Positions 1 to 64,000 of a DNA stretch of 64,000 nt are shown piece by piece; position 1 is the stretch's first letter; each line of letters starts with the position of its first letter. The translations under genes were made by a program, and so were the position numbers. Under the pieces are notes generated by a model that did no database searches, was not told the origin of the DNA, and was given only the letters and a program-made list of their open reading frames with translations. Origin of the DNA: Brachypterus glaber (Eukaryota; Arthropoda; Insecta; Coleoptera; Kateretidae); the NCBI GenBank assembly GCA_958510825.1, contig OY294045.1:12141916-12205915 (forward strand), given 5' to 3'.

Positions 1-20
1 GATTTCCTTTTATTTCCTAT

Positions 21-905
21 TATATTACATTTCCCAAGGAAAGTCTTGCTTTGGTAAAAAAAAATAAAAAAATGCTTTTTTTTACGTTTTTTAACGTTTT
101 ATATCTGTATGCCTGTCGGTCTGTCTGTCTCTCTGTCCAGAAAATCTAATTTTTGAGCACGATAACTCGAGAACCCTTTGAGTTAAAGACTTTAAATTTG
201 GACCATATGTTGGTTATTCAAAGTTCTAGGCTAGGATTGTTTTGGTATACAGGGCCGAATTTAATGTGAATTTTGTTTAGTAAACGATACTGTGTGATGG
301 AGGTTTAGAACTCATTGTTAGAAAAATATTTTGACTGGGATTTCCAAACCAAAACAAAAGTTTCTAATTTCGATATTTCGGCATTATTTTTCTGTTATTT
401 GGAAACCCAAAAAGTCCCAAACTAAAGTTTGCAAATCTCTATCTCAAAACTTGATTTCCGAAATATGACTTTTATATTACATTTCCCAAGGAAAGTCTTG
501 CGTTGGTAAAAAAAAATAAAAAAATGCTTTTTTTTTACGTTTTTTAACGTTTTATATCTGTATGCCTGTCGGTCTGTCTGTCTCTCTGTCCAGAAAATCT
601 AATTTTTGAGCACGATAACTCGAGAACCCTAGGATTGTTTTTGGTAAAAATCGGGTGTATACAGGGCCGAATTTGAAAATGTGAACATGATGAATTTTGG
701 TTATTAAATGATGCTTTGTGGTGGAAGTTTATAATTCATTGATAGAAAAACATTTTGATTGTGATTTTCAACCAAACCCAAAAGTTTAAAATTTCGATAT
801 TTCGGCATTATTTTTTATACCGAAACTTAAAAAATCCCGAAATAAAGTTTGAAAATCTCAATCTCAAAACTGGATTTCCTAAGTATGATTTTTAAGTATA
901 TTACT
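21..905. repeat. Two-copy tandem duplication, ~450 bp unit
   Basis: The block starting at 21 recurs at 473. The first ~155 bp are almost identical and include a CTGTCTGTCT-type run followed by a stretch that reads TTTTTGAGCACGATAACTCG. The remainder of the unit aligns with small gaps up to about 905. A related CAGACGGA-type run lies near 39480-39525 on the other orientation. No coding potential is seen. The left edge of the window may cut an earlier copy. Confidence 0.85.
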
Positions 906-1678
906 TTTTCTCACTACCACTAGGTAAGTTGATATTACTTAATCAAAAAGTCGACAGTAATGGAAAGTACTATATCGAGCACACTTAGTAATAGATTAAA
1001 TTAATACAAACAAAACCGTAACTAAGACAGAAAAAACGATTTACCGTACAAGGACACTAGGTGTGCTTACATTTACCGCAGGGGGACACTAGACACAAGA
1101 CTACTATTTCTAAATTTATAGAGTGATTCCATAAAAAAATTATTTCTTGAATTATCACACATATAAATGTCAAACATATTATTAATAAAATCGGATTTTA
1201 ACTCCAAGCGTAGCACAAATTTAAAACTGCTGACAAGCGAGCGAAGATGGCTGTCGGACAGCTGTCCCTTCTCTATAACATCACGAACGGCAGTATATCT
1301 ATGAAAAAAGTTAAAAAGATGACAAAAGATGAGTCAGATGTCGCTTTGGAATACAAGCGATTATAAAATCATTTAAGAATTATTCTATTCTTAAGTAGTC
1401 GTGAAAAAAAAAATATTCCTGCCCTGAACTTCCTGACCATAGAATGCACAATAATTATACATAATGTGAGCACAAATCTTGAGTTTTGGCCTACTTGGTT
1501 TATTGTGCATGCTTATACACGTATTTTTGGGAAAATGATAATAATGAGCTCATTACAAAACATGCTTAAGGTATTTCATGTCAAAATAATTTTAACAAGC
1601 CATTTTCATTAAAACTGTTACATTGCATTTATTAATGTTGAATATCTATTAAAAAATATTTTCTAAAATATAATAAAA
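906..1678. other. AT-rich spacer, nothing recognised
   Basis: No ORF of note, tandem repeat or convincing inverted repeat was seen here. Short AT-rich homopolymer runs dominate. Confidence 0.5.
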
Positions 1679-2534
1679 TAGAGGAAAGTCGCCTAATTTC
1701 GGATACCATTTACAATGTATTCAATATTTAATACTCGGTATTACTTTTTGATATTTTTTTATATAACCAGATACAACTTATTATAGCGAACCATGATTTA
1801 TTATAAAAGCAATTTTATTACAGTTTATTATTTCCAAAAAACACGGTTAAAAAAAATCAGCGCATTTTTGTGCATTTGAAAAAGGGCTCCTAATTTCGGA
1901 CATATAGGAAAAATTTTTTTCAAGAGTAGATCTGGATCCCATTGCTTATGTTTCTTGTTATTCCTTCACATTTAAGACGTAATTTAATCATTAAGCGATT
2001 TTCTACGAAATACTATAGGAACTATAATTTTAAATTCCCAATTTCGAATATCTTAGTATCTTAGGTAATTTTCGTTTTTTCAAAATTGTTTATCTTAGTT
2101 TGTTGTATCATTATAAAAATAATAATTAATGGTTGGTTATCCTGAATAATAATTACCTTGCGGATATCCGAAATTGGGAATCAAATGCACAAAAATGGTC
2201 TATCCGAAATTAGGCAACTTTCTGCTTTTTAGATTAGAAATTTGTAGAATTTTTACGTTTTCAAATTGCTTAATTATGAATAGTGGATCAACTTAACTAA
2301 CATCATAACTTACCCAAGACAGAATCACGAACTTTTATAACTGCCATTTGCAATATAAACGATTTGTGCTGCCATTTAAAGGGGAGAAGCTCTACCGTTA
2401 TCATATTACAGGACGGATTTAGTTTGACTTTTGGCTTCACATAAAAGTAGGTTTCTGTTTACCTTTGCAGACAGTATCTTAAATACACTACTATCCGAAA
2501 TTTGGAAACCATCCGAAATTAGGCGCATTTCCTA
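1679..2534. mobile_element. Non-autonomous TA-flanked DNA element with subterminal motif array
   Basis: The two ends are inverted copies of a ~25-bp terminus containing GCCTAATTTCGGAT, each bordered by TA (1679-1680 and 2533-2534), as expected of Tc1/mariner-like target duplication. Further copies of the CCGAAATTAGG motif in both orientations occur inside at about 1888, 2036, 2168, 2202 and 2491. There is no ORF, so it would depend on a transposase in trans. The motif resembles that of the larger element at 48728-51241, which suggests a shared family. Confidence 0.65.
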
Positions 2535-2613
2535 GAGCATAGGGGCCATAATTAAAATACGTATTTTTGACCCCATCCCTTCTCCTATGTAACGCTACGT
2601 AACGCTGGGTCTT

Positions 2614-2762
2614 AAAGCCCATCCAGAAGCTTACATAAGAACATAAAACATAAGAATGCGGTGCCGTGATTGGCTTACAAGATACATGTCGACACATCAA
2701 GCCAATCACGGGATCGCATTCTTATGTTTTATGTTCTTATGCAAGCTTCTGGATAGGTCTTT
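2614..2762. mobile_element. Palindromic MITE, copy 1
   Basis: Two ~65-bp arms face each other: AGAAGCTTACATAAGAACAT on the left and the reverse complement of a close variant on the right. The arms enclose a short unique centre. A diverged relative lies at about 47070-47190, sharing AAGAATGCG and the GGATAGG ends. It is non-coding; the 72-codon ORF across it is a by-product of the palindrome. Confidence 0.7.
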
Positions 2763-2950
2763 ACCACCTCTATAAATACGTAACACTAGCAAAGACGAAA
2801 AATAATTTTTTGAAAAATTTTTAGTTCGGTTCTTTAAAAATTACCAAGGACCCCTTCTCCTCAATGGATCATAGCTCCAAGCACTACCCCCCTCCCCTTA
2901 GGTACGTTATGCGTTGCAATGACAAGGCTAACAAAAGTTAGAGTAGAAAT

Positions 2951-3091
2951 CGTAGAAAAAATGTTGTTTGTATTACCAGTACAAAATGTGATTTCTGCTT
3001 TCGCTTGTTTGCTGATCTCGGCTGCACGCCTTGATCAGCAAACTCCACGCTCAAGCAGAAATCAGTCATTTTGCGCTCTTAATACAAACAT
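2951..3091 (+). mobile_element. Short palindromic repeat, family of 30861-30990
   Basis: The block opens with CGTAGAAAAAATGTTGTTTG and closes with AATACAAACAT, and its centre is a hairpin built on GCTGATCTCGGC. The same sequence occurs in inverted orientation at 30861-30990, so it is a dispersed element. It has no coding capacity. Confidence 0.65.
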
Positions 3092-3204
3092 ATCTATTTT
3101 CGGGGACCCCATTTCACCACTTTTCGGAGCTTCTAGCATCCCAAGAATCCCGATCCAGGACCTGGCGATATGCAAATAGCTTAATTTGAATGTACTTTAA
3201 GACA

Positions 3205-3210
<6 letters not shown>

Positions 3211-3256
<46 letters not shown>
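3211..3256 (+). repeat. (TC)n microsatellite
   Basis: An uninterrupted TC dinucleotide run of about 45 bp. A shorter TC run recurs at 3458-3474 as part of the following 218-bp duplication. ORFs read from it encode only SL or RE repeats. Confidence 0.95.
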
Positions 3257-3259
<3 letters not shown>

Positions 3260-3675
3260 ATTTTTGGTCTTTGCCTTTGTCAATTGGCCAGCTCGCTGCT
3301 CTCTCGTTACTTTCTGCAGATGGTTCGCCTGGTGGTTACCATACCATCGCTTTCTTTTGGCCTGGTCTTCTGTAAGACTTCTTAAATGTTTGCTTCTTAT
3401 TCTCTTCATTAATTATGACCTTTTGGTCACTTATGGTCTTGAACTATCGTCCTTTTTCTCTCTCTCTCTCTCTCTTTATTTTTGGTCTTTGCCTTTGTCA
3501 ATTGGCCAGCTCGCTGCTCTCTCGTTACTTTCTGCAGATGGTTCGCCTGGTGGTTACCATACCATCGCTTTCTTTTGGCCTGGTCTTCTGTAAGACTTCT
3601 TAAATGTTTGCTTCTTATTCTCTTCATTAATTATGACCTTTTGGTCACTTATGGTCTTGAACTATCGTCCTTTTT
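3240..3675 (+). repeat. 218-bp tandem duplication
   Basis: The TC run plus about 200 bp of unique sequence (with AATTGGCCAGCTCGCTGC and ATTATGACCTTTTGGTCAC) is repeated once, head to tail, with period 218 and nearly perfect identity. The second copy has a shorter TC run. The overlapping ORFs of 61 to 109 codons on both strands arise from this duplication and are not genes. Confidence 0.9.
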
Positions 3676-3870
3676 CACCAGATACAAGTGTTACAATTGT
3701 TTTAAATAAATAAAATTTCTTCTATCATAACCTTAAAAACATGTGGATAACCCTTATCCAGATTCAACCACTAAATCACATATACTAACTTTCCATTGTA
3801 AAATCATTATCAAAAGTTATAACGATTGTAGATATAATAATAATTTCTTAACAAACACATTTTTACATAA
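3646..3870 (+). repeat. Dispersed repeat, copy 1 (copy 2 at 43541-43805)
   Basis: From TATGACCTTTTGGTCACTT onward this stretch aligns for over 200 bp with 43541-43805, including CCAGATACA and AAATTTCTTCTAT. The element type cannot be assigned because no termini or ORF are visible. Confidence 0.6.
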
Positions 3871-5980
3871 ATTACTTGATGCAGCTGGCGCGAAAAACAC
3901 GCCATTTTTAATTTTTTCCTTAAATGTCTAACATGTATCACCTTCGCGTCACCCACGCTAAGCTCTTAGACTTTTACTTTTAATTTTCTTTCATTAAAAA
4001 ATAAATCAATATATTTGACTTTTTCTTTCGTTAAAAAATAAATCAATATATTTCACTCTTTTTTATTGACATGAAATTAAAATTAAAATTTATTTAAATA
4101 CGGTGGGAAAATAATGGTAAACACCGCCTTTAATCCTTTTAATGTTCAAAATCCAAACATTATCCTTTATCCTATCAATTGGAAATCGATTATAATAAAT
4201 GGTTATGTAATAGTTCAGCCCTTCAATAAATTTTTGACCTTGTTATTATTACCATTGAATTCAGGTATAGATGCTTTGTTGTCAAGTACATTGTCAATAG
4301 TATAGACTCAATACCAATTGATGTGTGTATTTAATCCAGAGAAAACCCTTGTTTTTTAAGGGTGGAACATTTAGAATTTCATGAAACGTCGAATGTAAAA
4401 TGAAAAAAAAAAAATACAAAAAGAGTGTTAAAAAATGTCTGTGGTAAACCTTGTAACTTTTGAACGATATGTCTAATTTAAAAAATTCTTTCATTGAAGT
4501 ATTCAGAAACTTTTGTTTTCCCATATGGAAAATTTCCTAATTTTCATCATGTCAAATATAGTTTTAAAGAAGAAAAACTATTGTTTTTGATAATAACTTG
4601 CTTATTTTTGAGCAGTAGGACAAAAGTTCTTATTTATAAGTTTCCTCCAAAAACATTTCCAGTAAATTATGTCATACTATTGGTTTCTGATATACCGGGA
4701 GTTTTTCAACGGTGACTCACCTCTACGACTTTTCCATTCCTAGAGATAAAAGAATAAAACAGGTTGTCTATAAGACTATATTTTAAATTATATTATCTAA
4801 CGTACTTTTTTCTCAATTCCGGTTTCACCGGAAACGATTCCTACATTTGATTTTTAAATGGAACACCCTGTATATTTTTTTATATTTCAATTCTCTGTTA
4901 AATTCTGTGTATTATTCTAAGTTTTTGTCAAATTTTGACAGCTTTCTACCATTTTTAAAATAAAATTTTGTTTTAAATTTTTTTATCTGGAAATTCACTA
5001 AATCTATTCATTTTGTATCAAATAAACTTGCAAAAACACATTTTTTACTTTTACTCAAATTTTTGCATTGTTACGTCTATGGCACATTGATATCACTAGA
5101 AATATTATTCTTTTCCCTTTACAATAATACCAAAAAGTTAATATTTATTTTTATAATCTTTTTAAAATAATATAAGGTTGTAAAATAACATATAGTTCTC
5201 CGCATGAAAGAAAGTCTCCGACGTAAGGGGGAGCGTTATAAGGCGTGCGTACCTACATCGGGCCTCCCACTTGCACACACATTCCAAACATATTTCCCAG
5301 AGCCATAGATCCTTGCGTCAAACTTTACCGTCTTCTGAAATTTTGAAATAAAAAAACATTGAAAATTCCTACTGTGCGACCCTAATGTGTGGGACACAAT
5401 TTTAAAGGAAATGTATCATATTTTTTATGACATATTCACTTATTTTTTCTTGATTTTTGACTTTTTTTATGTATTTTTAACTTTGTACCGACAACCAAGT
5501 CTCTTTCCTGGCATAAGTACCTAAAAAATATTGCTTGTGGCCTTTTTTGCTCAATTTATAGCAGTTAAACTTGTTAATCAATGCCCATTATAAATCAATT
5601 TTATTGTGTGTATTTTTATTAAAATATATTAATATTTATAACTGTAACGACCCTAATATAATCCGTTCGCACGACATTAAATTCGATTTATTGATTTGAC
5701 AATAAATTTACGACAGAATTGATTAAAAGGTAAAAACTGACAATTAACTGTTGGTTATCATAAAGAAGACTTTCTGTCCCGACAAAAATTTAAAAAAATC
5801 AACCTACGTATGAAAACGGCTTTAAAAAATCCGGACGAAATGATAAAAACACCTATACTGCCCTACTACACTAGAAAGCAGTAACTCCATTACATTAGAG
5901 TTGACTTCAAAAATTCGCTAGGAACAAAAGGATTGTTATTTAAATAAAAATAGTTAAATTGTGCTAGTAGTGATAAATAA
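3871..5980. other. AT-rich region with little structure
   Basis: A 43-bp near-duplicate (TTAAAAAATAAATCAATATA) lies at 3985-4060. A GGAACACCCTGTATA-type motif, common at ends of insect repeats, lies near 4860. The short ORFs here have no recognisable content, and no gene is supported. Confidence 0.45.
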
Positions 5981-6108
5981 TATATAAACTACGGTAGAGA
6001 AGACTATTATAGCCTCGCACTCTTAAATCCCTTGCTGCTACGCAGCTCGGGATTTAATACGCTCGGCTATAAAAAATGTCTTCTCTACACTGTAAGAACT
6101 GCATGTAA

Positions 6109-6140
<32 letters not shown>

Positions 6141-6229
6141 AATAATGTAAAAATACATGAATTTACATAGTACGGAATAGTAAATTTACTATTCTGGACT
6201 ATGCATAATTAATGAATTTATGTAAAATA

Positions 6230-6360
6230 ATGTAAAAGAATGTAAAATAATGTAAAAGAATGTAAAAGAATGTAAAAGAATGTAAAAGAATGTAAAATAA
6301 TGTAAAATAATGTAAAAGAATGCAAAATAATGCAAAAGAATGTAAAAGAATGTAAAAAAA
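6230..6360 (+). repeat. AATGTAAAAG/AATGTAAAAT minisatellite
   Basis: About a dozen 10-bp units alternate between AATGTAAAAG and AATGTAAAAT variants. It forms the left internal part of the surrounding element. The copy at 53100-53160 has only about five units, so the number varies. Confidence 0.9.
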
Positions 6361-6462
6361 TATATTTACATTGATTTACATATTTTTACATGAGTTTACA
6401 ATGTCGGGCTATGTAATTTTAAGACGCGCGTGCGCTTTGGACAATACATGTTACATTTACAT

Positions 6463-6716
6463 GTTTGTTTAACCTCGTACTATTCTACTTAATTAAGCAT
6501 CCCCTAAGTCCAGGACTTGTGTGGGCTAGTAGTAGAGGGAACCACCGGCTTATACTGACTTTCGAACCAGTTTCTAGGGAGTGTCCGTTTCACTTATCGC
6601 CTTCGCCAAATTTCAATTATTAATTAACTGAAAAAGGCAAATCGGCGCCAGTGAGAATCGAACTCACGCTAGTAGACTTGCTATGCATACGCGCTAGCCA
6701 CTACGCTATGCCTCCC
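6463..6716 (-). mobile_element. tRNA-derived SINE, copy 1
   Basis: Read on the minus strand it starts GGGAGGCATAGCGTAGTGGC (pol III A box TAGCGTAGTGG), then a B box GAGTTCGATTC, then a body with GGCGCCGATTTGCC, and ends in a short GTTAAACAAAC tail. Three other copies in the window share the body (26061, 36640, 60051). Its head matches the 36640 copy. The homologous element at 53092-53835 lacks it, giving an approximate empty site. It is non-autonomous and would need a LINE reverse transcriptase. Confidence 0.88.
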
Positions 6717-7219
6717 ATAAACCATAACCAAGAATCATGAGACGGACCGTTTAATATTGTTATTGCTAGGTTAAAGTGTTAAAAGTGTAAAAAAGGTAAA
6801 TATTATTTAAGTACGATATTTAAATGCTTTATTTGTGGCCTAAAATTTACATTCATTATAAATTACGATCTTTATCAACAAATAGATCCTTAAAGAAAGA
6901 TGTAAACAGTTTATTAAACCAAATGAACTTTACGCTACGATATTTCAAAAAAGCTTTGACACAGAGACTTGTAATTTGGAACAAACATTTTCTAAGTAGT
7001 AAATATATATAAAAGTCTCTATGTCAAAGCGTTCTTGAAATATCGTAGTGATTAAGTTGTTTTAAAAGCACTGTATGTTAATTTTTCAAAAAATTATTAA
7101 ACACAGCATTAGTATTGTAGGCAAATATAAAAAAATCGTTCAAGCTGATTGTTTTTTTACGTTTGTTTTTATAATAAAAAGTCAATGCAAAATATTACCA
7201 TTCTGGACTATGTAATTTT

Positions 7220-7446
7220 ATGAACCTGAAGTTTGCAACATTTTTTTGCATCGAAAATTCAAATAGTATATTAAAGCACTTATTCCATAAGACGTTTTTA
7301 GCGCACTAGTACTCTAGAAAACTCGCCACAAGAGGCTTGTTTTCTAAACTTGTACTCGTGCGCTAAAAACGTATTTTATGAAACTAGTACTTTAATATAC
7401 TATTTGAATTTTCATTGCAAAAAAACGTTGCAAACTTCAGCTTCAT
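7220..7446. mobile_element. Palindromic MITE with 8-bp target duplication
   Basis: Inverted ends ATGAACCTGAAGTTTGCAAC and its near-perfect complement enclose ~90-bp arms, with a centre containing a second hairpin (GCGCACTAGTAC). GTAATTTT precedes the left end and follows the right end, an 8-bp target duplication typical of hAT elements; a 9-bp reading is also possible. The uninterrupted site is visible in the relative at 53092-53835. Confidence 0.75.
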
Positions 7447-7837
7447 GTAATTTTTAGCATTACGGTCTATGCAAAATATTACCATTCTGGACTATGCAGT
7501 TTTTACCGTTCCGGTCTATGCAAAATATTACCATTACGGACTATGTAATTTTTACCATTCCGGTCTATGGCAACATATTACAATTTACGGACTATGTAAT
7601 TTAATGTAATTTATTTTTACCGTGTACCCTGGTATATAATTAATATTAGTTGACGACCTTTTTACTTTTTCCCAAAGAGAAAGTACTGCGATTTTAATTT
7701 TAATTCTTTTATTAGTTTTTTTTTTTAATTCCTGGAAAAATGACAAAACAGAGCGTTTTTGAAGAAAATGTACTAAGAGTGCCAAAAACTACTTAACTCA
7801 TAAGTTATTTAATATAAAAAAAATGTTTTTGCAAACA

Positions 7838-8036
7838 ATTTGCTAATATAATAAGGTACTCTCATTACAAAGAAGAGATTGTTCTTATTGGTAAAAAAGT
7901 TATAGCAAATAAATGTGGACCCCCAGTACACGGAACTACTAGGTAGTGGGGGTCCAGGTTTATTTGCTATAACTTTTTAATAAATAAAAGTAATCTGTTA
8001 ACATTTGGAATGGAAGTACCTTATTTTATTAGCTAA
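7838..8036. mobile_element. Palindromic MITE
   Basis: Arms with TTTGCTAATATAATAAGG and AAAGTTATAGCAAATAAA and their complements flank GGACCCCC / GGGGGTCC around a ~20-base centre. It is non-coding. It lies inside a looser inverted repeat that links about 7750-8170 with about 11780-11960. Confidence 0.65.
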
Positions 8037-8309
8037 CTGTACCCAAAAACAAAGTTTTTCTCAACCCTGTGACACTCCGAAGTTTTAACTAGCTTGTTCG
8101 TGTTACGTAATGACTGAAATCCACCAGATGGCGAAATAGTCTACGAGCGAGATATGGGGCACTCTAGATTTATGATTTTATAAAATTCTATGACACATAA
8201 CCTCAAATTTTGTTTATGTTAGAAATAAACTTCAAAATATTTTAAAAGTTGCTACTACACAGATCCCCTGAGCCTACTGTAGGTTTAAAAAAGGTGTTGA
8301 AAAAATCTG

Positions 8310-8528
8310 ATGGTGGATTCTGTTAGTGGGACCTCGATACAATATAAACCCGTTTTTAGTAAAATCCCATCCGCTTCTTTTTGGAAGATAATGTTAACAG
8401 TTCTTCAGCAGCCTCAGCAGTACAGCCAAAACAATATTCACATATTTTCGCGCATGGATCCTAAATGTACTTTTAACGAGGATTTCGATTCCGTTTCTAG
8501 AGCAGCTCTATCTATTACCGATTTCTAG
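8310..8528 (+). CDS. 72-aa ORF in the left inverted repeat (duplicate of 11116-11334)
   Basis: An ATG-started ORF beginning MVDSVSGTSIQYKPVF, rich in Ser, Gln and Phe, ending TDF. It differs from its mirror image in the right arm at only a handful of residues. The right-arm copy lies upstream of, and on the same strand as, the large ORF. This left copy points the opposite way and probably exists only because the terminal repeat is long. No domain is recognised. It may be a first exon or a small accessory protein, and translation is unproven. Confidence 0.4.
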   Translation: MVDSVSGTSIQYKPVFSKIPSASFWKIMLTVLQQPQQYSQNNIHIFSRMDPKCTFNEDFDSVSRAALSITDF

Positions 8529-9166
8529 AAAATAATTATTAAAGTAGACACTACTTTTTTTGGGGGTTAAACTGACACGTATATATGTTTTTAAAGAGAG
8601 GTCGTAGAATGTTATGCCTGGTACAGAATGAAACCAAAAAACTTCAATTTTCAGTTTATATACAAAGCATATTCAGAATTCTCCTCTGAAATATTTATGA
8701 ACATATTTTTAATAGGTTAAAATTTGATAAAAAATATTATTTAATTTATTTGTCACGCAGTGTTATATAGAATTGTCATAAAAAACTGTCATTTTTTTTA
8801 GTGTATAGTGTAAATTCTGACTAGTACTGAGTACTAAGTGTTTTTATTTATAAGCTTGTAAGCTAAGACAGTAAAGTGATCTTTTAAAGTATGTAATGTA
8901 TACTAAAAAAGAGAACTACTAGTACTTCTACTACTACTACTACTACTACTACTATCCAAAAAATTTGACGACTAAAAAAAAGGTAATTGCCTGAATTACT
9001 TTGTTATTTACTGAAAATTAATATTGTATTTAAATATTATGTGTTTTAATATAATTAATAAATTTATACATTTAAAAGTTAAAATATGAGTAAAAATGTA
9101 ACGTAAGCAACGCTGGAATTACTCTATATATTAAAAAGTTATCTAAGCTGGAATTACTCTATATAT

Positions 9167-9415
9167 TAAAAAGTTATCTCTTATCTGTCGTTAAAATCAA
9201 ATGGATAAGAAATAGTGCACACTAGTGTATAGCACTGTACACCCTAAATTGTGGCGATTTGTCTTTTGGGAACAAATGATGAGATAATAGTGACCACATC
9301 TAACGTTTTTATTTCAATATTAACAACATACAGGATAGACAGTGCTGATGAAATAGTGCTATACACTGTTTCCTGTCCATTTGATTTTAACGACAGATAG
9401 ATAGATAACTTTTTA
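9167..9415. mobile_element. Palindromic MITE next to the transposase stop
   Basis: Arms AAAAAGTTATCTCTTATCTG and complement, continuing through CGTTAAAATCAAATGGA, face each other. A CACTGTTTCC / GAAATAGTG inner part is also paired. It lies 30 bp beyond the end of the 479-codon ORF, in what would be its 3' untranslated region. Confidence 0.7.
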
Positions 9416-9444
9416 AAAAACAAATTGTTTGAATTAACAAGTAT

Positions 9445-10884
9445 TTATAAATGCTCTGAGGAAAATTCAGTTACTGCCCGTTTTAGATGATTAGCATAGC
9501 TTTTATCCTCAAGAATGTTAATTTTATATCTAGACCAAAATTTTAGAAATTCCCGATGGATTGACTCTCCAGACTGTTCCGACCAAATACCCAATCCATT
9601 GTTTGGCAAAAAATGTAGAGAATGTTTAAGGTGGTGAAGAGCCACGTGAATTTTTAAAGTCTCGCCCATTTCAATGGCCAAAAACATTTTTTTTAATTCA
9701 TTAAGATGTATGTCCAAATTTTCCCCTACTTTTCTTGTTGAAAAGCAATCTTTAATGACTTTATTTAATGATTTAAAGACGTTAACTAAAGGTAATAATC
9801 TAAGAAACGGTACATCCCCCAAGACTTCTTCATCATTTATTTTGTCAGCTTCTTTTGTCAATTTTCTACATGCATTGCCTTCAAAACAATCACCATGATA
9901 ATTTTTTGGGATAAGATTTAATTTTTTGGGCCAGTTTAGAGCTCTTTCGCTCCCGACAATGGGAACCAAGCCATTCCAAAACAAATGATTAACAAAGCCC
10001 TGAAGAATGTGCAGCTCCGGAACTATGCACTTTTCTATAACATACACATCATCTTCTTCGTGAAAAAGTGGAAGATTAACTGTACTGTTACATTCTTTTG
10101 CGAGCTTTTTGTTATTTCCTAATAAACAATATTTTTTATACGCCTCTCTGATATCTCCGTATGTTTTAAGCCTTAAACATTCTTCACTGGTATTTAAAGT
10201 ATCACATGCAATATCATTTTCTCGCTCTATATATTTGTTTAATTTTAAGTCATTTAAAGAAATAAAGCAATACGGACTTGGGTACGTGGAACTGGCGGTT
10301 TGCTGTCCGTTAATAATTAGCAGAAGTTTAAAGTCGGATACAAACCGAAACGGTATATTATTGATGTTTGTAACATCAAATAAAAGTTTCATATTATCAT
10401 ATGTCTCTTTTATTTGAGGTACAATACACACCATAATTAATTTGTTTACGCCACTTAATTTAAAATCCTTTTCAATGCTGCCGCCAGCAGAATACGTACT
10501 TCTTTTTTTTTCTTGTTCTTCCATATCACCCAACCCATCCAAATAGTCTTCAGGAAATATCGACATACAAATTTTGAAAAACCCTTGACCCCCATCTGCC
10601 ATGATTTTAATAGAATAATTGTTCCCTATGTCTTGCCTTTGATGTATTACCGCATCTAAAAGTTCAGACGCATCTGCATATACAATTGGCCTTTCTGCTT
10701 TTTTGTTTTCTTCTATATCAAAAAGAAATGAGCCTTCCTTGTATATGTTTTGCAAAGATTTTGAATTTTCGGAAGCCTGTTGTCGGTAATACGAAGGTAT
10801 AGATTTTTTTCCAGCACAACTACGTATACTAGTTATATGGAGACAAATGACAAAAATGTCGAATTTAAAGAAAAGTTTCAACAC
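9445..10884 (-). CDS. Putative DDE-type transposase of an unnamed eukaryotic DNA transposon
   Basis: An uninterrupted 479-codon ORF, by far the longest in the window, filling the centre of the 8258-11386 transposon. The computed start is GTG, and the frame stays open only a few codons further without ATG, so the true N-terminus is probably on an upstream exon; a plausible acceptor AG lies at about residue 21. Features I read as catalytic are Asp97 in MADGGQGFFK, Asp184 in VSDFKLL and Glu436 in GIWSEQSGESIH, plus conserved-looking YPSPYC (199-206), LHILQGFVNH, YHGDCFEGNACRKL and HVALHHL. This arrangement matches a family of repeated uncharacterised proteins that I recall from cnidarian and arthropod genomes. 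The role as transposase is inferred from the terminal repeats and acidic residues, not from a named domain. No internal stop was seen, so it may be recently active. Confidence 0.6.
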   Translation of the reverse strand: MLKLFFKFDIFVICLHITSIRSCAGKKSIPSYYRQQASENSKSLQNIYKEGSFLFDIEENKKAERPIVYADASELLDAVIHQRQDIGNNYSIKIMADGGQGFFKICMSIFPEDYLDGLGDMEEQEKKRSTYSAGGSIEKDFKLSGVNKLIMVCIVPQIKETYDNMKLLFDVTNINNIPFRFVSDFKLLLIINGQQTASSTYPSPYCFISLNDLKLNKYIERENDIACDTLNTSEECLRLKTYGDIREAYKKYCLLGNNKKLAKECNSTVNLPLFHEEDDVYVIEKCIVPELHILQGFVNHLFWNGLVPIVGSERALNWPKKLNLIPKNYHGDCFEGNACRKLTKEADKINDEEVLGDVPFLRLLPLVNVFKSLNKVIKDCFSTRKVGENLDIHLNELKKMFLAIEMGETLKIHVALHHLKHSLHFLPNNGLGIWSEQSGESIHREFLKFWSRYKINILEDKSYANHLKRAVTEFSSEHL

Positions 10885-11115
10885 TACATGACAAATAAAT
10901 TAAATAATATTTTTTATCAAATTTTAACCTATTAAAAATATGTTCATAAATATTTCAGAGGAGAATTCTGAATATGCTTTGTATATAAACTGAAAATTGA
11001 AGTTTTTTGGTTTTATTCTGTCCCAGGCATAACATTCTACGACCTCTCTTTAAAAACATATATACGTGTCAATTTAACCCCCAAAAAAAGTAGTGTCTAC
11101 TTTAATAATTATTTT

Positions 11116-11334
11116 CTAGAAATCGGTAATAGATAGAGCTGTTCTAGAAACGGAATCGAAATCCTCCTTAAAAGTACATTTAGGATCCATGCGCGAAAAT
11201 ATTTGAATATTGTTTTGGCTGTACTGCTGAGGCTGCTGAAGAAATGTTAACATAATCTTCCAAAAAGAAGCGGATGGGATTTTACTAAAAACGGGTTTAT
11301 ATTGTATCGAGGTCCCACTAACAGAATCCGCCAT
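11116..11334 (-). CDS. 72-aa ORF upstream of the transposase ORF, right inverted repeat
   Basis: Begins MADSVSGTSIQYKPVFSK and stops 231 bp before the large ORF on the same strand. It could be the first exon of the transposase gene (spliced before its stop) or a separate small protein. I could not find a strong GT donor, so the exon model is open. The mirror copy at 8310-8528 makes it part of the terminal repeat. Confidence 0.45.
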   Translation of the reverse strand: MADSVSGTSIQYKPVFSKIPSASFWKIMLTFLQQPQQYSQNNIQIFSRMDPKCTFKEDFDSVSRTALSITDF

Positions 11335-11960
11335 CAGATTTTTTCAACAACTTTTTTAAACCTACAGTAGGCTCAGGGGATCTGTGACTAAACTATAATA
11401 TCTTTATTGGTTTTATGTGATTACTTTTAGTATTTTGTGATAACAATGGTTTTACTATAGTTTGGTAACATTAAACGTATTTATGGTTGATACAAGAAAA
11501 TATAGTACTTAAAAATTCAAAATTAAATCACCAGAATCATGACTTAAAGTTTTTGATGTGGTACATATAAAGATTTAGAGACTTGATTGTTATTTCTAAA
11601 ATCATATACCAGGTATCTATAACTTACCTTAGAATAACCAAAGAAGATTTCCTCATAAAAACACACACTAAAAATAAACGTCACTGTGAACATATGTTTA
11701 TAATGTGACTGTTTACGCATGGCGTCATCTAGCAGCCACCGACTAACTACCATTTAAAAATTAAAATTACGACCTAGAAGGCTTCAGATCTCGCTCGTAG
11801 ATACCAGCAATTTTTGATCAATACGTAACCAAATCGAACTACAAGTTACCAGTCCTTATTCTCTACGTTCATGGTTTTTCTATATTAAATCATTTGGAAA
11901 TTATCTAGTTTTTGGCACTCTAGGTACATTTCCTTAAAAAAAGCTAAAATTAAAAATAAA

Positions 11961-12359
11961 GATAATTATTTTAAAGTTTATTGTTATCTTTAAAGTTATT
12001 GAAATTAAACAAAATGTTTATTGTACATGAAGTTGCCTACCATCGATGAATCAAAAGCAACATTTCTGCTGATCCGGACCTAAGTATCTCAGCTCTAAAA
12101 CACTGAGTACTAAATAAATACCCTTTCGGTATGACCATCTATAAAAAAGTAATGTTTGTCTTTGGTACTTTGGTAGGTAATACAATTTTGACAAATAAAA
12201 ATAATTGCAGCCCCGCTAGAAATGCACTTTTTATAATCGATTTAAAGAGTGGACAACGTAATAAACCTTGAAGCATCCCACAAAAATAATAATATTATTA
12301 AGAATAGAATTTAATTTTTAATAGAATTTAATTGATTTTAAATAATTTTAATAAGTATA
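11961..12359. other. AT-rich spacer
   Basis: No repeat, ORF or structured element recognised. Confidence 0.4.
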
Positions 12360-13330
12360 ACACAGACCCACAATTTTTTTTGTGTGTCTTGGATTCCAAT
12401 ATGATATTCCTATGTATTTTTCCCCCTGAAACCGAATCCGTAACCCGATTAATCCTCACACGTCAGGATTTTGACATAACCTCAAAAAACACTCGAAAAA
12501 CTACTGAAACCGCTAAAATCATCCACTCAGTACCACTTTCACCCCCTTCCTCCAAATTTGTAATTTCGTAACCCCATAATCCCCTAACCTCGGAATACCA
12601 TTACTCCATAACCTCAAAACACCGTAACCTCATTAAGTAGAAAAATCTGGTTCGGGAACAATAACGTGACATTTTTTTGTAGAACATAGTTATGAATAAG
12701 TAACTGTATAACCCTAAAAATCCCATCACATCTCCTAACCCCTTTACTCCGTAACCCCATATATTATAACCTCTCCTATTCTGTGGAGAAGTCCGGTTCT
12801 CGAAATCATAAGTGTTTTGTGAGTGAAGTCATGAATCAAGGTCTACTTCATTAATGTTTTAACCAGACTTCTCCACAGAATAGGATAACGGGATTAAGGG
12901 GATACAGTATATGGGGTTACGAAGTGAAGGGATTTTGAGGTTATGGTGTTAGGGGATTTTGAGGTTATAGAGTTACTTACCTATGACTATGTTCCACAAA
13001 AAACTGTAGAATTTGTTTTGTTTTCCCAAACTGGATTTTTCTACTTAATGAGGTTAAGGGGTTTTGAGGTTATGCGGCTATGGTATTATGAGGTTAGGGG
13101 ATAATGGGGTCCTGGGGTTATAGAATTAGCAATTTGGGACAGGGGGGTGACAGTGGTATAGCATAGACGATTTTAGCGGTTTCAGTAGTTTTTCGGGTGT
13201 TTTTTGAGGTTATGTCAAAATCCTGATGTGCAAGGGTTAAACGGGTCACGGATTCGGTTTTAGCGGAAAAAAATACATAGGAATATCATATTGGAATCCA
13301 AGACTCACAAAAAAAATTGTGGGCCTGTGT
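12360..13330. mobile_element. 971-bp foldback element with TAACC-rich arms
   Basis: Ends ACACAGACCCACAATTTT and complement, with arms of ~470 bp running to a centre near 12830. The left arm is full of loosely spaced TAACCCC or TAACCTC motifs and the right arm of the matching GGTTA motifs, giving a telomere-like look without a regular period. A 79-codon ORF in the left arm is not convincing. Non-coding foldback transposon is the best reading. Confidence 0.75.
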
Positions 13331-13940
13331 AATTGATGCATTTAATAAACCATATTCAGCATTCGCTAATAAAAAACCTTTTTAATGTAATAAAATTATA
13401 TTGCACAACATTATGATACCAATTAATGTTCATAAATGCCCATTTGTGACGTAGCAAAAAATGCAAATAAATTAAACAATCCAATTAGTTACGTATTATT
13501 ATAACTACTATTTATATTAGAATTTATTTTATGGACTTATTTATTTTATTAATTTTATTTACTATTTATTTAGCCTAAGAGTTTTTGTAAGTGCAATTTA
13601 TTGTTTTAATATTACAAGATTTCACAATAATTTAAGTAAGCAGAAATTACTTTATTACACTTATTAAAACGTTTTTTGCCTCTGGGAGATCGCGAGTTTG
13701 AATCCCATTCCCGGCTGCCACTTTTTTTAAACTATTTAATTACTTTATTTATAAATGCTTAGAAGGGACCAGAGTAAGTGTTTTCCACGCGGGTGATGGT
13801 ACCGAATCATCACACGAGTGGAAAACACTCTACTAACATTTAACAAGATTTTCCCCAACATAAAAGTGAAAACAAAAGTATATCTTGAGCTCAAAATAGA
13901 AAGAGTTGAATGTAGGAAAGTAGGAAAATATATTTTTATT
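13331..13940. other. AT-rich spacer with a tRNA B-box-like fragment and a short hairpin
   Basis: Near 13690-13722, GCGAGTTTGAATCCCATTCC resembles the B box and T arm of a tRNA-derived sequence, but no A box or acceptor stem was found, so it is at most a SINE fragment. At 13769-13835, GAGTAAGTGTTTTCCAC and its complement form a small palindrome. Confidence 0.35.
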
Positions 13941-14169
13941 ATAACCCTTATATGATTTATTATTCCATCAATCTATTTTCTAATCATCGTACAGAGTGAT
14001 ATTGGTAGACTGACAGTTTCGGGCTGCTGTCTTCAACTTGCTACCATTCAAAGTCTCCAGAATAGGAGAGGTATGAGTAGTTGTCTACATCTAGAAATAG
14101 ATGGAGCACAAGTCTACATCAATCTAATGGCTATATTTCTTTTGCGAGTAAAGTCTAAAAACGTTTTCT

Positions 14170-14259
14170 TAATCAGCGTGCAGAGTTGACTCTTGGTACT
14201 GAAGAGGGCCAGCAGCCCGAAACTGTCAGTCTACCAATATCACTCTGTACGATGATTAG
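14170..14259 (+). ncRNA. Hammerhead ribozyme, unit 1
   Basis: Core CTGAAGA (14199-14205), stem II GGGC-CAGCA-GCCC (14206-14218), GAAA (14219-14222), small stem III made by CTG and CAG around a U (14223-14229) closed by the A-U pair, then UC with predicted cleavage after 14231. Proximal stem I is TTGGTA (14193-14198) with TACCAA (14232-14237). Distal stem I pairs GTGCAGAG with CTCTGTAC and continues through AATCA with TGATT, separated by an internal loop (TTGACTC / TATCA) suited to a loop II contact. Stems II and III are closed and stem I is open, so it is type I. All invariant bases of the family are present. Confidence 0.93.
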
Positions 14260-14523
14260 AAAATATATTGATGGAATAATAAATTAATATTTTTATAATT
14301 TTGTTTAAAATTAAAAATTTCTGTCCTTACTAATTCTACGTCTAACCACCCGTTAGTGGTACTATGTGCTTGAGACACACAAGTCTTCAACTTGCTACCA
14401 TTCAAAGTCTCCAGAATAGGAGAGGTATGAGTAGTTGTCTACATCTAGAAATAGATGGAGCACAAGTCTACATCAATCTAATGGCTATATTTCTTTTGCA
14501 AGTAAAGTCTAAAAACGTTTTCT

Positions 14524-14613
14524 TAATCAGCGTGCAGAGTTGACTCTTGGTACTGAAGAGGGCCAGCAGCCCGAAACTGTCAGTCTACCAATATCACTCT
14601 GTACGATGATTAG
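14524..14613 (+). ncRNA. Hammerhead ribozyme, unit 2
   Basis: Same core and stems as unit 1, shifted by 354 bp, with predicted cleavage after 14585. Cutting here and at unit 1 would release a 354-nt monomer (14232-14585). Confidence 0.93.
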
Positions 14614-14877
14614 AAAATAGATTGATGGAATAATAAATTAATATTTTTATAATGTTGTTTAAAATTAAAAATTTCTGTCCTTACTAATTCTACGTCTAAC
14701 CACCCGTTAGTGGTACTATGTGCTTGAGACACACAAGTCTTCAACTTGCTACCATTCAAAGTCTCCAGAATAGGAGAGGTATGAGTACTTGTCTACATCT
14801 AGAAATAGATGGAACACAAGTCTACATCAATCTAATGGCTATATTCCTTTTGCGAGTAAAGTCTAAAAACGTTTTCT

Positions 14878-14967
14878 TAATCAGCGTGCAGAGTTGACTC
14901 TTGGTACTGAAGAGGGCCAGCAGCCCGAAACTGTCAGTCTACCAATATCACTCTGTACGATGATTAG
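14878..14967 (+). ncRNA. Hammerhead ribozyme, unit 3
   Basis: All core bases and stems I-III are intact; predicted cleavage after 14939. Confidence 0.93.
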
Positions 14968-15231
14968 AAAATAGATCGATGGAATAATAAATTAATATTT
15001 TTATAATGTTGTTTAAAATTAAAAATTTCTGTCCTTACTAATTCTACGTCTAACCACCCGTTAGTGGTACTATGTGCTTGAGACACACAAGTCTTCAACT
15101 TGCTACCATTCAAAGTCTCCAGAATAGGAGAGGTATGAGTAGTTGTCTACATCTAGAAATAGATGGAGCACAAGTCTACATCAATCTAATGGCTATATTT
15201 CTTTTGCGAGTAAAGTCTAAAAACGTTTTCT

Positions 15232-15321
15232 TAATCAGCGTGCAGAGTTGACTCTTGGTACTGAAGAGGGCCAGCAGCCCGAAACTGTCAGTCTACCAAT
15301 ATCACTCTGTACGATGATTAG
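15232..15321 (+). ncRNA. Hammerhead ribozyme, unit 4
   Basis: Core and all stems intact; predicted cleavage after 15293. Confidence 0.93.
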
Positions 15322-15585
15322 AAAATAGATTGATGGAATAATAAATTAATATTTTTATAATTTTGTTTAAAATTAAAAATTTCTGTCCTTACTAATTCTA
15401 CGTCTAACCACCCGTTAGTGGTACTATGTGCTTGAGACACACAAGTCTTCAACTTGCTACCATTCAAAGTCTCCAGAATAGGAGAGGTATGAGTAGTTGT
15501 CTACATCTAGAAATAGATGGAGCACAAGTCTACATCAATCTAATGGCTATATTTCTTTTGCGAGTAAAGTCTAAAAACGTTTTCT

Positions 15586-15675
15586 TAATCAGCGTGCAGA
15601 GTTGACTCTTGGTACTGAAGAGGGCCAGCAGCCCGAAACTGTCAGTCTACCAATATCACTCTGTACGATGATTAG
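15586..15675 (+). ncRNA. Hammerhead ribozyme, unit 5
   Basis: Core and all stems intact; predicted cleavage after 15647. Confidence 0.93.
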
Positions 15676-15939
15676 AAAATAGATTGATGGAATAATAAAT
15701 TAATATTTTTATAATGTTGTTTAAAATTAAAAATTTCTGTCCTTACTAATTCTACGTCTAACCACCCGTTAGTGGTACTATGTGCTTGAGACACACAAGT
15801 CTTCAACTTGCTACCATTCAAAGTCTCCAGAATAGGAGAGGTATGAGTAGTTGTCTACATCTAGAAATAGATGGAACACAAGTCTACATCAATCTAATGG
15901 CTATATTCCTTTTGCGAGTAAAGTCTAAAAACGTTTTCT

Positions 15940-16029
15940 TAATCAGCGTGCAGAGTTGACTCTTGGTACTGAAGAGGGCCAGCAGCCCGAAACTGTCAGT
16001 CTACCAATATCACTCTGTACGATGATTAG
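15940..16029 (+). ncRNA. Hammerhead ribozyme, unit 6
   Basis: Core and all stems intact; predicted cleavage after 16001. Confidence 0.93.
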
Positions 16030-16293
16030 AAAATAGATCGATGGAATAATAAATTAATATTTTTATAATGTTGTTTAAAATTAAAAATTTCTGCCCTTAC
16101 TAATTCTACGTCTAACCACCCGTTAGTGGTACTATGTGCTTGAGACACACAAGTCTTCAACTTGCTACCATTCAAAGTCTCCAGAATAGGAGAGGTATGA
16201 GTAGTTGTCTATATCTAGAAATAGATGGAGCACAAGTCTACATCAATCTAATGGCTATATTCCTTTTGCGAGTAAAGTCTAAAAACGTTTTCT

Positions 16294-16383
16294 TAATCAG
16301 CGTGCAGAGTTGACTCTTGGTACTGAAGAGGGCCAGCAGCCCGAAACTGTCAGTCTACCAATATCACTCTGTACGATGATTAG
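16294..16383 (+). ncRNA. Hammerhead ribozyme, unit 7
   Basis: Core and all stems intact; predicted cleavage after 16355. Confidence 0.93.
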
Positions 16384-16647
16384 AAAATAGATCGATGGAA
16401 TAATAAATTAATATTTTTATAATGTTGTTTAAAATTAAAAATTTCTGTCCTTACTAATTCTACGTCTAACCACCCGTTAGTGGTACTATGTGCTTGAGAC
16501 ACACAAGTCTTCAACTTGCTACCATTCAAAGTCTCCAGAATAGGAAAGGTATGAGTAGTTGTCTACATCTAGAAATAGATGGAGCACAAGTCTACATCAA
16601 TTTAATGGCTATATTTCTTTTGCGAGTAAAGTCTAAAAACGTTTTCT

Positions 16648-16737
16648 TAATCAGCGTGCAGAGTTGTCTCTTGGTACTGAAGAGGGTCAGCAGCCCGAAA
16701 CTGTCAGTCTACCAATATCACTCTGTACGATGATTAG
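16648..16737 (+). ncRNA. Hammerhead ribozyme, unit 8 (stem II wobble variant)
   Basis: Stem II reads GGGT-CAGCA-GCCC, so one G-C pair becomes U-G, which still pairs. The stem I internal loop has one A-to-T change (TTGTCTC). Core bases are intact; predicted cleavage after 16709. Confidence 0.9.
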
Positions 16738-16813
16738 AAAATAGATTGATGGAATAATAAATTAATATTTTTATAATTTTGTTTAAAATTAAAAATTTCT
16801 GTCCTTATATGAT

Positions 16814-18030
16814 ATTATTATATTGTCATTATCATCCTACAGGGTGTCACAATTGTGACTTTATTTCTTTATTTTTTCTTTAAGGCAATATTAATCCAAA
16901 ATACTTTTATAAACTTTGTATGTACGCAAACAAATGTGCAAATTTAATTCAATATAACACAACTCTCTTGAAACTATAAGGAAACAAAAACTAGAGCAAA
17001 AACTTAACAAAAATTGGTTTATTTTTTATTTTTTTTTTCTTTTTCGCCATAGCAAATATAAAAAATACAATTAAATCCAAAAATTATTATTAGTTTAGTC
17101 TCGGGAGGGTAAGGTATAAATGTAAATATGGCTATTTTTTTTGGTCACTAACAAAATTCTATATACCTATAACAAAATATTTCTTGTCTAAACTAATTCT
17201 AGTTTCATTAACCACAAAATTTATTTGGTTGAGTTATTTTTTTTTTCATCAAAGACCTATCTTAAAAATACCCTTTATCTAATATTTTTTTTTGCATATT
17301 CTCACGATCTTTATTAGCTAAAATCTATGCAATTTAAAAAATTTAAATATTTTTCCCAGGCAGTAGGTTCCTTACTACTAGTAATATACCACGTAAGAAT
17401 AAAATGTTTACATATTAATAAAATATGTCCAATTCTTACCCTTTTCCCTAACAGAAATTTAAGAGTTTACGTTCTATATATTGTCCGCAAGAATCTCATA
17501 CAAGTAAGATTAATTCCACAAGTCAAATAAATCTCAATGAATATACATATTAACATGGATTTTATGAAGGATCAGTGGTTTTTAGGGTATTTGAAGGGCT
17601 GTTGCTTTGTTCATCGAGAGGTGTTGTGACGTTTGGAAGCAGAAGGGGCTCCCCTATTGTTAAAGGGATAACCAAAAACCGATAACTATTGATATATCGA
17701 TAGGTATTTATAATACCGATGTATTTAGTCAATGCTTGAGAGTATTAAAAGCTTTGTGTCAAAATTACACCAAACTTTATTGTGGTGGGTTTATACTACT
17801 CGTGCTTTTTTTTGTCTTGATGAATATGAGTAATTGCTGCCATTTTTCATAGTTTTGTTTTTTTTTTCTATGACATTTCTCTTTTAAAATACAGATGAAA
17901 GTTTTTTATTTACAATTATATTATAATATGCACATTACTATCATTGTGAAGTGACGTTTTGCTATTAACTATTAAAAAGCGGTTAACAGTCTTCTAGCCC
18001 AATCACTTTAGTTAAAATTCGATAAAAGAA
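16814..18030. other. AT-rich spacer
   Basis: An ACAGGGTGTCACAATTGTGA motif near 16840 resembles ends of insect DNA transposons, but no partner end was found. The rest is A/T runs and short ORFs without recognisable content. Confidence 0.4.
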
Positions 18031-18290
18031 TAAAAAAAATTGACAAGGCGGAACTTTTGACGCAGCTAGATGTCCCCCGCGGAGTAGATAAAGAAATCAT
18101 ATTCTTGTCCATAAATATAATATGGGAAGTGTCCCCCATCTTGGATTTTGTGTTTTTGTCGATTTGCACTCGTATTTTGCATTTTTTGATAAAAAAGTAG
18201 GTACAAAATTTGTAGAGAATTGAATTCTCCAAAATTTTTTTATAGTCAATATTGTCGAAAAAAATGTATTTATCGCTATAATAACACAGC

Positions 18291-18556
18291 TACATAGAAA
18301 AAACGGATTCCTTGAACCAAAGACACGTGTCTTTAGATATGTTCAAAGCCATATTCTCTTGTTTCAAGGCTGGCATTTTCTTAAACCAAAGTCAATGTCC
18401 TTAAATAAAGAGCGCGGATTTTTATTCAAAAACCCGTGCTCTTCATTCAAGGACATTGACTTTGGTTCAAGAAAATGCCAGCCTTGAAACAAGAGAATAT
18501 TTGAACATAAACAAAGACACGTGTCCTTTGTTCAAGGAATCCGTTTTTTCTATGTA
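18291..18556. mobile_element. Near-perfect 266-bp palindromic MITE
   Basis: Ends TACATAGAAAAAACGGATTC and complement, with TA at the outer edges. The arms are ~125 bp and nearly identical (for example AGGACATTGACTTTGGTTCA and its complement), which suggests recent origin. Its ends resemble those of the 1-kb element at 31426-32434 (CACAGAAAAAAAGG). Confidence 0.8.
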
Positions 18557-18561
18557 CCAAA

Positions 18562-18797
18562 AAAAATCATGTGCTAGAGACTAGACCAACGCATTAATAT
18601 ATTTTTGTGGTCCCTGAAACAGAATCTGACCTCAGAATTGCTCCACCAGGTCACAATTTTTTTCTAACCTTAAAAAAGGGTAATTCCTTAATAAATTCAG
18701 ATATTTTTAAATGTAGAAAAAATTGTGAGGCCAGATTCGGTTTCAGCGACCCCGTAAATATAAAAATGGGTTGGTCTAGTCTCTGGCACATGATTTT
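18562..18797. mobile_element. Palindromic element with CAGATTCGG arms
   Basis: AAAATCATGTGCTAGAGAC and its variant complement bound ~70-bp arms that include GGTCTAG and GAGGCCAGATTCGGTTTCAG. The latter motif also lies at the right end of the element at 41601-42756, so the two may be related. Confidence 0.65.
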
Positions 18798-19120
18798 CTT
18801 TTGTAACTGTGTTATTGGCAATAATAATAACAATATTGATTATATAAAGATTGTAGAGAATTAAATTCTCTACTTTTTTTATCGAGAAATGCAAATCGAC
18901 AAAAACACAAATCCAAAATGGCGGACACATCACTTATCAAATGGGCAAGAATGTGATTTCTTAATCTACTCCGCAGGGTAGGGGGGGAGGGGCTCATGTG
19001 GACAGTGGGTACATGTTGACAGTTTAATTTCCGCGGTTATTTCAAGGTTAATACGTTTGAAATAAATATCATAGATGTCATTTTAATGCGTATTTTTGCA
19101 GTGTTAATTCGTGTTAGTTG

Positions 19121-19990
19121 AAAGGACATTGCACATACCTTATGGGAAATGGCCCTCGGTTAAATTGCTTCAAATTTTAGTATGTTATAGAGCAGGACCT
19201 CCTGAAAAAAAGTCTCCATGGGCACAAAAAAACTTATGGTGCCGTTTGGCCACTATGGTCATTTAAAGCATACAATATAGATGATTATATAGGTACTTAA
19301 ATCATTGTTTATCGGTGTGTATGTGCGTTTTTGTAATTTTAAATGAGTGGTTAATAGTTTATATAATATTTAAAGGCTAGTTAATGTATGTGATTATCCT
19401 TTATTTACTATTTTTGAGTGTATATGGGCAGTGTCGGTGCAACCAGGTTTAGGTAGGTGGATTTGTGAGGGTTTTTTTTAATGGATTTGTGTAGTATTTA
19501 TTTTGTATGTCTTAATAGTTATGTGCATTTCTATTAATTTTATGTGGGGTGGTTTTGGGTTTGGACCAAACCAAAAAGTCCAAACAATTTCATAAATACC
19601 CATACACACCCGTAACTAAAGTTTAGGTAAATCTATGCACATCCATAAATACTAAAAAAATACATTAAAACTTATAAAAACCCATAAATAACGATACACA
19701 CTCACACTACCTTTGCACACCTACACTAAATTGCCTTTAAAATTATATAAACTATTAACCACTCATTTAAAATTATAAAAACACACATACACACCGATAA
19801 ACAACGATTTAAGTATCTATATAATCATCTAGATTGTATGGTCTTTAAATGACCATAGCGGCCAAACGGCACCATAAATTTTTTTGTGCCCATGGAGACT
19901 TTTTTTCAGGGGGTCATGCTCTATAACATACTAAAATTTGAAGCAATTTAACCGAGGGCCATTTCCCATAAGGTATGTGCCATGTCCTTT
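19121..19990. mobile_element. 870-bp foldback element
   Basis: AAAGGACAT...CACATACCTTATGGGAAAT on the left and its complement on the right start ~430-bp arms that meet near GGTTTGGACCAAACC at 19559. Inner parts of the arms are more diverged than the ends. It is non-coding and lies inside the cluster described at 18036-20790. Confidence 0.8.
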
Positions 19991-20799
19991 GTATTGTCAA
20001 TAACTTATTGATTGTTTACTACTTGCTAAAGTAAATTTTTCGGGTTTAGTAATTTGACTTATTCAATTAAGTAGGATGTAAATCTTAACAAATTATATAA
20101 TATATAACACGAACGTGTTGTGATGTGTTATCCTTAATTTTGCTATAAAATTTATATTTTTAGTTTAATGGGCCACTTAACCTAAAATTGTAACATGGGG
20201 CACATGTGGAAAGCATCCTTTTTTGTTGGCATTTTCATTGCCCACTACAAGCGACAAACGTATTATTAGGAAGAGATGTAATTTTAAAGTTATCCAAAAT
20301 ATTGAAGTTAAAAGAGATAGCTAGAACTTTTGCAATGATTGAATTTTCTATCTGTCTAAAGAAGTATAACTATAACTTTATATAAGTTATATTATAAAAA
20401 CTTACATACATTAATAAGTTTCTATAAGTATAGTTTAGCTTCAGATAATAGTTTAAAAACGTTTTGTATTCGTTACAACTGTGACTATTATTTGTATAAA
20501 CAATACCCTTTGATGTGTCCAAATGCACACACACACTTGGGTTAGTTGTGGACAAATGTACCTTTTTTTTAATGCTCTTAATAAATATGTTGGAATATTT
20601 TTTTTGGTCTGGTTTTTTTTAATATATATTATTATTAACCCTTTGTTTCGTATAAAATTTATCTCACTTATTTTTGTTTATGGAACAAGAAAAATGGTGC
20701 GTTTTGAAAAAAATTGGCCACATCCGCCACCCTCTTCCCTACACCCAATTGCGTCAAAAGTTCCGCCTCGTATTTATTTTTTTTATGAAAAAATCTAAA

Positions 20800-21240
20800 A
20801 TGATTGGACTATTCCTTTCATGCATTAAGGGAAAAATTAATGCCTTACTCGATTGTTAGAGTAATTTTAGTTTTTTCAAAATATTGGTGCTAACGTAAAT
20901 TTTTGTTTTATTGATAAAAAAATTTCTCCTAACTTCTTAAAATCTTTTATATTTTACCTTTTACGTTTCTTGTAATTCTTTTATATTTAGCATCAATCAC
21001 CATCTTTTGAATAAGATGTTGCATTATTAGGATTATAATTATGATAACTATTTGCTGTTATGAAACCTGGAATGAAATCTTAATTATAAATATCAAAATT
21101 TATAGGCTATATTTTTAACTTTTTAATGATTGTGAATAAAATAGTATACATTTCTTGTCAATAAAATAACTGACTTCTGTAATTGCAGACTTGCCTTGAA
21201 GTGTGTAATTTTCTTTATTATGACATTACAGTGGAATAAA
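20800..21240. other. AT-rich spacer
   Basis: No structure recognised. Confidence 0.4.
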
Positions 21241-21243
21241 AAA

Positions 21244-21365
21244 TAGTGTATACACGAACAAAAACTATTTTTACAGCGGTTACGGTTGCCTACCTCGCTC
21301 ACTAAGCTTGGGTGGCGATCTCCGTAATCGAACTAAAAACAATATTTTTCGTCCTTGTATCATAA
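21244..21365. mobile_element. Short palindromic repeat, family of 32465-32575
   Basis: Inverted ends around ACGAACAAAAACT and TTTTTCGTCCTTGTAT flank a GC-richer centre with CTCGCTCACTAAGCTTGGG. The copy at 32465-32575 is in the opposite orientation, and 44022-44142 has a similar plan with different arms. Confidence 0.5.
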
Positions 21366-23481
21366 ACTGCTTAAATTGTTAGGTATTGTATAGTTTAAAA
21401 ATAAAACTTAATTTAAGAAGACAGAACATTCTGTTAGACAATATATTAACACACACTAATAGCACTCTGGCATTTAAACTGATAATAAATGACAAAACGT
21501 ACTATATAACCAGATTCTCGCTGTCTAACATAAATAAAAGAGCTAGTTTAACATTGATCGTTTATAATTATATTCAGAATCTGAATTTTAGATAAAGCTA
21601 AATTATTACCAAGTTTCTATTTTAAAATTTATGTTATTTGCCTCTTTTAAACCAAAATTCTTTAAAAGTTTGAACTTAAAACCCATTATTTATAGTATAG
21701 TGCATTCTGATGTTATAGTATATTACGCACCGAGTAGGCGAACCTAGTTTTTAGTGCACGAGGGTCCTCGGATGCGCCTCGTAAAAAATCACTCGATATA
21801 CACTGAAATGGTTTGCGTCGAGGTGCGCAAAAATTATCTTTAAATTACTTCTGCTCAAAAATATCGGCCCACCTAAAAAAATACACATTTTCAAATGCTA
21901 ATAACTCCAAAACTATTTAATAGATTTATTTGACCTTTTTTTTTATTTTAAAGCTTGAACTTTTAGCTCTTAATTACTGGAATAAAAATTATCAAAAATC
22001 TTTTTTTAAACCGGCAGCAATGAAAATTACACAGCTATGTTTTTTTACTGCTTCTTTCGATATGCGCACGGTTTGCCACTGCATATTTTTTTACAATTTA
22101 ATTAATTGATTTTATAGGCCAATTAAATGGGAGTAATTTCTTTTTTAACTTTTTAATTTTCCTTTTCTCGTTTAGGAGATATACGGTTTTTCTGAAAATA
22201 AACATTTTTGCAAATAACAAAAAAACTACACAGTGGATTTTATTGATTTATTTTTTAATTTGAAGCTTAAGTCCTTAACTTTTATTTATTTAATTTAAGT
22301 TTCTGGTGCAAACATGTTTAAACTGGGTTTACATTGCTTAAATAGTCATGTTTTTTTTACCCAATCTTTTTTGATTTTTTTTTGAATTTAGCCACAAACT
22401 CAAATGTTTCCATAAGTTTTAAAACTTATTCTAAAAGCCACACTTATTGTGACTGATTCCTTCTTTTATTTTTTATCATAAGTCTTCTCATTTAGGAGAA
22501 ATTAAAGTTTTTCGGAAAAAGTGACTTTTTAATCAGTGGGCTAGTGCCACCCCTGTAAAACTGCATATGACGGAAAAGCGTCGATAGAATATAAAGATCT
22601 ATTGCACTTCTATAACTTTAGCTTAAATAAATACATTTAATTAACACGTTTTCTGCGTTAGCAACTTTTTGGTTCCCAGCTCAGACTGCGTTTTGAGGCA
22701 TATATGTCGAACGAACTTTGCACAGACTGTTTAAATCTCTAATGGTACTCCAAAAACAAGTTCTAACGTCTTTTTAAGGACTTTTTGCTTTTTATTTTTT
22801 TTTAAACAAAATATTTTATCAAATAAAATAACAATAAACAAATTTTAAATTTTATTAAAATTATTTAATAACAATTATAAACACAAAAAAACGTATTAGA
22901 CGTGTATGTTTTTTTACAACAATGCTGTTTTTCGTTATTATTAGTTACATTACATTATGGTCAATAAAACATTCAATTTAATTTAACAAAACACTAAAAC
23001 TAACCAACATTACACGGTTGAGGCTAGGTTATCAATGTGTATACACTATAGTTAAAATTTATCTACATAAATATTATAGACGTTATAGTCATATTTCCCA
23101 ATGTTTTTCATACAGAATTAGGTTTTAAAAATGGTTTGAGACAGCTGTATATCCCATGCCTGGCAGCATTTACTCCTATTCTTTTCAAAATAATAATTCC
23201 ATTCCTTTTTTTGTACATTTTCCAATTTTTTTTTCACAAATATTCCATACCGTAATTTAACACAACAATAGTTCAGAACCACACAATTATAGTCCAGCCA
23301 CATATATTCCATAAGCAGTTTATTTTAAAAAATATGTATTATTTTTCCATCAAATTTGTTCCTATTTACCAGCACTTATTTCCAAGCCACCCATGAGGTA
23401 AAGTGATTAGCTCGTTTTTTTATACTGGTTTCCCCATTAGGCCTAATCCACAAAAAACTTGCAAACTCAATAAGAATAATA

Positions 23482-23625
23482 CAGAACACAATAACAGAAT
23501 ACTCAATAACAGAACACAATAACAGAATGCTCAATAACAACCATACAGAACCCAATAAAAGAATACTCAATAACAAAACACAATTAGAGAATACACAATA
23601 ACAGAATACTCAATAACAATAATAC
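23482..23625 (+). repeat. CAATAACAGAATACT minisatellite
   Basis: Irregular copies of a ~15-bp unit (CAATAACAGAATACT, CAATAACAGAACA and variants) repeat about nine times. Its two short ORFs are composition artefacts. Confidence 0.8.
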
Positions 23626-23628
23626 AGG

Positions 23629-23813
23629 ACACAAAATTTTGAAAAATGTGTTTTTAGTGTAATTACTGCTCGTATTGAGATCTACTGATCTGTATAACTG
23701 GCATATTACATGAAACTATGCTATAGTTATATGTAATATGCCAGTTATACAGGTCGGTACATCCTAATAAGAGCCGTAATTACACTAAAAACACATTTTT
23801 CAAAATTTTGTGT
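23629..23813. mobile_element. 185-bp palindromic MITE at the 3' end of the transposase
   Basis: Outer arms ACACAAAATTTTGAAAAATG and complement (38 bp, continuing through GTGTAATTAC) enclose inner arms CTGTATAACTGGCATATTAC and complement (23690-23751). The transposase stop codon (23800-23802) falls inside the right arm, so the last few residues of the ORF come from this insertion or from the native terminus. Confidence 0.75.
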
Positions 23814-24886
23814 TATAACACTGTTCTGTAACGGGTGCGATATGTCTACTATTAATATCTGATATTTCCCCCCTAGCCCTAAGTACATCCTGTACTCTAT
23901 TACTCATAGAGAGAATTAAGTTTCTTATAGTATTCTGAGGTATATTTTCCCATTCTTCCTCGACTGCTATAATTAGTTCTGGAATTGTCGCTGGCGCTGG
24001 GTTCCTTGATCGAATTCTTCTTTTTAACTCATCCCAGAGATGTTCGATTGGGTTAAGATCGGGGCTATTAGCTGGCCACTCTAAGACGTCGATACCGACA
24101 TCTCTTAAGTATCGTCTGACATTTGCTGCAGTATGCGGCTTTGCATTGTCTTGCATGTAAACAAAGTCATCGCCTATAAATCCGGCGTAAGGTACGACGT
24201 GCTCTTCCAAAATTTCTTCGACATACCTTTCCGCTGTAAGACTTCGCCTTTGCCGTCCACGTTCTTCCCTTATAATAAAAACGGGTTCAGTTTTAGCTTC
24301 CAATGATATACCTCCCCATATCATGCACGATCCACCACCATAACTAACTTTTTCTGCAATGCAGGCCTGTGCATAACGTTCTCCAGGACGTCGGTAGACA
24401 CGCTGTCTTGCATCATTCCCAAATAGACATATCCTAGTTTCATCAGAAAACATAACCTTTGCCCATTGGTTTCTGTCCCAGTTTAAATGTCTTCTTGCAA
24501 ACTGCAGCCTGGCACGACGATGGTTAGCAGTGAGTTTAGGTCCAGTTGCGGCCTTATAAGAGGAAAGGTTTCTTTCAAAAAGCCTTCGACCAATAGTGGA
24601 CCTACTTACTGCTACACCTCTTGTTTCTTGAAGCCGTGATCTCAAATTAACTGAATTTAGACGACGATTCCGCAGGGAATTAAGCTCGATAAATCGGTCA
24701 TCCCGAGCGGACGTGCACCTATGTCTGTCTGTCACGTCGACTAAAGGAACCGGACTCCTCAAAACGTTGGAATACTCTTCTTACCGCTGCTCTCGTAATA
24801 TTTAACTGTTGAGCAACATAACGCTGACTGTGCCCTTCTTGTAGCAGAGCTACAGCTTGGGCAGCTACTTCCGGACTTGTTTCCAT
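23800..24886 (-). pseudogene. Tc1-like DD34E transposase, broken by a frameshift
   Basis: The downstream 320-codon ORF (23800-24762) carries the RNase H-like catalytic domain: Asp107 in MFSDETR, Asp205 in YMQDNAKPH and Glu240 in DLNPIEHLW, with exactly 34 residues between the last two. The N-terminal helix-turn-helix part (start ATG at 24884-24886, METSPEVAAQAVALLQ...) lies in another frame and stops at 24719-24721. The break is in the TGTC run at 24722-24733, which has three units. With two units the frames join as ...RRDRHRC, the usual Tc1 linker, so a 4-base slippage duplication is the likely lesion. Total length would be about 360 residues, normal for the family. The protein would act in the nucleus, cutting at TA. 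Confidence 0.9.
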
Positions 24887-25694
24887 TTAAATAATACAAT
24901 TAAATAAAATTTTAACGAGTTAAAAAAGTATTGTCACATAAGTGACAAGTCTTGTCAATCATAAAAAAGTTAGTTACAGGGGTGGCACTAGCCCACCACT
25001 TAAAAAGTCCTTATTTACCAAAAAAACATAATTTCTCCTAAATGAGAAGACTTATGATAAAAGACGGAATCAGTCAAAATAAGTGTGGCTATTAGAATAA
25101 GTTTTAAAACTTATGGAAAGATTTGAGTTTGTGTTTAAATTGCAACAAAAAAGATCGAGTAAAAAAAACATGACTATTTAAGCAATGTAAACTCAGTTTA
25201 AACATGTTTCCAACAGAAACCTAAATTAAATAAATAAAAGTTTACGATTTAAGCTTCAAATTAAAAAAAAATCAATTAAATCCATTGCGTAGTTTTTTTG
25301 TTACTTGCAAAAATGTAAATTTTTAGAAAAAACCTTATATCTCCTAAACGAGAAAAGAAAAATTAAAAAATTTAAAAAGAGATTACTTCCATTTAATTAG
25401 GCTATAAAATCAATTAATTAAATTGTAAAAAAATATGCAGTGGCGAACCATGCGCATATCGAAAGGTGCAGTAAAAAAACATAGCTGTGCACTTTTCATT
25501 GCTGCCGGTATAAAAAAAGATGTTTGATAATTTTTATTCCAGTAAGTAAGAGCTAAAAGTTCAAGCTTCAAAATAAAAAAAAGATCGAATAAATCCATTA
25601 AATAGTTTTGGAGATATTTGCATTCAAAAATGTGTATTTTTTTAGGTGGGCCGATATTTTTGAGCAGAAGTGTAGTTTGTCAAATTATCTTAAA

Positions 25695-25835
25695 ATCAGT
25701 TTGTCAATTTGAGGTTATGTGTTTGACGTTGACTAATTTTCTGACAGCAGATATGTAAAATCAGCTCACTGTCACTTCCCAACCGTTGTCATAGGCAAGG
25801 GGTGGGAAATAGGCACTAACTACTAACTAGGGCAC
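25695..25835 (+). repeat. Dispersed repeat, copy 1 (copy 2 at 39630-39750)
   Basis: TTTGAGGTTATGTGTTTGACG through ACTTCCCAACCGTTGTCATA matches 39630-39750 with few changes. No ends or ORF are visible. Confidence 0.7.
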
Positions 25836-26060
25836 ACTAAAATTTTTTGAAAATAAATTTAAGGTTAGGGATAAAATGTAACCAGTTTCAATATCGTTCA
25901 ATATTAATTAACCAATCAATGTCGACTATTATACTTTTCGCACTAGTGCAAAAAATCAAACATTTTCGCATCATAAAGTAGCGCTTTTAGATAAAATTAA
26001 TAAAAATAGTAATTTATGGTAATAGTGAGTTAATAGTAAGCAACTTTCTCTTTGCATTAT

Positions 26061-26342
26061 GTTTTGTTTGTTTGTTTGTTTGTTTAACCTCATACTATTC
26101 TACTTGATTAAGCATCCCCTAAGTCCAGGACTTGTGTGGGCTAGTAGTAGAGGGAACCACCGGCTTATACTGACTTTCGAACCAGTTTTTATAGGAAGTG
26201 TCCGCTTCACTTATGTCTTCGCCAAATTTTCAATTATTAATTAACTGAAAAAGGCAAATCGGCGCCAGTGAGAATCGAACTCACGCTAGTTGTAGTAGAC
26301 TTGTCATGTACAGATGCGGTAGACCACTACACCAATCCTCCC
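26061..26342 (-). mobile_element. tRNA-derived SINE, copy 2 (different head)
   Basis: The body and 3' part match the copies at 6463 and 36640. The head reads GGGAGGATTGGTGTAGTGGT (A box TGGTGTAGTGG), unlike the other copies, and joins the common part at the B box GAGTTCGATTC. The tail is a GTTT/AAAC run (26061-26085). Confidence 0.88.
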
Positions 26343-26352
26343 ATATATTGTG

Positions 26353-26694
26353 TAGAGCACTGGATAGGTAGGTTTGTTAGGGTAGATATATAGTTTATAT
26401 GTCACTGTAAATGGCCACAATCTGGGAATGTCGACATTCTCCGGAGAATCCCCGAAAACTAAAATAATGGTTTACGTTAACGTTGGTCCGGTTTGGTTTT
26501 TTGTTGTTTGGTGTTTTTTTTATGCGGAGCGTTGGTTTACGTTAACGTTGGTTTTGCGCCTGTTTTTTTAGTTTTCGGACAGTCTCCGGAGTATATCGAC
26601 ATTCCCCAGATTTCGGTCTTTCACAGTAACATATACCTACAAAACCAAACAAGCTACTTACCTACACTAACAAACCTACCTATCTAGTGCTCTA
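26353..26694. mobile_element. 342-bp palindromic DNA element carrying GGTTTACGTTAAC sub-repeats
   Basis: Ends TAGAGCACTGGATAGGTAGG and near-complement. Second-level arms contain GTCGACATTCTCCGGAGA-type sequence and a TTTTCGG block. The centre has two ~65-bp units starting GGTTTACGTTAACGTTGG. Closely similar units make up part of the 788-bp array at 60606-63983. Confidence 0.75.
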
Positions 26695-26985
26695 GTCTTG
26701 TGTGAAAAGTTTTCACAAAAAACTTAAATACAGGAAAAGACACTTGAAAAATCCAGTCTTCTTTATTAAAAGGAGGACATATTTCCAGATATTTAAAAAT
26801 AAAAAATAAATCTTGTTTTGGAAAAAATTATAGAGCGCTATAAGGCATATACCAAGCAAATTATAATCCCTTATTGTATAAATACAAGGCTTCCTGTTAC
26901 AATTATGGCATTCGGTGTAAAAAATTATATGAAATACTTTAATTCTTTAGTGAATAATAAAATATAATAAATAGTGTGATATTTA

Positions 26986-27820
26986 TTTTTATTTATTTTA
27001 ATTATTTATTTATGCCAGCATGATTATGCTATATAATATACATATTATGTACAAAGAAAAAAAAATAACATTAATATTAACCATTAAAAACAGCATTTAC
27101 AAAACAAAAAAAAACAAAAATTATTGTGTAAATAAAAGAAGGCGCCACGTAGAAATTAACGTAGAGTTAAAGGCCAGGTCAGAGTCAAATAAGGACTGGA
27201 GAAAAGAGTTTTGAGTACAGGAAAGGCGTTTCACAAAATTAGCAACTTTTTTGCGTCGTAAAGCATCAAGCGTGTCAATTCCGGAATTCGCGAACATTTC
27301 TGAAGCACTATTGTAGCGGGAAAGTCTGTGTAGTATACGGAAGGCATCGTTATAACATATCCGAAGCGTGCGCCATGAAGCAGCAGTGTGGTTAAACCAT
27401 AGTTCACCAGCATAGAGGTTATAGCAAAATGTTTTTAAAAGAAGAATTTTGACTTCGGAGGAGCACTTATAAAACCTTCTGGCAATCATGTTTGCGCGGG
27501 CACATAGGCTTTTGTAGTGTCGTTGAATATCAGAATTATCACAGAGCTTGTCATTATATATATATATATATATTATATAACATGACCAAGATATTTTATC
27601 TCAGAGACGCGATCAACTAAACTATTATCGAGATACACAGGAGGAACACTAAGGTCTTTATATGAAGGGGGTTTAAATACCATCATTTTGCTTTTGTCGC
27701 CGTTGTATTTGAGAAAGAAAGCCCTAGCGAACTCTTCGCATTTTTTCACCAACATGCGAATACCCTGAAGTGAAGGACTAAGAAGGACCATGTCATCGGC
27801 GTAGCTAATGCAGTTAATCT
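26986..27820 (-). pseudogene. 5'-truncated non-LTR retrotransposon (CR1/L2-like), reverse transcriptase C-terminal part
   Basis: On the minus strand the fragment opens just before the reverse transcriptase motif YADD (27792-27803), then runs through KYNGDKSKMMVFKP and EIKYLGHVI. After a TA microsatellite it resumes with ARANMIARRFYKCSSEVKIL, YNLYAGELWFNHTAASWRTL and a carboxy end typical of CR1/L2-type elements (LRRKKVANFVKRL), with stop at 27121. The 3' end carries an AAATA-rich tail. The coding frame is split by (TA)n at about 27556-27577. It is too short to be active. Confidence 0.82.
27556..27577. repeat. (TA)n microsatellite inside the LINE reading frame
   Basis: A TA run of about 20 bases separates YLGHVI from DKLCDNSDIQ in the LINE frame and brings in a stop, so expansion of the run probably contributed to loss of coding capacity. 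Confidence 0.7.
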
Positions 27821-28291
27821 TAGCTTAAATAGATTTAATTATTATCCGTGCTAATAATTTTTATAATATAATAAAATTTCTGTAAATATATAATAGTGCC
27901 TGTAATAAATATAATCGTGTCTGTAATTATTTCCAATTTATTTTTAACATTATTAGTTATCGTGTCCCTTATAATATATAGCTTAAATCACTATAATTTG
28001 CCACTGTTACCAAATATCTTATAATGTATAGCGCAGAGTCCACTAATTTCTTTCCGTGTATCCTAAAGAATACATCTAAAGAATTCTGTAAAATTATGAA
28101 TTATCAGTTTAGAGATAATATTACTAATTACGAGCTTTTGATACATAAGCTATTATATTTGGTCCTAACTCATTACTTGTGAGTAATTAGTTTGTAATTG
28201 GTTTCCAACAAGGTGGTAATGAGGATCTTTTCTCTACCCGCTGGAATAATTAATCAGAATTCATCTTTAAGTATTAAAGCCGATCACTCCA

Positions 28292-28491
28292 NNNNNNNNN
28301 NNNNNNNNNNNNNNNNNNNNNNNNNNNNNNNNNNNNNNNNNNNNNNNNNNNNNNNNNNNNNNNNNNNNNNNNNNNNNNNNNNNNNNNNNNNNNNNNNNNN
28401 NNNNNNNNNNNNNNNNNNNNNNNNNNNNNNNNNNNNNNNNNNNNNNNNNNNNNNNNNNNNNNNNNNNNNNNNNNNNNNNNNNNNNNNNNNN
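28292..28491. other. Assembly gap (200 N)
   Basis: Exactly 200 N bases, likely a placeholder of unknown true size. ORFs across it are meaningless. Confidence 0.99.
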
Positions 28492-29240
28492 AAAGCCACA
28501 TTAATATGTGACATGTGATGTTAAGATTGTAGTCTCATTTAACAAGAATGTAGCATGGTGGGGATGTCCTAAGTCCGCCCCTAATAACATCACACAATGA
28601 CATCCCAAAAATAACGTGTTTGTGACATCATAAATCCACATTCCTGTTATATCTAATATCTTATGGATGCCGTTACTGGTACTTTAATATTTAAATAATA
28701 TCCTAGGATATTAGCTTTTTTTAAATAAAACCATTAAAAACGCTATAACCCTATAAAAAAATCGGATTTAAAATCTACCAGTAATTGAAACAATCACAGA
28801 TTGAAAAAGATAGATTCTAAATACGAAATTGCAGATTAAGCGGAGAATATATTCCTTTAATCCGTGTCCGTGGTCTTGAGAAGCTCGGCAGAGCCCCCTA
28901 TTCATTGGAAATCGTATAATGTGTATACAATTTCCTTATAATAATTTACTCTATCAACATCATCTTATATCGATTTTTTTGCTTCGAACGTCGGTGAGAA
29001 GCAAAATAACATGATATTCACGTTTAAGCCACGTTAATATGTGACATGCGATATATTTACAGCGTTGCTAAATATTTGTTATTAAATAACATGGTTGTCA
29101 CGTCACACGTGTTACGTTGCAAATGTGATGTTAAATACATGTTATTTTTCAATATTATGTGATGTTATGATTTAGTTTAAAAATACACCTAAAAGTGATG
29201 TTAATTTCTTGTAATATAACATCCCTTGCTACCTGGGTAC
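28492..29240. mobile_element. Partial repeat with TTAATATGTGACATG duplications, ends in TTGCTACCTGGGT
   Basis: CCACATTAATATGTGACATG (about 28496) recurs as CCACGTTAATATGTGACATG (about 29030). TGATGTTA motifs are frequent, and the right side finishes with TTGCTACCTGGGT, which looks like a transposon terminus. The matching left end may be lost in the assembly gap. Confidence 0.4.
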
Positions 29241-30603
29241 TTACCTTAACAAAAAAATAATGAAAAAGTATCGTGGAAATTACTAAATAAAAAATTTTGA
29301 TATTATTCTTTGGGATCTATTTAATTCAGTTAAATATTATAAATATTTCAAATATCAATAGAAATTCAATATTTATCGATACATATGCAAATCACCTGCT
29401 ACAGATTTACCTGGAAATTTATTTGAAAGGATTTAATAGAAAAATATGCAAAGTCTAAGTCAAATACATTCTTCATTGTATGATACAATTTGTATTTAAT
29501 TTAATTTTTGCAAGCTGTATTATACGAGTATCGTATAGGTAATCTTTAAGTATCCATTGTTACAGAAAAAAAGGTCTTTGAAAATCTTGAACACAGCATA
29601 AAGTAACTTCCGTTCTCTCAGAAAATTTGAATACTTCACTTTTGGTCTGAAGTACCGGATTAAGTTTTGTGCAACTAGGCATTTTTTTCATCGTTTGACA
29701 TAAGTTGTTCCGGCAGCTTAAGGTGGGCTGGAAAATAATAAGTGAGAGAGGTTATAGAGACTATTTCACAAACAATAAATAGGCCAATCAAAACGTTGCA
29801 TTTTTAGTTTCTTGACCAATCAGATCAAAATGAATCTGATAATTTTTGCACATATGCAATTATCACTTAGTTACTATGGAAACAAGAAACTGACAGTTAC
29901 TGACATCTTAATAAATGTTATATTTTTGCAAAATGTGTTTTTAATTTGTAAAGCTTACCTTTAGTTGATTTATTTTTATTAATAAGCAATATAAATGCTT
30001 ATTTTATTACCAAAACATCCTAGGTATAAACCATAATTAATTTCAGATAATATATTTTATGCACTTTCCACCTTTAAAGCTTTAAATCACTGATATTCAT
30101 GGTATTAAAAACTAATTTAAACACTTATTTATTAAAAATATATTCGCAGTAAAGAATTACGGAAATCAAAACATCAAATGGCTGCGCTGGTACCAGTACA
30201 GCGTTGCCAAAGTTTATTAGAAACCGATAGGAAATTGTTTTTTTACGGGTGGAAACACCCGTTATTTTATTTCTTTTCAGTTGAAAACTAAACTTTTTAA
30301 ACAAAAACAGCCATGATCTTTATTTAAATGCTACTATATGTGATAACCACTATTTTATTGGAATAATCTCAAGCATAAAATATCCCTCGAGCTAAGTTTA
30401 GACTTGGCAACATTAGCGAACAAGTAAAAATCTTGGATTTAAAAAGCGCGGCAAATTTGAGATTTAAATTTTTAATTATAGTTGTAAAGTAATATTGTTG
30501 TTTAGTTCTTAAATTTTTAATTTAAATATGAAACAACATAAAACATAGTAAAATTATATACTTCCTTATTTTGTTTGTGAAATAGTCTTTCAAAATACCA
30601 TTC
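29241..30603. other. AT-rich spacer
   Basis: No element ends, tandem repeats or convincing ORFs were recognised. Confidence 0.4.
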
Positions 30604-30796
30604 GTGCATGTTGAATTATACATAATTTTTTTACTGTATAAAAAAAAAATATTTTGCTTAAGGAAATTGTATTCGTGCATTTTTCGTCAAAATTCCGAGA
30701 CCGCAGGTCGAGTAACACGAAAAATGCACTCAAACAATTGCCAAGCAAAATATTTTTTTAATACGGTAAAGAAATTTTCGATAATTCAACATGCAC
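30604..30796. mobile_element. 193-bp palindromic MITE
   Basis: GTGCATGTTGAATTAT and its exact complement bound arms with AAATATTTTGCTTAAG and CGTGCATTTTTCGT. A GC-rich loop (GACCGCAGGTCG) lies in the centre. Confidence 0.75.
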
Positions 30797-30860
30797 TTAT
30801 GATATTACTACTGACAAAAACATCCGTTAGCTAAAAAAGTCACTTGTAAAATAGTTATTT

Positions 30861-30990
30861 TTGTATTAAGAGCACAAAATGACTTCAGGGTGGAATTTGC
30901 TGATCGAGGCGTCTAGCCGAGATCAGCAATCACGCTAAAGCAGAAATCACATTTTGCACTCGTAATACAAACAACATTTTTTCTACGATC
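30861..30990 (-). mobile_element. Short palindromic repeat, inverted copy of 2951-3091
   Basis: Ends with GTAATACAAACAACATTTTT then CTACG, the complement of the start of the copy at 2951. The central hairpin GCTGATCGAGGC is preserved. Confidence 0.65.
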
Positions 30991-31425
30991 TAAAATAAAT
31001 AAATAAATAAATTTCAGACAGTAGGTTACCTTACAAGGTCCCTGGGTACAATTTTCTGCAAATCTGTTGGTGTAAAAGTAAAATCCTAATCACAGTAACT
31101 CTCCATAATTCCTTCGTAACAACAAGTATCTAGCACACGAAATTAAGATTTGATTCAAAACAAATAATAATTTCATAATAAAAAAAATGGCGGACCAACA
31201 TCTGGTCGCATATAACTGACAGGTGTTTTACGATTGACATGTCGGTTGCCTACACTGTGCGCGCGAAAAAAATCACTTTTCTGCTTGCTGTCATGGTAAC
31301 GAGCAGAAAAGTAAAATACAAGAAGTAGGTTATTTCGAAGTCTGAAAACTTCATTTCTTTTTCTAGAAATGTTAACTTTTCTATTAGATCGTAGAAAAAA
31401 ATATATTTTCCGATTTGTAGCCATA

Positions 31426-32434
31426 CACAGAAAAAAAGGTTATCTTGGCAAAAGATAATAAATTATCTTGGATTTATATTACCTTAAATGGAGGTAATAA
31501 TCTTCTTTTAAGATCATGTATCCTCGGTTTAAGATTATCTGTGACTTTGGTTTCCTTTAATTATTCTCTTGGTAGAAAAATCCTTGTGTCAAGGATTTTT
31601 TCCTTAAATCCATGACATTTAAAATAGTAACAGGGAATCAAGAGTTATTATCTTGACTCAAAGCCCCTGTTGCCTTAAGGTAAAGAGTTTGCCGGCTGGC
31701 TGGCAGACAATTTGCGCAGTAGTTCTGGATATACGCGAGAGAGAAGTTAGATTTGTTTTTTTTTTGCCGTCAGTTGTCTTTAAAGGTGTATCATTGTTTT
31801 CATCTGCTTTAAAATGGACGAATTTGTATCTGTTACCCTCAAACGATGGGGATTTTCAAATTTACTTAAATTCACGGGTAAGTAGCATTAAATAATTTAT
31901 ACCTAAAAGCGCAATTTTGCATTGACGTTGCAACAAGTTTTTCTTCAAAAATAAGTGCTTTTTCCTACGACCACCTATGAAACCAAATTTCACACGATTA
32001 ACAGAGTAAGAAAGTATCACATTTCATAGGCGTGCGAAATATTATATATGTGTGGGAAATTTTTTCAAAATATTTACCATTCTATTAACCCTGGAACCTG
32101 ACTGTGGGGTCAATATGATCTTGAATCAAGAGAATCATAATCTTAAATCAAGATTATAATTCTCTTCATTCAAGATTATATTATCTTAAACCAAGACTTG
32201 GTGCAAGATATTATGATCTTGGATAAAGATAATATGATCTTAAATCAAGATAATTACATACTTGGTTTAAGATAATATGATCTTAAATAAATGGTTTAAG
32301 TGGCTTTGATTTAAGGAAATGTCCTTAAATCTAGGACCTCAAATGCCAAGTCATAGCGTTGAACATATCGAAAGCCATGGCGGCTTTGGTTCAAGATCGT
32401 TTTGCTTTGATTCAAGATATCCTTTTTTTCTGTG
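31426..32434. mobile_element. 1.0-kb TA-flanked element with AAGATAAT/TCTTGATT arrays
   Basis: Termini CACAGAAAAAAAGG and complement with TA on each outer side (31424-31425, 32435-32436). Near both ends, and especially at 32110-32290, many short palindromic blocks of the type ATCTTGAATCAAGA occur. The 80-codon ORF in the middle has no recognisable content. It resembles a non-autonomous Tc1/mariner-type element. Confidence 0.65.
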
Positions 32435-32464
32435 TATTGCAATTGAAATAATTGAATAGTAGTT

Positions 32465-32575
32465 TATAATACAAGGACGAAAAATACTGAAATTTCCACT
32501 CGAGCTCGGAGAGCGAGGTTTTCAACCGTAATCACTATAAAAACAGTTTTTGTCCGTATATCATACACTATTTTT
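32465..32575. mobile_element. Short palindromic repeat, inverted relative of 21244-21365
   Basis: ATACAAGGACGAAAAATACT at the left and AACAGTTTTTGTCCGTATAT at the right form the arms. The centre has CTCGAGCTCGGAGAGCGAGG. Confidence 0.5.
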
Positions 32576-33677
32576 TATTTGATTGTAATATCTTAATAAT
32601 TAACCTTGTATTTTTGAGAGAAAAGTTATATAAGAGTACAAATATAATCAATATCAATCAACCAACAGATTTACAGTTTTATTATAAAAGATAAGATAAT
32701 TTAAATTGAAAAGTATACATTTTTATGCAGAATACAATAAAATACTAAAAGGAGGAGGTCGTTTGTCCGAGTTTCCTAGATTGGCCTCTGCTAAGGGCCT
32801 AGAGACGGGGCCTAGAGACGCCCCTGCTTCTAAAGTAACTGTTGATTTATCCTGAACATGTATCGTAACTGAAAAAGTAAAAAATTATTCACTAGAGTTA
32901 CTTTTTTCAGTATAACTAGAATTTGGATGTAATGGAAATTAATAGTGAAGAAAATTTACCAGTAACTATACATCTTTTTCTTTTCTGTTGTAAACGATCT
33001 CTGGGTGAAGTATAGTCCAGTCACGGAAGTTTTTCTTCAAAGCCTTATTTTTTTAACTGCTTTTAAAAATGGGAATGTTAGAAATAATAGCACAAGAAAA
33101 AATTGCTTTTAATTTAAAGAAAAATTTACTGTGCCAATTAAAGATAAAACACGACCCTTATGTTATTGGAAAAACCATTGAAAAATCCATTGAAATGTGT
33201 TGGGAAATATTTAGAAATCTATTGAGACTTATTGATATTGATATTGATATTGGGCATTATTCATTAGTTTTTTCAGTTGTATTCTCAATAGTCCGAAATC
33301 ACTACTGCAAATATTTTTGTCAATAGAATTTTTAAACAAATACTAATTGAATAAAATATTACAAATAGAAATTTCGGCCTACTAAAAAACTATTTCGTTA
33401 CAGTAGTAAATACTGAAAGTTGAAAAATAAGGTTGAAAATTTTAGTCATTTCAACTTATATTTTTATATAGTCCACGTGGACTTGCAGCCAGTTAACGTT
33501 TCATTCTATCCAATCAAATTTTATAAAAGATTTATCCACACCCAAAAGGCATTTGTAGTAATATATAATTACTGGACCGGCTTTAATTTGTTTTATTGAT
33601 GTTCTATGTATCGAGCTATATAAGATAAATACGTATTTAATATAATAAAATTTAATTACTTTCCTGTCTGACATTTA
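32576..33677. other. Spacer
   Basis: A short duplicated GGGCCTAGAGACG stretch lies near 32797-32822. The 85-codon ORF at 33069 shows no recognisable domain and ends in a GATATT run. Confidence 0.4.
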
Positions 33678-34139
33678 TCTGTTTTAAATGTAAACATTCT
33701 ACTATAAATGTGACACCGACTATACTGTATATACTGTATATTTCATTAAAAAACGCTATGGTTTGGACTATTGGCAGTGTGTCTCAACGACTCTCTAGGT
33801 CTCATTGTTCGGTAATCAGACTGCGGGTAGCGATTGTAAGCACTCTACCACGCTGGGATTTTCTTGTGTACGGACATACGTACTATTTGTTTTCCGCTAG
33901 AACACATTAATCTGTTTTAAATGTAAACATTCTACTATAAATATGACACCGACTATACTGTATATACTGTATATTTCATTAAAAAACGCTATGGTTTGGA
34001 CTATTAGCAGTGTATCTCAACGACTCTCTAGGTCTCATTGTTCTGTAATCAGACTGCGGGTAGCGATTGTAAGCACTCTACCACGCTGGGATTTTCTTGT
34101 GTACGGACATACGTACTATTTGTTTTCCGCTAGAACACA
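33678..34139 (+). repeat. 233-bp tandem duplication
   Basis: Two head-to-tail copies starting TCTGTTTTAAATGTAAACAT at 33678 and 33911 differ at only a few bases (for example TTGGCAGTGTG versus TTAGCAGTGTA). The paired 66- and 90-codon ORFs are a result of the duplication. The sequence after the second copy (34140 on) is unique. Confidence 0.92.
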
Positions 34140-35088
34140 GCCTCGCCAGATGATTGCGTTCTATTGTTTATCGCAGAAACGCAGAGGATGTCAATTGTGT
34201 TCATTATTCATATGAGATGGAGCTTTTCCACGATTTTTTTATACGAGTAATGGATATGCAAACAAATGGGTATGACACACAATAGTATATTTATAATGGA
34301 TTAATCAGGAAATCTACAAAAGAAAAGTATGAAAAAGCATCACATTGATGAGTATATATACTCATAAATTCCTTTGGGTCATAACTGGGCCTAAAATTGA
34401 AATCTTTGTTATATTTCAGTTTTATCAAAGAAGGGGCATACATGCAGGGCATATTCTAGCAACAGTTGTAATAAAATGCAGTTGAGTTGCACATAGACAT
34501 TTGTTATTACAATTTCTGTACTTTTACTTAGGCATTACTTAGGTAAGTTACATTTAAAAAATTATTATGTTTTATTTCACTGGTACATTTAAGACAACTG
34601 ATTTTAGATCATTTCCTTTGAGTTATTTAATTTTCATGGACAAATAGACAAAAGTGTTAGGTTTTATAGGATTCCAACCAAAAATTATTTTGTGGGACCA
34701 TAATAAAATCATCGAAAAGTTCATTACCTCTAGTGATCTTACTGTCAACAATTGTGCTAGATAAGTTTTCAGGTAAATTTTTAAAAGGTAATATATGATT
34801 GGTCAAATTTAAATTTTTAAATAATCTTATTGCAATATTGGTCTATATATGAAAAAGTAGATTGAGTTGCTTTTCGTTCGCGAAACGAGCAACAAGTTAT
34901 TTATTTGAGGTTATGTTGAGAGAGATTTTTAAAATATTATAATACAACCTAGATAGGTTAGAAGTAAAAAGACAAAACATAGGAATGAGACATCCCAGAC
35001 CTGCATAATAGCAGGTCCTAATTAATTAGAAATTGGAATTTGAGATTGGTTGGTCGGATAGCCTTAGTAGCTAAGACCATAAAACTGA
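34140..35088. other. Spacer
   Basis: A short block with GGTCGGATAGCCTTAGTAGC just before the GAA repeat looks like a retroelement 3' end that seeded the microsatellite, but no coding part remains. Confidence 0.35.
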
Positions 35089-35250
35089 ATGGAAGAAGAA
35101 GAAGAAGAAGAAGAAGAAGAAGAAGAAGAAGAAGAAGAAGAAGAAGAAGAAGAAGAAGAAGAAAAAGAAGAAAAAGAAGAAAAAAAGAAGAAGAAGAAGA
35201 AGAAGAAGAAGAAAAAGAAGAAGAATAAGAAGAAGAATAAGAAGAAGAAA
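35089..35250 (+). repeat. (GAA)n microsatellite, ~160 bp
   Basis: A long GAA run with AAA and TAA interruptions toward its right end. ORFs through it encode poly-Arg, poly-Glu or poly-Lys and are not genes. Confidence 0.97.
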
Positions 35251-36639
35251 GAAGAGATTAACTGCCTGATGAATATCTATCCAGAGGCGAGTAGCCAGTC
35301 ACTCTTACCTGGGTAGGCACCTGGGTGGCAGCTTTTTCCTACTTTGCTCTACAAAACTGCCATTCTAAAATGCGGTAGTCATTTATGCTAAATTTACTTT
35401 CATACACAATATAATTTTTTATTAGATATAATTACTCTGTGTTAAATGGCGTGCAATAACATACTGCAGTAAAGCACAACGTATATTATTAATAAATTTA
35501 ATTTACGTACGAGGTATATTAAATTTAAATTAATAATAAAGCAAAACCTCAACAAAACGTATGCATTTATAATCATACTAAAACACATTTTTAAATTAAT
35601 TATATTTGATGAACACTATATAAATATAGGGCTAAAGGCAGTATCTGACTCAAATAAACATAACACATAAAATTAGTATTAAAAACTCATTATTTGTATC
35701 ACCCACAACCCTCTCTGAAATCGAAATTATAATAAAAATGTGTGTAAAAAGCAATCAAGTGGTCTAGATGAAATAACTGGTAAAATAATAAAAGAAGTTT
35801 GTGATATAATGACTATTATATCACATACTTCTTTTATTTATATATACATGTATATTTAGGGAATTTCCTTTATGGATTGGTATTGAAGACTTAAAGGACT
35901 ATATCGTATTTTGGGCTAAATCGCCTGCAGCGATAAGACTTTACATGCATATAGATACATAAAAAATAAATACTTAGCCAAAATTTTAGCCCTTCTTATG
36001 TCCTAGAAAATACTTTAATTAATTGTTTTAATTACCAATTTTGACATAGGCTAATGAAGGATTTGGCAACATTGCACGTTTCATGTGTCAAGTGTCATGA
36101 AAGTAAAAGGTTTTGTTAGCAGGCTATTAAAATGTAAAAAGCTATTAAAAAATGTAAGAATTTTAAGCAGTTAATGTTTTATAGGTTAAATATAAAAAAA
36201 AATTATTGGTTTTAAATGATGCATTGTTGTCAGGTTTACGATAACAAAAAATGTTTATTTTTTTATGTAATAATGTTTTCTTCAAATAAACTTTATAAAC
36301 AGTTTTTTATCAATTTTCTTCATAATTTTGCACTGTTTTAAACAAAAACATATTTTCCTCATTTAGCCCAAAACTCCCATTTAAAACAATATCTTTCTTT
36401 ATGTTGCGAATAATAAATTTCTACACGGAGTCTGTCCGCCTGCCAGTAGTGTCATCTCGTAAATTCTTTATGAACTTTTAAATATGGCTGTCGTTAACGT
36501 CGTTTATTGTATATAACGCACTTTGGTACAAACATTTCTAATTTTGAACAAAATGTTTCTTTATTCGTGAAGCTGCGAAAAGTATGACAATATGCAGAAG
36601 ATAGCTAAAATCGAAAACTAATTGAAAATCATTCATTGT
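35251..36639. other. AT-rich spacer with one hairpin
   Basis: At 35797-35842 AAAAGAAGTTTGTGATATAA and its near complement form a ~20-bp stem hairpin. Nothing else was recognised. Confidence 0.4.
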
Positions 36640-36922
36640 GGGAGGCATAGCGTAGTGGCTAGCGCGTATGCATAGCAAGTCTACTATCGTGAGTTCGATT
36701 CTCACTGGCGCCGATTTGCCTTTTTCAGTTAATTAATAATTGAAATTTGGTGAAGGCGATAAGTGAAACGGACACTCCCTAGAAACTGGTTCGAAAGTCA
36801 GTATAAGCCGGTGGTTCCCTCTACTACTAGCCCACACAAGTCCTGGACTTAGGGGATGCTTAATTAAGTAGAATAGTACGAGGTTAAACAAACAAACAAA
36901 CAAACAAACAAACAAACAAACA
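36640..36922 (+). mobile_element. tRNA-derived SINE, copy 3, most complete
   Basis: Starts GGGAGGCATAGCGTAGTGGC (A box), B box GAGTTCGATTC at about 36689, body with GGCGCCGATTTGCC, AATTAATAATTGAAATTTGG, GGTGGTTCCCTC and GTCCTGGACTTAGGGG, and an (AAAC)n tail of about 40 bp. The length is ~283 bp. The long clean tail suggests a young insertion. Confidence 0.92.
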
Positions 36923-37740
36923 ATTCCAGGATGCGTCGCATTCACCAAAATTGTAAAGAGTCCAAATTGTTTTTTAATCATTCCTTTTCGCGACATGTCA
37001 GATAATACAAATGAAATTCGACGCAGAAAAAAAATTGAGTTAATTTCAAATACAAAAAAAAAATGATTTTTGATCAATTAACGAACAAAGATCTACAATT
37101 CTGCTTTTTTATATGCTTTTTTTTATCAGGATTCAACAGAAACAAATAAAATGTATCACACGAAAAATTTTAGAGCGTTTCATGGTCAAATGCTTTATAA
37201 TGAAAAATTAGATTTTTCATTTTTAATTTGTGATAAAAAAAAATAAATTATGAAAAAGAGCCAAAAAATAAAGAAATGTACCTCAGGAACAAAAATTAAC
37301 ATGTTTTACTTTTATATGTTCAATATAATATATTATACAAAAGTATTGAATTTGAAATTGAATTTTTTTTCGATTTTTTCACTTTTTTCGACGTTTCCGA
37401 AGCTTTTAAAACTTTTGAGGCCATGTTAAAAAACTCGAGTACGTTTTGAGCTAGAAATCTGAAATTTAGTATGCAGGTGTATTGGCGTCATAACTCGGAT
37501 AAGTTCGAAGATGGGGAAAGTCGAGCTTACCGAAAAGGACGTAACTGCTCAAGTCGCTTACTTCACCAATAATCAGGTTTTTTTATTCCAAACAAAAACA
37601 TAAGAAGTCATTTTTTTACTATGGAGTCTTCTTTTCGAAATATAGTGGTCTAAAGTCTTAAAACAATCTCACACATGTTTTTTGGGTTTTACGCTTATAT
37701 TTCGTTATAGTCGAGTTTTTTTTTTGAAATTTGAGTTTGT
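36923..37740. other. Spacer
   Basis: No recognised element; the 114-codon minus-strand ORF here is the read-through of the SINE. Confidence 0.4.
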
Positions 37741-37754
37741 GTCATTTTTACATG

Positions 37755-38010
37755 CGCAGAACTGCTCAGGCAAACACAAGTATGCGCAGAAGTGTTTGAA
37801 AATACATACAAATGTTCAAAAGTGTTCTGGCAAACATATACAAATATACCATGCGTAGTAGGATTGGATGAAACATATTTATGCGCAGAAGTGTTTAATA
37901 ATACATACGAATGCACAAAAGTGTTTTGGAAACATATAAAAATATACACAATATACACAATAGTGTTTTGGCAAGCATATACAAATATACCATGCGCAGT
38001 AGGGTTTAGT
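37755..38010 (+). repeat. Degenerate ~90-bp tandem repeats
   Basis: TGCGCAGAAGTGTTTGAAAA, CAAAAGTGTTTTGG and ATATACAAATATACCATGCG blocks recur about three times with varying spacing. Opposite-strand ORFs of 80 and 87 codons follow from this repetition. Confidence 0.75.
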
Positions 38011-39629
38011 GGACTTTTTTTCCTATTTTCGTAATCTTTTTAATACATTTATTTATTTTATACCTTTCCCGCAGCACATCTAATTTTTTTACTGCACAGC
38101 CCCCTTAACCCTCTTAACCCCTGGGTCCAGGCTTTGGAAATAACCACCAATTATAATATATATTAAAAAAAAACTGGTAACGACCTCAAATAACAAACAA
38201 TTGAGTTGTAGGATATAGGACAAAAAGAAAACAATGCCAAAAACTTTATTAACTAATACATATATTATATAATATATAATATTATTATATTATATAATAT
38301 TATAAAATAATTATCTGTAGATAATATAAATTTTATGTAGCAGACAGCTATAAGTAGTTTAATTATTACTAATGATATATCGTAAATTATACTTTAATAT
38401 TTTAATGATTAGTTAGTTAATAATTACGATGAAAAACCAGAATACAAGGCATTTACACCATAAATTACCTTTTTTTTTGGGAGAAAATGGCACGGATTTT
38501 TTCCCTGGAATGTTAAATATTTAACAAGGATAGTTAAAGTTCGGATTTATGACTATTTAAACTACAGTAAATAAGAGGTTTATTTTACTGCAATTAAACT
38601 AACGCTATTTAATGTAGGTGATTTACAGGCAATTAAACTAATGCTTTTTAATGCAGGTGATTTACAGGCAACTTTTGTATTGCATTAATTGACTTAACGC
38701 TATCACGTTCTTATTGGTAAAACAAGTTAATATAACACAGGCCAACAAATTTTCAACTTTTGAAAGTTGATTTGGATCTGACAGCTGATTTTGATTAATT
38801 TGGTTATGTTGATTTCGAATATAACTTCCGATTTTGTCTATCACAAAAGAGTTTTGAACAACCGCACAGTGGGCCAGGAAAAAGAAAACAGGGCAAAATT
38901 CCGAATTATTGCATATGAATATTTTTGATACCGCTGATTTCGAATAAAATATCGAAAACTAAAAAAGAAATCCGCGCCATTATAATGCATTATAATTAAT
39001 TATAATGCAGTATAATGCATTAGGATGGTCCAAAATTTTATTTTTATTTCTACCTTTCGATGTCCATAACTTAAAAATTCTACACTTTATGTTAAATAAT
39101 GAGCATGGCTTATAGCTGAAAAAAATTATAGGTCATGGAATCACAAAAATGCTTGTTTGGCTTGTATGTAAAAAAAATCCAAAATGTTTTTTTTTTAAAC
39201 TTACAAAGTTTTCATTTTTTTTAGTTTTTTTTTTCGAAAACGAAAAACAAAAAAAACTAAAAAAAAATTTTCAAAATTTTTATATTTTTATTTCTTTTTG
39301 CGAAACGTAAAAAAAAATTATTTTCTTTTTATTAAAAATTATATTTTTTTATTTAAAAAAAAAAGTTTAACTTTTTTCTTTTTGGGGATTACTTTCGAAA
39401 ACAACAGGGATCTTCCCCTCATAGAACTTCATTTTTCAAGTCTATCGGATTATTCGCTCTTGAGTTATCGTGTCTACAAAAAACGTAACATCGAACAGAC
39501 GGACGGACAGACGGACGACATTTTCAGTCAGTTTCTTATTTTTTCATGAAACGCATTTGTATCCAAGAATTTTTTGTCTAGCACGTTTTATGGCGAATTT
39601 GGGAAATTCGAAACTAACGTGAATAGTAG
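38011..39629. other. Spacer with low-complexity tracts
   Basis: Contains an AT-only palindromic stretch (38260-38335), a ~43-bp direct duplication around GGTGATTTACAGGCAA (38600-38668), TATAATGCA repeats (38978-39022) and a CAGACGGA run (39494-39515). No gene is supported. Confidence 0.5.
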
Positions 39630-39750
39630 TTTGAGGTTATGTGTTTGACGTTTACTAATTTTTTGACAGCAGATATGTAAAATCAGCTGATTGTAACTTC
39701 CCAACCGTTGTCATAGGTATCATAAGCACTAGCTACTAACTAGGTCGAAG
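39630..39750 (+). repeat. Dispersed repeat, copy 2 of 25695-25835
   Basis: Same orientation as copy 1, with TTTGAGGTTATGTGTTTGACG and CAGCAGATATGTAAAATCAG. Confidence 0.7.
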
Positions 39751-39782
39751 GAAAAAATACAAATTGTTTTTGAAAATCAAGA

Positions 39783-40475
39783 AAAAATGGCTGATTCAAA
39801 TGTCAAAAGTTGCAAAAATATGGTCGGAAAATAGTTATGGTCCATTTTTTCAAGCAAGATAGTAAATTAAAAATCGCACAGTAAATATTTTTACAACAGG
39901 TTTGAATAGTATAAGTTTTTGTATAGAATATAGTTATGTTTTATAAAATAAATTACACAGTATATTCGCACATCCAAAATATTAAAAATATTCACTATGC
40001 GATTTTTAATTTACTATCTTGCTTGAAGAAACAGACATAGATAAAGGTTTTTGAGGTTGCTGATTACAAAAATTCTATTCTAAATTTTGTAAAGAAAATA
40101 GGGTGTCCAATATGAGGAACATAAATGTCAAAAGTTCTGAAAATAGTATTTTTTTGTTAATAAAATGGCGAAACCTATATGGTGGACATAAAGTTCAAAA
40201 CTTTCCAAAATATTGCCTAAATATAGTAAGATGGGGGTTTTTGAGGTCGCTGATTATAAGAATAATATTATTTGTGGCTAACATTAACGTAAAGAGTAGT
40301 TTCCTTTCTTTGAAAACAGTTTTTGAGATAAACAGTTAAAAAATATTTGTCCGAAAATGATTATATACAATTTCTGACGTCGCTAATTCTGAAAAGACTA
40401 ACTATTTATTTATTTGTAAAGAAAATGGTGGTGCTAATATAGCGAACATAAATGTCAAAAGTTGAGTAAATAGAG
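39783..40475 (+). repeat. Diverged direct repeats built on ATAAATGTCAAAAGTT, with an inner palindrome
   Basis: ATAAATGTCAAAAGTT-like blocks occur at about 39797, 40121 and 40446, and TGAGGTYGCTGATTA-like blocks near 40050 and 40240. At 39849-40029 CAAGCAAGATAGTAAATTAA and its complement form a separate ~180-bp palindrome. Old tandem or retro-derived sequence, type unknown. Confidence 0.5.
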
Positions 40476-40670
40476 CCGGTTTGTTTTTCACCCAAAATTT
40501 GTTTTAGGGTGGTATTGGCTGATAGCGTTACGTATTTATAGAGTAGGGGATAATTCTCAACGTCACAAAGCGTTACATGGGGAAGGGGGTCGCAAATGCA
40601 AAATTTTGTTTACGTATTTAAGTATAATCCCTAACTAATAATATTTTCGATAGGAACATTGAAATGAAAA

Positions 40671-40956
40671 CAGGGCCGTAGCTATGGGGGGAATGGGGGG
40701 ACCCTTCCCCCACCTATCTTAAAATCAAAAAAAGTTCATTATTTCATGGATTAAAAACAACATAAAAGTTGCATATTTCATGGATTAAAAATATAAAAGT
40801 TGCATATTGTTTCTAGGGTGGGACTTTTTTTTTTTTTTTTAGTCATGAACTTTTTTTTGACAAGGAAAAAAGTTGTGTTTTTAGGCTAAAAAAAGAAAAA
40901 AAGTTGCAATTTTTGACCTCCTCCCCCCCCACCAAATCTCCTTCGCTACGGCCCTG
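40671..40956. mobile_element. hAT-type MITE with perfect 8-bp target duplication
   Basis: Termini CAGGGCCGTAGC and GCTACGGCCCTG are typical of hAT elements, and AATGAAAA stands on both sides (40663-40670, 40957-40964). C-rich/G-rich subterminal tracts flank an AT-rich, AAAAGTTGCA-containing interior of 286 bp total. Non-coding. Confidence 0.88.
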
Positions 40957-41284
40957 AATGAAAATTTACATTTTTTTGAATAAACCATAGCAAAAATGTT
41001 ATCTCTGTTATCTTTTTTTCTATTTTTTTCTATGGTTTATTTAAATCAACTCCAATATGAGTAAGGATCAAGAATTTCTTAATTTAAACATTTTTTTGGT
41101 TAGTTTCGTTTATCATCATCATCCATCCTAGGGATAGAAAGTTCTTTATTTAATAATTCTTAAATAAATAATTATAATTATAATAATATTTCCAACAGGA
41201 TGCTTCTTGAAATTTATTTAGGGTTATTTGTGAAAAACACTCGGAAAAGAAGCAAATAAAAACTTTATTGCATTACATAATCAT

Positions 41285-41321
41285 GCCAACGTTTCACCTA
41301 ATATTTAGGCTTCTTCAGGGC
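41285..41321 (-). ncRNA. Hammerhead-like motif of Penelope type (left arm)
   Basis: On the minus strand: stem I GCC, CTGAAGA, one A, stem II GCCTAA-ATA-TTAGGT, GAAA, minimal stem III CG, UU, then GGC closing stem I. One extra base sits between the CTGAAGA box and stem II, and stem I is 3 bp, so activity alone is doubtful; PLE hammerheads may act as dimers. Confidence 0.6.
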
Positions 41322-41474
41322 TAAAAAGACATAAAAATTATAAAACTTTTTGGTAAGTTTTTAATTTATTAATTTCTTTTATTTTTGTTTGAATACATTT
41401 TTTCCCAAAAAAAAAAGTCAGTTTATAATGTCCAAGTTATGTCCAAAAAGTTTTATAATTTTTATGTCTTTTTA

Positions 41475-41511
41475 GCCCTGAAGAAGTCTAAATATTAGGT
41501 GAAACGTTGGC
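41475..41511 (+). ncRNA. Hammerhead-like motif of Penelope type (right arm)
   Basis: Mirror copy of the motif at 41285: GCC, CTGAAGA, stem II (GTCTAA-ATA-TTAGGT, with a mismatch), GAAA, CG, TT, GGC. Predicted cut after 41508. Confidence 0.58.
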
Positions 41512-41600
41512 ATGATTATGTAACACAATAAAGTTTTTATTTACTTCATTTCCGAGTGTTTATCACAAATAACGCTAAATAAATTATAATTATCTAATTA

Positions 41601-42756
41601 CACTAGGCAACAAATCGCAACTTTTTTTTTTGCCCCGATCGGAAAGTAAATTTTTCTTACTAATTCGAGGGTGTAGAATTCGAATCTGACCTTAGCACCT
41701 AAAATTTTTGAGATATAAGTTCAGGTAATAATGACGTTTTTTTTTCAAAATCTTTAAAAAAAAGAGTAGAATTTTGAAAATTTTAGTGTATATTAAAAAA
41801 AAATACGAAGAATTCAAAAATCTATATGTCAAGAACCTACTGTCAGAGTAAGTACGCGAAAAAAAATAAAAAGGTTAAAATGAAAGTGCAGAGTTTACTT
41901 AATTGCTCATTTGTGGCAAAACTATCAAATTTTTTTAAAAAATTTATAGAACTTAATTTGTAGATTATAAAATTCTCTACAAAAATATTTATACAAATAT
42001 ATTTTTATTTTGCTTAGTTTGTTCCTAAAAAGTAAATAAATGAAAAAGATATAAAATTAAAGTACACAGTGTAAACTTTTTTCCCGAGCCCAAAAAATAT
42101 ATTTTTCTTATCAATTTAAAGGCGCCAAATCCAAATTTGACCTTAAAAAAAATTCAGCACGTCTTATTTTTTAAATTTTAATACATGCAATTATGCCAAT
42201 TTAAAAATAATTTATAAAACAAAATATTGTGTTTTTTTTTTGTTTTTTTAATGGTTCTACATCATAAAAATGTTACTTTATTACATAAGAACCATAATAC
42301 GTAACATTTTTTTAGTTCATTTTTGACCTCCTAGTAATGATTTTTGACAATTTTTTAGCATGAGTACGTGGCGATAAGCTTGTCCCCTTATGCACCCTTC
42401 TTCTTACCCTCCACCCCTACTTAGTTTTGTCACATTATCCATTTTTTTTAAATATTTTTTTTTTCATAATATCCCTATTTATTCTACCTATGAATTTAAA
42501 GTTTCTATGTTTTAAGTTGGGTATTTTTTAACTAATATTGAGTCGCCGAATCCAAATTTGTCCTTGGAGTATTTTTGTCTCCCATGATTTTAGAACAAAA
42601 GAGGGATAAAATAATGATTTTTTAAGATTTTTATCATATTTTTCTCAGAAAACTTAGGTAATAGAAATATTCTGAGGCCAGATTCGGTTTCAGCGACCCA
42701 AAATTAGTTAAAAAACATATGACTCCAATCGGGGCAAGAAACCGTGTTGCCTAGTG
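41601..42756. mobile_element. CACTA-like non-autonomous element
   Basis: Ends CACTAGGCAACA and TGTTGCCTAGTG with TTA directly outside both (3-bp duplication), as in CACTA/EnSpm-type elements. Terminal repeats extend ~40 bp (TGCCCCGATCGG / CCAATCGGGGCA). Internal copies of a GAATCTGACCTTAG / GAGGCCAGATTCGG motif occur at about 41683, 42130, 42549 and 42678. No ORF. Confidence 0.68.
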
Positions 42757-43370
42757 TTATCTAAGTTTATCCCCTTATAACTGCCAACTGTAAATATCTA
42801 CACACTATTCGCATGTGATTAAATGAAGTAAATGAGCATCTCGGCATTTCGTGTAATAAAAACATTAGTGCATGTCTCAAAATTCGATTTTAATTGCGCA
42901 TTAAGGCTTATTTTTGTTATTTTGTAAGACACAATAATCACTCTACAGTTGACTCTTCAAGATTATAGTTCTTAATAAAAAATAAACGTGTAAGTTTTAT
43001 AGCCTTTTAGGTTAAAAATCCCATTAAATGTAGTTCTTGAAAGGATTAGTTGATAAAAGATCAGTAAAAAATAACTGTCAAATCAATTAAATACACTATA
43101 TTTTTTTTATCGATTGATTCTAAAAGCCACACTTTTTGTTCATGTTTAACGGGCGAAAAGTTGAACTTTGTGGCCCTAGGGCCAAAAAGATTTTTTCGCC
43201 CCCTAAATTAAAACTAGTTATATTTAAGCTTTTTAAGAGAAGATGCTTTCAAAATGTGTCTTTTAACCTAAATTATTTTATTTTAAATGTAACCGTCTTA
43301 ATTTATTGTCTATATGTTTAAATGTATGTATTCTAAAGTGCCCACAGTCCCCTTATAAAAACCTGACAAG
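42757..43370. other. AT-rich spacer
   Basis: A 61-codon ORF at 43136 shows no recognisable content. No other structure. Confidence 0.4.
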
Positions 43371-43374
43371 GCCC

Positions 43375-43415
43375 GCCCTGAAGATGCTTCAATGATTGAA
43401 GCGAAAACGCTCGGC
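43375..43415 (+). ncRNA. Hammerhead-like motif of Penelope type
   Basis: GCC (43375-43377), CTGAAGA (43378-43384), one T, stem II GCTTCAA-TGA-TTGAAGC with a perfect 7-bp stem, GAAA (43403-43406), ACGC, TC, GGC. Predicted cut after 43412. Stem III is not convincing. It lies just upstream of the dispersed repeat copy at 43541, and no reverse transcriptase is nearby. Confidence 0.55.
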
Positions 43416-43540
43416 TAATCTTATTTATTTATAACAATTATACCGATATACAAAGAATCATAGTTTTTCATTATACATTCACGGTATACACGTCAAACCC
43501 ACAGTAAGATGCTTTACCTTTACTGTAATATTTATAAAGA

Positions 43541-43805
43541 AATATGACCTTTTGGTCACTTTTGGTCTTAAACTGACTGTTCTTTTTGGCCAGATACAGT
43601 TATTATAATCATTTCATACAAAATAAAAATTTCTTCTATAACATAACCTCAAAATATATGTTAACTGATTAATCTGTATTAATCCACTAAAATAAATTAA
43701 AAACACAAAATTTCAGTTGTAAAATCAATTTCAATTTTTATAATATTCATAGAACAGTTTTGGAAGTATTATTATTTTCATAACAGACACATTGTAACAG
43801 AAATT
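43541..43805 (+). repeat. Dispersed repeat, copy 2 of 3646-3870
   Basis: TATGACCTTTTGGTCACTTT and the following ~240 bp align with the copy near 3.7 kb. Confidence 0.6.
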
Positions 43806-44021
43806 AATCACCAAGCTATAGCTTTTTTAATTTGAAAATGAAACCGTACGCAAAAGAAACGATTTAATTCTTTTTTAGCTATTTGATTGGATAGCAATTT
43901 GCCATGGATAACTAGATAAGTAATAAAACAGGAAAAAGAAATATTTTTTGCAATTTAAGTAAGTATATTTTAATAATTTGTTATAATTAGTAACAATCGA
44001 ATAAAAAATATTGTATAATAC

Positions 44022-44142
44022 ACGGGCAAAAAGATAAATTTCGATTTCGTAGGTTTATTACCCTCGGGCTGGCCCTATCCGCCGGCCCTCGGCTTCTAAA
44101 AACCTACTAAATCGAAAAACTTAACTTTTCGCCCTTGTATTA
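44022..44142. mobile_element. Palindromic repeat with GC-rich centre
   Basis: CGGGCAAAAAGATAAATTTC on the left and GAAAAACTTAACTTTTCGCCC on the right pair imperfectly, with GTAGGTTT / AAACCTAC inside and a CCCTCGGGCTGGCCC centre. Similar in plan to 21244 and 32465. Confidence 0.5.
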
Positions 44143-44222
44143 CATATAACTATTATTTTAATTATACATCACAAATATTGTGACGTCGTATAAAAAAATC
44201 TGTACTACTACATGTGGTGTGA

Positions 44223-45094
44223 CACTAGGGTGGACCTTATTTTTTTACTGTTTTAAAATTTTCATTCTGCTGGACCTAGAAAATCTTAAAAGTATGAGGG
44301 TGATCAAACTTCTTTAAAGGTCCCAATCGGACCTCTAAAATCTTGAAATTACGCAAAAATCGTAAAAAATCGTTGAAAATGGACTGTACTTTTTGCATCA
44401 GTGGAAAATTTAAAAGCCTTGATATTTTTTTTTTTCAAAATGATCAAAGGATTCTATCACGTGTCGAAAATCCGCCTAAGTTGCCCCTATAACACTAAAT
44501 TTGACGAATTTTCACCATAAATGTGAGAAACGCAAAAAAGCATTTAAAAAATATTTCAATCTGAACTTAACTTAATTTTATTTAATGTACATTAATAATA
44601 TAAAATAATTTAATAAAAACAAAACGAGCTAAGCGCCAAATAAGAGGCCTTTTTGAGTGCTCTTGTTTGGTGCTCAGCTAATTTGTTTTTGTTAAATTAT
44701 TTTAAATTATTAATGTACATTAAATAAAATAAAGTCCAGACATTTTTTTTTAATTGCTTTTTTAAGTGAGAAACTCATTTATGGTGAAAATATGTCAAAT
44801 TTAATATTTTAGGGGAAATTTCTAGGATTTTCGGCACCTGATAGAACACTCGAAAGGAACAAATCAAGATTTCAAGGCTTTTAAATTTGTCACTGATACA
44901 AAAAGTATAGTCCATTTTCAACGATTTTTTACAATTTTTGCGTAATTTCACGATTTTAGGGGTCCAATTGGGACCCTTAAAGAAGTTTGATCACCCTCAT
45001 ATTTTCAGGATATTCTAGATAGACCATAATTTTAATTTTAAAATAATAAACAAAATAAGGTCCAGGACATTGCTAACTTAAAACCATTCTAGTG
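44223..45094. mobile_element. 872-bp foldback with CACTAG ends
   Basis: Arms start CACTAGGGTGGACCTTATTT and include AAGTTTGATCACCCTCAT, AAAAATCGTTGAAAATGGAC and an inner TTAATGTACATTAA block, all mirrored on the right. The right end has ~30 extra bases before CTAGTG. No target duplication was found. Non-coding. Confidence 0.7.
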
Positions 45095-45188
45095 TCCATA
45101 GTTAAGTTCCTGTACTAACAGAACAAGACATTATGTAAAAATTTAGATCTGCAGTGCCTCTCCCAGTATATGATAAAATCTGCATTAT

Positions 45189-46188
45189 ATATGAGGCGTA
45201 TAGTGCAAGAGTGGCCCATATGTGTTTTTTGAGATTTGCGTTTTTTTTTATAAATGTAATAAGGAAATCTACATCTTTCATTAAATACCACCCTCATAAC
45301 AGGGTTTTTTTTTGGCACGATACAAGCATTTAAAGCACTATTGCATTATTAAAATTATCGCTTTTATTAGTGCAAGAGTGGCCCACAGGTATAGGCTACC
45401 AGTCAAATATATTATTGGGGATGTTGAAAAAGCCAACTGCATAATTAAAAATGTCAATTTTATTCTTAAAAAAGCTAACAAGGCAAGTTTTACCAAGGAT
45501 TTATAAAGATATTTTTAGAAACATTCTTAAAAAAGCCAAAATTTGTTTTATCGAGAAAGTTATTTGTTCGCCCCAAAACAAATCATTTTCTGCACAAATG
45601 TAGGTGCGTTATGTCACCAATTTTGTACATTTTGTTTTATTAATAAAAATTAATTACCACTTACCTTAAACTTTGAGATCATAGGAACTGAAATCCTTTT
45701 AGGTACTTGAACAATGTTTACGCATTAGTTATTCTTCATTTATAAAGGTAATTACTCCAAGAACAGTAAAAAACGTTTATTTAACTATTCCAAAGCATAA
45801 CTATTGGTATTTTGACTATTCATTTATTAAATAACGAACATTTCTTTCACATGTAAAAATAATTAAAATTTCAAAGTAAAATGTGAGGTTAGATCTACTA
45901 AAAAAAAACGTGTTATTGAAGGTCAGATCTCGTTCGTAAAGTGGCCCAAAATGAACACAATGTATAGTGCAATAGTGACCCACCAATTTTTTTATCTAAG
46001 AAAGTAAAGAAAGTAAAATAAATTTGTTTGTCATACATTACCTTAATGTTGGTTGAGTCTAAAAACCCTAGCAGAAAATTTTTAAATAAAATAATGCGTC
46101 CTAGTTCAAAGATAAAAAATCGGAGAAATTTAAATAGAAATATTTCCATAAAGTGAGATGGGCCACTCTTGCACTATACGCCTCATAT
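45189..46188. mobile_element. 1.0-kb element with AGTGCAAGAGTGGCCCA termini and internal copies
   Basis: Ends ATATGAGGCGTATAGTGC and complement continue into AAGAGTGGCCCAT. Further AAGAGTGGCCCA-like motifs lie at about 45373, 45938 and 45963. The architecture (TA-rich outer edge, ~30-bp inverted ends, internal motif copies, no transposase) is like the elements at 1679, 31426 and 48728. Confidence 0.65.
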
Positions 46189-46589
46189 GGTATAAATTTT
46201 AATTAGTGGATTCTCTGAAATGCATTTATTGAAAATAACATATTCCATTCATAAATAAGTATGCTTGTATAATAGTATATTACTGCATGAAACTGTACTT
46301 CAAAGCCACGTCAATAATATCTTAATCTTCAAGATGTCTATAAGTAGTTCCATTAAATGTGAATCAATCGCTTCATATATTAATAGCTGATAAGAAATTT
46401 AATTAATACATTTTATTAAGAGATATCTGTAATTATATTATAACACCTACAACACCTACACGTTACAAAATATACAACAATAAATTTTCTGTTCAAGCTT
46501 ATCATCTAAATACACAGCCGCACATTAAATTCCGAACACCTAAAAAATTGATTTTTTTTTTAAATTCAAATATTTCGAAAACTAATTAA

Positions 46590-46765
46590 GGAACACTGGA
46601 GGAACTCGGAGGAACTCCCAAGGAACTCAGAGGAACTCCGAAGAACTCCGAAGAACTCGGAGGAACTCGGAGGAACTCTGGAGGAGCTCCGAGGAACTCC
46701 GGAGGAACTCCGAAAGAACTCAGAAGAACTCTGAGGAACTCAGAGGAACTCTGAGGAACTCTTTG
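46590..46765 (-). repeat. GAGGAACTCCGA minisatellite
   Basis: About 15 units of a 9-12-bp motif (GGAACTCNGAGGAACTC and variants). The 60-codon ORF across it encodes only a Ser-Pro-Glu-Phe-Leu repeat and is not credible as a gene. Confidence 0.93.
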
Positions 46766-46932
46766 CAAAAAGGAACTCTTTTGTTCAAATTTCAGACGCG
46801 GTCAGCCCCTCGTCTAAAACCCAGATTTTAGATTACATTTAAAAAATTACAGTTCTCTTGAAGACGGTGACATTAATACTTATTTACATATATGGTAAGG
46901 CGTGAAAATAAGACTTTTCTTGTCCAGAAATG

Positions 46933-47527
46933 TTGGACTATACTCCATCCATTTATGCAAGATAGTAAGGGACGCAGCCCGTTTTACACCACAGAGCACA
47001 TTAATAGCATAATTATGCATAAATCGCAGTGTATCAAAAACTTAACAGATGTCGGTACTGATTTCCTGGAAAGGGCCTATCCAAAGACTTGCATAACAAG
47101 CGTAGTATATAAGAATGCGATGCCAGGATTGGCTTGAGGTGTCGTCATGTATCATGTAATGGTTGTTATGCTAGCCTCTGGATAGGCCTTAAGTTATAAC
47201 TGTAACCTAAAAATTTGACGTTTTCCTTGTGTTCAATATAATTTACGTTTGTACAATATGTAGAATATGCTAATTTAGTGTGAGTGTATGAAGAATAAAC
47301 TAAAAAAGTACCTTTTCAATACCATACAAAATAACATTAAGTATAACTATTTTTTTATGTAACTTTCTCTTCTTTTATTAGCTTTAACGACCGTCAATCA
47401 TTGTCAGACAAAAAATTTCACAATATTTTATGTTAAAAGGTACGAGTTTTTAACTAATGATGTAGCTTAAAAATCGAGGTAATTTTAAACTACTATCTTG
47501 CATAATTGGACGGACTATAGTTTGTAT
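46933..47527. mobile_element. Element with ATGCAAGATAGTA inverted ends, containing a MITE
   Basis: GGACTATACTCCATCC followed by ATGCAAGATAGTA on the left faces TACTATCTTGCAT and GGACGGACTATAG on the right. The interior includes the diverged relative (47070-47190) of the palindrome at 2614-2762. Confidence 0.55.
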
Positions 47528-48437
47528 TATAACTTATAATTTAAAAGTCAGGGATAAAGCTGACAAGACAAAAAGTAATCGGGGTGACCAAGCATTTTTA
47601 AACAACCCTCGTACACTAGGTTTCAAAAATAATGAAAAGTGGGGTTATAAAAAAAATACATTGTGAGGAGTTTTTTCCATTTGACAAATTGTTGGTTACT
47701 TGTCAATAAATTTAGGTTAAAGTATTAATATTATTATTAATTAAAAAGTCACATCGACGTCAAAGTCAAAAATTTTTGGTGTATTTTTTAAAATTGGGAG
47801 AAAAAAAGCAGAAAAACAAGAATACTCGAAGAATATGATTTAAAGACATAATTTTTAAATTAAGGAACAATGAGAAATAGTTGTAGGAGGCCAATTTACT
47901 AGTAGTGTTTTTTAAAAATAAAGGTATTTAAAACAAGTTCTTAAGATATAATAATATTGATAAGGGGTATTATACATTTTAGGAATAGTGATATTTTAGA
48001 ATATAAATACAGTAATTAAGAATAGACTGTCTTTATTCATTTATTTTGTTTTTGCTGCTAAAATGAAGTACTCTACCTAAACTATCAGAAAATGATAAAA
48101 AATAAATGGGTATTTTTTATTGTAAAACAGTTATTTCACGCACACCGTTATCAATATCGTAAAAATTTAAAATAGCTAAAATATATAGTAAACCTAATTT
48201 TCCCAGAAGAATTTTTGACCGAAAATGGAAAATTTACAAAAATTTAAAAAAATCACATCTTTACCAAAAAATTTTTTTGAAAACTTTTTTATGCTTAAAG
48301 CCTCTAGTAATAGGATATAGATAATAAAAAAAGTTTCACCAAAATCCGAGACATTCAACAGGTGGTATTGATTCATACAGAAATACCCATATGTGTGAGT
48401 ATTTTTAGATTTTAAGCTTTCACGGCCATTAAGATAT
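47528..48437. other. AT-rich spacer
   Basis: Contains a diverged copy of the AAACAACCC(C/T)CGTA repeat seen complete at 48566 and 51245. No gene recognised. Confidence 0.4.
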
Positions 48438-48530
48438 AAAGAACTTTCACTTTCGGGTTTAGACCGTGTTAATGGATTTTCGTTTGGAAAATCCATTAAC
48501 ACGGTCTAAACCCGAAAGTGAAAGTTCTTT
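48438..48530. repeat. Perfect 43-bp inverted repeat with 7-base loop
   Basis: The 43 bases at 48438-48480 (AAAGAACTTTCACTTTCGGG...) are exactly complementary to 48488-48530, with CGTTTGG between. No mismatch was seen, unlike the diverged palindromes elsewhere, so it is either very recent or a product of template switching during sequencing or assembly. Confidence 0.92.
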
Positions 48531-48978
48531 ATGTGTGAGTATTTTTTAGAACGGAATCGAGAAATCACGAACTTTCTAAACAACCCCCGTATTAAAAAAT
48601 AAATAAATATGGGAGCTACAAATTAATTCTTTGGCAATATATTGTATAATTTTTTAATTTTTCGTTAAAAAAAGTCAAACATATGTGTTAGTATTTTTTA
48701 GATAAAACGGAATCCACGAATCACGTAAGGTAAATGTCCCAAATATCGGACACGCCCCAATTATCGGACACTTTTTCACGTTTTTACAAAAAATAAGATA
48801 TTTAAGTATTAAAATCAAACAAATATTTTTTATTCGAAATTATGAATATATTTGAATCACAGAGTAAGTACCATTTGCCACTCATATCGTATTTTTTAAG
48901 CCCTAATAACTAATCAAAATTAAAAAATTATTATGTCTACTCCAAAGTTTTTTATTGAAGCATTTTATTTAAAAAAAT

Positions 48979-49024
48979 ACCTACAATTGTTTCAACCCTT
49001 GAATTTAGGGTCATCTTCAGGCTA
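48979..49024 (-). ncRNA. Hammerhead-like motif in the PLE terminal region
   Basis: Minus strand: TAGC, CTGAAGA, one T, stem II GACCCT-AAATTCA-AGGGTT, GAAA, palindromic stem III CAATTG, TA, GGTA. Stem I has one G-G mismatch, so the cleavage competence is uncertain. Its place downstream of the GIY-YIG coding part fits PLE terminal repeats. Confidence 0.6.
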
Positions 49025-49373
49025 GAAGTACAAAAACATGTAAGGAAATTACCTAATTACAAATTGGTTAAGCTTACCTAAAATAGTCAATAAATTTAAA
49101 AACAAACAACACGGACTACATTATAAACATACACATAGCTTACTGATAAAATTTTTTAAAAATAAGTTTAGGTACAGACATCTATTGGACATTTAAATAA
49201 ATTACTTAAAATTTGTTAAAATAATAAAAAGATTTTTAGTATTGATATCTACAGATAAGAGAGATTGATTAATTTTAATAATTAAGAATGAAATCGAACT
49301 TATAGATGACCTAGTTTAAAAACAATAAAACAAATAAATTAATTTAAATATTAAAAAATAATTCTATGAATTA

Positions 49374-49724
49374 CTATTTATTTAATAGGGGTTTGAGGAA
49401 ATTTGGATTGGAGTTTAGGATGTTATGGAATATACGTAGATGTTGGAACTCTGTTTGTTCATTGATTAATTTGTTGCTAAAAAATTTATTATGGTAGGTA
49501 ATAGTAAATTGTTCTAGTAAGTCTGTTATTCTATTGTTACTGGAAATATATAAAATGTTACAATCACCGTCAAAAGAATGATTTTGTGATAAAATGTGGT
49601 TCGCGAAGTTTGATTTGTGTTCCAACCCATTCAAATCGACATTGTTGTTTTTTAAAAGTTTTAAATGTTCACCTATTCTAGTAGAGACTTTGCTATTGTA
49701 GCTATTTTTTATAAATAAAATGCT
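49374..49724 (-). pseudogene. Penelope-like element, C-terminal GIY-YIG endonuclease fragment
   Basis: An open frame of ~117 codons begins within the inverted repeat and reads SYNSKVSTRIGEHLKLLKNN, then HKSNFANHILSQNHSF, CNILYISSNNRITDLLEQF and LINEQTEFQHLRIF before the stop at 49374. The TRIGEH segment, with conserved Arg and Glu/His, followed by a SNFANHIL..NHSF block and an LLEQ-like helix, is the pattern of the PLE GIY-YIG domain. The leading GIY and YIG motifs and all of the reverse transcriptase are absent. ATG at 49632-49634 is only an internal Met. Confidence 0.8.
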
Positions 49725-49844
49725 TCAATAAAAAACTTTGGAGTAGACATAATAATTTTTTAATTTTGATTTATCAAAACTCCAATATGAGAATGGATCT
49801 CGATCACAGTTATCTAATAACTAATAAACAGTAATGTTTCAGCA

Positions 49845-50268
49845 CACGGAAAAAAAAATTATAGCTAGGAGCGCTATAACACACATACCAAGCAAATTAT
49901 AATCGCTTATTATATAAATACAAGGCTTTCTCTTACAATTATGGCAGTCAGTGTAAAAATTTATATGAAATACTTTAATTGTTTAGTGAATAATAAAATA
50001 TAACAAATAGTATGGCATTTATAGCTTAAATAGATTTAATTATTGTCCGTGCTAATAATTTTTATAATATAATAAAATTTCTGTAAATTTATAATAGTGC
50101 CTGTAATAAATATAATCGTGTCTGTAATATATATAATCGTTTCCAATTTATTTTTAACATTATTAGTTATTGTGTCCCTTATAATCTATAGCTTAAATCA
50201 CTATAATTTGCCACTGTTACCAAATATCTTATAATGTATAGCGCAGAGCCCACTAATTTCTTTCCGTG
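49845..50268. mobile_element. CACGGAAA element, copy B (uninterrupted)
   Basis: Starts CACGGAAAAAAAAATTATAG and ends TTTCTTTCCGTG, 424 bp, with GCGCTATAA / TTATAATGTATAGCGC-like internal complementarity. It matches copy A (26819-28058) on both sides of the LINE insertion. Non-coding. Confidence 0.8.
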
Positions 50269-51405
50269 CAGCCGTGAAATCTATAGCTTTTTTCTAAGCA
50301 AAGTAATTAAGCCAAAGTTTAACTGAAAAATTATTTTTTTATATTAGGTATTGTTAAAATGTCTATTAAACTCTTTCTAATTCATAATATTGTAGTTTTA
50401 TACCAATTTAAACCACTTTTGATGTTAGTTTTAAGATATGTTTATATTAATACTGTGTCCGATAAATAGGACAATAAAATATAAACAGTTCCATAAATCG
50501 GACGGCCGTCCGGACAGACTAGCACTTTCAAATAAGCCGTTTATTAGGCATTTTAGTAACCGTCCGATATTTGGGTCTACACTATAATTATGTAAGACCT
50601 AAATATCGGACACCATAAAATAATGCAAAGTCCATGAACTTGCAATATTATCTGGACGATTATATAAGTATATCGCCAATATTTTTTGTAGATCTCAGCT
50701 ATAGTTAATTATAATCATGCAATTAAGCATTTTTGTTCATAGAATCGTTATTCCAATTCTCTCAATAATTTTAAAGACACATATTAGTCAAGTAAAACCC
50801 TATGCATAGGCTTTTACTTATATGCTTGGTATAGGTATTCTATAATAATAATATAAAATTTTATAACGTTTTGTCATAAAACCTACAGCGAGTAAGTTTA
50901 TAAAAAATAATGAAAAATATATACATTTGCATTATATTAATAAATTATTATTTTTTTTATTTATTCAATACCTATACATAGTCCGATAATTGGGACACAA
51001 CTAGTACGATATTTAGGACACTATATCCGATATTTGGGACATTCGTGCTTTTTTTTTTGTATTTTACTTAATATTAAAAAACTATCAAAAACTAATATAT
51101 ATTTAATTTATTTTTTTGATAAATGAATAAATTTGAAACTAGAAGTATACATTATATAGTTATTAAGGTTCATATGTAATTTTAACACACCATTAAAGTC
51201 TGAAATTGCTCTAAAGTGTCCAATATATAGGACCGTTACCTTACTTTCTAAACAACCCCCGTATCAAAAAAATAAATAAATATGGGAGCTATAAATTAAT
51301 TCTTTGGCAATATATTGTATAATTTGTCTATTTTTCGATCAAAAAAAGTCGAAACTAACATATGTGTGAATATTTTTTAGATAAAACGGAATCCACGAAT
51401 CACTT

Positions 51406-53091
51406 TTATCAACTAACATTGTGCCTGATCAGTTGACATGTAGCATAGTAATTGGTGGTAACGAGAAAGAACACTTTGATGTTTTTCTTTGTGTTCCATC
51501 AAAGACCCGACGATTTATAAAAGAGAAGACACTGCCGATGTAATTCCACTCTTCGGTTATTTTAAGAATTTCAACATTTTGTCATCGTATTCTACGTACG
51601 CCGTTAGGCAAAAGTCCCGTAGAAAATCTAGCCTAATACGTGAGGTGCTATAGCATTACATTTTTTTTTCTTCTAAATTGAAAAAAAAAAAGATTTGATT
51701 GTGGCAACCAGATCAAATAAACAAGCAGTGAAGATATTTAATGCTACGCATTCCATTATATTCACAAGGAAATAGTATATTTTATTTTCACAAATATTTT
51801 TAATTTTCTTTTTACGAATTACGAAAAAAATTTCAAAAAAAAAAAAACTAAAATTTATTTTTTTCGTTAAAATAAGATATTTTTTGAAAAACAAAAAAGA
51901 ATTGAAAAAAAAATAAAGTAATTTTTTTTTTGTCTAGGACGTTGGCGATTTTGGAAAATTCGCTGTGAAAAGTATAATAAGGCCCAATTTTTTTCTGGTT
52001 GCTGCAACCAGAAACTTGCTATATGTTGCCTTAAAGGCAACAACACAACTTGTTTCGTTTATTAGAAATAAAAGTTTTAAGGATTTTAAGGATCTGGTAA
52101 GCACAAAAATTGGTATTGCTGCCCTTACCAGATTTATGGAGACTTCCAAAAAGGAGGAGGTTATCAATTCGACGTATGACTTTGTTTTTTTATGTTTGTT
52201 CCCGCATAACTTTGGAACGAATGAATGGAATTTGATAAAACGTCTTGCAACATAAAGAGGGCGTTCATGAGGTGGTCCCGTTTCAATTTGACGCTCGGAT
52301 AATGCAGGGTAAGCCGGATAATTAAGATAAATCTAATTATTTTAAAGCAATTTCACTTAAAAACGGCTTAATTTGAAATATGCAACTAAAGAAAGCCGTG
52401 TCTCGTAACTGGAGGCTTAAAACATATGAATGTTATCACGGTTTTGCTTTACTTCTACAGTAAAACGTATTTTACAATGGTCCCAGCCGAGAACTCAATG
52501 ATCCCCGGCGAGAACTCAATGATCCTACCCGAGAACACATTGATCTCATTTACTGATTTCATCTAAACGAAAGTTTTATATAAAGATTTCAGGTAAAATT
52601 GTAATTTTTTTACATGTATTAGGGCACATAACATTCTGTCCTCGTACAGAAATATTCGAAGTAACAAAAGGTAAATTTTTGATGAAATAATGGCTTTTTA
52701 AATATTTATTTTACGTAAATTACAACAATAATAAACATTTACGAAGCTAACATTCTAAAGGCGTCTTTTCACGGAGCAATTTGTACCCAAGTTTGGTGCT
52801 ATGCAATTTTGTTGCAAGAATGATTCAGTCACTGCGCACGCCTTTAGGCAAATTTGATGCTATTTTCGAGCCATCAAATTATTAGAACAAGTTCTATTTT
52901 TCGACGATTTTCATGCAAGATTTATAGTTATTTTCTCGATACCAACCTGGAAAAAAGTTACTAAATCGATTTCTTTTTACTAATATAGTAGCAACTGGAC
53001 ATGTTAATAATTATTATTATTAATAATAGGCCGGTCTGTCTAACTAAAAAGCTTCCTTAAAAAAGCAAATGCTAGGTTATGGTTTTGTCAA
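51406..53091. other. Spacer with one unrecognised ORF and a short triplicated motif
   Basis: At 52486-52547 three copies of GAGAACTCAATGATCC-like units (20-24 bp spacing) occur. Otherwise A/T-rich, with no element ends identified. Confidence 0.45.
51965..52255 (+). CDS. Unrecognised 96-codon ORF, possible gene fragment
   Basis: The frame runs from a GTG through NLLYVALKATTQLVSFIRNK, DFKDLVSTKIGIAALTRFME and NEWNLIKRLAT to a TAA. Composition (Lys, Thr, Phe) is more protein-like than most ORFs here, but there is no ATG at the start, and a 77-codon ORF overlaps it on the other strand. It could be an exon remnant or chance. Confidence 0.2.
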   Translation: MKSIIRPNFFLVAATRNLLYVALKATTQLVSFIRNKSFKDFKDLVSTKIGIAALTRFMETSKKEEVINSTYDFVFLCLFPHNFGTNEWNLIKRLAT

Positions 53092-53835
53092 CAAATACAG
53101 TAATGTAAAATTATGTAAAAGAATGTAAAAGATTGTAAAATAATGTAAAAAAATATATTTACATTTATTTACATATTTTTACATGATTTTACAATGTCGG
53201 GCCATGTTATTTTAAGACGCGCGTGGGCTTTGGACAATAACCAAGAAGTCGTCGCATCATGAGACGGACCGTTTAATATTGTTATTGTTAGAGAAATAGC
53301 GACGCATGCTGCTAGGTTAAAGTGTTAAAGTGTAAATATTATTTATGTACGATATTTAAATGCTTTATTTCTTGCCTAAAATTTACTTTCATTATAAATT
53401 ACGATCTTTATCAACCAATAGATCTTTAAAGAAAGATGTAAGCAGTTTATACTCGTAAGGGTGAAAATCGTTTGGTTTATGTATTATACTCATATTAAGG
53501 GTGCAAATCGTTTGGTTTATTAAACCAAATGAACTTTACGCTACGATATTTCAAAAAAGCTAAAGTGCTAAATATTTTTTTTCAAATTTCTAGTCTCTAT
53601 GTCAAAGCATTCTTGAAATATCGTAGTGTTTAAGTTGTTTTAAAAGCACATTTAATATGACTGTATGTTTAAGTCTATGTAAAATATTACCATTCTGGAC
53701 TATGTAATTTTTAGCGTTCCGGTCTATGCAAAATATTACCATTCTGGACTATGTAATTTTTACCGTTCCGATCTATGCAACATATTACCATTTACGGACT
53801 ATGTAATTTAATGTAATTTATTTTTACCGTGCATG
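53092..53835. mobile_element. CAC/GTG element, copy B
   Basis: Shares with 6088-7624 the AATGTAAAAG units, TTAAGACGCGCGTG, CATGAGACGGACCG, GCTACGATATTTCAA and the ACCATTCTGGACTATG terminal array, ending TTACCGTG. It lacks the SINE and the palindrome found in copy A. A ~58-bp direct duplication around GGGTGAAAATCGTTTGG lies at 53450-53522. The left end is not clearly preserved. Confidence 0.75.
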
Positions 53836-54204
53836 AAAAGGCGCATTAAAAAAAGGTTTGTTACATGTGTGTCTTTAAAAAATTGTGCTATATGACTTTT
53901 GCTTAGAGCTAGGCATACGTATAAAACTATTCGTTTGTTTTTCCAGACTAGCGGTTTCATTAGTGATCGTCAGTTTGTTTTTAAATGCGGCATTCTAGAT
54001 ACTTTAATTGTTTTCTGTTAAATAAACAAACTTGTCAAAGATACGGGGTATAAATACTTTAAACTAATGAAATAAAGTTTCTTGGAAACAAAGCTCGCTT
54101 TAGTAACATCTAATTGGTTCTATTATTTTAAATGTTGGCAGCAGTTCTTTACTAAGTATAATTAAAATTAACTATAGCCGTTAGTACAAAAATTATAGCC
54201 GGAT
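53836..54204. other. AT-rich spacer
   Basis: No recognised features. Confidence 0.4.
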
Positions 54205-54635
54205 TAGGGGTCGTCTATAAAATATGTCACGCAAATTAACCAAAATTCATACACTTCATACTCCGTTTCTCGCGTTATTAAAGGATATACAGATTTCATA
54301 TTTTGGATAACCCCCAATAGGGAGGTGTTAGGGGTCGTAGCCAAAATATAAAATCTCTACAGCCTTTAATAACTTGAGAAACGGGGTATGAAGTGTATGA
54401 ATTTTGGTCAAGTTGCGTGACGTATTTTATGGACGACCCCTTATTAGGGTGCCCTAACACCTCCTCTATTGGGGAGGTGGGTGGCCAAAATATAAAATCT
54501 CTAAATTCCTTAATAGGAGGGGGGGGTTGTTAGGGGGTGGTAGCCAAAACATAAAATCTCTACAGTGTATGAAGTGTATGAATTTTGGTCAATTTGCGTG
54601 ACATATTTATGGACGACCCCTTATTAGGGTGCCCA
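54205..54635. mobile_element. GGGTCGTC-type palindromic element with a duplicated right arm
   Basis: Left arm TTAGGGGTCGTCTATAAAAT with GTCACGCAAATTAACC and a right arm (ending 54443) pair over ~70 bp. The right arm, together with the ATTAGGGTGCCC that follows it, is repeated once more, ending near 54635. GGGGAGGTG-rich blocks fill the middle. Termini of this GGGTCGTC...GTCACGC type are frequent in insect MITEs. Confidence 0.65.
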
Positions 54636-57179
54636 GTAAAAATTAAAAAATGGATTTTTTTTAGGGTCCCACAGCATATAAATGTTCATTTAGGTCAAAA
54701 ACCAACCCTCAATTTTTATCAGATTTGTTGAGAGAGAAAACATGTTAAGCCTTTTTATTATTATTTAAATATAAGAAACGTTGAAATCAGGCAATTTTAG
54801 GAAGGGAAATTATTTTTGAATAATAAGGGAATATTCAAAAAAATTACCCTTTTACATGAAAAAATGGCTTTACCAGGGTAAAAACATTGTGAAAATTGAC
54901 GTATTAAGCTTATTACTGCTACAAAAAAGGTTAATTTTTCATCATGGGCCATTTTTTTTTTAAATTAATTGATAAGTACAAATTAACCCCCCAGATTTAT
55001 TTTTTTTTTAAGAAAAATAACATGATGACCAAAACAAAATCACAAATCCCATAAAATGTAAATGTTGATTCTGAAAAAGTTAATGTTATAATTACTTCTG
55101 TCCCATTTTTGTTTACATTCGAGTAGTAGCAAGTGAAGACATTGCAATATTGAACGATTAAGAAAAAAAGCATTATCACGTAAATAGGAAACTAAATGAC
55201 AACTTTTTTGGGTATTGTCATTAGCGAAATAAAAAAGACCCAGTCTATTAAATATGTAAAAAAAGGCATAAAATGATAATCATAGTAATAGCAGACACAT
55301 TAAAAGGCAAAAAATCAAGATTCTTCGTTTCTTCAAAGAATATCTTGAATTATATAGAAAATACAGCTCATAGCACAGTAACTTAAGTTACAAGAAACCG
55401 ATGAATTCATCAGTTTCTCGCTTTTATATCGTGTTCTTTTTTAAAACTATTTTTTTTTTCAAAAAGACATTCAGGTCTATTCACTATTGACAATGGCCTA
55501 TGGGTCAAAATAGCATGCAATTTTTGCCAATATCGCCAAAATGGCAATATTATTTACGCACGTGAATAGACTCGATTATTTTTGAAAAAACCTAAACGTC
55601 TTTTTTATTTTATTCGCTTATATCTTTAAGAATTCATTTATGTAGGTATACAAAGTACCTACTTTACCATATATAAACTAACCCAGCACCCTCACCGTAC
55701 AAAAGTTAACCCATTAATTTTTTTCCCAGAGCACAGGTGTGATCAACGCTGACTAAGATTCAATCAAGCACTTTTTTAATGATCGGGGAGGCATTTTAAT
55801 TGCTATAGTAGGCGACGGAAATTACACCTTATTTGAAACAATTGACTATTGAATGGCTTTTTGTTTAATAGGTTAAGTGCAGGCCGCGTCTTTCCAAGTG
55901 TCTTTCAATGCGACAATTAACTAAGAAAGGCGATGGAAACAGTGACAAATGATGTTTGCTTATTATACTCTTTGCAGCGCAGCGCGTTTACGCGATAGAA
56001 GAGTATACATAAGGTAAACTACCCAGTTACAGACACATTATATTTCATTATAGTCTAAGATTAAATCATAAATACATAGATATGGCATTAATGTTGATTT
56101 GTTTTATGTAGAACATATACAAAGCCAATTGTAAACAAACCTTTATAGCGGTGAGGTTGCGAGGAGGTGAAGTATAACATATTTGTCAATAAACCACTAT
56201 AGAGGTGGGTGGTGATCAGAAGCGGGAAGGTGAAATCTACCTGGATATAGCAATGAAAACATTTCGGTTTGACGTGGACGGTCCATCTATCTATATATGA
56301 TCTAATAGTCTAAGAGCTGGTGACCATTTTTTTCATTATTTTCTCCCTGCTGTATTTTATATATGTTTAAAAGTAAGTACATTTAAATTAAGCTATTTTT
56401 TAATCGCCATATCCTAGATCGGGTTTCTGTGGGTGCTAGAAGCTCCAAAGTGCTGGTGAAATGGGGTATACGAAAAATATATTTTTAACTTACCAAATCA
56501 AATTACATTACATCTAATACATTTTGATTGTTCTATTTTTTTTACACAATTATTAACCAGGCCAAGATGTTAAAACATACCTTAAAAAGTTCATTTGACA
56601 TATGTCATTACTATAAAGTAGATTTTTTTAAAAGCTTTTAAAGCAGCCATATATTTTTATAAGCATATTTAATAATCAAAGTGCTCAGGACCCCCCTCAT
56701 TGAGGTATGTGCTAGTCGGATTCCTTCCCTAATACCCAGCCAAATTCCCTACTATTGCTTGAGTATTAAGGCTGATTTAAACTGATGCTTAGTTTTAAAT
56801 GTTTAATATTTTTCTGTCTTTAATTCTAAAATAAATAAGTGAAGATGCACTAGTAAGTGAACGTCCCATGGATGGACTAATTCGTTCTAGAATTAAAAAA
56901 AGAAAAATACTGCCTACATTTGAAAGTAAGAAAACAGTTTAAATCAACTTATGGGTATTAAAATACCCATAGGGAGGTTGGGTGGGTATTAAGGGAGGGA
57001 GCCGACAAGCAGTCACCTCCATGGGGTGGGTCCTGGCACCTAAAATATTAAATATATTTATAAAGGTCGCAGGTAGTAAAGAGCTGTTAAAGTTAAGCGC
57101 CTTATTGCTTTATTTTTTAAGTTGAATAATTTTATAGATAAATAATACACGTACAGTCAACTCTACATTACTTTTTATT
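54636..57179. other. Spacer with one weak palindrome
   Basis: GGTCTATTCAC near 55473 and GTGAATAGAC near 55560 are inverted and enclose CCAATATCGCC, forming a ~100-bp palindrome. A GATGAATTCATC hairpin is at about 55403. No coding region recognised. Confidence 0.4.
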
Positions 57180-57223
57180 TTGCGATTGCAATTTCGAATG
57201 TTTACACATTCATCTTCAGGCAA
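57180..57223 (-). ncRNA. Hammerhead-like motif, Penelope type, with palindromic stem III
   Basis: Minus strand: stem I TTGC, CTGAAGA, one T, stem II GAATGT-GTAA-ACATTC, GAAA, stem III TTGCAA (self-complementary), TC, stem I partner GCAA. The cut is predicted after the C at 57184. The self-complementary stem III could let two RNAs form a dimeric ribozyme. No PLE coding remnant was found nearby. Confidence 0.7.
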
Positions 57224-58569
57224 TCTTGGACTTTTGGACATTTAAATGATAGAACCCATGGTCAAATATACATTTAATAGTTAAAAAAATAATTAAAAAC
57301 AACAGTCGAATACTACTGCCCTCCTTAGCAGTCGATTTTTACATAAGCTGTCACAGAAATATCGACTGTATTTTCTATCTGGATTTGCCGCGTTCCTCCG
57401 AAGGAGGGCAGACTACATGACTTAACCTACTTTGTAGGCCACAAATGACTCAATTTAAAATAACCTAAAAATTGAAAAAATAGCTTAATATGTATACAAT
57501 GCAGTATGTATGTATGTATACTATACTAACATACTATACTTATAACATATAATGAGTAAGAAACGAAAAAAAAGTGAGTAAAAATTAATTAATTAATTTT
57601 TGCCGTAAGTGTGCCCACTAATGTGTTAAATATCATATGTGTGTACGATTTATGAGTTAAATCGAATTAAATGTAATGCCACTTTTGTATAAGGTTTTAG
57701 AGCTATAAATATGACATTTTTTTAAGTTCAGGTATAACCTCCTGGTTTGTTATTGAGTCAATTTTTATTTTTAAGTATTTTAGAAGACTTTTTTTATTCA
57801 ATTAAAGCAATTTGACCAGCAAAATAAGAAAAAAGTAGGATTTACTAAATCCTTATAATTGGCTATACTTGACTCAAAAATGAAAACTTTGATCAAAATG
57901 TTCCTAGGGGCATGCCTAACAACCAAAGAAAAATTTTGGTTTGTCTGAAATAAATTTAAAACGCTAAAAACCTATAGTGGTATTGCTTAAACAGTTGTGT
58001 ATAAAATTAAACTTCTATTCTGGTCAATACCAGAAGTTCAAAACGAGAATAAATCAATCTCTTCGCTGATAAATGACCGTCATAATTTAAATTGTTATTT
58101 CGATGCAGAATGATAAAGTATAATATGATACGGCAACCAGATAAAAAAGAGCTACATCGAACGAAAGCAATCACTTCAGGGTTTATCCAAGAAAACTCCC
58201 CTCCCCCTTCTAAAAAAAGAAAAATAATAAAATCTATAAAAAAACAAAGTATGTTTTTTTTTTAAAAGTTGCTTTATTTTAATCAATATAATATTTTTAA
58301 ATAATAACAATTTCATTTATCTTTATTTACATACAGAATAGAATAATATTTATTTTAAATAATTTTTTTCACTACTAGCTTTAGAAAAAACCATTATTTA
58401 TCATGTTTTTAGACTGTAAAATCAATTTTCTTCATCTATAGCAATAATAATTTTTTCTCTCCTAGTAGGAGTAAATTTTATAAACAATTCATATCTGCCA
58501 CTTGATTTTCCTTATACTTCAAAGACATGTCATGGCTTATAATTTTTAATAGACAAAATGCAACAATAT
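57224..58569. other. Spacer
   Basis: CTGCCCTCCTT (about 57319) and AAGGAGGGCAG (about 57402) form a small inverted pair. No gene recognised. Confidence 0.4.
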
Positions 58570-58659
58570 TTTGCCATTTGATAAAAAATGAGCATGGCAA
58601 ATATTATAAATGAATTAATTATTATAAAATATAACATATTATTCAGTAAATAAATAACT

Positions 58660-58860
58660 AAACTTAATATAATTCAACCCTCTCTTCTCAAAAATTTTAT
58701 TTATCTAGTGGATCCGGATTTCGTGAATTTCTTTATTCACATCATCAGCACAAACAATAAATAACACTAAAATAGAACGAATATTTATTGTTGAATTTTA
58801 TTAAGTATAAATTTGCTTCTCATAATGGTTAATCTTTCTATTTTTAAATAAACAACTTTC
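58660..58860 (-). mobile_element. ~200-bp insertion carrying a hammerhead motif
   Basis: Absent from the sister repeat at 59318-59650. Inner inverted repeats AACTTAATATAATTCAAC and GTTGAATTTTATTAAGT lie at 58661-58678 and 58791-58807. The hammerhead lies in the middle on the minus strand. It is too short to encode protein, so it looks like a minimal non-autonomous PLE or retrozyme derivative. Confidence 0.6.
58708..58751 (-). ncRNA. Hammerhead ribozyme motif, Penelope type
   Basis: Minus strand: stem I GTG, CTGATGA (58742-58748), one T, stem II GTGAAT-AAAGA-ATTCAC, GAAA (58719-58722), self-complementary stem III TCCGGA, TC, stem I partner CAC. Predicted cut after the C at 58711. All catalytic bases are present; the 3-bp stem I and the extra base before stem II make activity as a monomer uncertain. 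Confidence 0.75.
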
Positions 58861-59079
58861 CAATGTTTTCACACATTTTAAATTTAAAAATATCAAAATG
58901 CCACCCACTAGAACTGTCAACTTTCAGTGAATAAATCAATTTATTCGTTTGCTTTCAGAAATGATGATTTTAAAGGCTACTTGTTTTTGCCCGGTTAATT
59001 AGGATCCAGAAAACATTTTAGTTTTTATTGATACAAAAATGTTAAATAATAATAAATGCACTAGTAGTAAAAAAAATAA

Positions 59080-59200
59080 TCTATAAACCATGGTAGAGAA
59101 GACTGTTATAGCCTCGCACTCTTAAATCCCTCGTTGCTACGCAACTTGGGATTTAATACGCTCGGCTATAAAAAATTACTTCTCTATCTTGGTATATAAT
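59080..59200. mobile_element. Intact copy of the GTAGAGAAGACT palindromic MITE
   Basis: GGTAGAGAAGACTGTTATAGC, a GGGATTTAATACGCTCGGC centre, and TTCTCTATCTTGGTATATAA at the right. It shows what the 5981-7640 copy looked like before it was split. Confidence 0.75.
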
Positions 59201-59317
59201 TACTATTATTGGGGTCGTACTAAGAATAATGTACATAACTTGCTTAAAAGTATTTTACAATCGCAACGTTTCCGCACTCGCTCAACGCTAAACATTAGCT
59301 CATGCGAATTTTTTTTT

Positions 59318-59650
59318 TATTGGATAAAAAATGAGCATGGCAAACATTATAAATAAATTAATTAAAATGGAAAATAACAAATTATTTAGTAAATAAATAA
59401 CTTACCCGTATGTTTTCACACATTTTAAAAATATAAAAACGCTACCTACCTGAACTGTCAACTTTTATTGAATTAATTTATTCACTTGTTTTTAAAAATT
59501 GCGATTTTAAAGGCTAGTTGTGTTTTCGCGGTTAATTAAGATCCAACAAATATTTTACTTTATTACTGATATAAAAATACTTAAATAATAAAAATAATTG
59601 TGCTAGTAATACAAAGTGTCTTCTTTACCTTGGTATATAATTACTATTAT
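59318..59650 (+). repeat. Dispersed repeat, copy 2
   Basis: Same order of blocks as 58570-59200 but without the ribozyme insert and with only the right edge of the palindrome (GTCTTCTTTACCTTGG). Confidence 0.7.
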
Positions 59651-60050
59651 GTTAACAATTACATCACTATCGCTCTCGTAACTATGGATATACCCTTCTT
59701 CAATAAATGGATTTCAGTTACCCGGTGGCGAAAAATTACGTAATCAAACGAGACAGGATTGTTTACCGCAGCTTGAATTGAAAATCTAAAAGAAATCTAT
59801 TTGCAGAGGCTTTAAATTATTTTCAAATAGGGAATAATATATTATGCCTATACTGCCCGGCTAAGACAAGTTGTCCTATCTGCAAATTGGCCAGTTTTAT
59901 TGTTTTTGTTTGCACTTTTTAAAAACACGTTTAAATAAATATCGGGTTTATTTCTGCGTTAATTAAAAGAAAAATACGTGATATGCTTTGAAAAAATATT
60001 TATTTTTGTTAGTCATTAAGTGACACGAGAAATGACATTTGTAGATGTTT

Positions 60051-60293
60051 ATTTTTAACCTCGTACTATTCTACTTAAGCATCCCCTAAGTCCAGGACTT
60101 GTGTGGGCTAGTAGTAGAGGGAACCACCGGCTTTAATTGTCTTTTGAACCAATATATCTAGGGAGTACGCCTTCGCCAAATTTAAATTATTAATTAACTG
60201 AAAAAGGAAATCGGCGCCAGTGAGGTTTGAACTCACGATCATAGCTCAGTTTCAACGCTATATCGATGCCTTAGACCGCTGGGCTAATCTCCC
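60051..60293 (-). mobile_element. tRNA-derived SINE, copy 4 (third head type)
   Basis: The head reads GGGAGATTAGCCCAGCGGTC (A box TAGCCCAGCGG) and the B box GAGTTCAAACCTC, then the common GGCGCCGATTT body with small deletions. The tail is only GTTAAAAATAAAC-like. The head resembles a tRNA with a GGTCTAAGGC D arm. The most diverged of the four copies. Confidence 0.85.
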
Positions 60294-60605
60294 TATAGGA
60301 TAGTTAGTCCTAGTAAAAGCTAAAATATCTGCTAAGACAAGTTGTCCTAACTGCAAATTGGATGATTACTTTGCTTACCTTTCTAAATTTGCTCAGGATA
60401 ACAAATAGAATTTAACTGCACAAAAACACTTTATCTTTACTGCAAATAAACAATAATTATACTTATCTCCTGAAGGATATAAATATTTAATTTTTAGGTT
60501 ATAATATAATAATTTTTTCAAGTATTTGGGGAAATACCATTCAATGTGAATAGTATAAAATGGAATGCGTAGCATTACATATATTCACGCCTTGTTTAAA
60601 TCTAA

Positions 60606-63600
60606 TCATATAAGTTATTTTCCACATAAATAAAGGTAAAGAAAGTAATTAAAATTAATAAAAGCGGTAGCACAAATTAAAATAGAAAATAAAAGACATA
60701 TTCAATGAATGATATTCATATATCTGCTTTTATTGGTTACATTGTCAAAAAGAAGCGGTTCCATTACCATTTGCGATAGCTCGAAGCTACGGCTGCTAGA
60801 TGGAGAAACAGGTTGAGAATAAATTGAAATATTAAATTATGGCAAGTGACACATGTAAAAATATCAACTTATTTATCTTGCTTAATAATCGGACCTATAA
60901 ATCATTGGTTTGCAGTAGTTTTATGTGACCAGTTTTTAAAGTGGGCAGATGAATATATGACCCACTGGAGGATAGCGAGGTGGGTATTACGGCCGAAGAT
61001 CATACGGCTGAAAGCGAGGTTTGTAGTAGTGGCAGCACTGATTTCAGTGACTCTCAAAGCGTAGGCAAGTATTTATACATTGACATATCTAACTGGTTGC
61101 TTATTACTATTCTCTGAAAATAATAAATATAATAAAATAATTGTTAAAATTTTTATAACAAAAAATTCTTAAAATACTCACGAATTTCTGGTTAGTGCTT
61201 TTTTTAATGGTTGCGTTGGTTTACGTTAACAATGGTTTGGTTTGGTAGTTTGCTGGTTTGGTGTTTTTTTTTTTTATGGGAGGAGTCGGTTTACGTTAAC
61301 AATGGTTTGGTTTGATAGTTTGCTGGTTTGGTGTTTTTTTTAATGGGAGGAGTTGGTCTACGTTGATAATGGTTTGCTTTCGTAGTTTGCTGGTTGCATA
61401 TAAGTTATTTTCCACATAAATAAAGGTAAAGAAAATAATTAAAATTAATAAAAGCGGTAGCACAAATTAAAATAGAAAATAAAAGACATATTCAATGAAT
61501 GATATTCATATATCTGCTTTTATTGGTTACATTGTCAAAAAGAAGCGGTTCCATTACCATTTGCGATAGCTCGAAGCTACGTCTGCTAGATGGAGAAACA
61601 GGTTAAGAATAAATTGAAATATTAAATTATGGCAAGTGACACATGTAAAAATATCAACTTATTTATCTTGCTTAATAATCGGACCTATAAATCATTGGTT
61701 TGCAGTAGTTTTATGTGACCAGTTTTTAAAGTGGGCAGATGAATATATGACCCACTGGAGGATAGCGAGGTGGGTATTACGGCCGAAGATCATACGGCTG
61801 AAAGCGAGGTTTGTAGTAGTGGCAGCACTGATTTCAGTGACTCTCAAAGCGTAGGCAAGTATTTATACATTGACATATATAACTGGTTGCTTATAACTAT
61901 TCTCTGAAAATAATAAATATAATAAAATAATTGTTAAAATTTTTATAACAAAAAATTCTTAAAATACTCACGAATTTCTGGTTAGTGCTTTTTTTAATGG
62001 TTGCGTTGGTTTACGTTAACAATGGTTTGGTTTGATAGTTTGCTGGTTTGGTGTTTTTTTTATGGGAGGAGTCGGTTTACGTTAACAATGGTTTGGTTTG
62101 ATAGTTTGCTGGTTTGGTGTTTTTTTTAATGGGAGGCGTTGGTCTACGTTGATAATGGTTTGCTTTCGTAGTTTGCTGGTTGCATATAAGTTATTTTCCA
62201 CATAAATAAAGGTAAAGAAAATAATTAAAATTAATAAAAGCGGTAGCACAAATTAAAATAGAAAATAAAAGACATATTCAATGAATGATATTCATATACC
62301 TGCTTTTATTGGTTACATTGTCAAAAAGAAGCGGTTCAATTACCATTTGCGATAGCTCGAAGCTACGTCTGCTAGATGGAGAAACAGGTTGAGAATAAAT
62401 TGAAATATTAAATTATGGCAAGTGACACATGTAAAAATATCAACTTATTTATCTTGCTTAATAATCGGACCTATAAATCATTGGTTTGCAGTAGTTTTAT
62501 GTGACCAGTTTTTAAAGTGGGCAGATGAATATATGACCCACTGGAGGATAGCGAGGTGGGTATTACGGCCGAAGATCATACGGCTGAAAGCGAGGTTTGT
62601 AGTAGTGGCAGCACTGATTTCAGTGACTCTCAAAGCGTAGGCAAGTATTTATACATTGACATATATAACTGGTTGCTTATAACTATTCTCTGAAAATAAT
62701 AAATATAATAAAATAATTGTTAAAATTTTTATAACAAAAAATTCTTAAAATACTCACGAATTTCTGGTTAGTGCTTTTTTTAATGGTTGCGTTGGTTTAC
62801 GTTAACAATGGTTTGGTTTGATAGTTTGCTGGTTTGGTGTTTTTTTTTATGGGAGGAGTCGGTTTACGTTAACAATGGTTTGGTTTGATAGTTTGCTGGT
62901 TTGGTGTTTTTTTTTAATGGGAGGCGTTGGTCTACGTTGATAATGGTTTGCTTTCGTAGTTTGCTGGTTGCATATAAGTTATTTTCCACATAAATAAAGG
63001 TAAAGAAAATAATTAAAATTAATAAAAGCGGTAGCACAAATTAAAATAGAAAATAAAAGACATATTCAATGAATGATATTCATATACCTGCTTTTATTGG
63101 TTACATTGTCAAAAAGAAGCGGTTCAATTACCATTTGCGATAGCTCGAAGCTACGTCTGCTAGATGGAGAAACAGGTTGAGAATAAATTGAAATATTAAA
63201 TTATGGCAAGTGACACATGTAAAAATATCAACTTATTTATCTTGCTTAATAATCGGACCTATAAATCATTGGTTTGCAGTAGTTTTATGTGACCAGTTTT
63301 TAAAGTGGGCAGATGAATATATGACCCACTGGAGGATAGAGAGGTGGGTATTACGGCCGAAGATCCTACGGCTGAAAGCGAGGTTTGTAGTAGTGGCAGC
63401 ACTGATTTCAGTGACTCTCAAAGCGTAGGCAAGTATTTATACATTGAGATATATAACTGGTTGCTTATTACTATTCTCTGAAAATTAATAAATATAATAA
63501 AATAATTGTTGAAATTTTTATAACAAAAAATTGTTAAAATACTCACGAATTTCTGGTTGGTGCTTTTTTTAATGGTTGCGTTGGTTTACGTTAACAATGG

Positions 63601-63983
63601 TTTGGTTTGGTAGTTTGCTGGTTTGGTGTTTTTCTTTATGAGAGGAGTCGGTTTAGGTTAACAATGGTTTGGTTTGGTAGTTTGCTGGTTTGGTGTTTTT
63701 TTTTTTATGGGAGGAGTCGGTTTACGTTAACAATGGTTTGGTTTGATAGTTTGCTTTTTTAGTGTGTTTTTTTTTTAATGGGAAGCGTTTGGTTTACGTT
63801 GATAATGGTTTGCTTTGGTAGTTTGCTGGTTGCATATAAGTTATTTTCCACATAAATAAAGGTAAAGAAAATAATTAAAATTAATAAAAGCGGTAGCACA
63901 AATTAAAATAGAAAATAAAAGACATATTCAATGAATGATATTCATATACCTGCTTTTATTGGTTACATTGTCAAAAAGAAGCG
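60606..63983 (+). repeat. 788-bp tandem array, 4.2 units
   Basis: Units begin CATATAAGTTATTTTCCAC at 60606, 61397, 62183, 62971 and 63833, and are about 98% identical. Each holds a conserved ~78-codon frame without ATG and, in its last third, three (four in unit 4) sub-repeats of ~65 bp starting GGTTTACGTTAACAATGG. The fifth unit breaks off at 63983, where AAGAAGCGG is followed by unrelated GAAAAGACCCAGC. Confidence 0.96.
61215..61395 (+). repeat. Internal ~65-bp sub-repeats of the 788-bp unit
   Basis: GGTTTACGTTAACAATGG, TAGTTTGCTGGTTTGG and GGGAGGAGT repeat three times here (and at the same place in each later unit; unit 4 has four). Related GGTTTACGTTAACGTTGG units are in the palindromic element at 26353-26694. 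Confidence 0.9.
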
Positions 63984-64000
63984 GGAAAAGACCCAGCTTG

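What the first reader, a model, noticed from the sequence alone, without database searches (positions are those of the whole stretch)
14030..16802. Every unit of a 354-bp tandem array carries a complete type I hammerhead ribozyme
Seen: CTGAAGA, stem II GGGC/GCCC, GAAA, a small stem III, UC, and a two-part stem I (TTGGTA/TACCAA plus GTGCAGAG/CTCTGTAC extended by AATCA/TGATT) occur eight times at exactly 354-bp spacing, with the one change in unit 8 keeping pairing (C-G to U-G). Known: hammerheads reside in satellites or retrozymes of newts, schistosomes, cave crickets, plants and several invertebrates. Inferred: transcripts self-process to 354-nt linear or circular RNAs. I know of no description of this unit, but I could not search.
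Basis: partly seen in the sequence, partly recalled or inferred. Interest (0 to 1): 0.96.

Follow-up and report, generated by a model that had tools for sequence, protein, structure and literature searches.

The report
Ribozyme retroelement with Penelope insertion scars
In what is likely an insect genome, tandem 354-base units each carry a hammerhead RNA motif predicted to cut itself; of 40 such arrays examined 34 have paired, opposite-facing arms and 25 a duplicated target site, so a Penelope-type reverse transcriptase likely pastes them in, which would answer who moves such elements.

Summary
In detail: eight intact type I hammerhead cores at exact 354-bp spacing, 0 chance hits in 300 shuffles. 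Rfam's gathering cut-off is not reached; the type I model matches end to end at 21.4 bits (cut-off 34). Looking beyond the coordinates changed the picture. The window array has a 75-nt inverted arm and an 11-bp target duplication. I examined 40 arrays of the same 648-Mb genome, grouped from the listed best matches. 34 of 40 are two-armed, head to head, the RNA 3' side outward; 66 of 74 outer ends fall at one of two unit positions, about 50 or 97 nt after the ribozyme cut; 27 of 34 two-armed arrays have one of each; 25 of 40 have a target duplication of at least 8 bp (mode 12; control 1.5%); AAC precedes it in 16 of 21. This resembles the published signature of Penelope-like elements. A young Penelope family (78 scored copies) lives in the genome; 30 of 40 scored match ends lie 54-63 nt after its hammerhead-like motif (read by eye), near the first retrozyme site. 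Best reading: a metazoan retrozyme likely integrated by Penelope machinery. Cleavage, circles and trans-mobilisation are untested.

The parts
13943..13945 (+). AAC immediately 5' of the target duplication (target-site motif, short-arm side)
   Evidence: sequence; AAC in 16 of 21 insertions with a duplication of 11-13 bp, background 1.8%
13946..13956 (+). left copy of the 11-bp target-site duplication CCTTATATGAT (last 2 bp overlap the inverted arm)
   Evidence: chance 1e-4 to 2.2e-4 by two controls
13955..14029 (-). short inverted arm: reverse complement of unit positions 333..354,1..53; outer end at unit 53 (site A)
14029..16807 (+). long arm: 7.85 tandem 354-bp units, unit 152 to unit 98 (outer end at site B)
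16803..16813 (+). right copy of the target-site duplication (first 5 bp overlap unit 94-98)
14193..14237 (+). hammerhead copy 1: stem I inner 6 bp, core CTGAAGA, stem II GGGC/GCCC, GAA, stem III ACT/AGT, C17; predicted cut after 14231
14547..14591 (+). hammerhead copy 2; predicted cut after 14585
14901..14945 (+). hammerhead copy 3; predicted cut after 14939
15255..15299 (+). hammerhead copy 4; predicted cut after 15293
15609..15653 (+). hammerhead copy 5; predicted cut after 15647
15963..16007 (+). hammerhead copy 6; predicted cut after 16001
16317..16361 (+). hammerhead copy 7; predicted cut after 16355
16671..16715 (+). hammerhead copy 8 (stem II C-G to U-G at 16687); predicted cut after 16709
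14345..14360 (+). AC-rich hairpin ACCAC-CCGTTA-GTGGT, unit 114-129, 3' of site B; predicted fold only

Best explanation
The array is a hammerhead-bearing, non-coding retrozyme insertion whose two outward-facing arms, target duplication and fixed end points resemble the published structural signature of a Penelope-like element (PLE), so it was likely integrated by a PLE reverse transcriptase-endonuclease acting in trans. Proposed steps (all inferred): a transcript of an existing array is cut by the hammerheads, possibly as pairs of adjacent motifs, to 354-nt units or multiples that are circularised; a PLE complex cuts an AT-rich target on both strands 12 nt apart, the stronger cut lying next to AAC/GTT; each cut strand primes reverse transcription inside the RNA, one at site A (about 50 nt after the ribozyme cut) and the other at site B (about 97 nt after it); one polymerase runs several times round the circle and makes the long tandem arm, the other stops early and makes the short arm; the two cDNA ends join, often through a few bases of microhomology. 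Shown by calls: the cores, two-armed anatomy, fixed ends, target duplication and motif, largely uniform arrays, and an abundant near-identical PLE in the genome. Not shown: cleavage, circles, and the PLE protein acting on this RNA.
For: Hammerhead: 8 cores, 0 in 300 shuffles; RF00163 full-length sub-threshold match; 158 of 173 genomic copies keep CTGANGA and GAA. Anatomy in 40 arrays (window plus 39 fetched): 34 of 40 have a head-to-head arm, none tail to tail; 66 of 74 outer ends lie in unit 49-66 (33) or 88-108 (33), uniform expectation 8.2; one of each in 27 of 34 two-armed arrays, A+A in 1, B+B in none. Duplications of 8 bp or more in 25 of 40 against 1.5% of 1560 swapped flank pairs; permutation sum 351 against at most 196 in 5000; 15 of the 25 are 12 bp; 23 of 40 have both a second arm and a duplication. 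After trimming for overlap, in those 25, 23 of 24 A ends fall at 49-54 and 23 of 24 B ends at 93-99. AAC in 16 of 21, P about 2e-24, nominal. Arms overlap by 1-9 bp in 24 of 34. Of 32 arms compared, 31 are at least as close to their own array as to the median other array. Published PLE features that match: inverted pLTR head to head, duplications of 8-10 bp, a tail on one of the inverted pLTRs (PMC3846280); both target strands cut and extended, two internal start sites, an ATT cut motif and an AC-rich stem loop (PMC11167929, abstract). PLE present: ORF P0121 aligns over its length at 49% identity to an Anolis carolinensis protein; 78 scored of 5779 candidates, 99-100% identical; 30 of 40 scored matches of its 3' region (of 1014 candidates) end 54-63 nt after its hammerhead-like motif (motif position).
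Against: Six of 40 arrays show no second arm in the cluster counted; 6 of 34 two-armed arrays have an end outside the A/B ranges and one is A+A. 15 of 40 lack a duplication of 8 bp. The two PLE copies read at both ends show no target duplication (none of 9 bp in L048; none of 6 bp in L049), so 12 bp and AAC are not shown for the PLE itself. The PLE's hammerhead-like motif was read by eye: the descriptor did not flag it in L048 (one core letter differs) and Rfam gave no hammerhead match in L049, so the shared distance to site A rests on that reading. Flanks of the 40 PLE matches were not read, so their ends may be joins rather than insertion ends. PLE and retrozyme share no identical stretch beyond 8 nt in the part compared, and the PLE's far end (+156: the query copy and one of the other 39) is not site B (+93-99). 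No protein-RNA test. The 40 arrays are best-scored relatives of the window unit, hence young; A/B ranges were set after seeing the data. The minimum-energy fold pairs the catalytic core away (-37.6 against -31.3 kcal/mol for the hammerhead form). The core does not change clearly more slowly than the rest (1.2% against 1.4%), so selection for cleavage is not shown.
Confidence: 0.78

Rival explanations
1. Ordinary satellite DNA that happens to carry a hammerhead, spread by unequal exchange, as described for newts and cave crickets.
For: Units of the window array are 98-99% alike; it has a period-3 pattern (7.6 mismatches per kb at three units against 12.0 at one) and L017 a period-2 pattern (1.1 against 6.4), as unequal exchange can make.
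Against: Dispersed short arrays (1.75 to 9.42 units in the long arm) with target duplications, a target motif and fixed outer ends in one register. Exchange after insertion can coexist with this.
Confidence: 0.06
2. Retrozyme moved by a LINE through target-primed reverse transcription with twin priming, which also gives 5' inversions.
For: LINE insertions can be 5'-inverted (recalled); Nematostella repeats with hammerheads have 15-bp duplications compared with those of LINEs (PMC4918200, passages).
Against: No poly(A) or other 3' tail at the right ends of the 25 insertions with duplications (0-4 extra bases; the other 15 not checked); inversion in 34 of 40 with ends at two fixed internal RNA positions, one of each in 27 of 34, fits the PLE descriptions.
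Confidence: 0.13
3. The inverted arm is an assembly or amplification artefact (fold-back chimera).
For: Fold-back chimeras are common in amplified DNA (recalled); the window junction has a 6-nt fold-back match (0.6% of position pairs).
Against: Duplicated target bases lie outside both arms in 23 of 40, and the anatomy recurs at 34 of 40 loci with different inner junctions.
Confidence: 0.02

Closest known systems
Metazoan non-LTR retrozymes (Acropora, Mytilus, axolotl; PMC7229834: abstract, results parts 1-2 of 3 and discussion read)
   Same: Type I hammerhead, non-coding tandem units of a few hundred bp, low GC, many copies, duplications longer than 4 bp when present, co-resident PLEs.
   Different: Unit sequence and 354-bp length not matched to any described one here; stem III is 3 bp with a 3-nt loop; paired outward-facing ends at two fixed positions are not mentioned in the parts read ('inverted' occurs 0 times in the main text).
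Penelope-like elements (Adineta Pen2a, PMC3846280 passages and discussion; Anolis Poseidon, PMC11167929 main text)
   Same: Head-to-head inverted arm, target duplication, two internal start sites with a tail between them on one end, tandem tendency, hammerhead, AT-rich target.
   Different: No ORF; hammerhead with extended stem I and a stem III rather than the minimal PLE kind; site A/B spacing about 45 nt against a published tail of 30-40 bp; duplication mostly 12 against 8-10 bp.
pDo500 satellite of Dolichopoda cave crickets (PMC2837043, passages read)
   Same: Insect tandem repeat with a hammerhead; double-hammerhead cleavage proposed.
   Different: About 500-bp units, a satellite making up about 5% of one species' genome; no insertion anatomy in the passages read.
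Plant LTR retrozymes (PMC4918200, passages read; PMC7761336, passages and section 9)
   Same: Non-autonomous element with hammerhead and circular RNA.
   Different: Type III hammerhead in LTRs, 4-bp duplications, tRNA primer site, Gypsy machinery.

Membership tests
metazoan non-LTR retrozyme | type I hammerhead with complete conserved core | tested here: met
   8 of 8 in the window; CTGANGA and GAA in 158 of 173 genomic copies; RF00163 below its cut-off
metazoan non-LTR retrozyme | tandem non-coding units of about 150-450 bp, GC below 50% | tested here: met
   354 bp; GC 36% at 14001-16000; no stop-to-stop frame of 120 aa within the array
metazoan non-LTR retrozyme | dispersed mobile insertions with target duplications longer than 4 bp | tested here: met
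   25 of 40 with 8 bp or more, mode 12
metazoan non-LTR retrozyme | self-cleaving transcript, monomeric circular RNA | not testable with these tools
   needs a transcription assay and RNA data
Penelope-like element | ORF with telomerase-like RT and GIY-YIG endonuclease | tested here: not met
   no such frame in the unit; so it is not itself a PLE, but such frames exist in the genome
Penelope-type insertion (works like) | head-to-head inverted arm with both RNA 3' sides outward | tested here: met
   34 of 40
Penelope-type insertion (works like) | two internal start sites, the tail on one end | tested here: met
   66 of 74 ends at A or B; 27 of 34 one of each
Penelope-type insertion (works like) | AT-rich target with short duplication | tested here: met
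   flank AT 73.9% against 69.4% further off, P 0.003; duplications in 25 of 40
Penelope-type insertion (works like) | same target motif and duplication length as the resident PLE | tested here: inconclusive
LINE-mobilised SINE | A-rich or repeat 3' tail next to the duplication | tested here: not met
   0-4 extra bases at right ends of the 25 insertions with a duplication; other 15 not checked
hammerhead satellite DNA | long arrays without insertion boundaries | tested here: not met
   dispersed arrays with defined ends

The most novel reading that the evidence does not exclude
Animal retrozymes are the SINEs of Penelope elements: a circular ribozyme RNA is reverse transcribed from both cut target strands at once, one enzyme of a pair starting at site A and its partner at site B of the RNA, and this division of labour (27 of the 28 insertions with both ends in A or B) is a rule of Penelope integration not described in the papers seen. 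The hammerhead would serve to make the circle that lets one polymerase lay down many units in one insertion.
Probability: 0.55. Interest if true: 0.88.

Novelty: new variant of a known kind. Interest (0 to 1): 0.78.

Why it matters
The 2020 review read here says metazoan retrozyme repeats show no motif telling which autonomous element moves them (PMC7761336 section 9), and the 2020 study names PLEs as a strong candidate only (PMC7229834 discussion). The insertion scars here point to the likely partner, give start sites, cut motif and duplication length, and supply a PLE and a substrate from one genome for a direct in vitro test. They also give many recent insertions from which the poorly understood Penelope integration reaction can be read.

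Tried and rejected
Fold-back self-priming as the origin of the inverted arm: the window junction has a 6-nt match, but over 34 junctions the arms overlap by 1-9 bp in 24, abut in 1, overlap by 34 in 2 and have 1-14 extra bases in 7, at varied places, so joining of two cDNAs is simpler. Distance of the single window end to the published Anolis start site: about 6% by chance, too weak alone; replaced by the 40-array count. Selection on the ribozyme: none detectable (2 of 13 variant positions in the motif, P 0.33). Covariation: not attempted, copies too alike. The exact core in viral and prokaryote collections: 0, and a looser pattern in viral contigs: 0; uninformative. A PLE in the window: none by tblastn with P0121, nor by Pfam on 13 ORFs (of 70 ORFs of 75 aa or more). 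A dimer folding script crashed and was redone more simply: stem III as hairpin +2.1, as intermolecular duplex -8.3 kcal/mol, so paired hammerheads are plausible. Rows dropped: the AAC count uses 21 of 25 insertions with duplications (lengths 8, 9, 9 and 16 left out). Rows '1-50' and '305-354' look like clipping and were not used. L025, L026, L039 and L046 hold further array pieces outside the cluster counted; L026's far piece ends at unit 104.
Full report
What the window shows. Eight copies of a complete type I hammerhead core lie at exact 354-bp spacing (descriptor 8 hits, 0 in 300 shuffles). Reading: stem I TTGGTA/TACCAA extended by further pairs, CTGAAGA, stem II GGGC-CAGCA-GCCC, GAA, stem III ACT-GTC-AGT, C17. 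Rfam's gathering cut-off is not reached; RF00163 matches 1-45 of 45 at 21.4 bits when 51 nt are given, and RF03152 scores 21.3 bits with 93 nt. The array has no frame of 120 aa. As a circle, unit 4 folds better than its shuffles (z -4.7, 0 of 150 as good). The minimum-energy fold hides the core. Stem III is poor as a hairpin (+2.1) and good as a duplex between two copies (-8.3 kcal/mol), which suggests, without proving, dimer action as reported for axolotl retrozymes (PMC7229834).

A 75-nt arm at 13955-14029 is the perfect reverse complement of unit 333..53, and CCTTATATGAT stands at both outer ends (chance 1e-4 by flank shuffles, 2.2e-4 by random junctions).

The genome. After ten unanswered tries genome search answered: the window lies in a 648-Mb genome of 842 contigs; the unit has 183 matches, 40 of 982 first-look candidates being scored, and not all matches are listed. 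I grouped the listed rows into 40 arrays and fetched the 39 outside the window. The host is likely an insect: a frame at 9445-10899 has its named relatives in two beetles, a wasp and a fly among the listed hits (animal groups recalled). The species is not known to me.

Anatomy of 40 arrays. 34 of 40 have two arms head to head, none tail to tail; in those 34 both outer ends are the 3' side of the sense RNA. Of 74 outer ends, 33 lie at unit 49-66 (site A), 33 at 88-108 (site B) and 8 elsewhere. 27 of 34 two-armed arrays have one A and one B end; of the 28 with both ends in A or B, 27 are A+B and one (L033) is A+A, about 1e-7 under independent equal choice (hand arithmetic). The long arm of the 34 ends at A in 17, at B in 12 and elsewhere in 5, so neither site belongs to one arm. 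The 34 short arms run from 20 to 632 nt; the 40 long ones from 1.75 to 9.42 units.

Target. 25 of 40 have a duplication of at least 8 bp against 1.5% of 1560 swapped pairs; 15 of the 25 are 12 bp and 5 are 13 bp. Trimmed for overlap, 23 of 24 A ends lie at 49-54 and 23 of 24 B ends at 93-99. In the 21 with 11-13 bp, AAC ends the left flank in 16; on the right side T stands at +2 in 13 and at +3 in 15, a weak mirror of AAC. Since the duplication lies between AAC and the arm, each primer end must carry the 12 bases; I infer 3' overhangs with cuts before GTT on one strand and before NTT on the other. The published Anolis enzyme prefers ATT. Ranges and motif were read off the same data, so the P values are nominal.

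Template. At unit 336, where copies carry mainly A or C, 36 of 40 arrays are uniform; L030, L038, L041 and L046 are mixed, and single deviating letters occur elsewhere in several arrays, the window among them. Unit pairs differ by 16.4 per kb within arrays and 24.5 between. L017 repeats in steps of two units, the window in steps of three. This fits circles of one, two or three units copied round and round, but unequal exchange could also do it. Of 32 short arms compared, 31 are at least as close to their own array as to the median other. Arms overlap by 1-9 bp in 24 of 34.

The ribozyme in the family. 158 of 173 copies keep CTGANGA and GAA; the core is not clearly slower than the rest (1.2% against 1.4%). 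The copies are young; selection is not shown.

The partner. Among the fetched loci L036 carries a PLE reading frame with a GIY-YIG-like motif and YVDD (motifs recalled); Pfam finds RVT_1 but not PF01541 in it, while 3 of the 120 listed relatives carry PF01541. It aligns along its length to an Anolis carolinensis protein at 49%. The genome holds at least 78 copies at 99-100% identity (78 scored of 5779 candidates), 11 of them with an 821-aa open frame. A truncated copy in L049 is itself two-armed: a 41-nt inverted arm, both outer ends 54 nt after the cut expected in its hammerhead-like motif. That motif was read by eye; Rfam does not match it as a hammerhead. Of 40 scored matches of the PLE 3' region (of 1014 candidates), 30 end 54-63 nt after that point (14 at 57), 38 within 54-80; the other two are the query copy and one ending at +156. 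The retrozyme's site A, measured likewise, is at 50-65. Against this: the PLE's far end (+156) is not site B, no identical stretch beyond 8 nt was found, the flanks of those matches were not read, and neither PLE copy read at both ends has a target duplication.

Literature. PLE features: PMC3846280 (passages, discussion) and PMC11167929 (abstract, main text). Metazoan retrozymes: PMC7229834 (abstract, results parts 1 and 2 of 3, discussion, passages), PMC7761336 (passages, section 9). Passages only: PMC2837043, PMC4918200, PMC6155905, PMC12910113. My ten paper searches (two returned nothing) listed no title or abstract start that describes two-armed retrozyme insertions; subscription papers are mostly not held, so this is not proof of novelty.

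Verdict. A new retrozyme family, of a known kind, whose insertions carry a Penelope-like signature. The ribozyme half is ordinary for animals; the insertion half is the surprising part and makes an open question testable.

Noticed in passing
6462-6719, 26063-26345, 36636-36908, 60035-60237: Copies of a tRNA-derived repeat of about 260 bp (two hold a tRNA match of equal score), probably a SINE family.
   Followed up: partly
60607-63984: A second tandem array with a period near 790 bp containing 66-69-bp subrepeats rich in TGGTTTGG, running to the window end.
   Followed up: no
23800-24780 (-): Open frame of 326 aa with DDE_3 and HTH_Tnp_Tc3_2 domains, a Tc1/mariner-type transposase.
   Followed up: no
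9445-10899 (-): 484-aa frame without Pfam match, with many relatives at about 42-57% identity; perhaps a transposon protein.
   Followed up: partly
13777-13829: Near-perfect 22-bp hairpin just left of the array, near a tRNA B-box-like stretch and a T run.
   Followed up: no
L048 5009-7177; genome-wide: Very young, abundant Penelope family.
   Followed up: partly
L010 53-1723 and 4837-5724: Frames with Baculo_F and DUF1759 domains flank a retrozyme array; likely an env-bearing retroelement. Only observed.
   Followed up: no
13955-14029 with 14210-14284: In a read-through transcript the short arm is predicted to pair with the first hammerhead over 74 of 75 bases, masking one of eight ribozymes and making long double-stranded RNA.
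   Followed up: partly
inner arm junctions of L009-L047 and the window: Inner ends are common at unit 151-180 and from 301 round to about 45, the latter around the ribozyme, perhaps where the polymerase stalls on structure.
   Followed up: no
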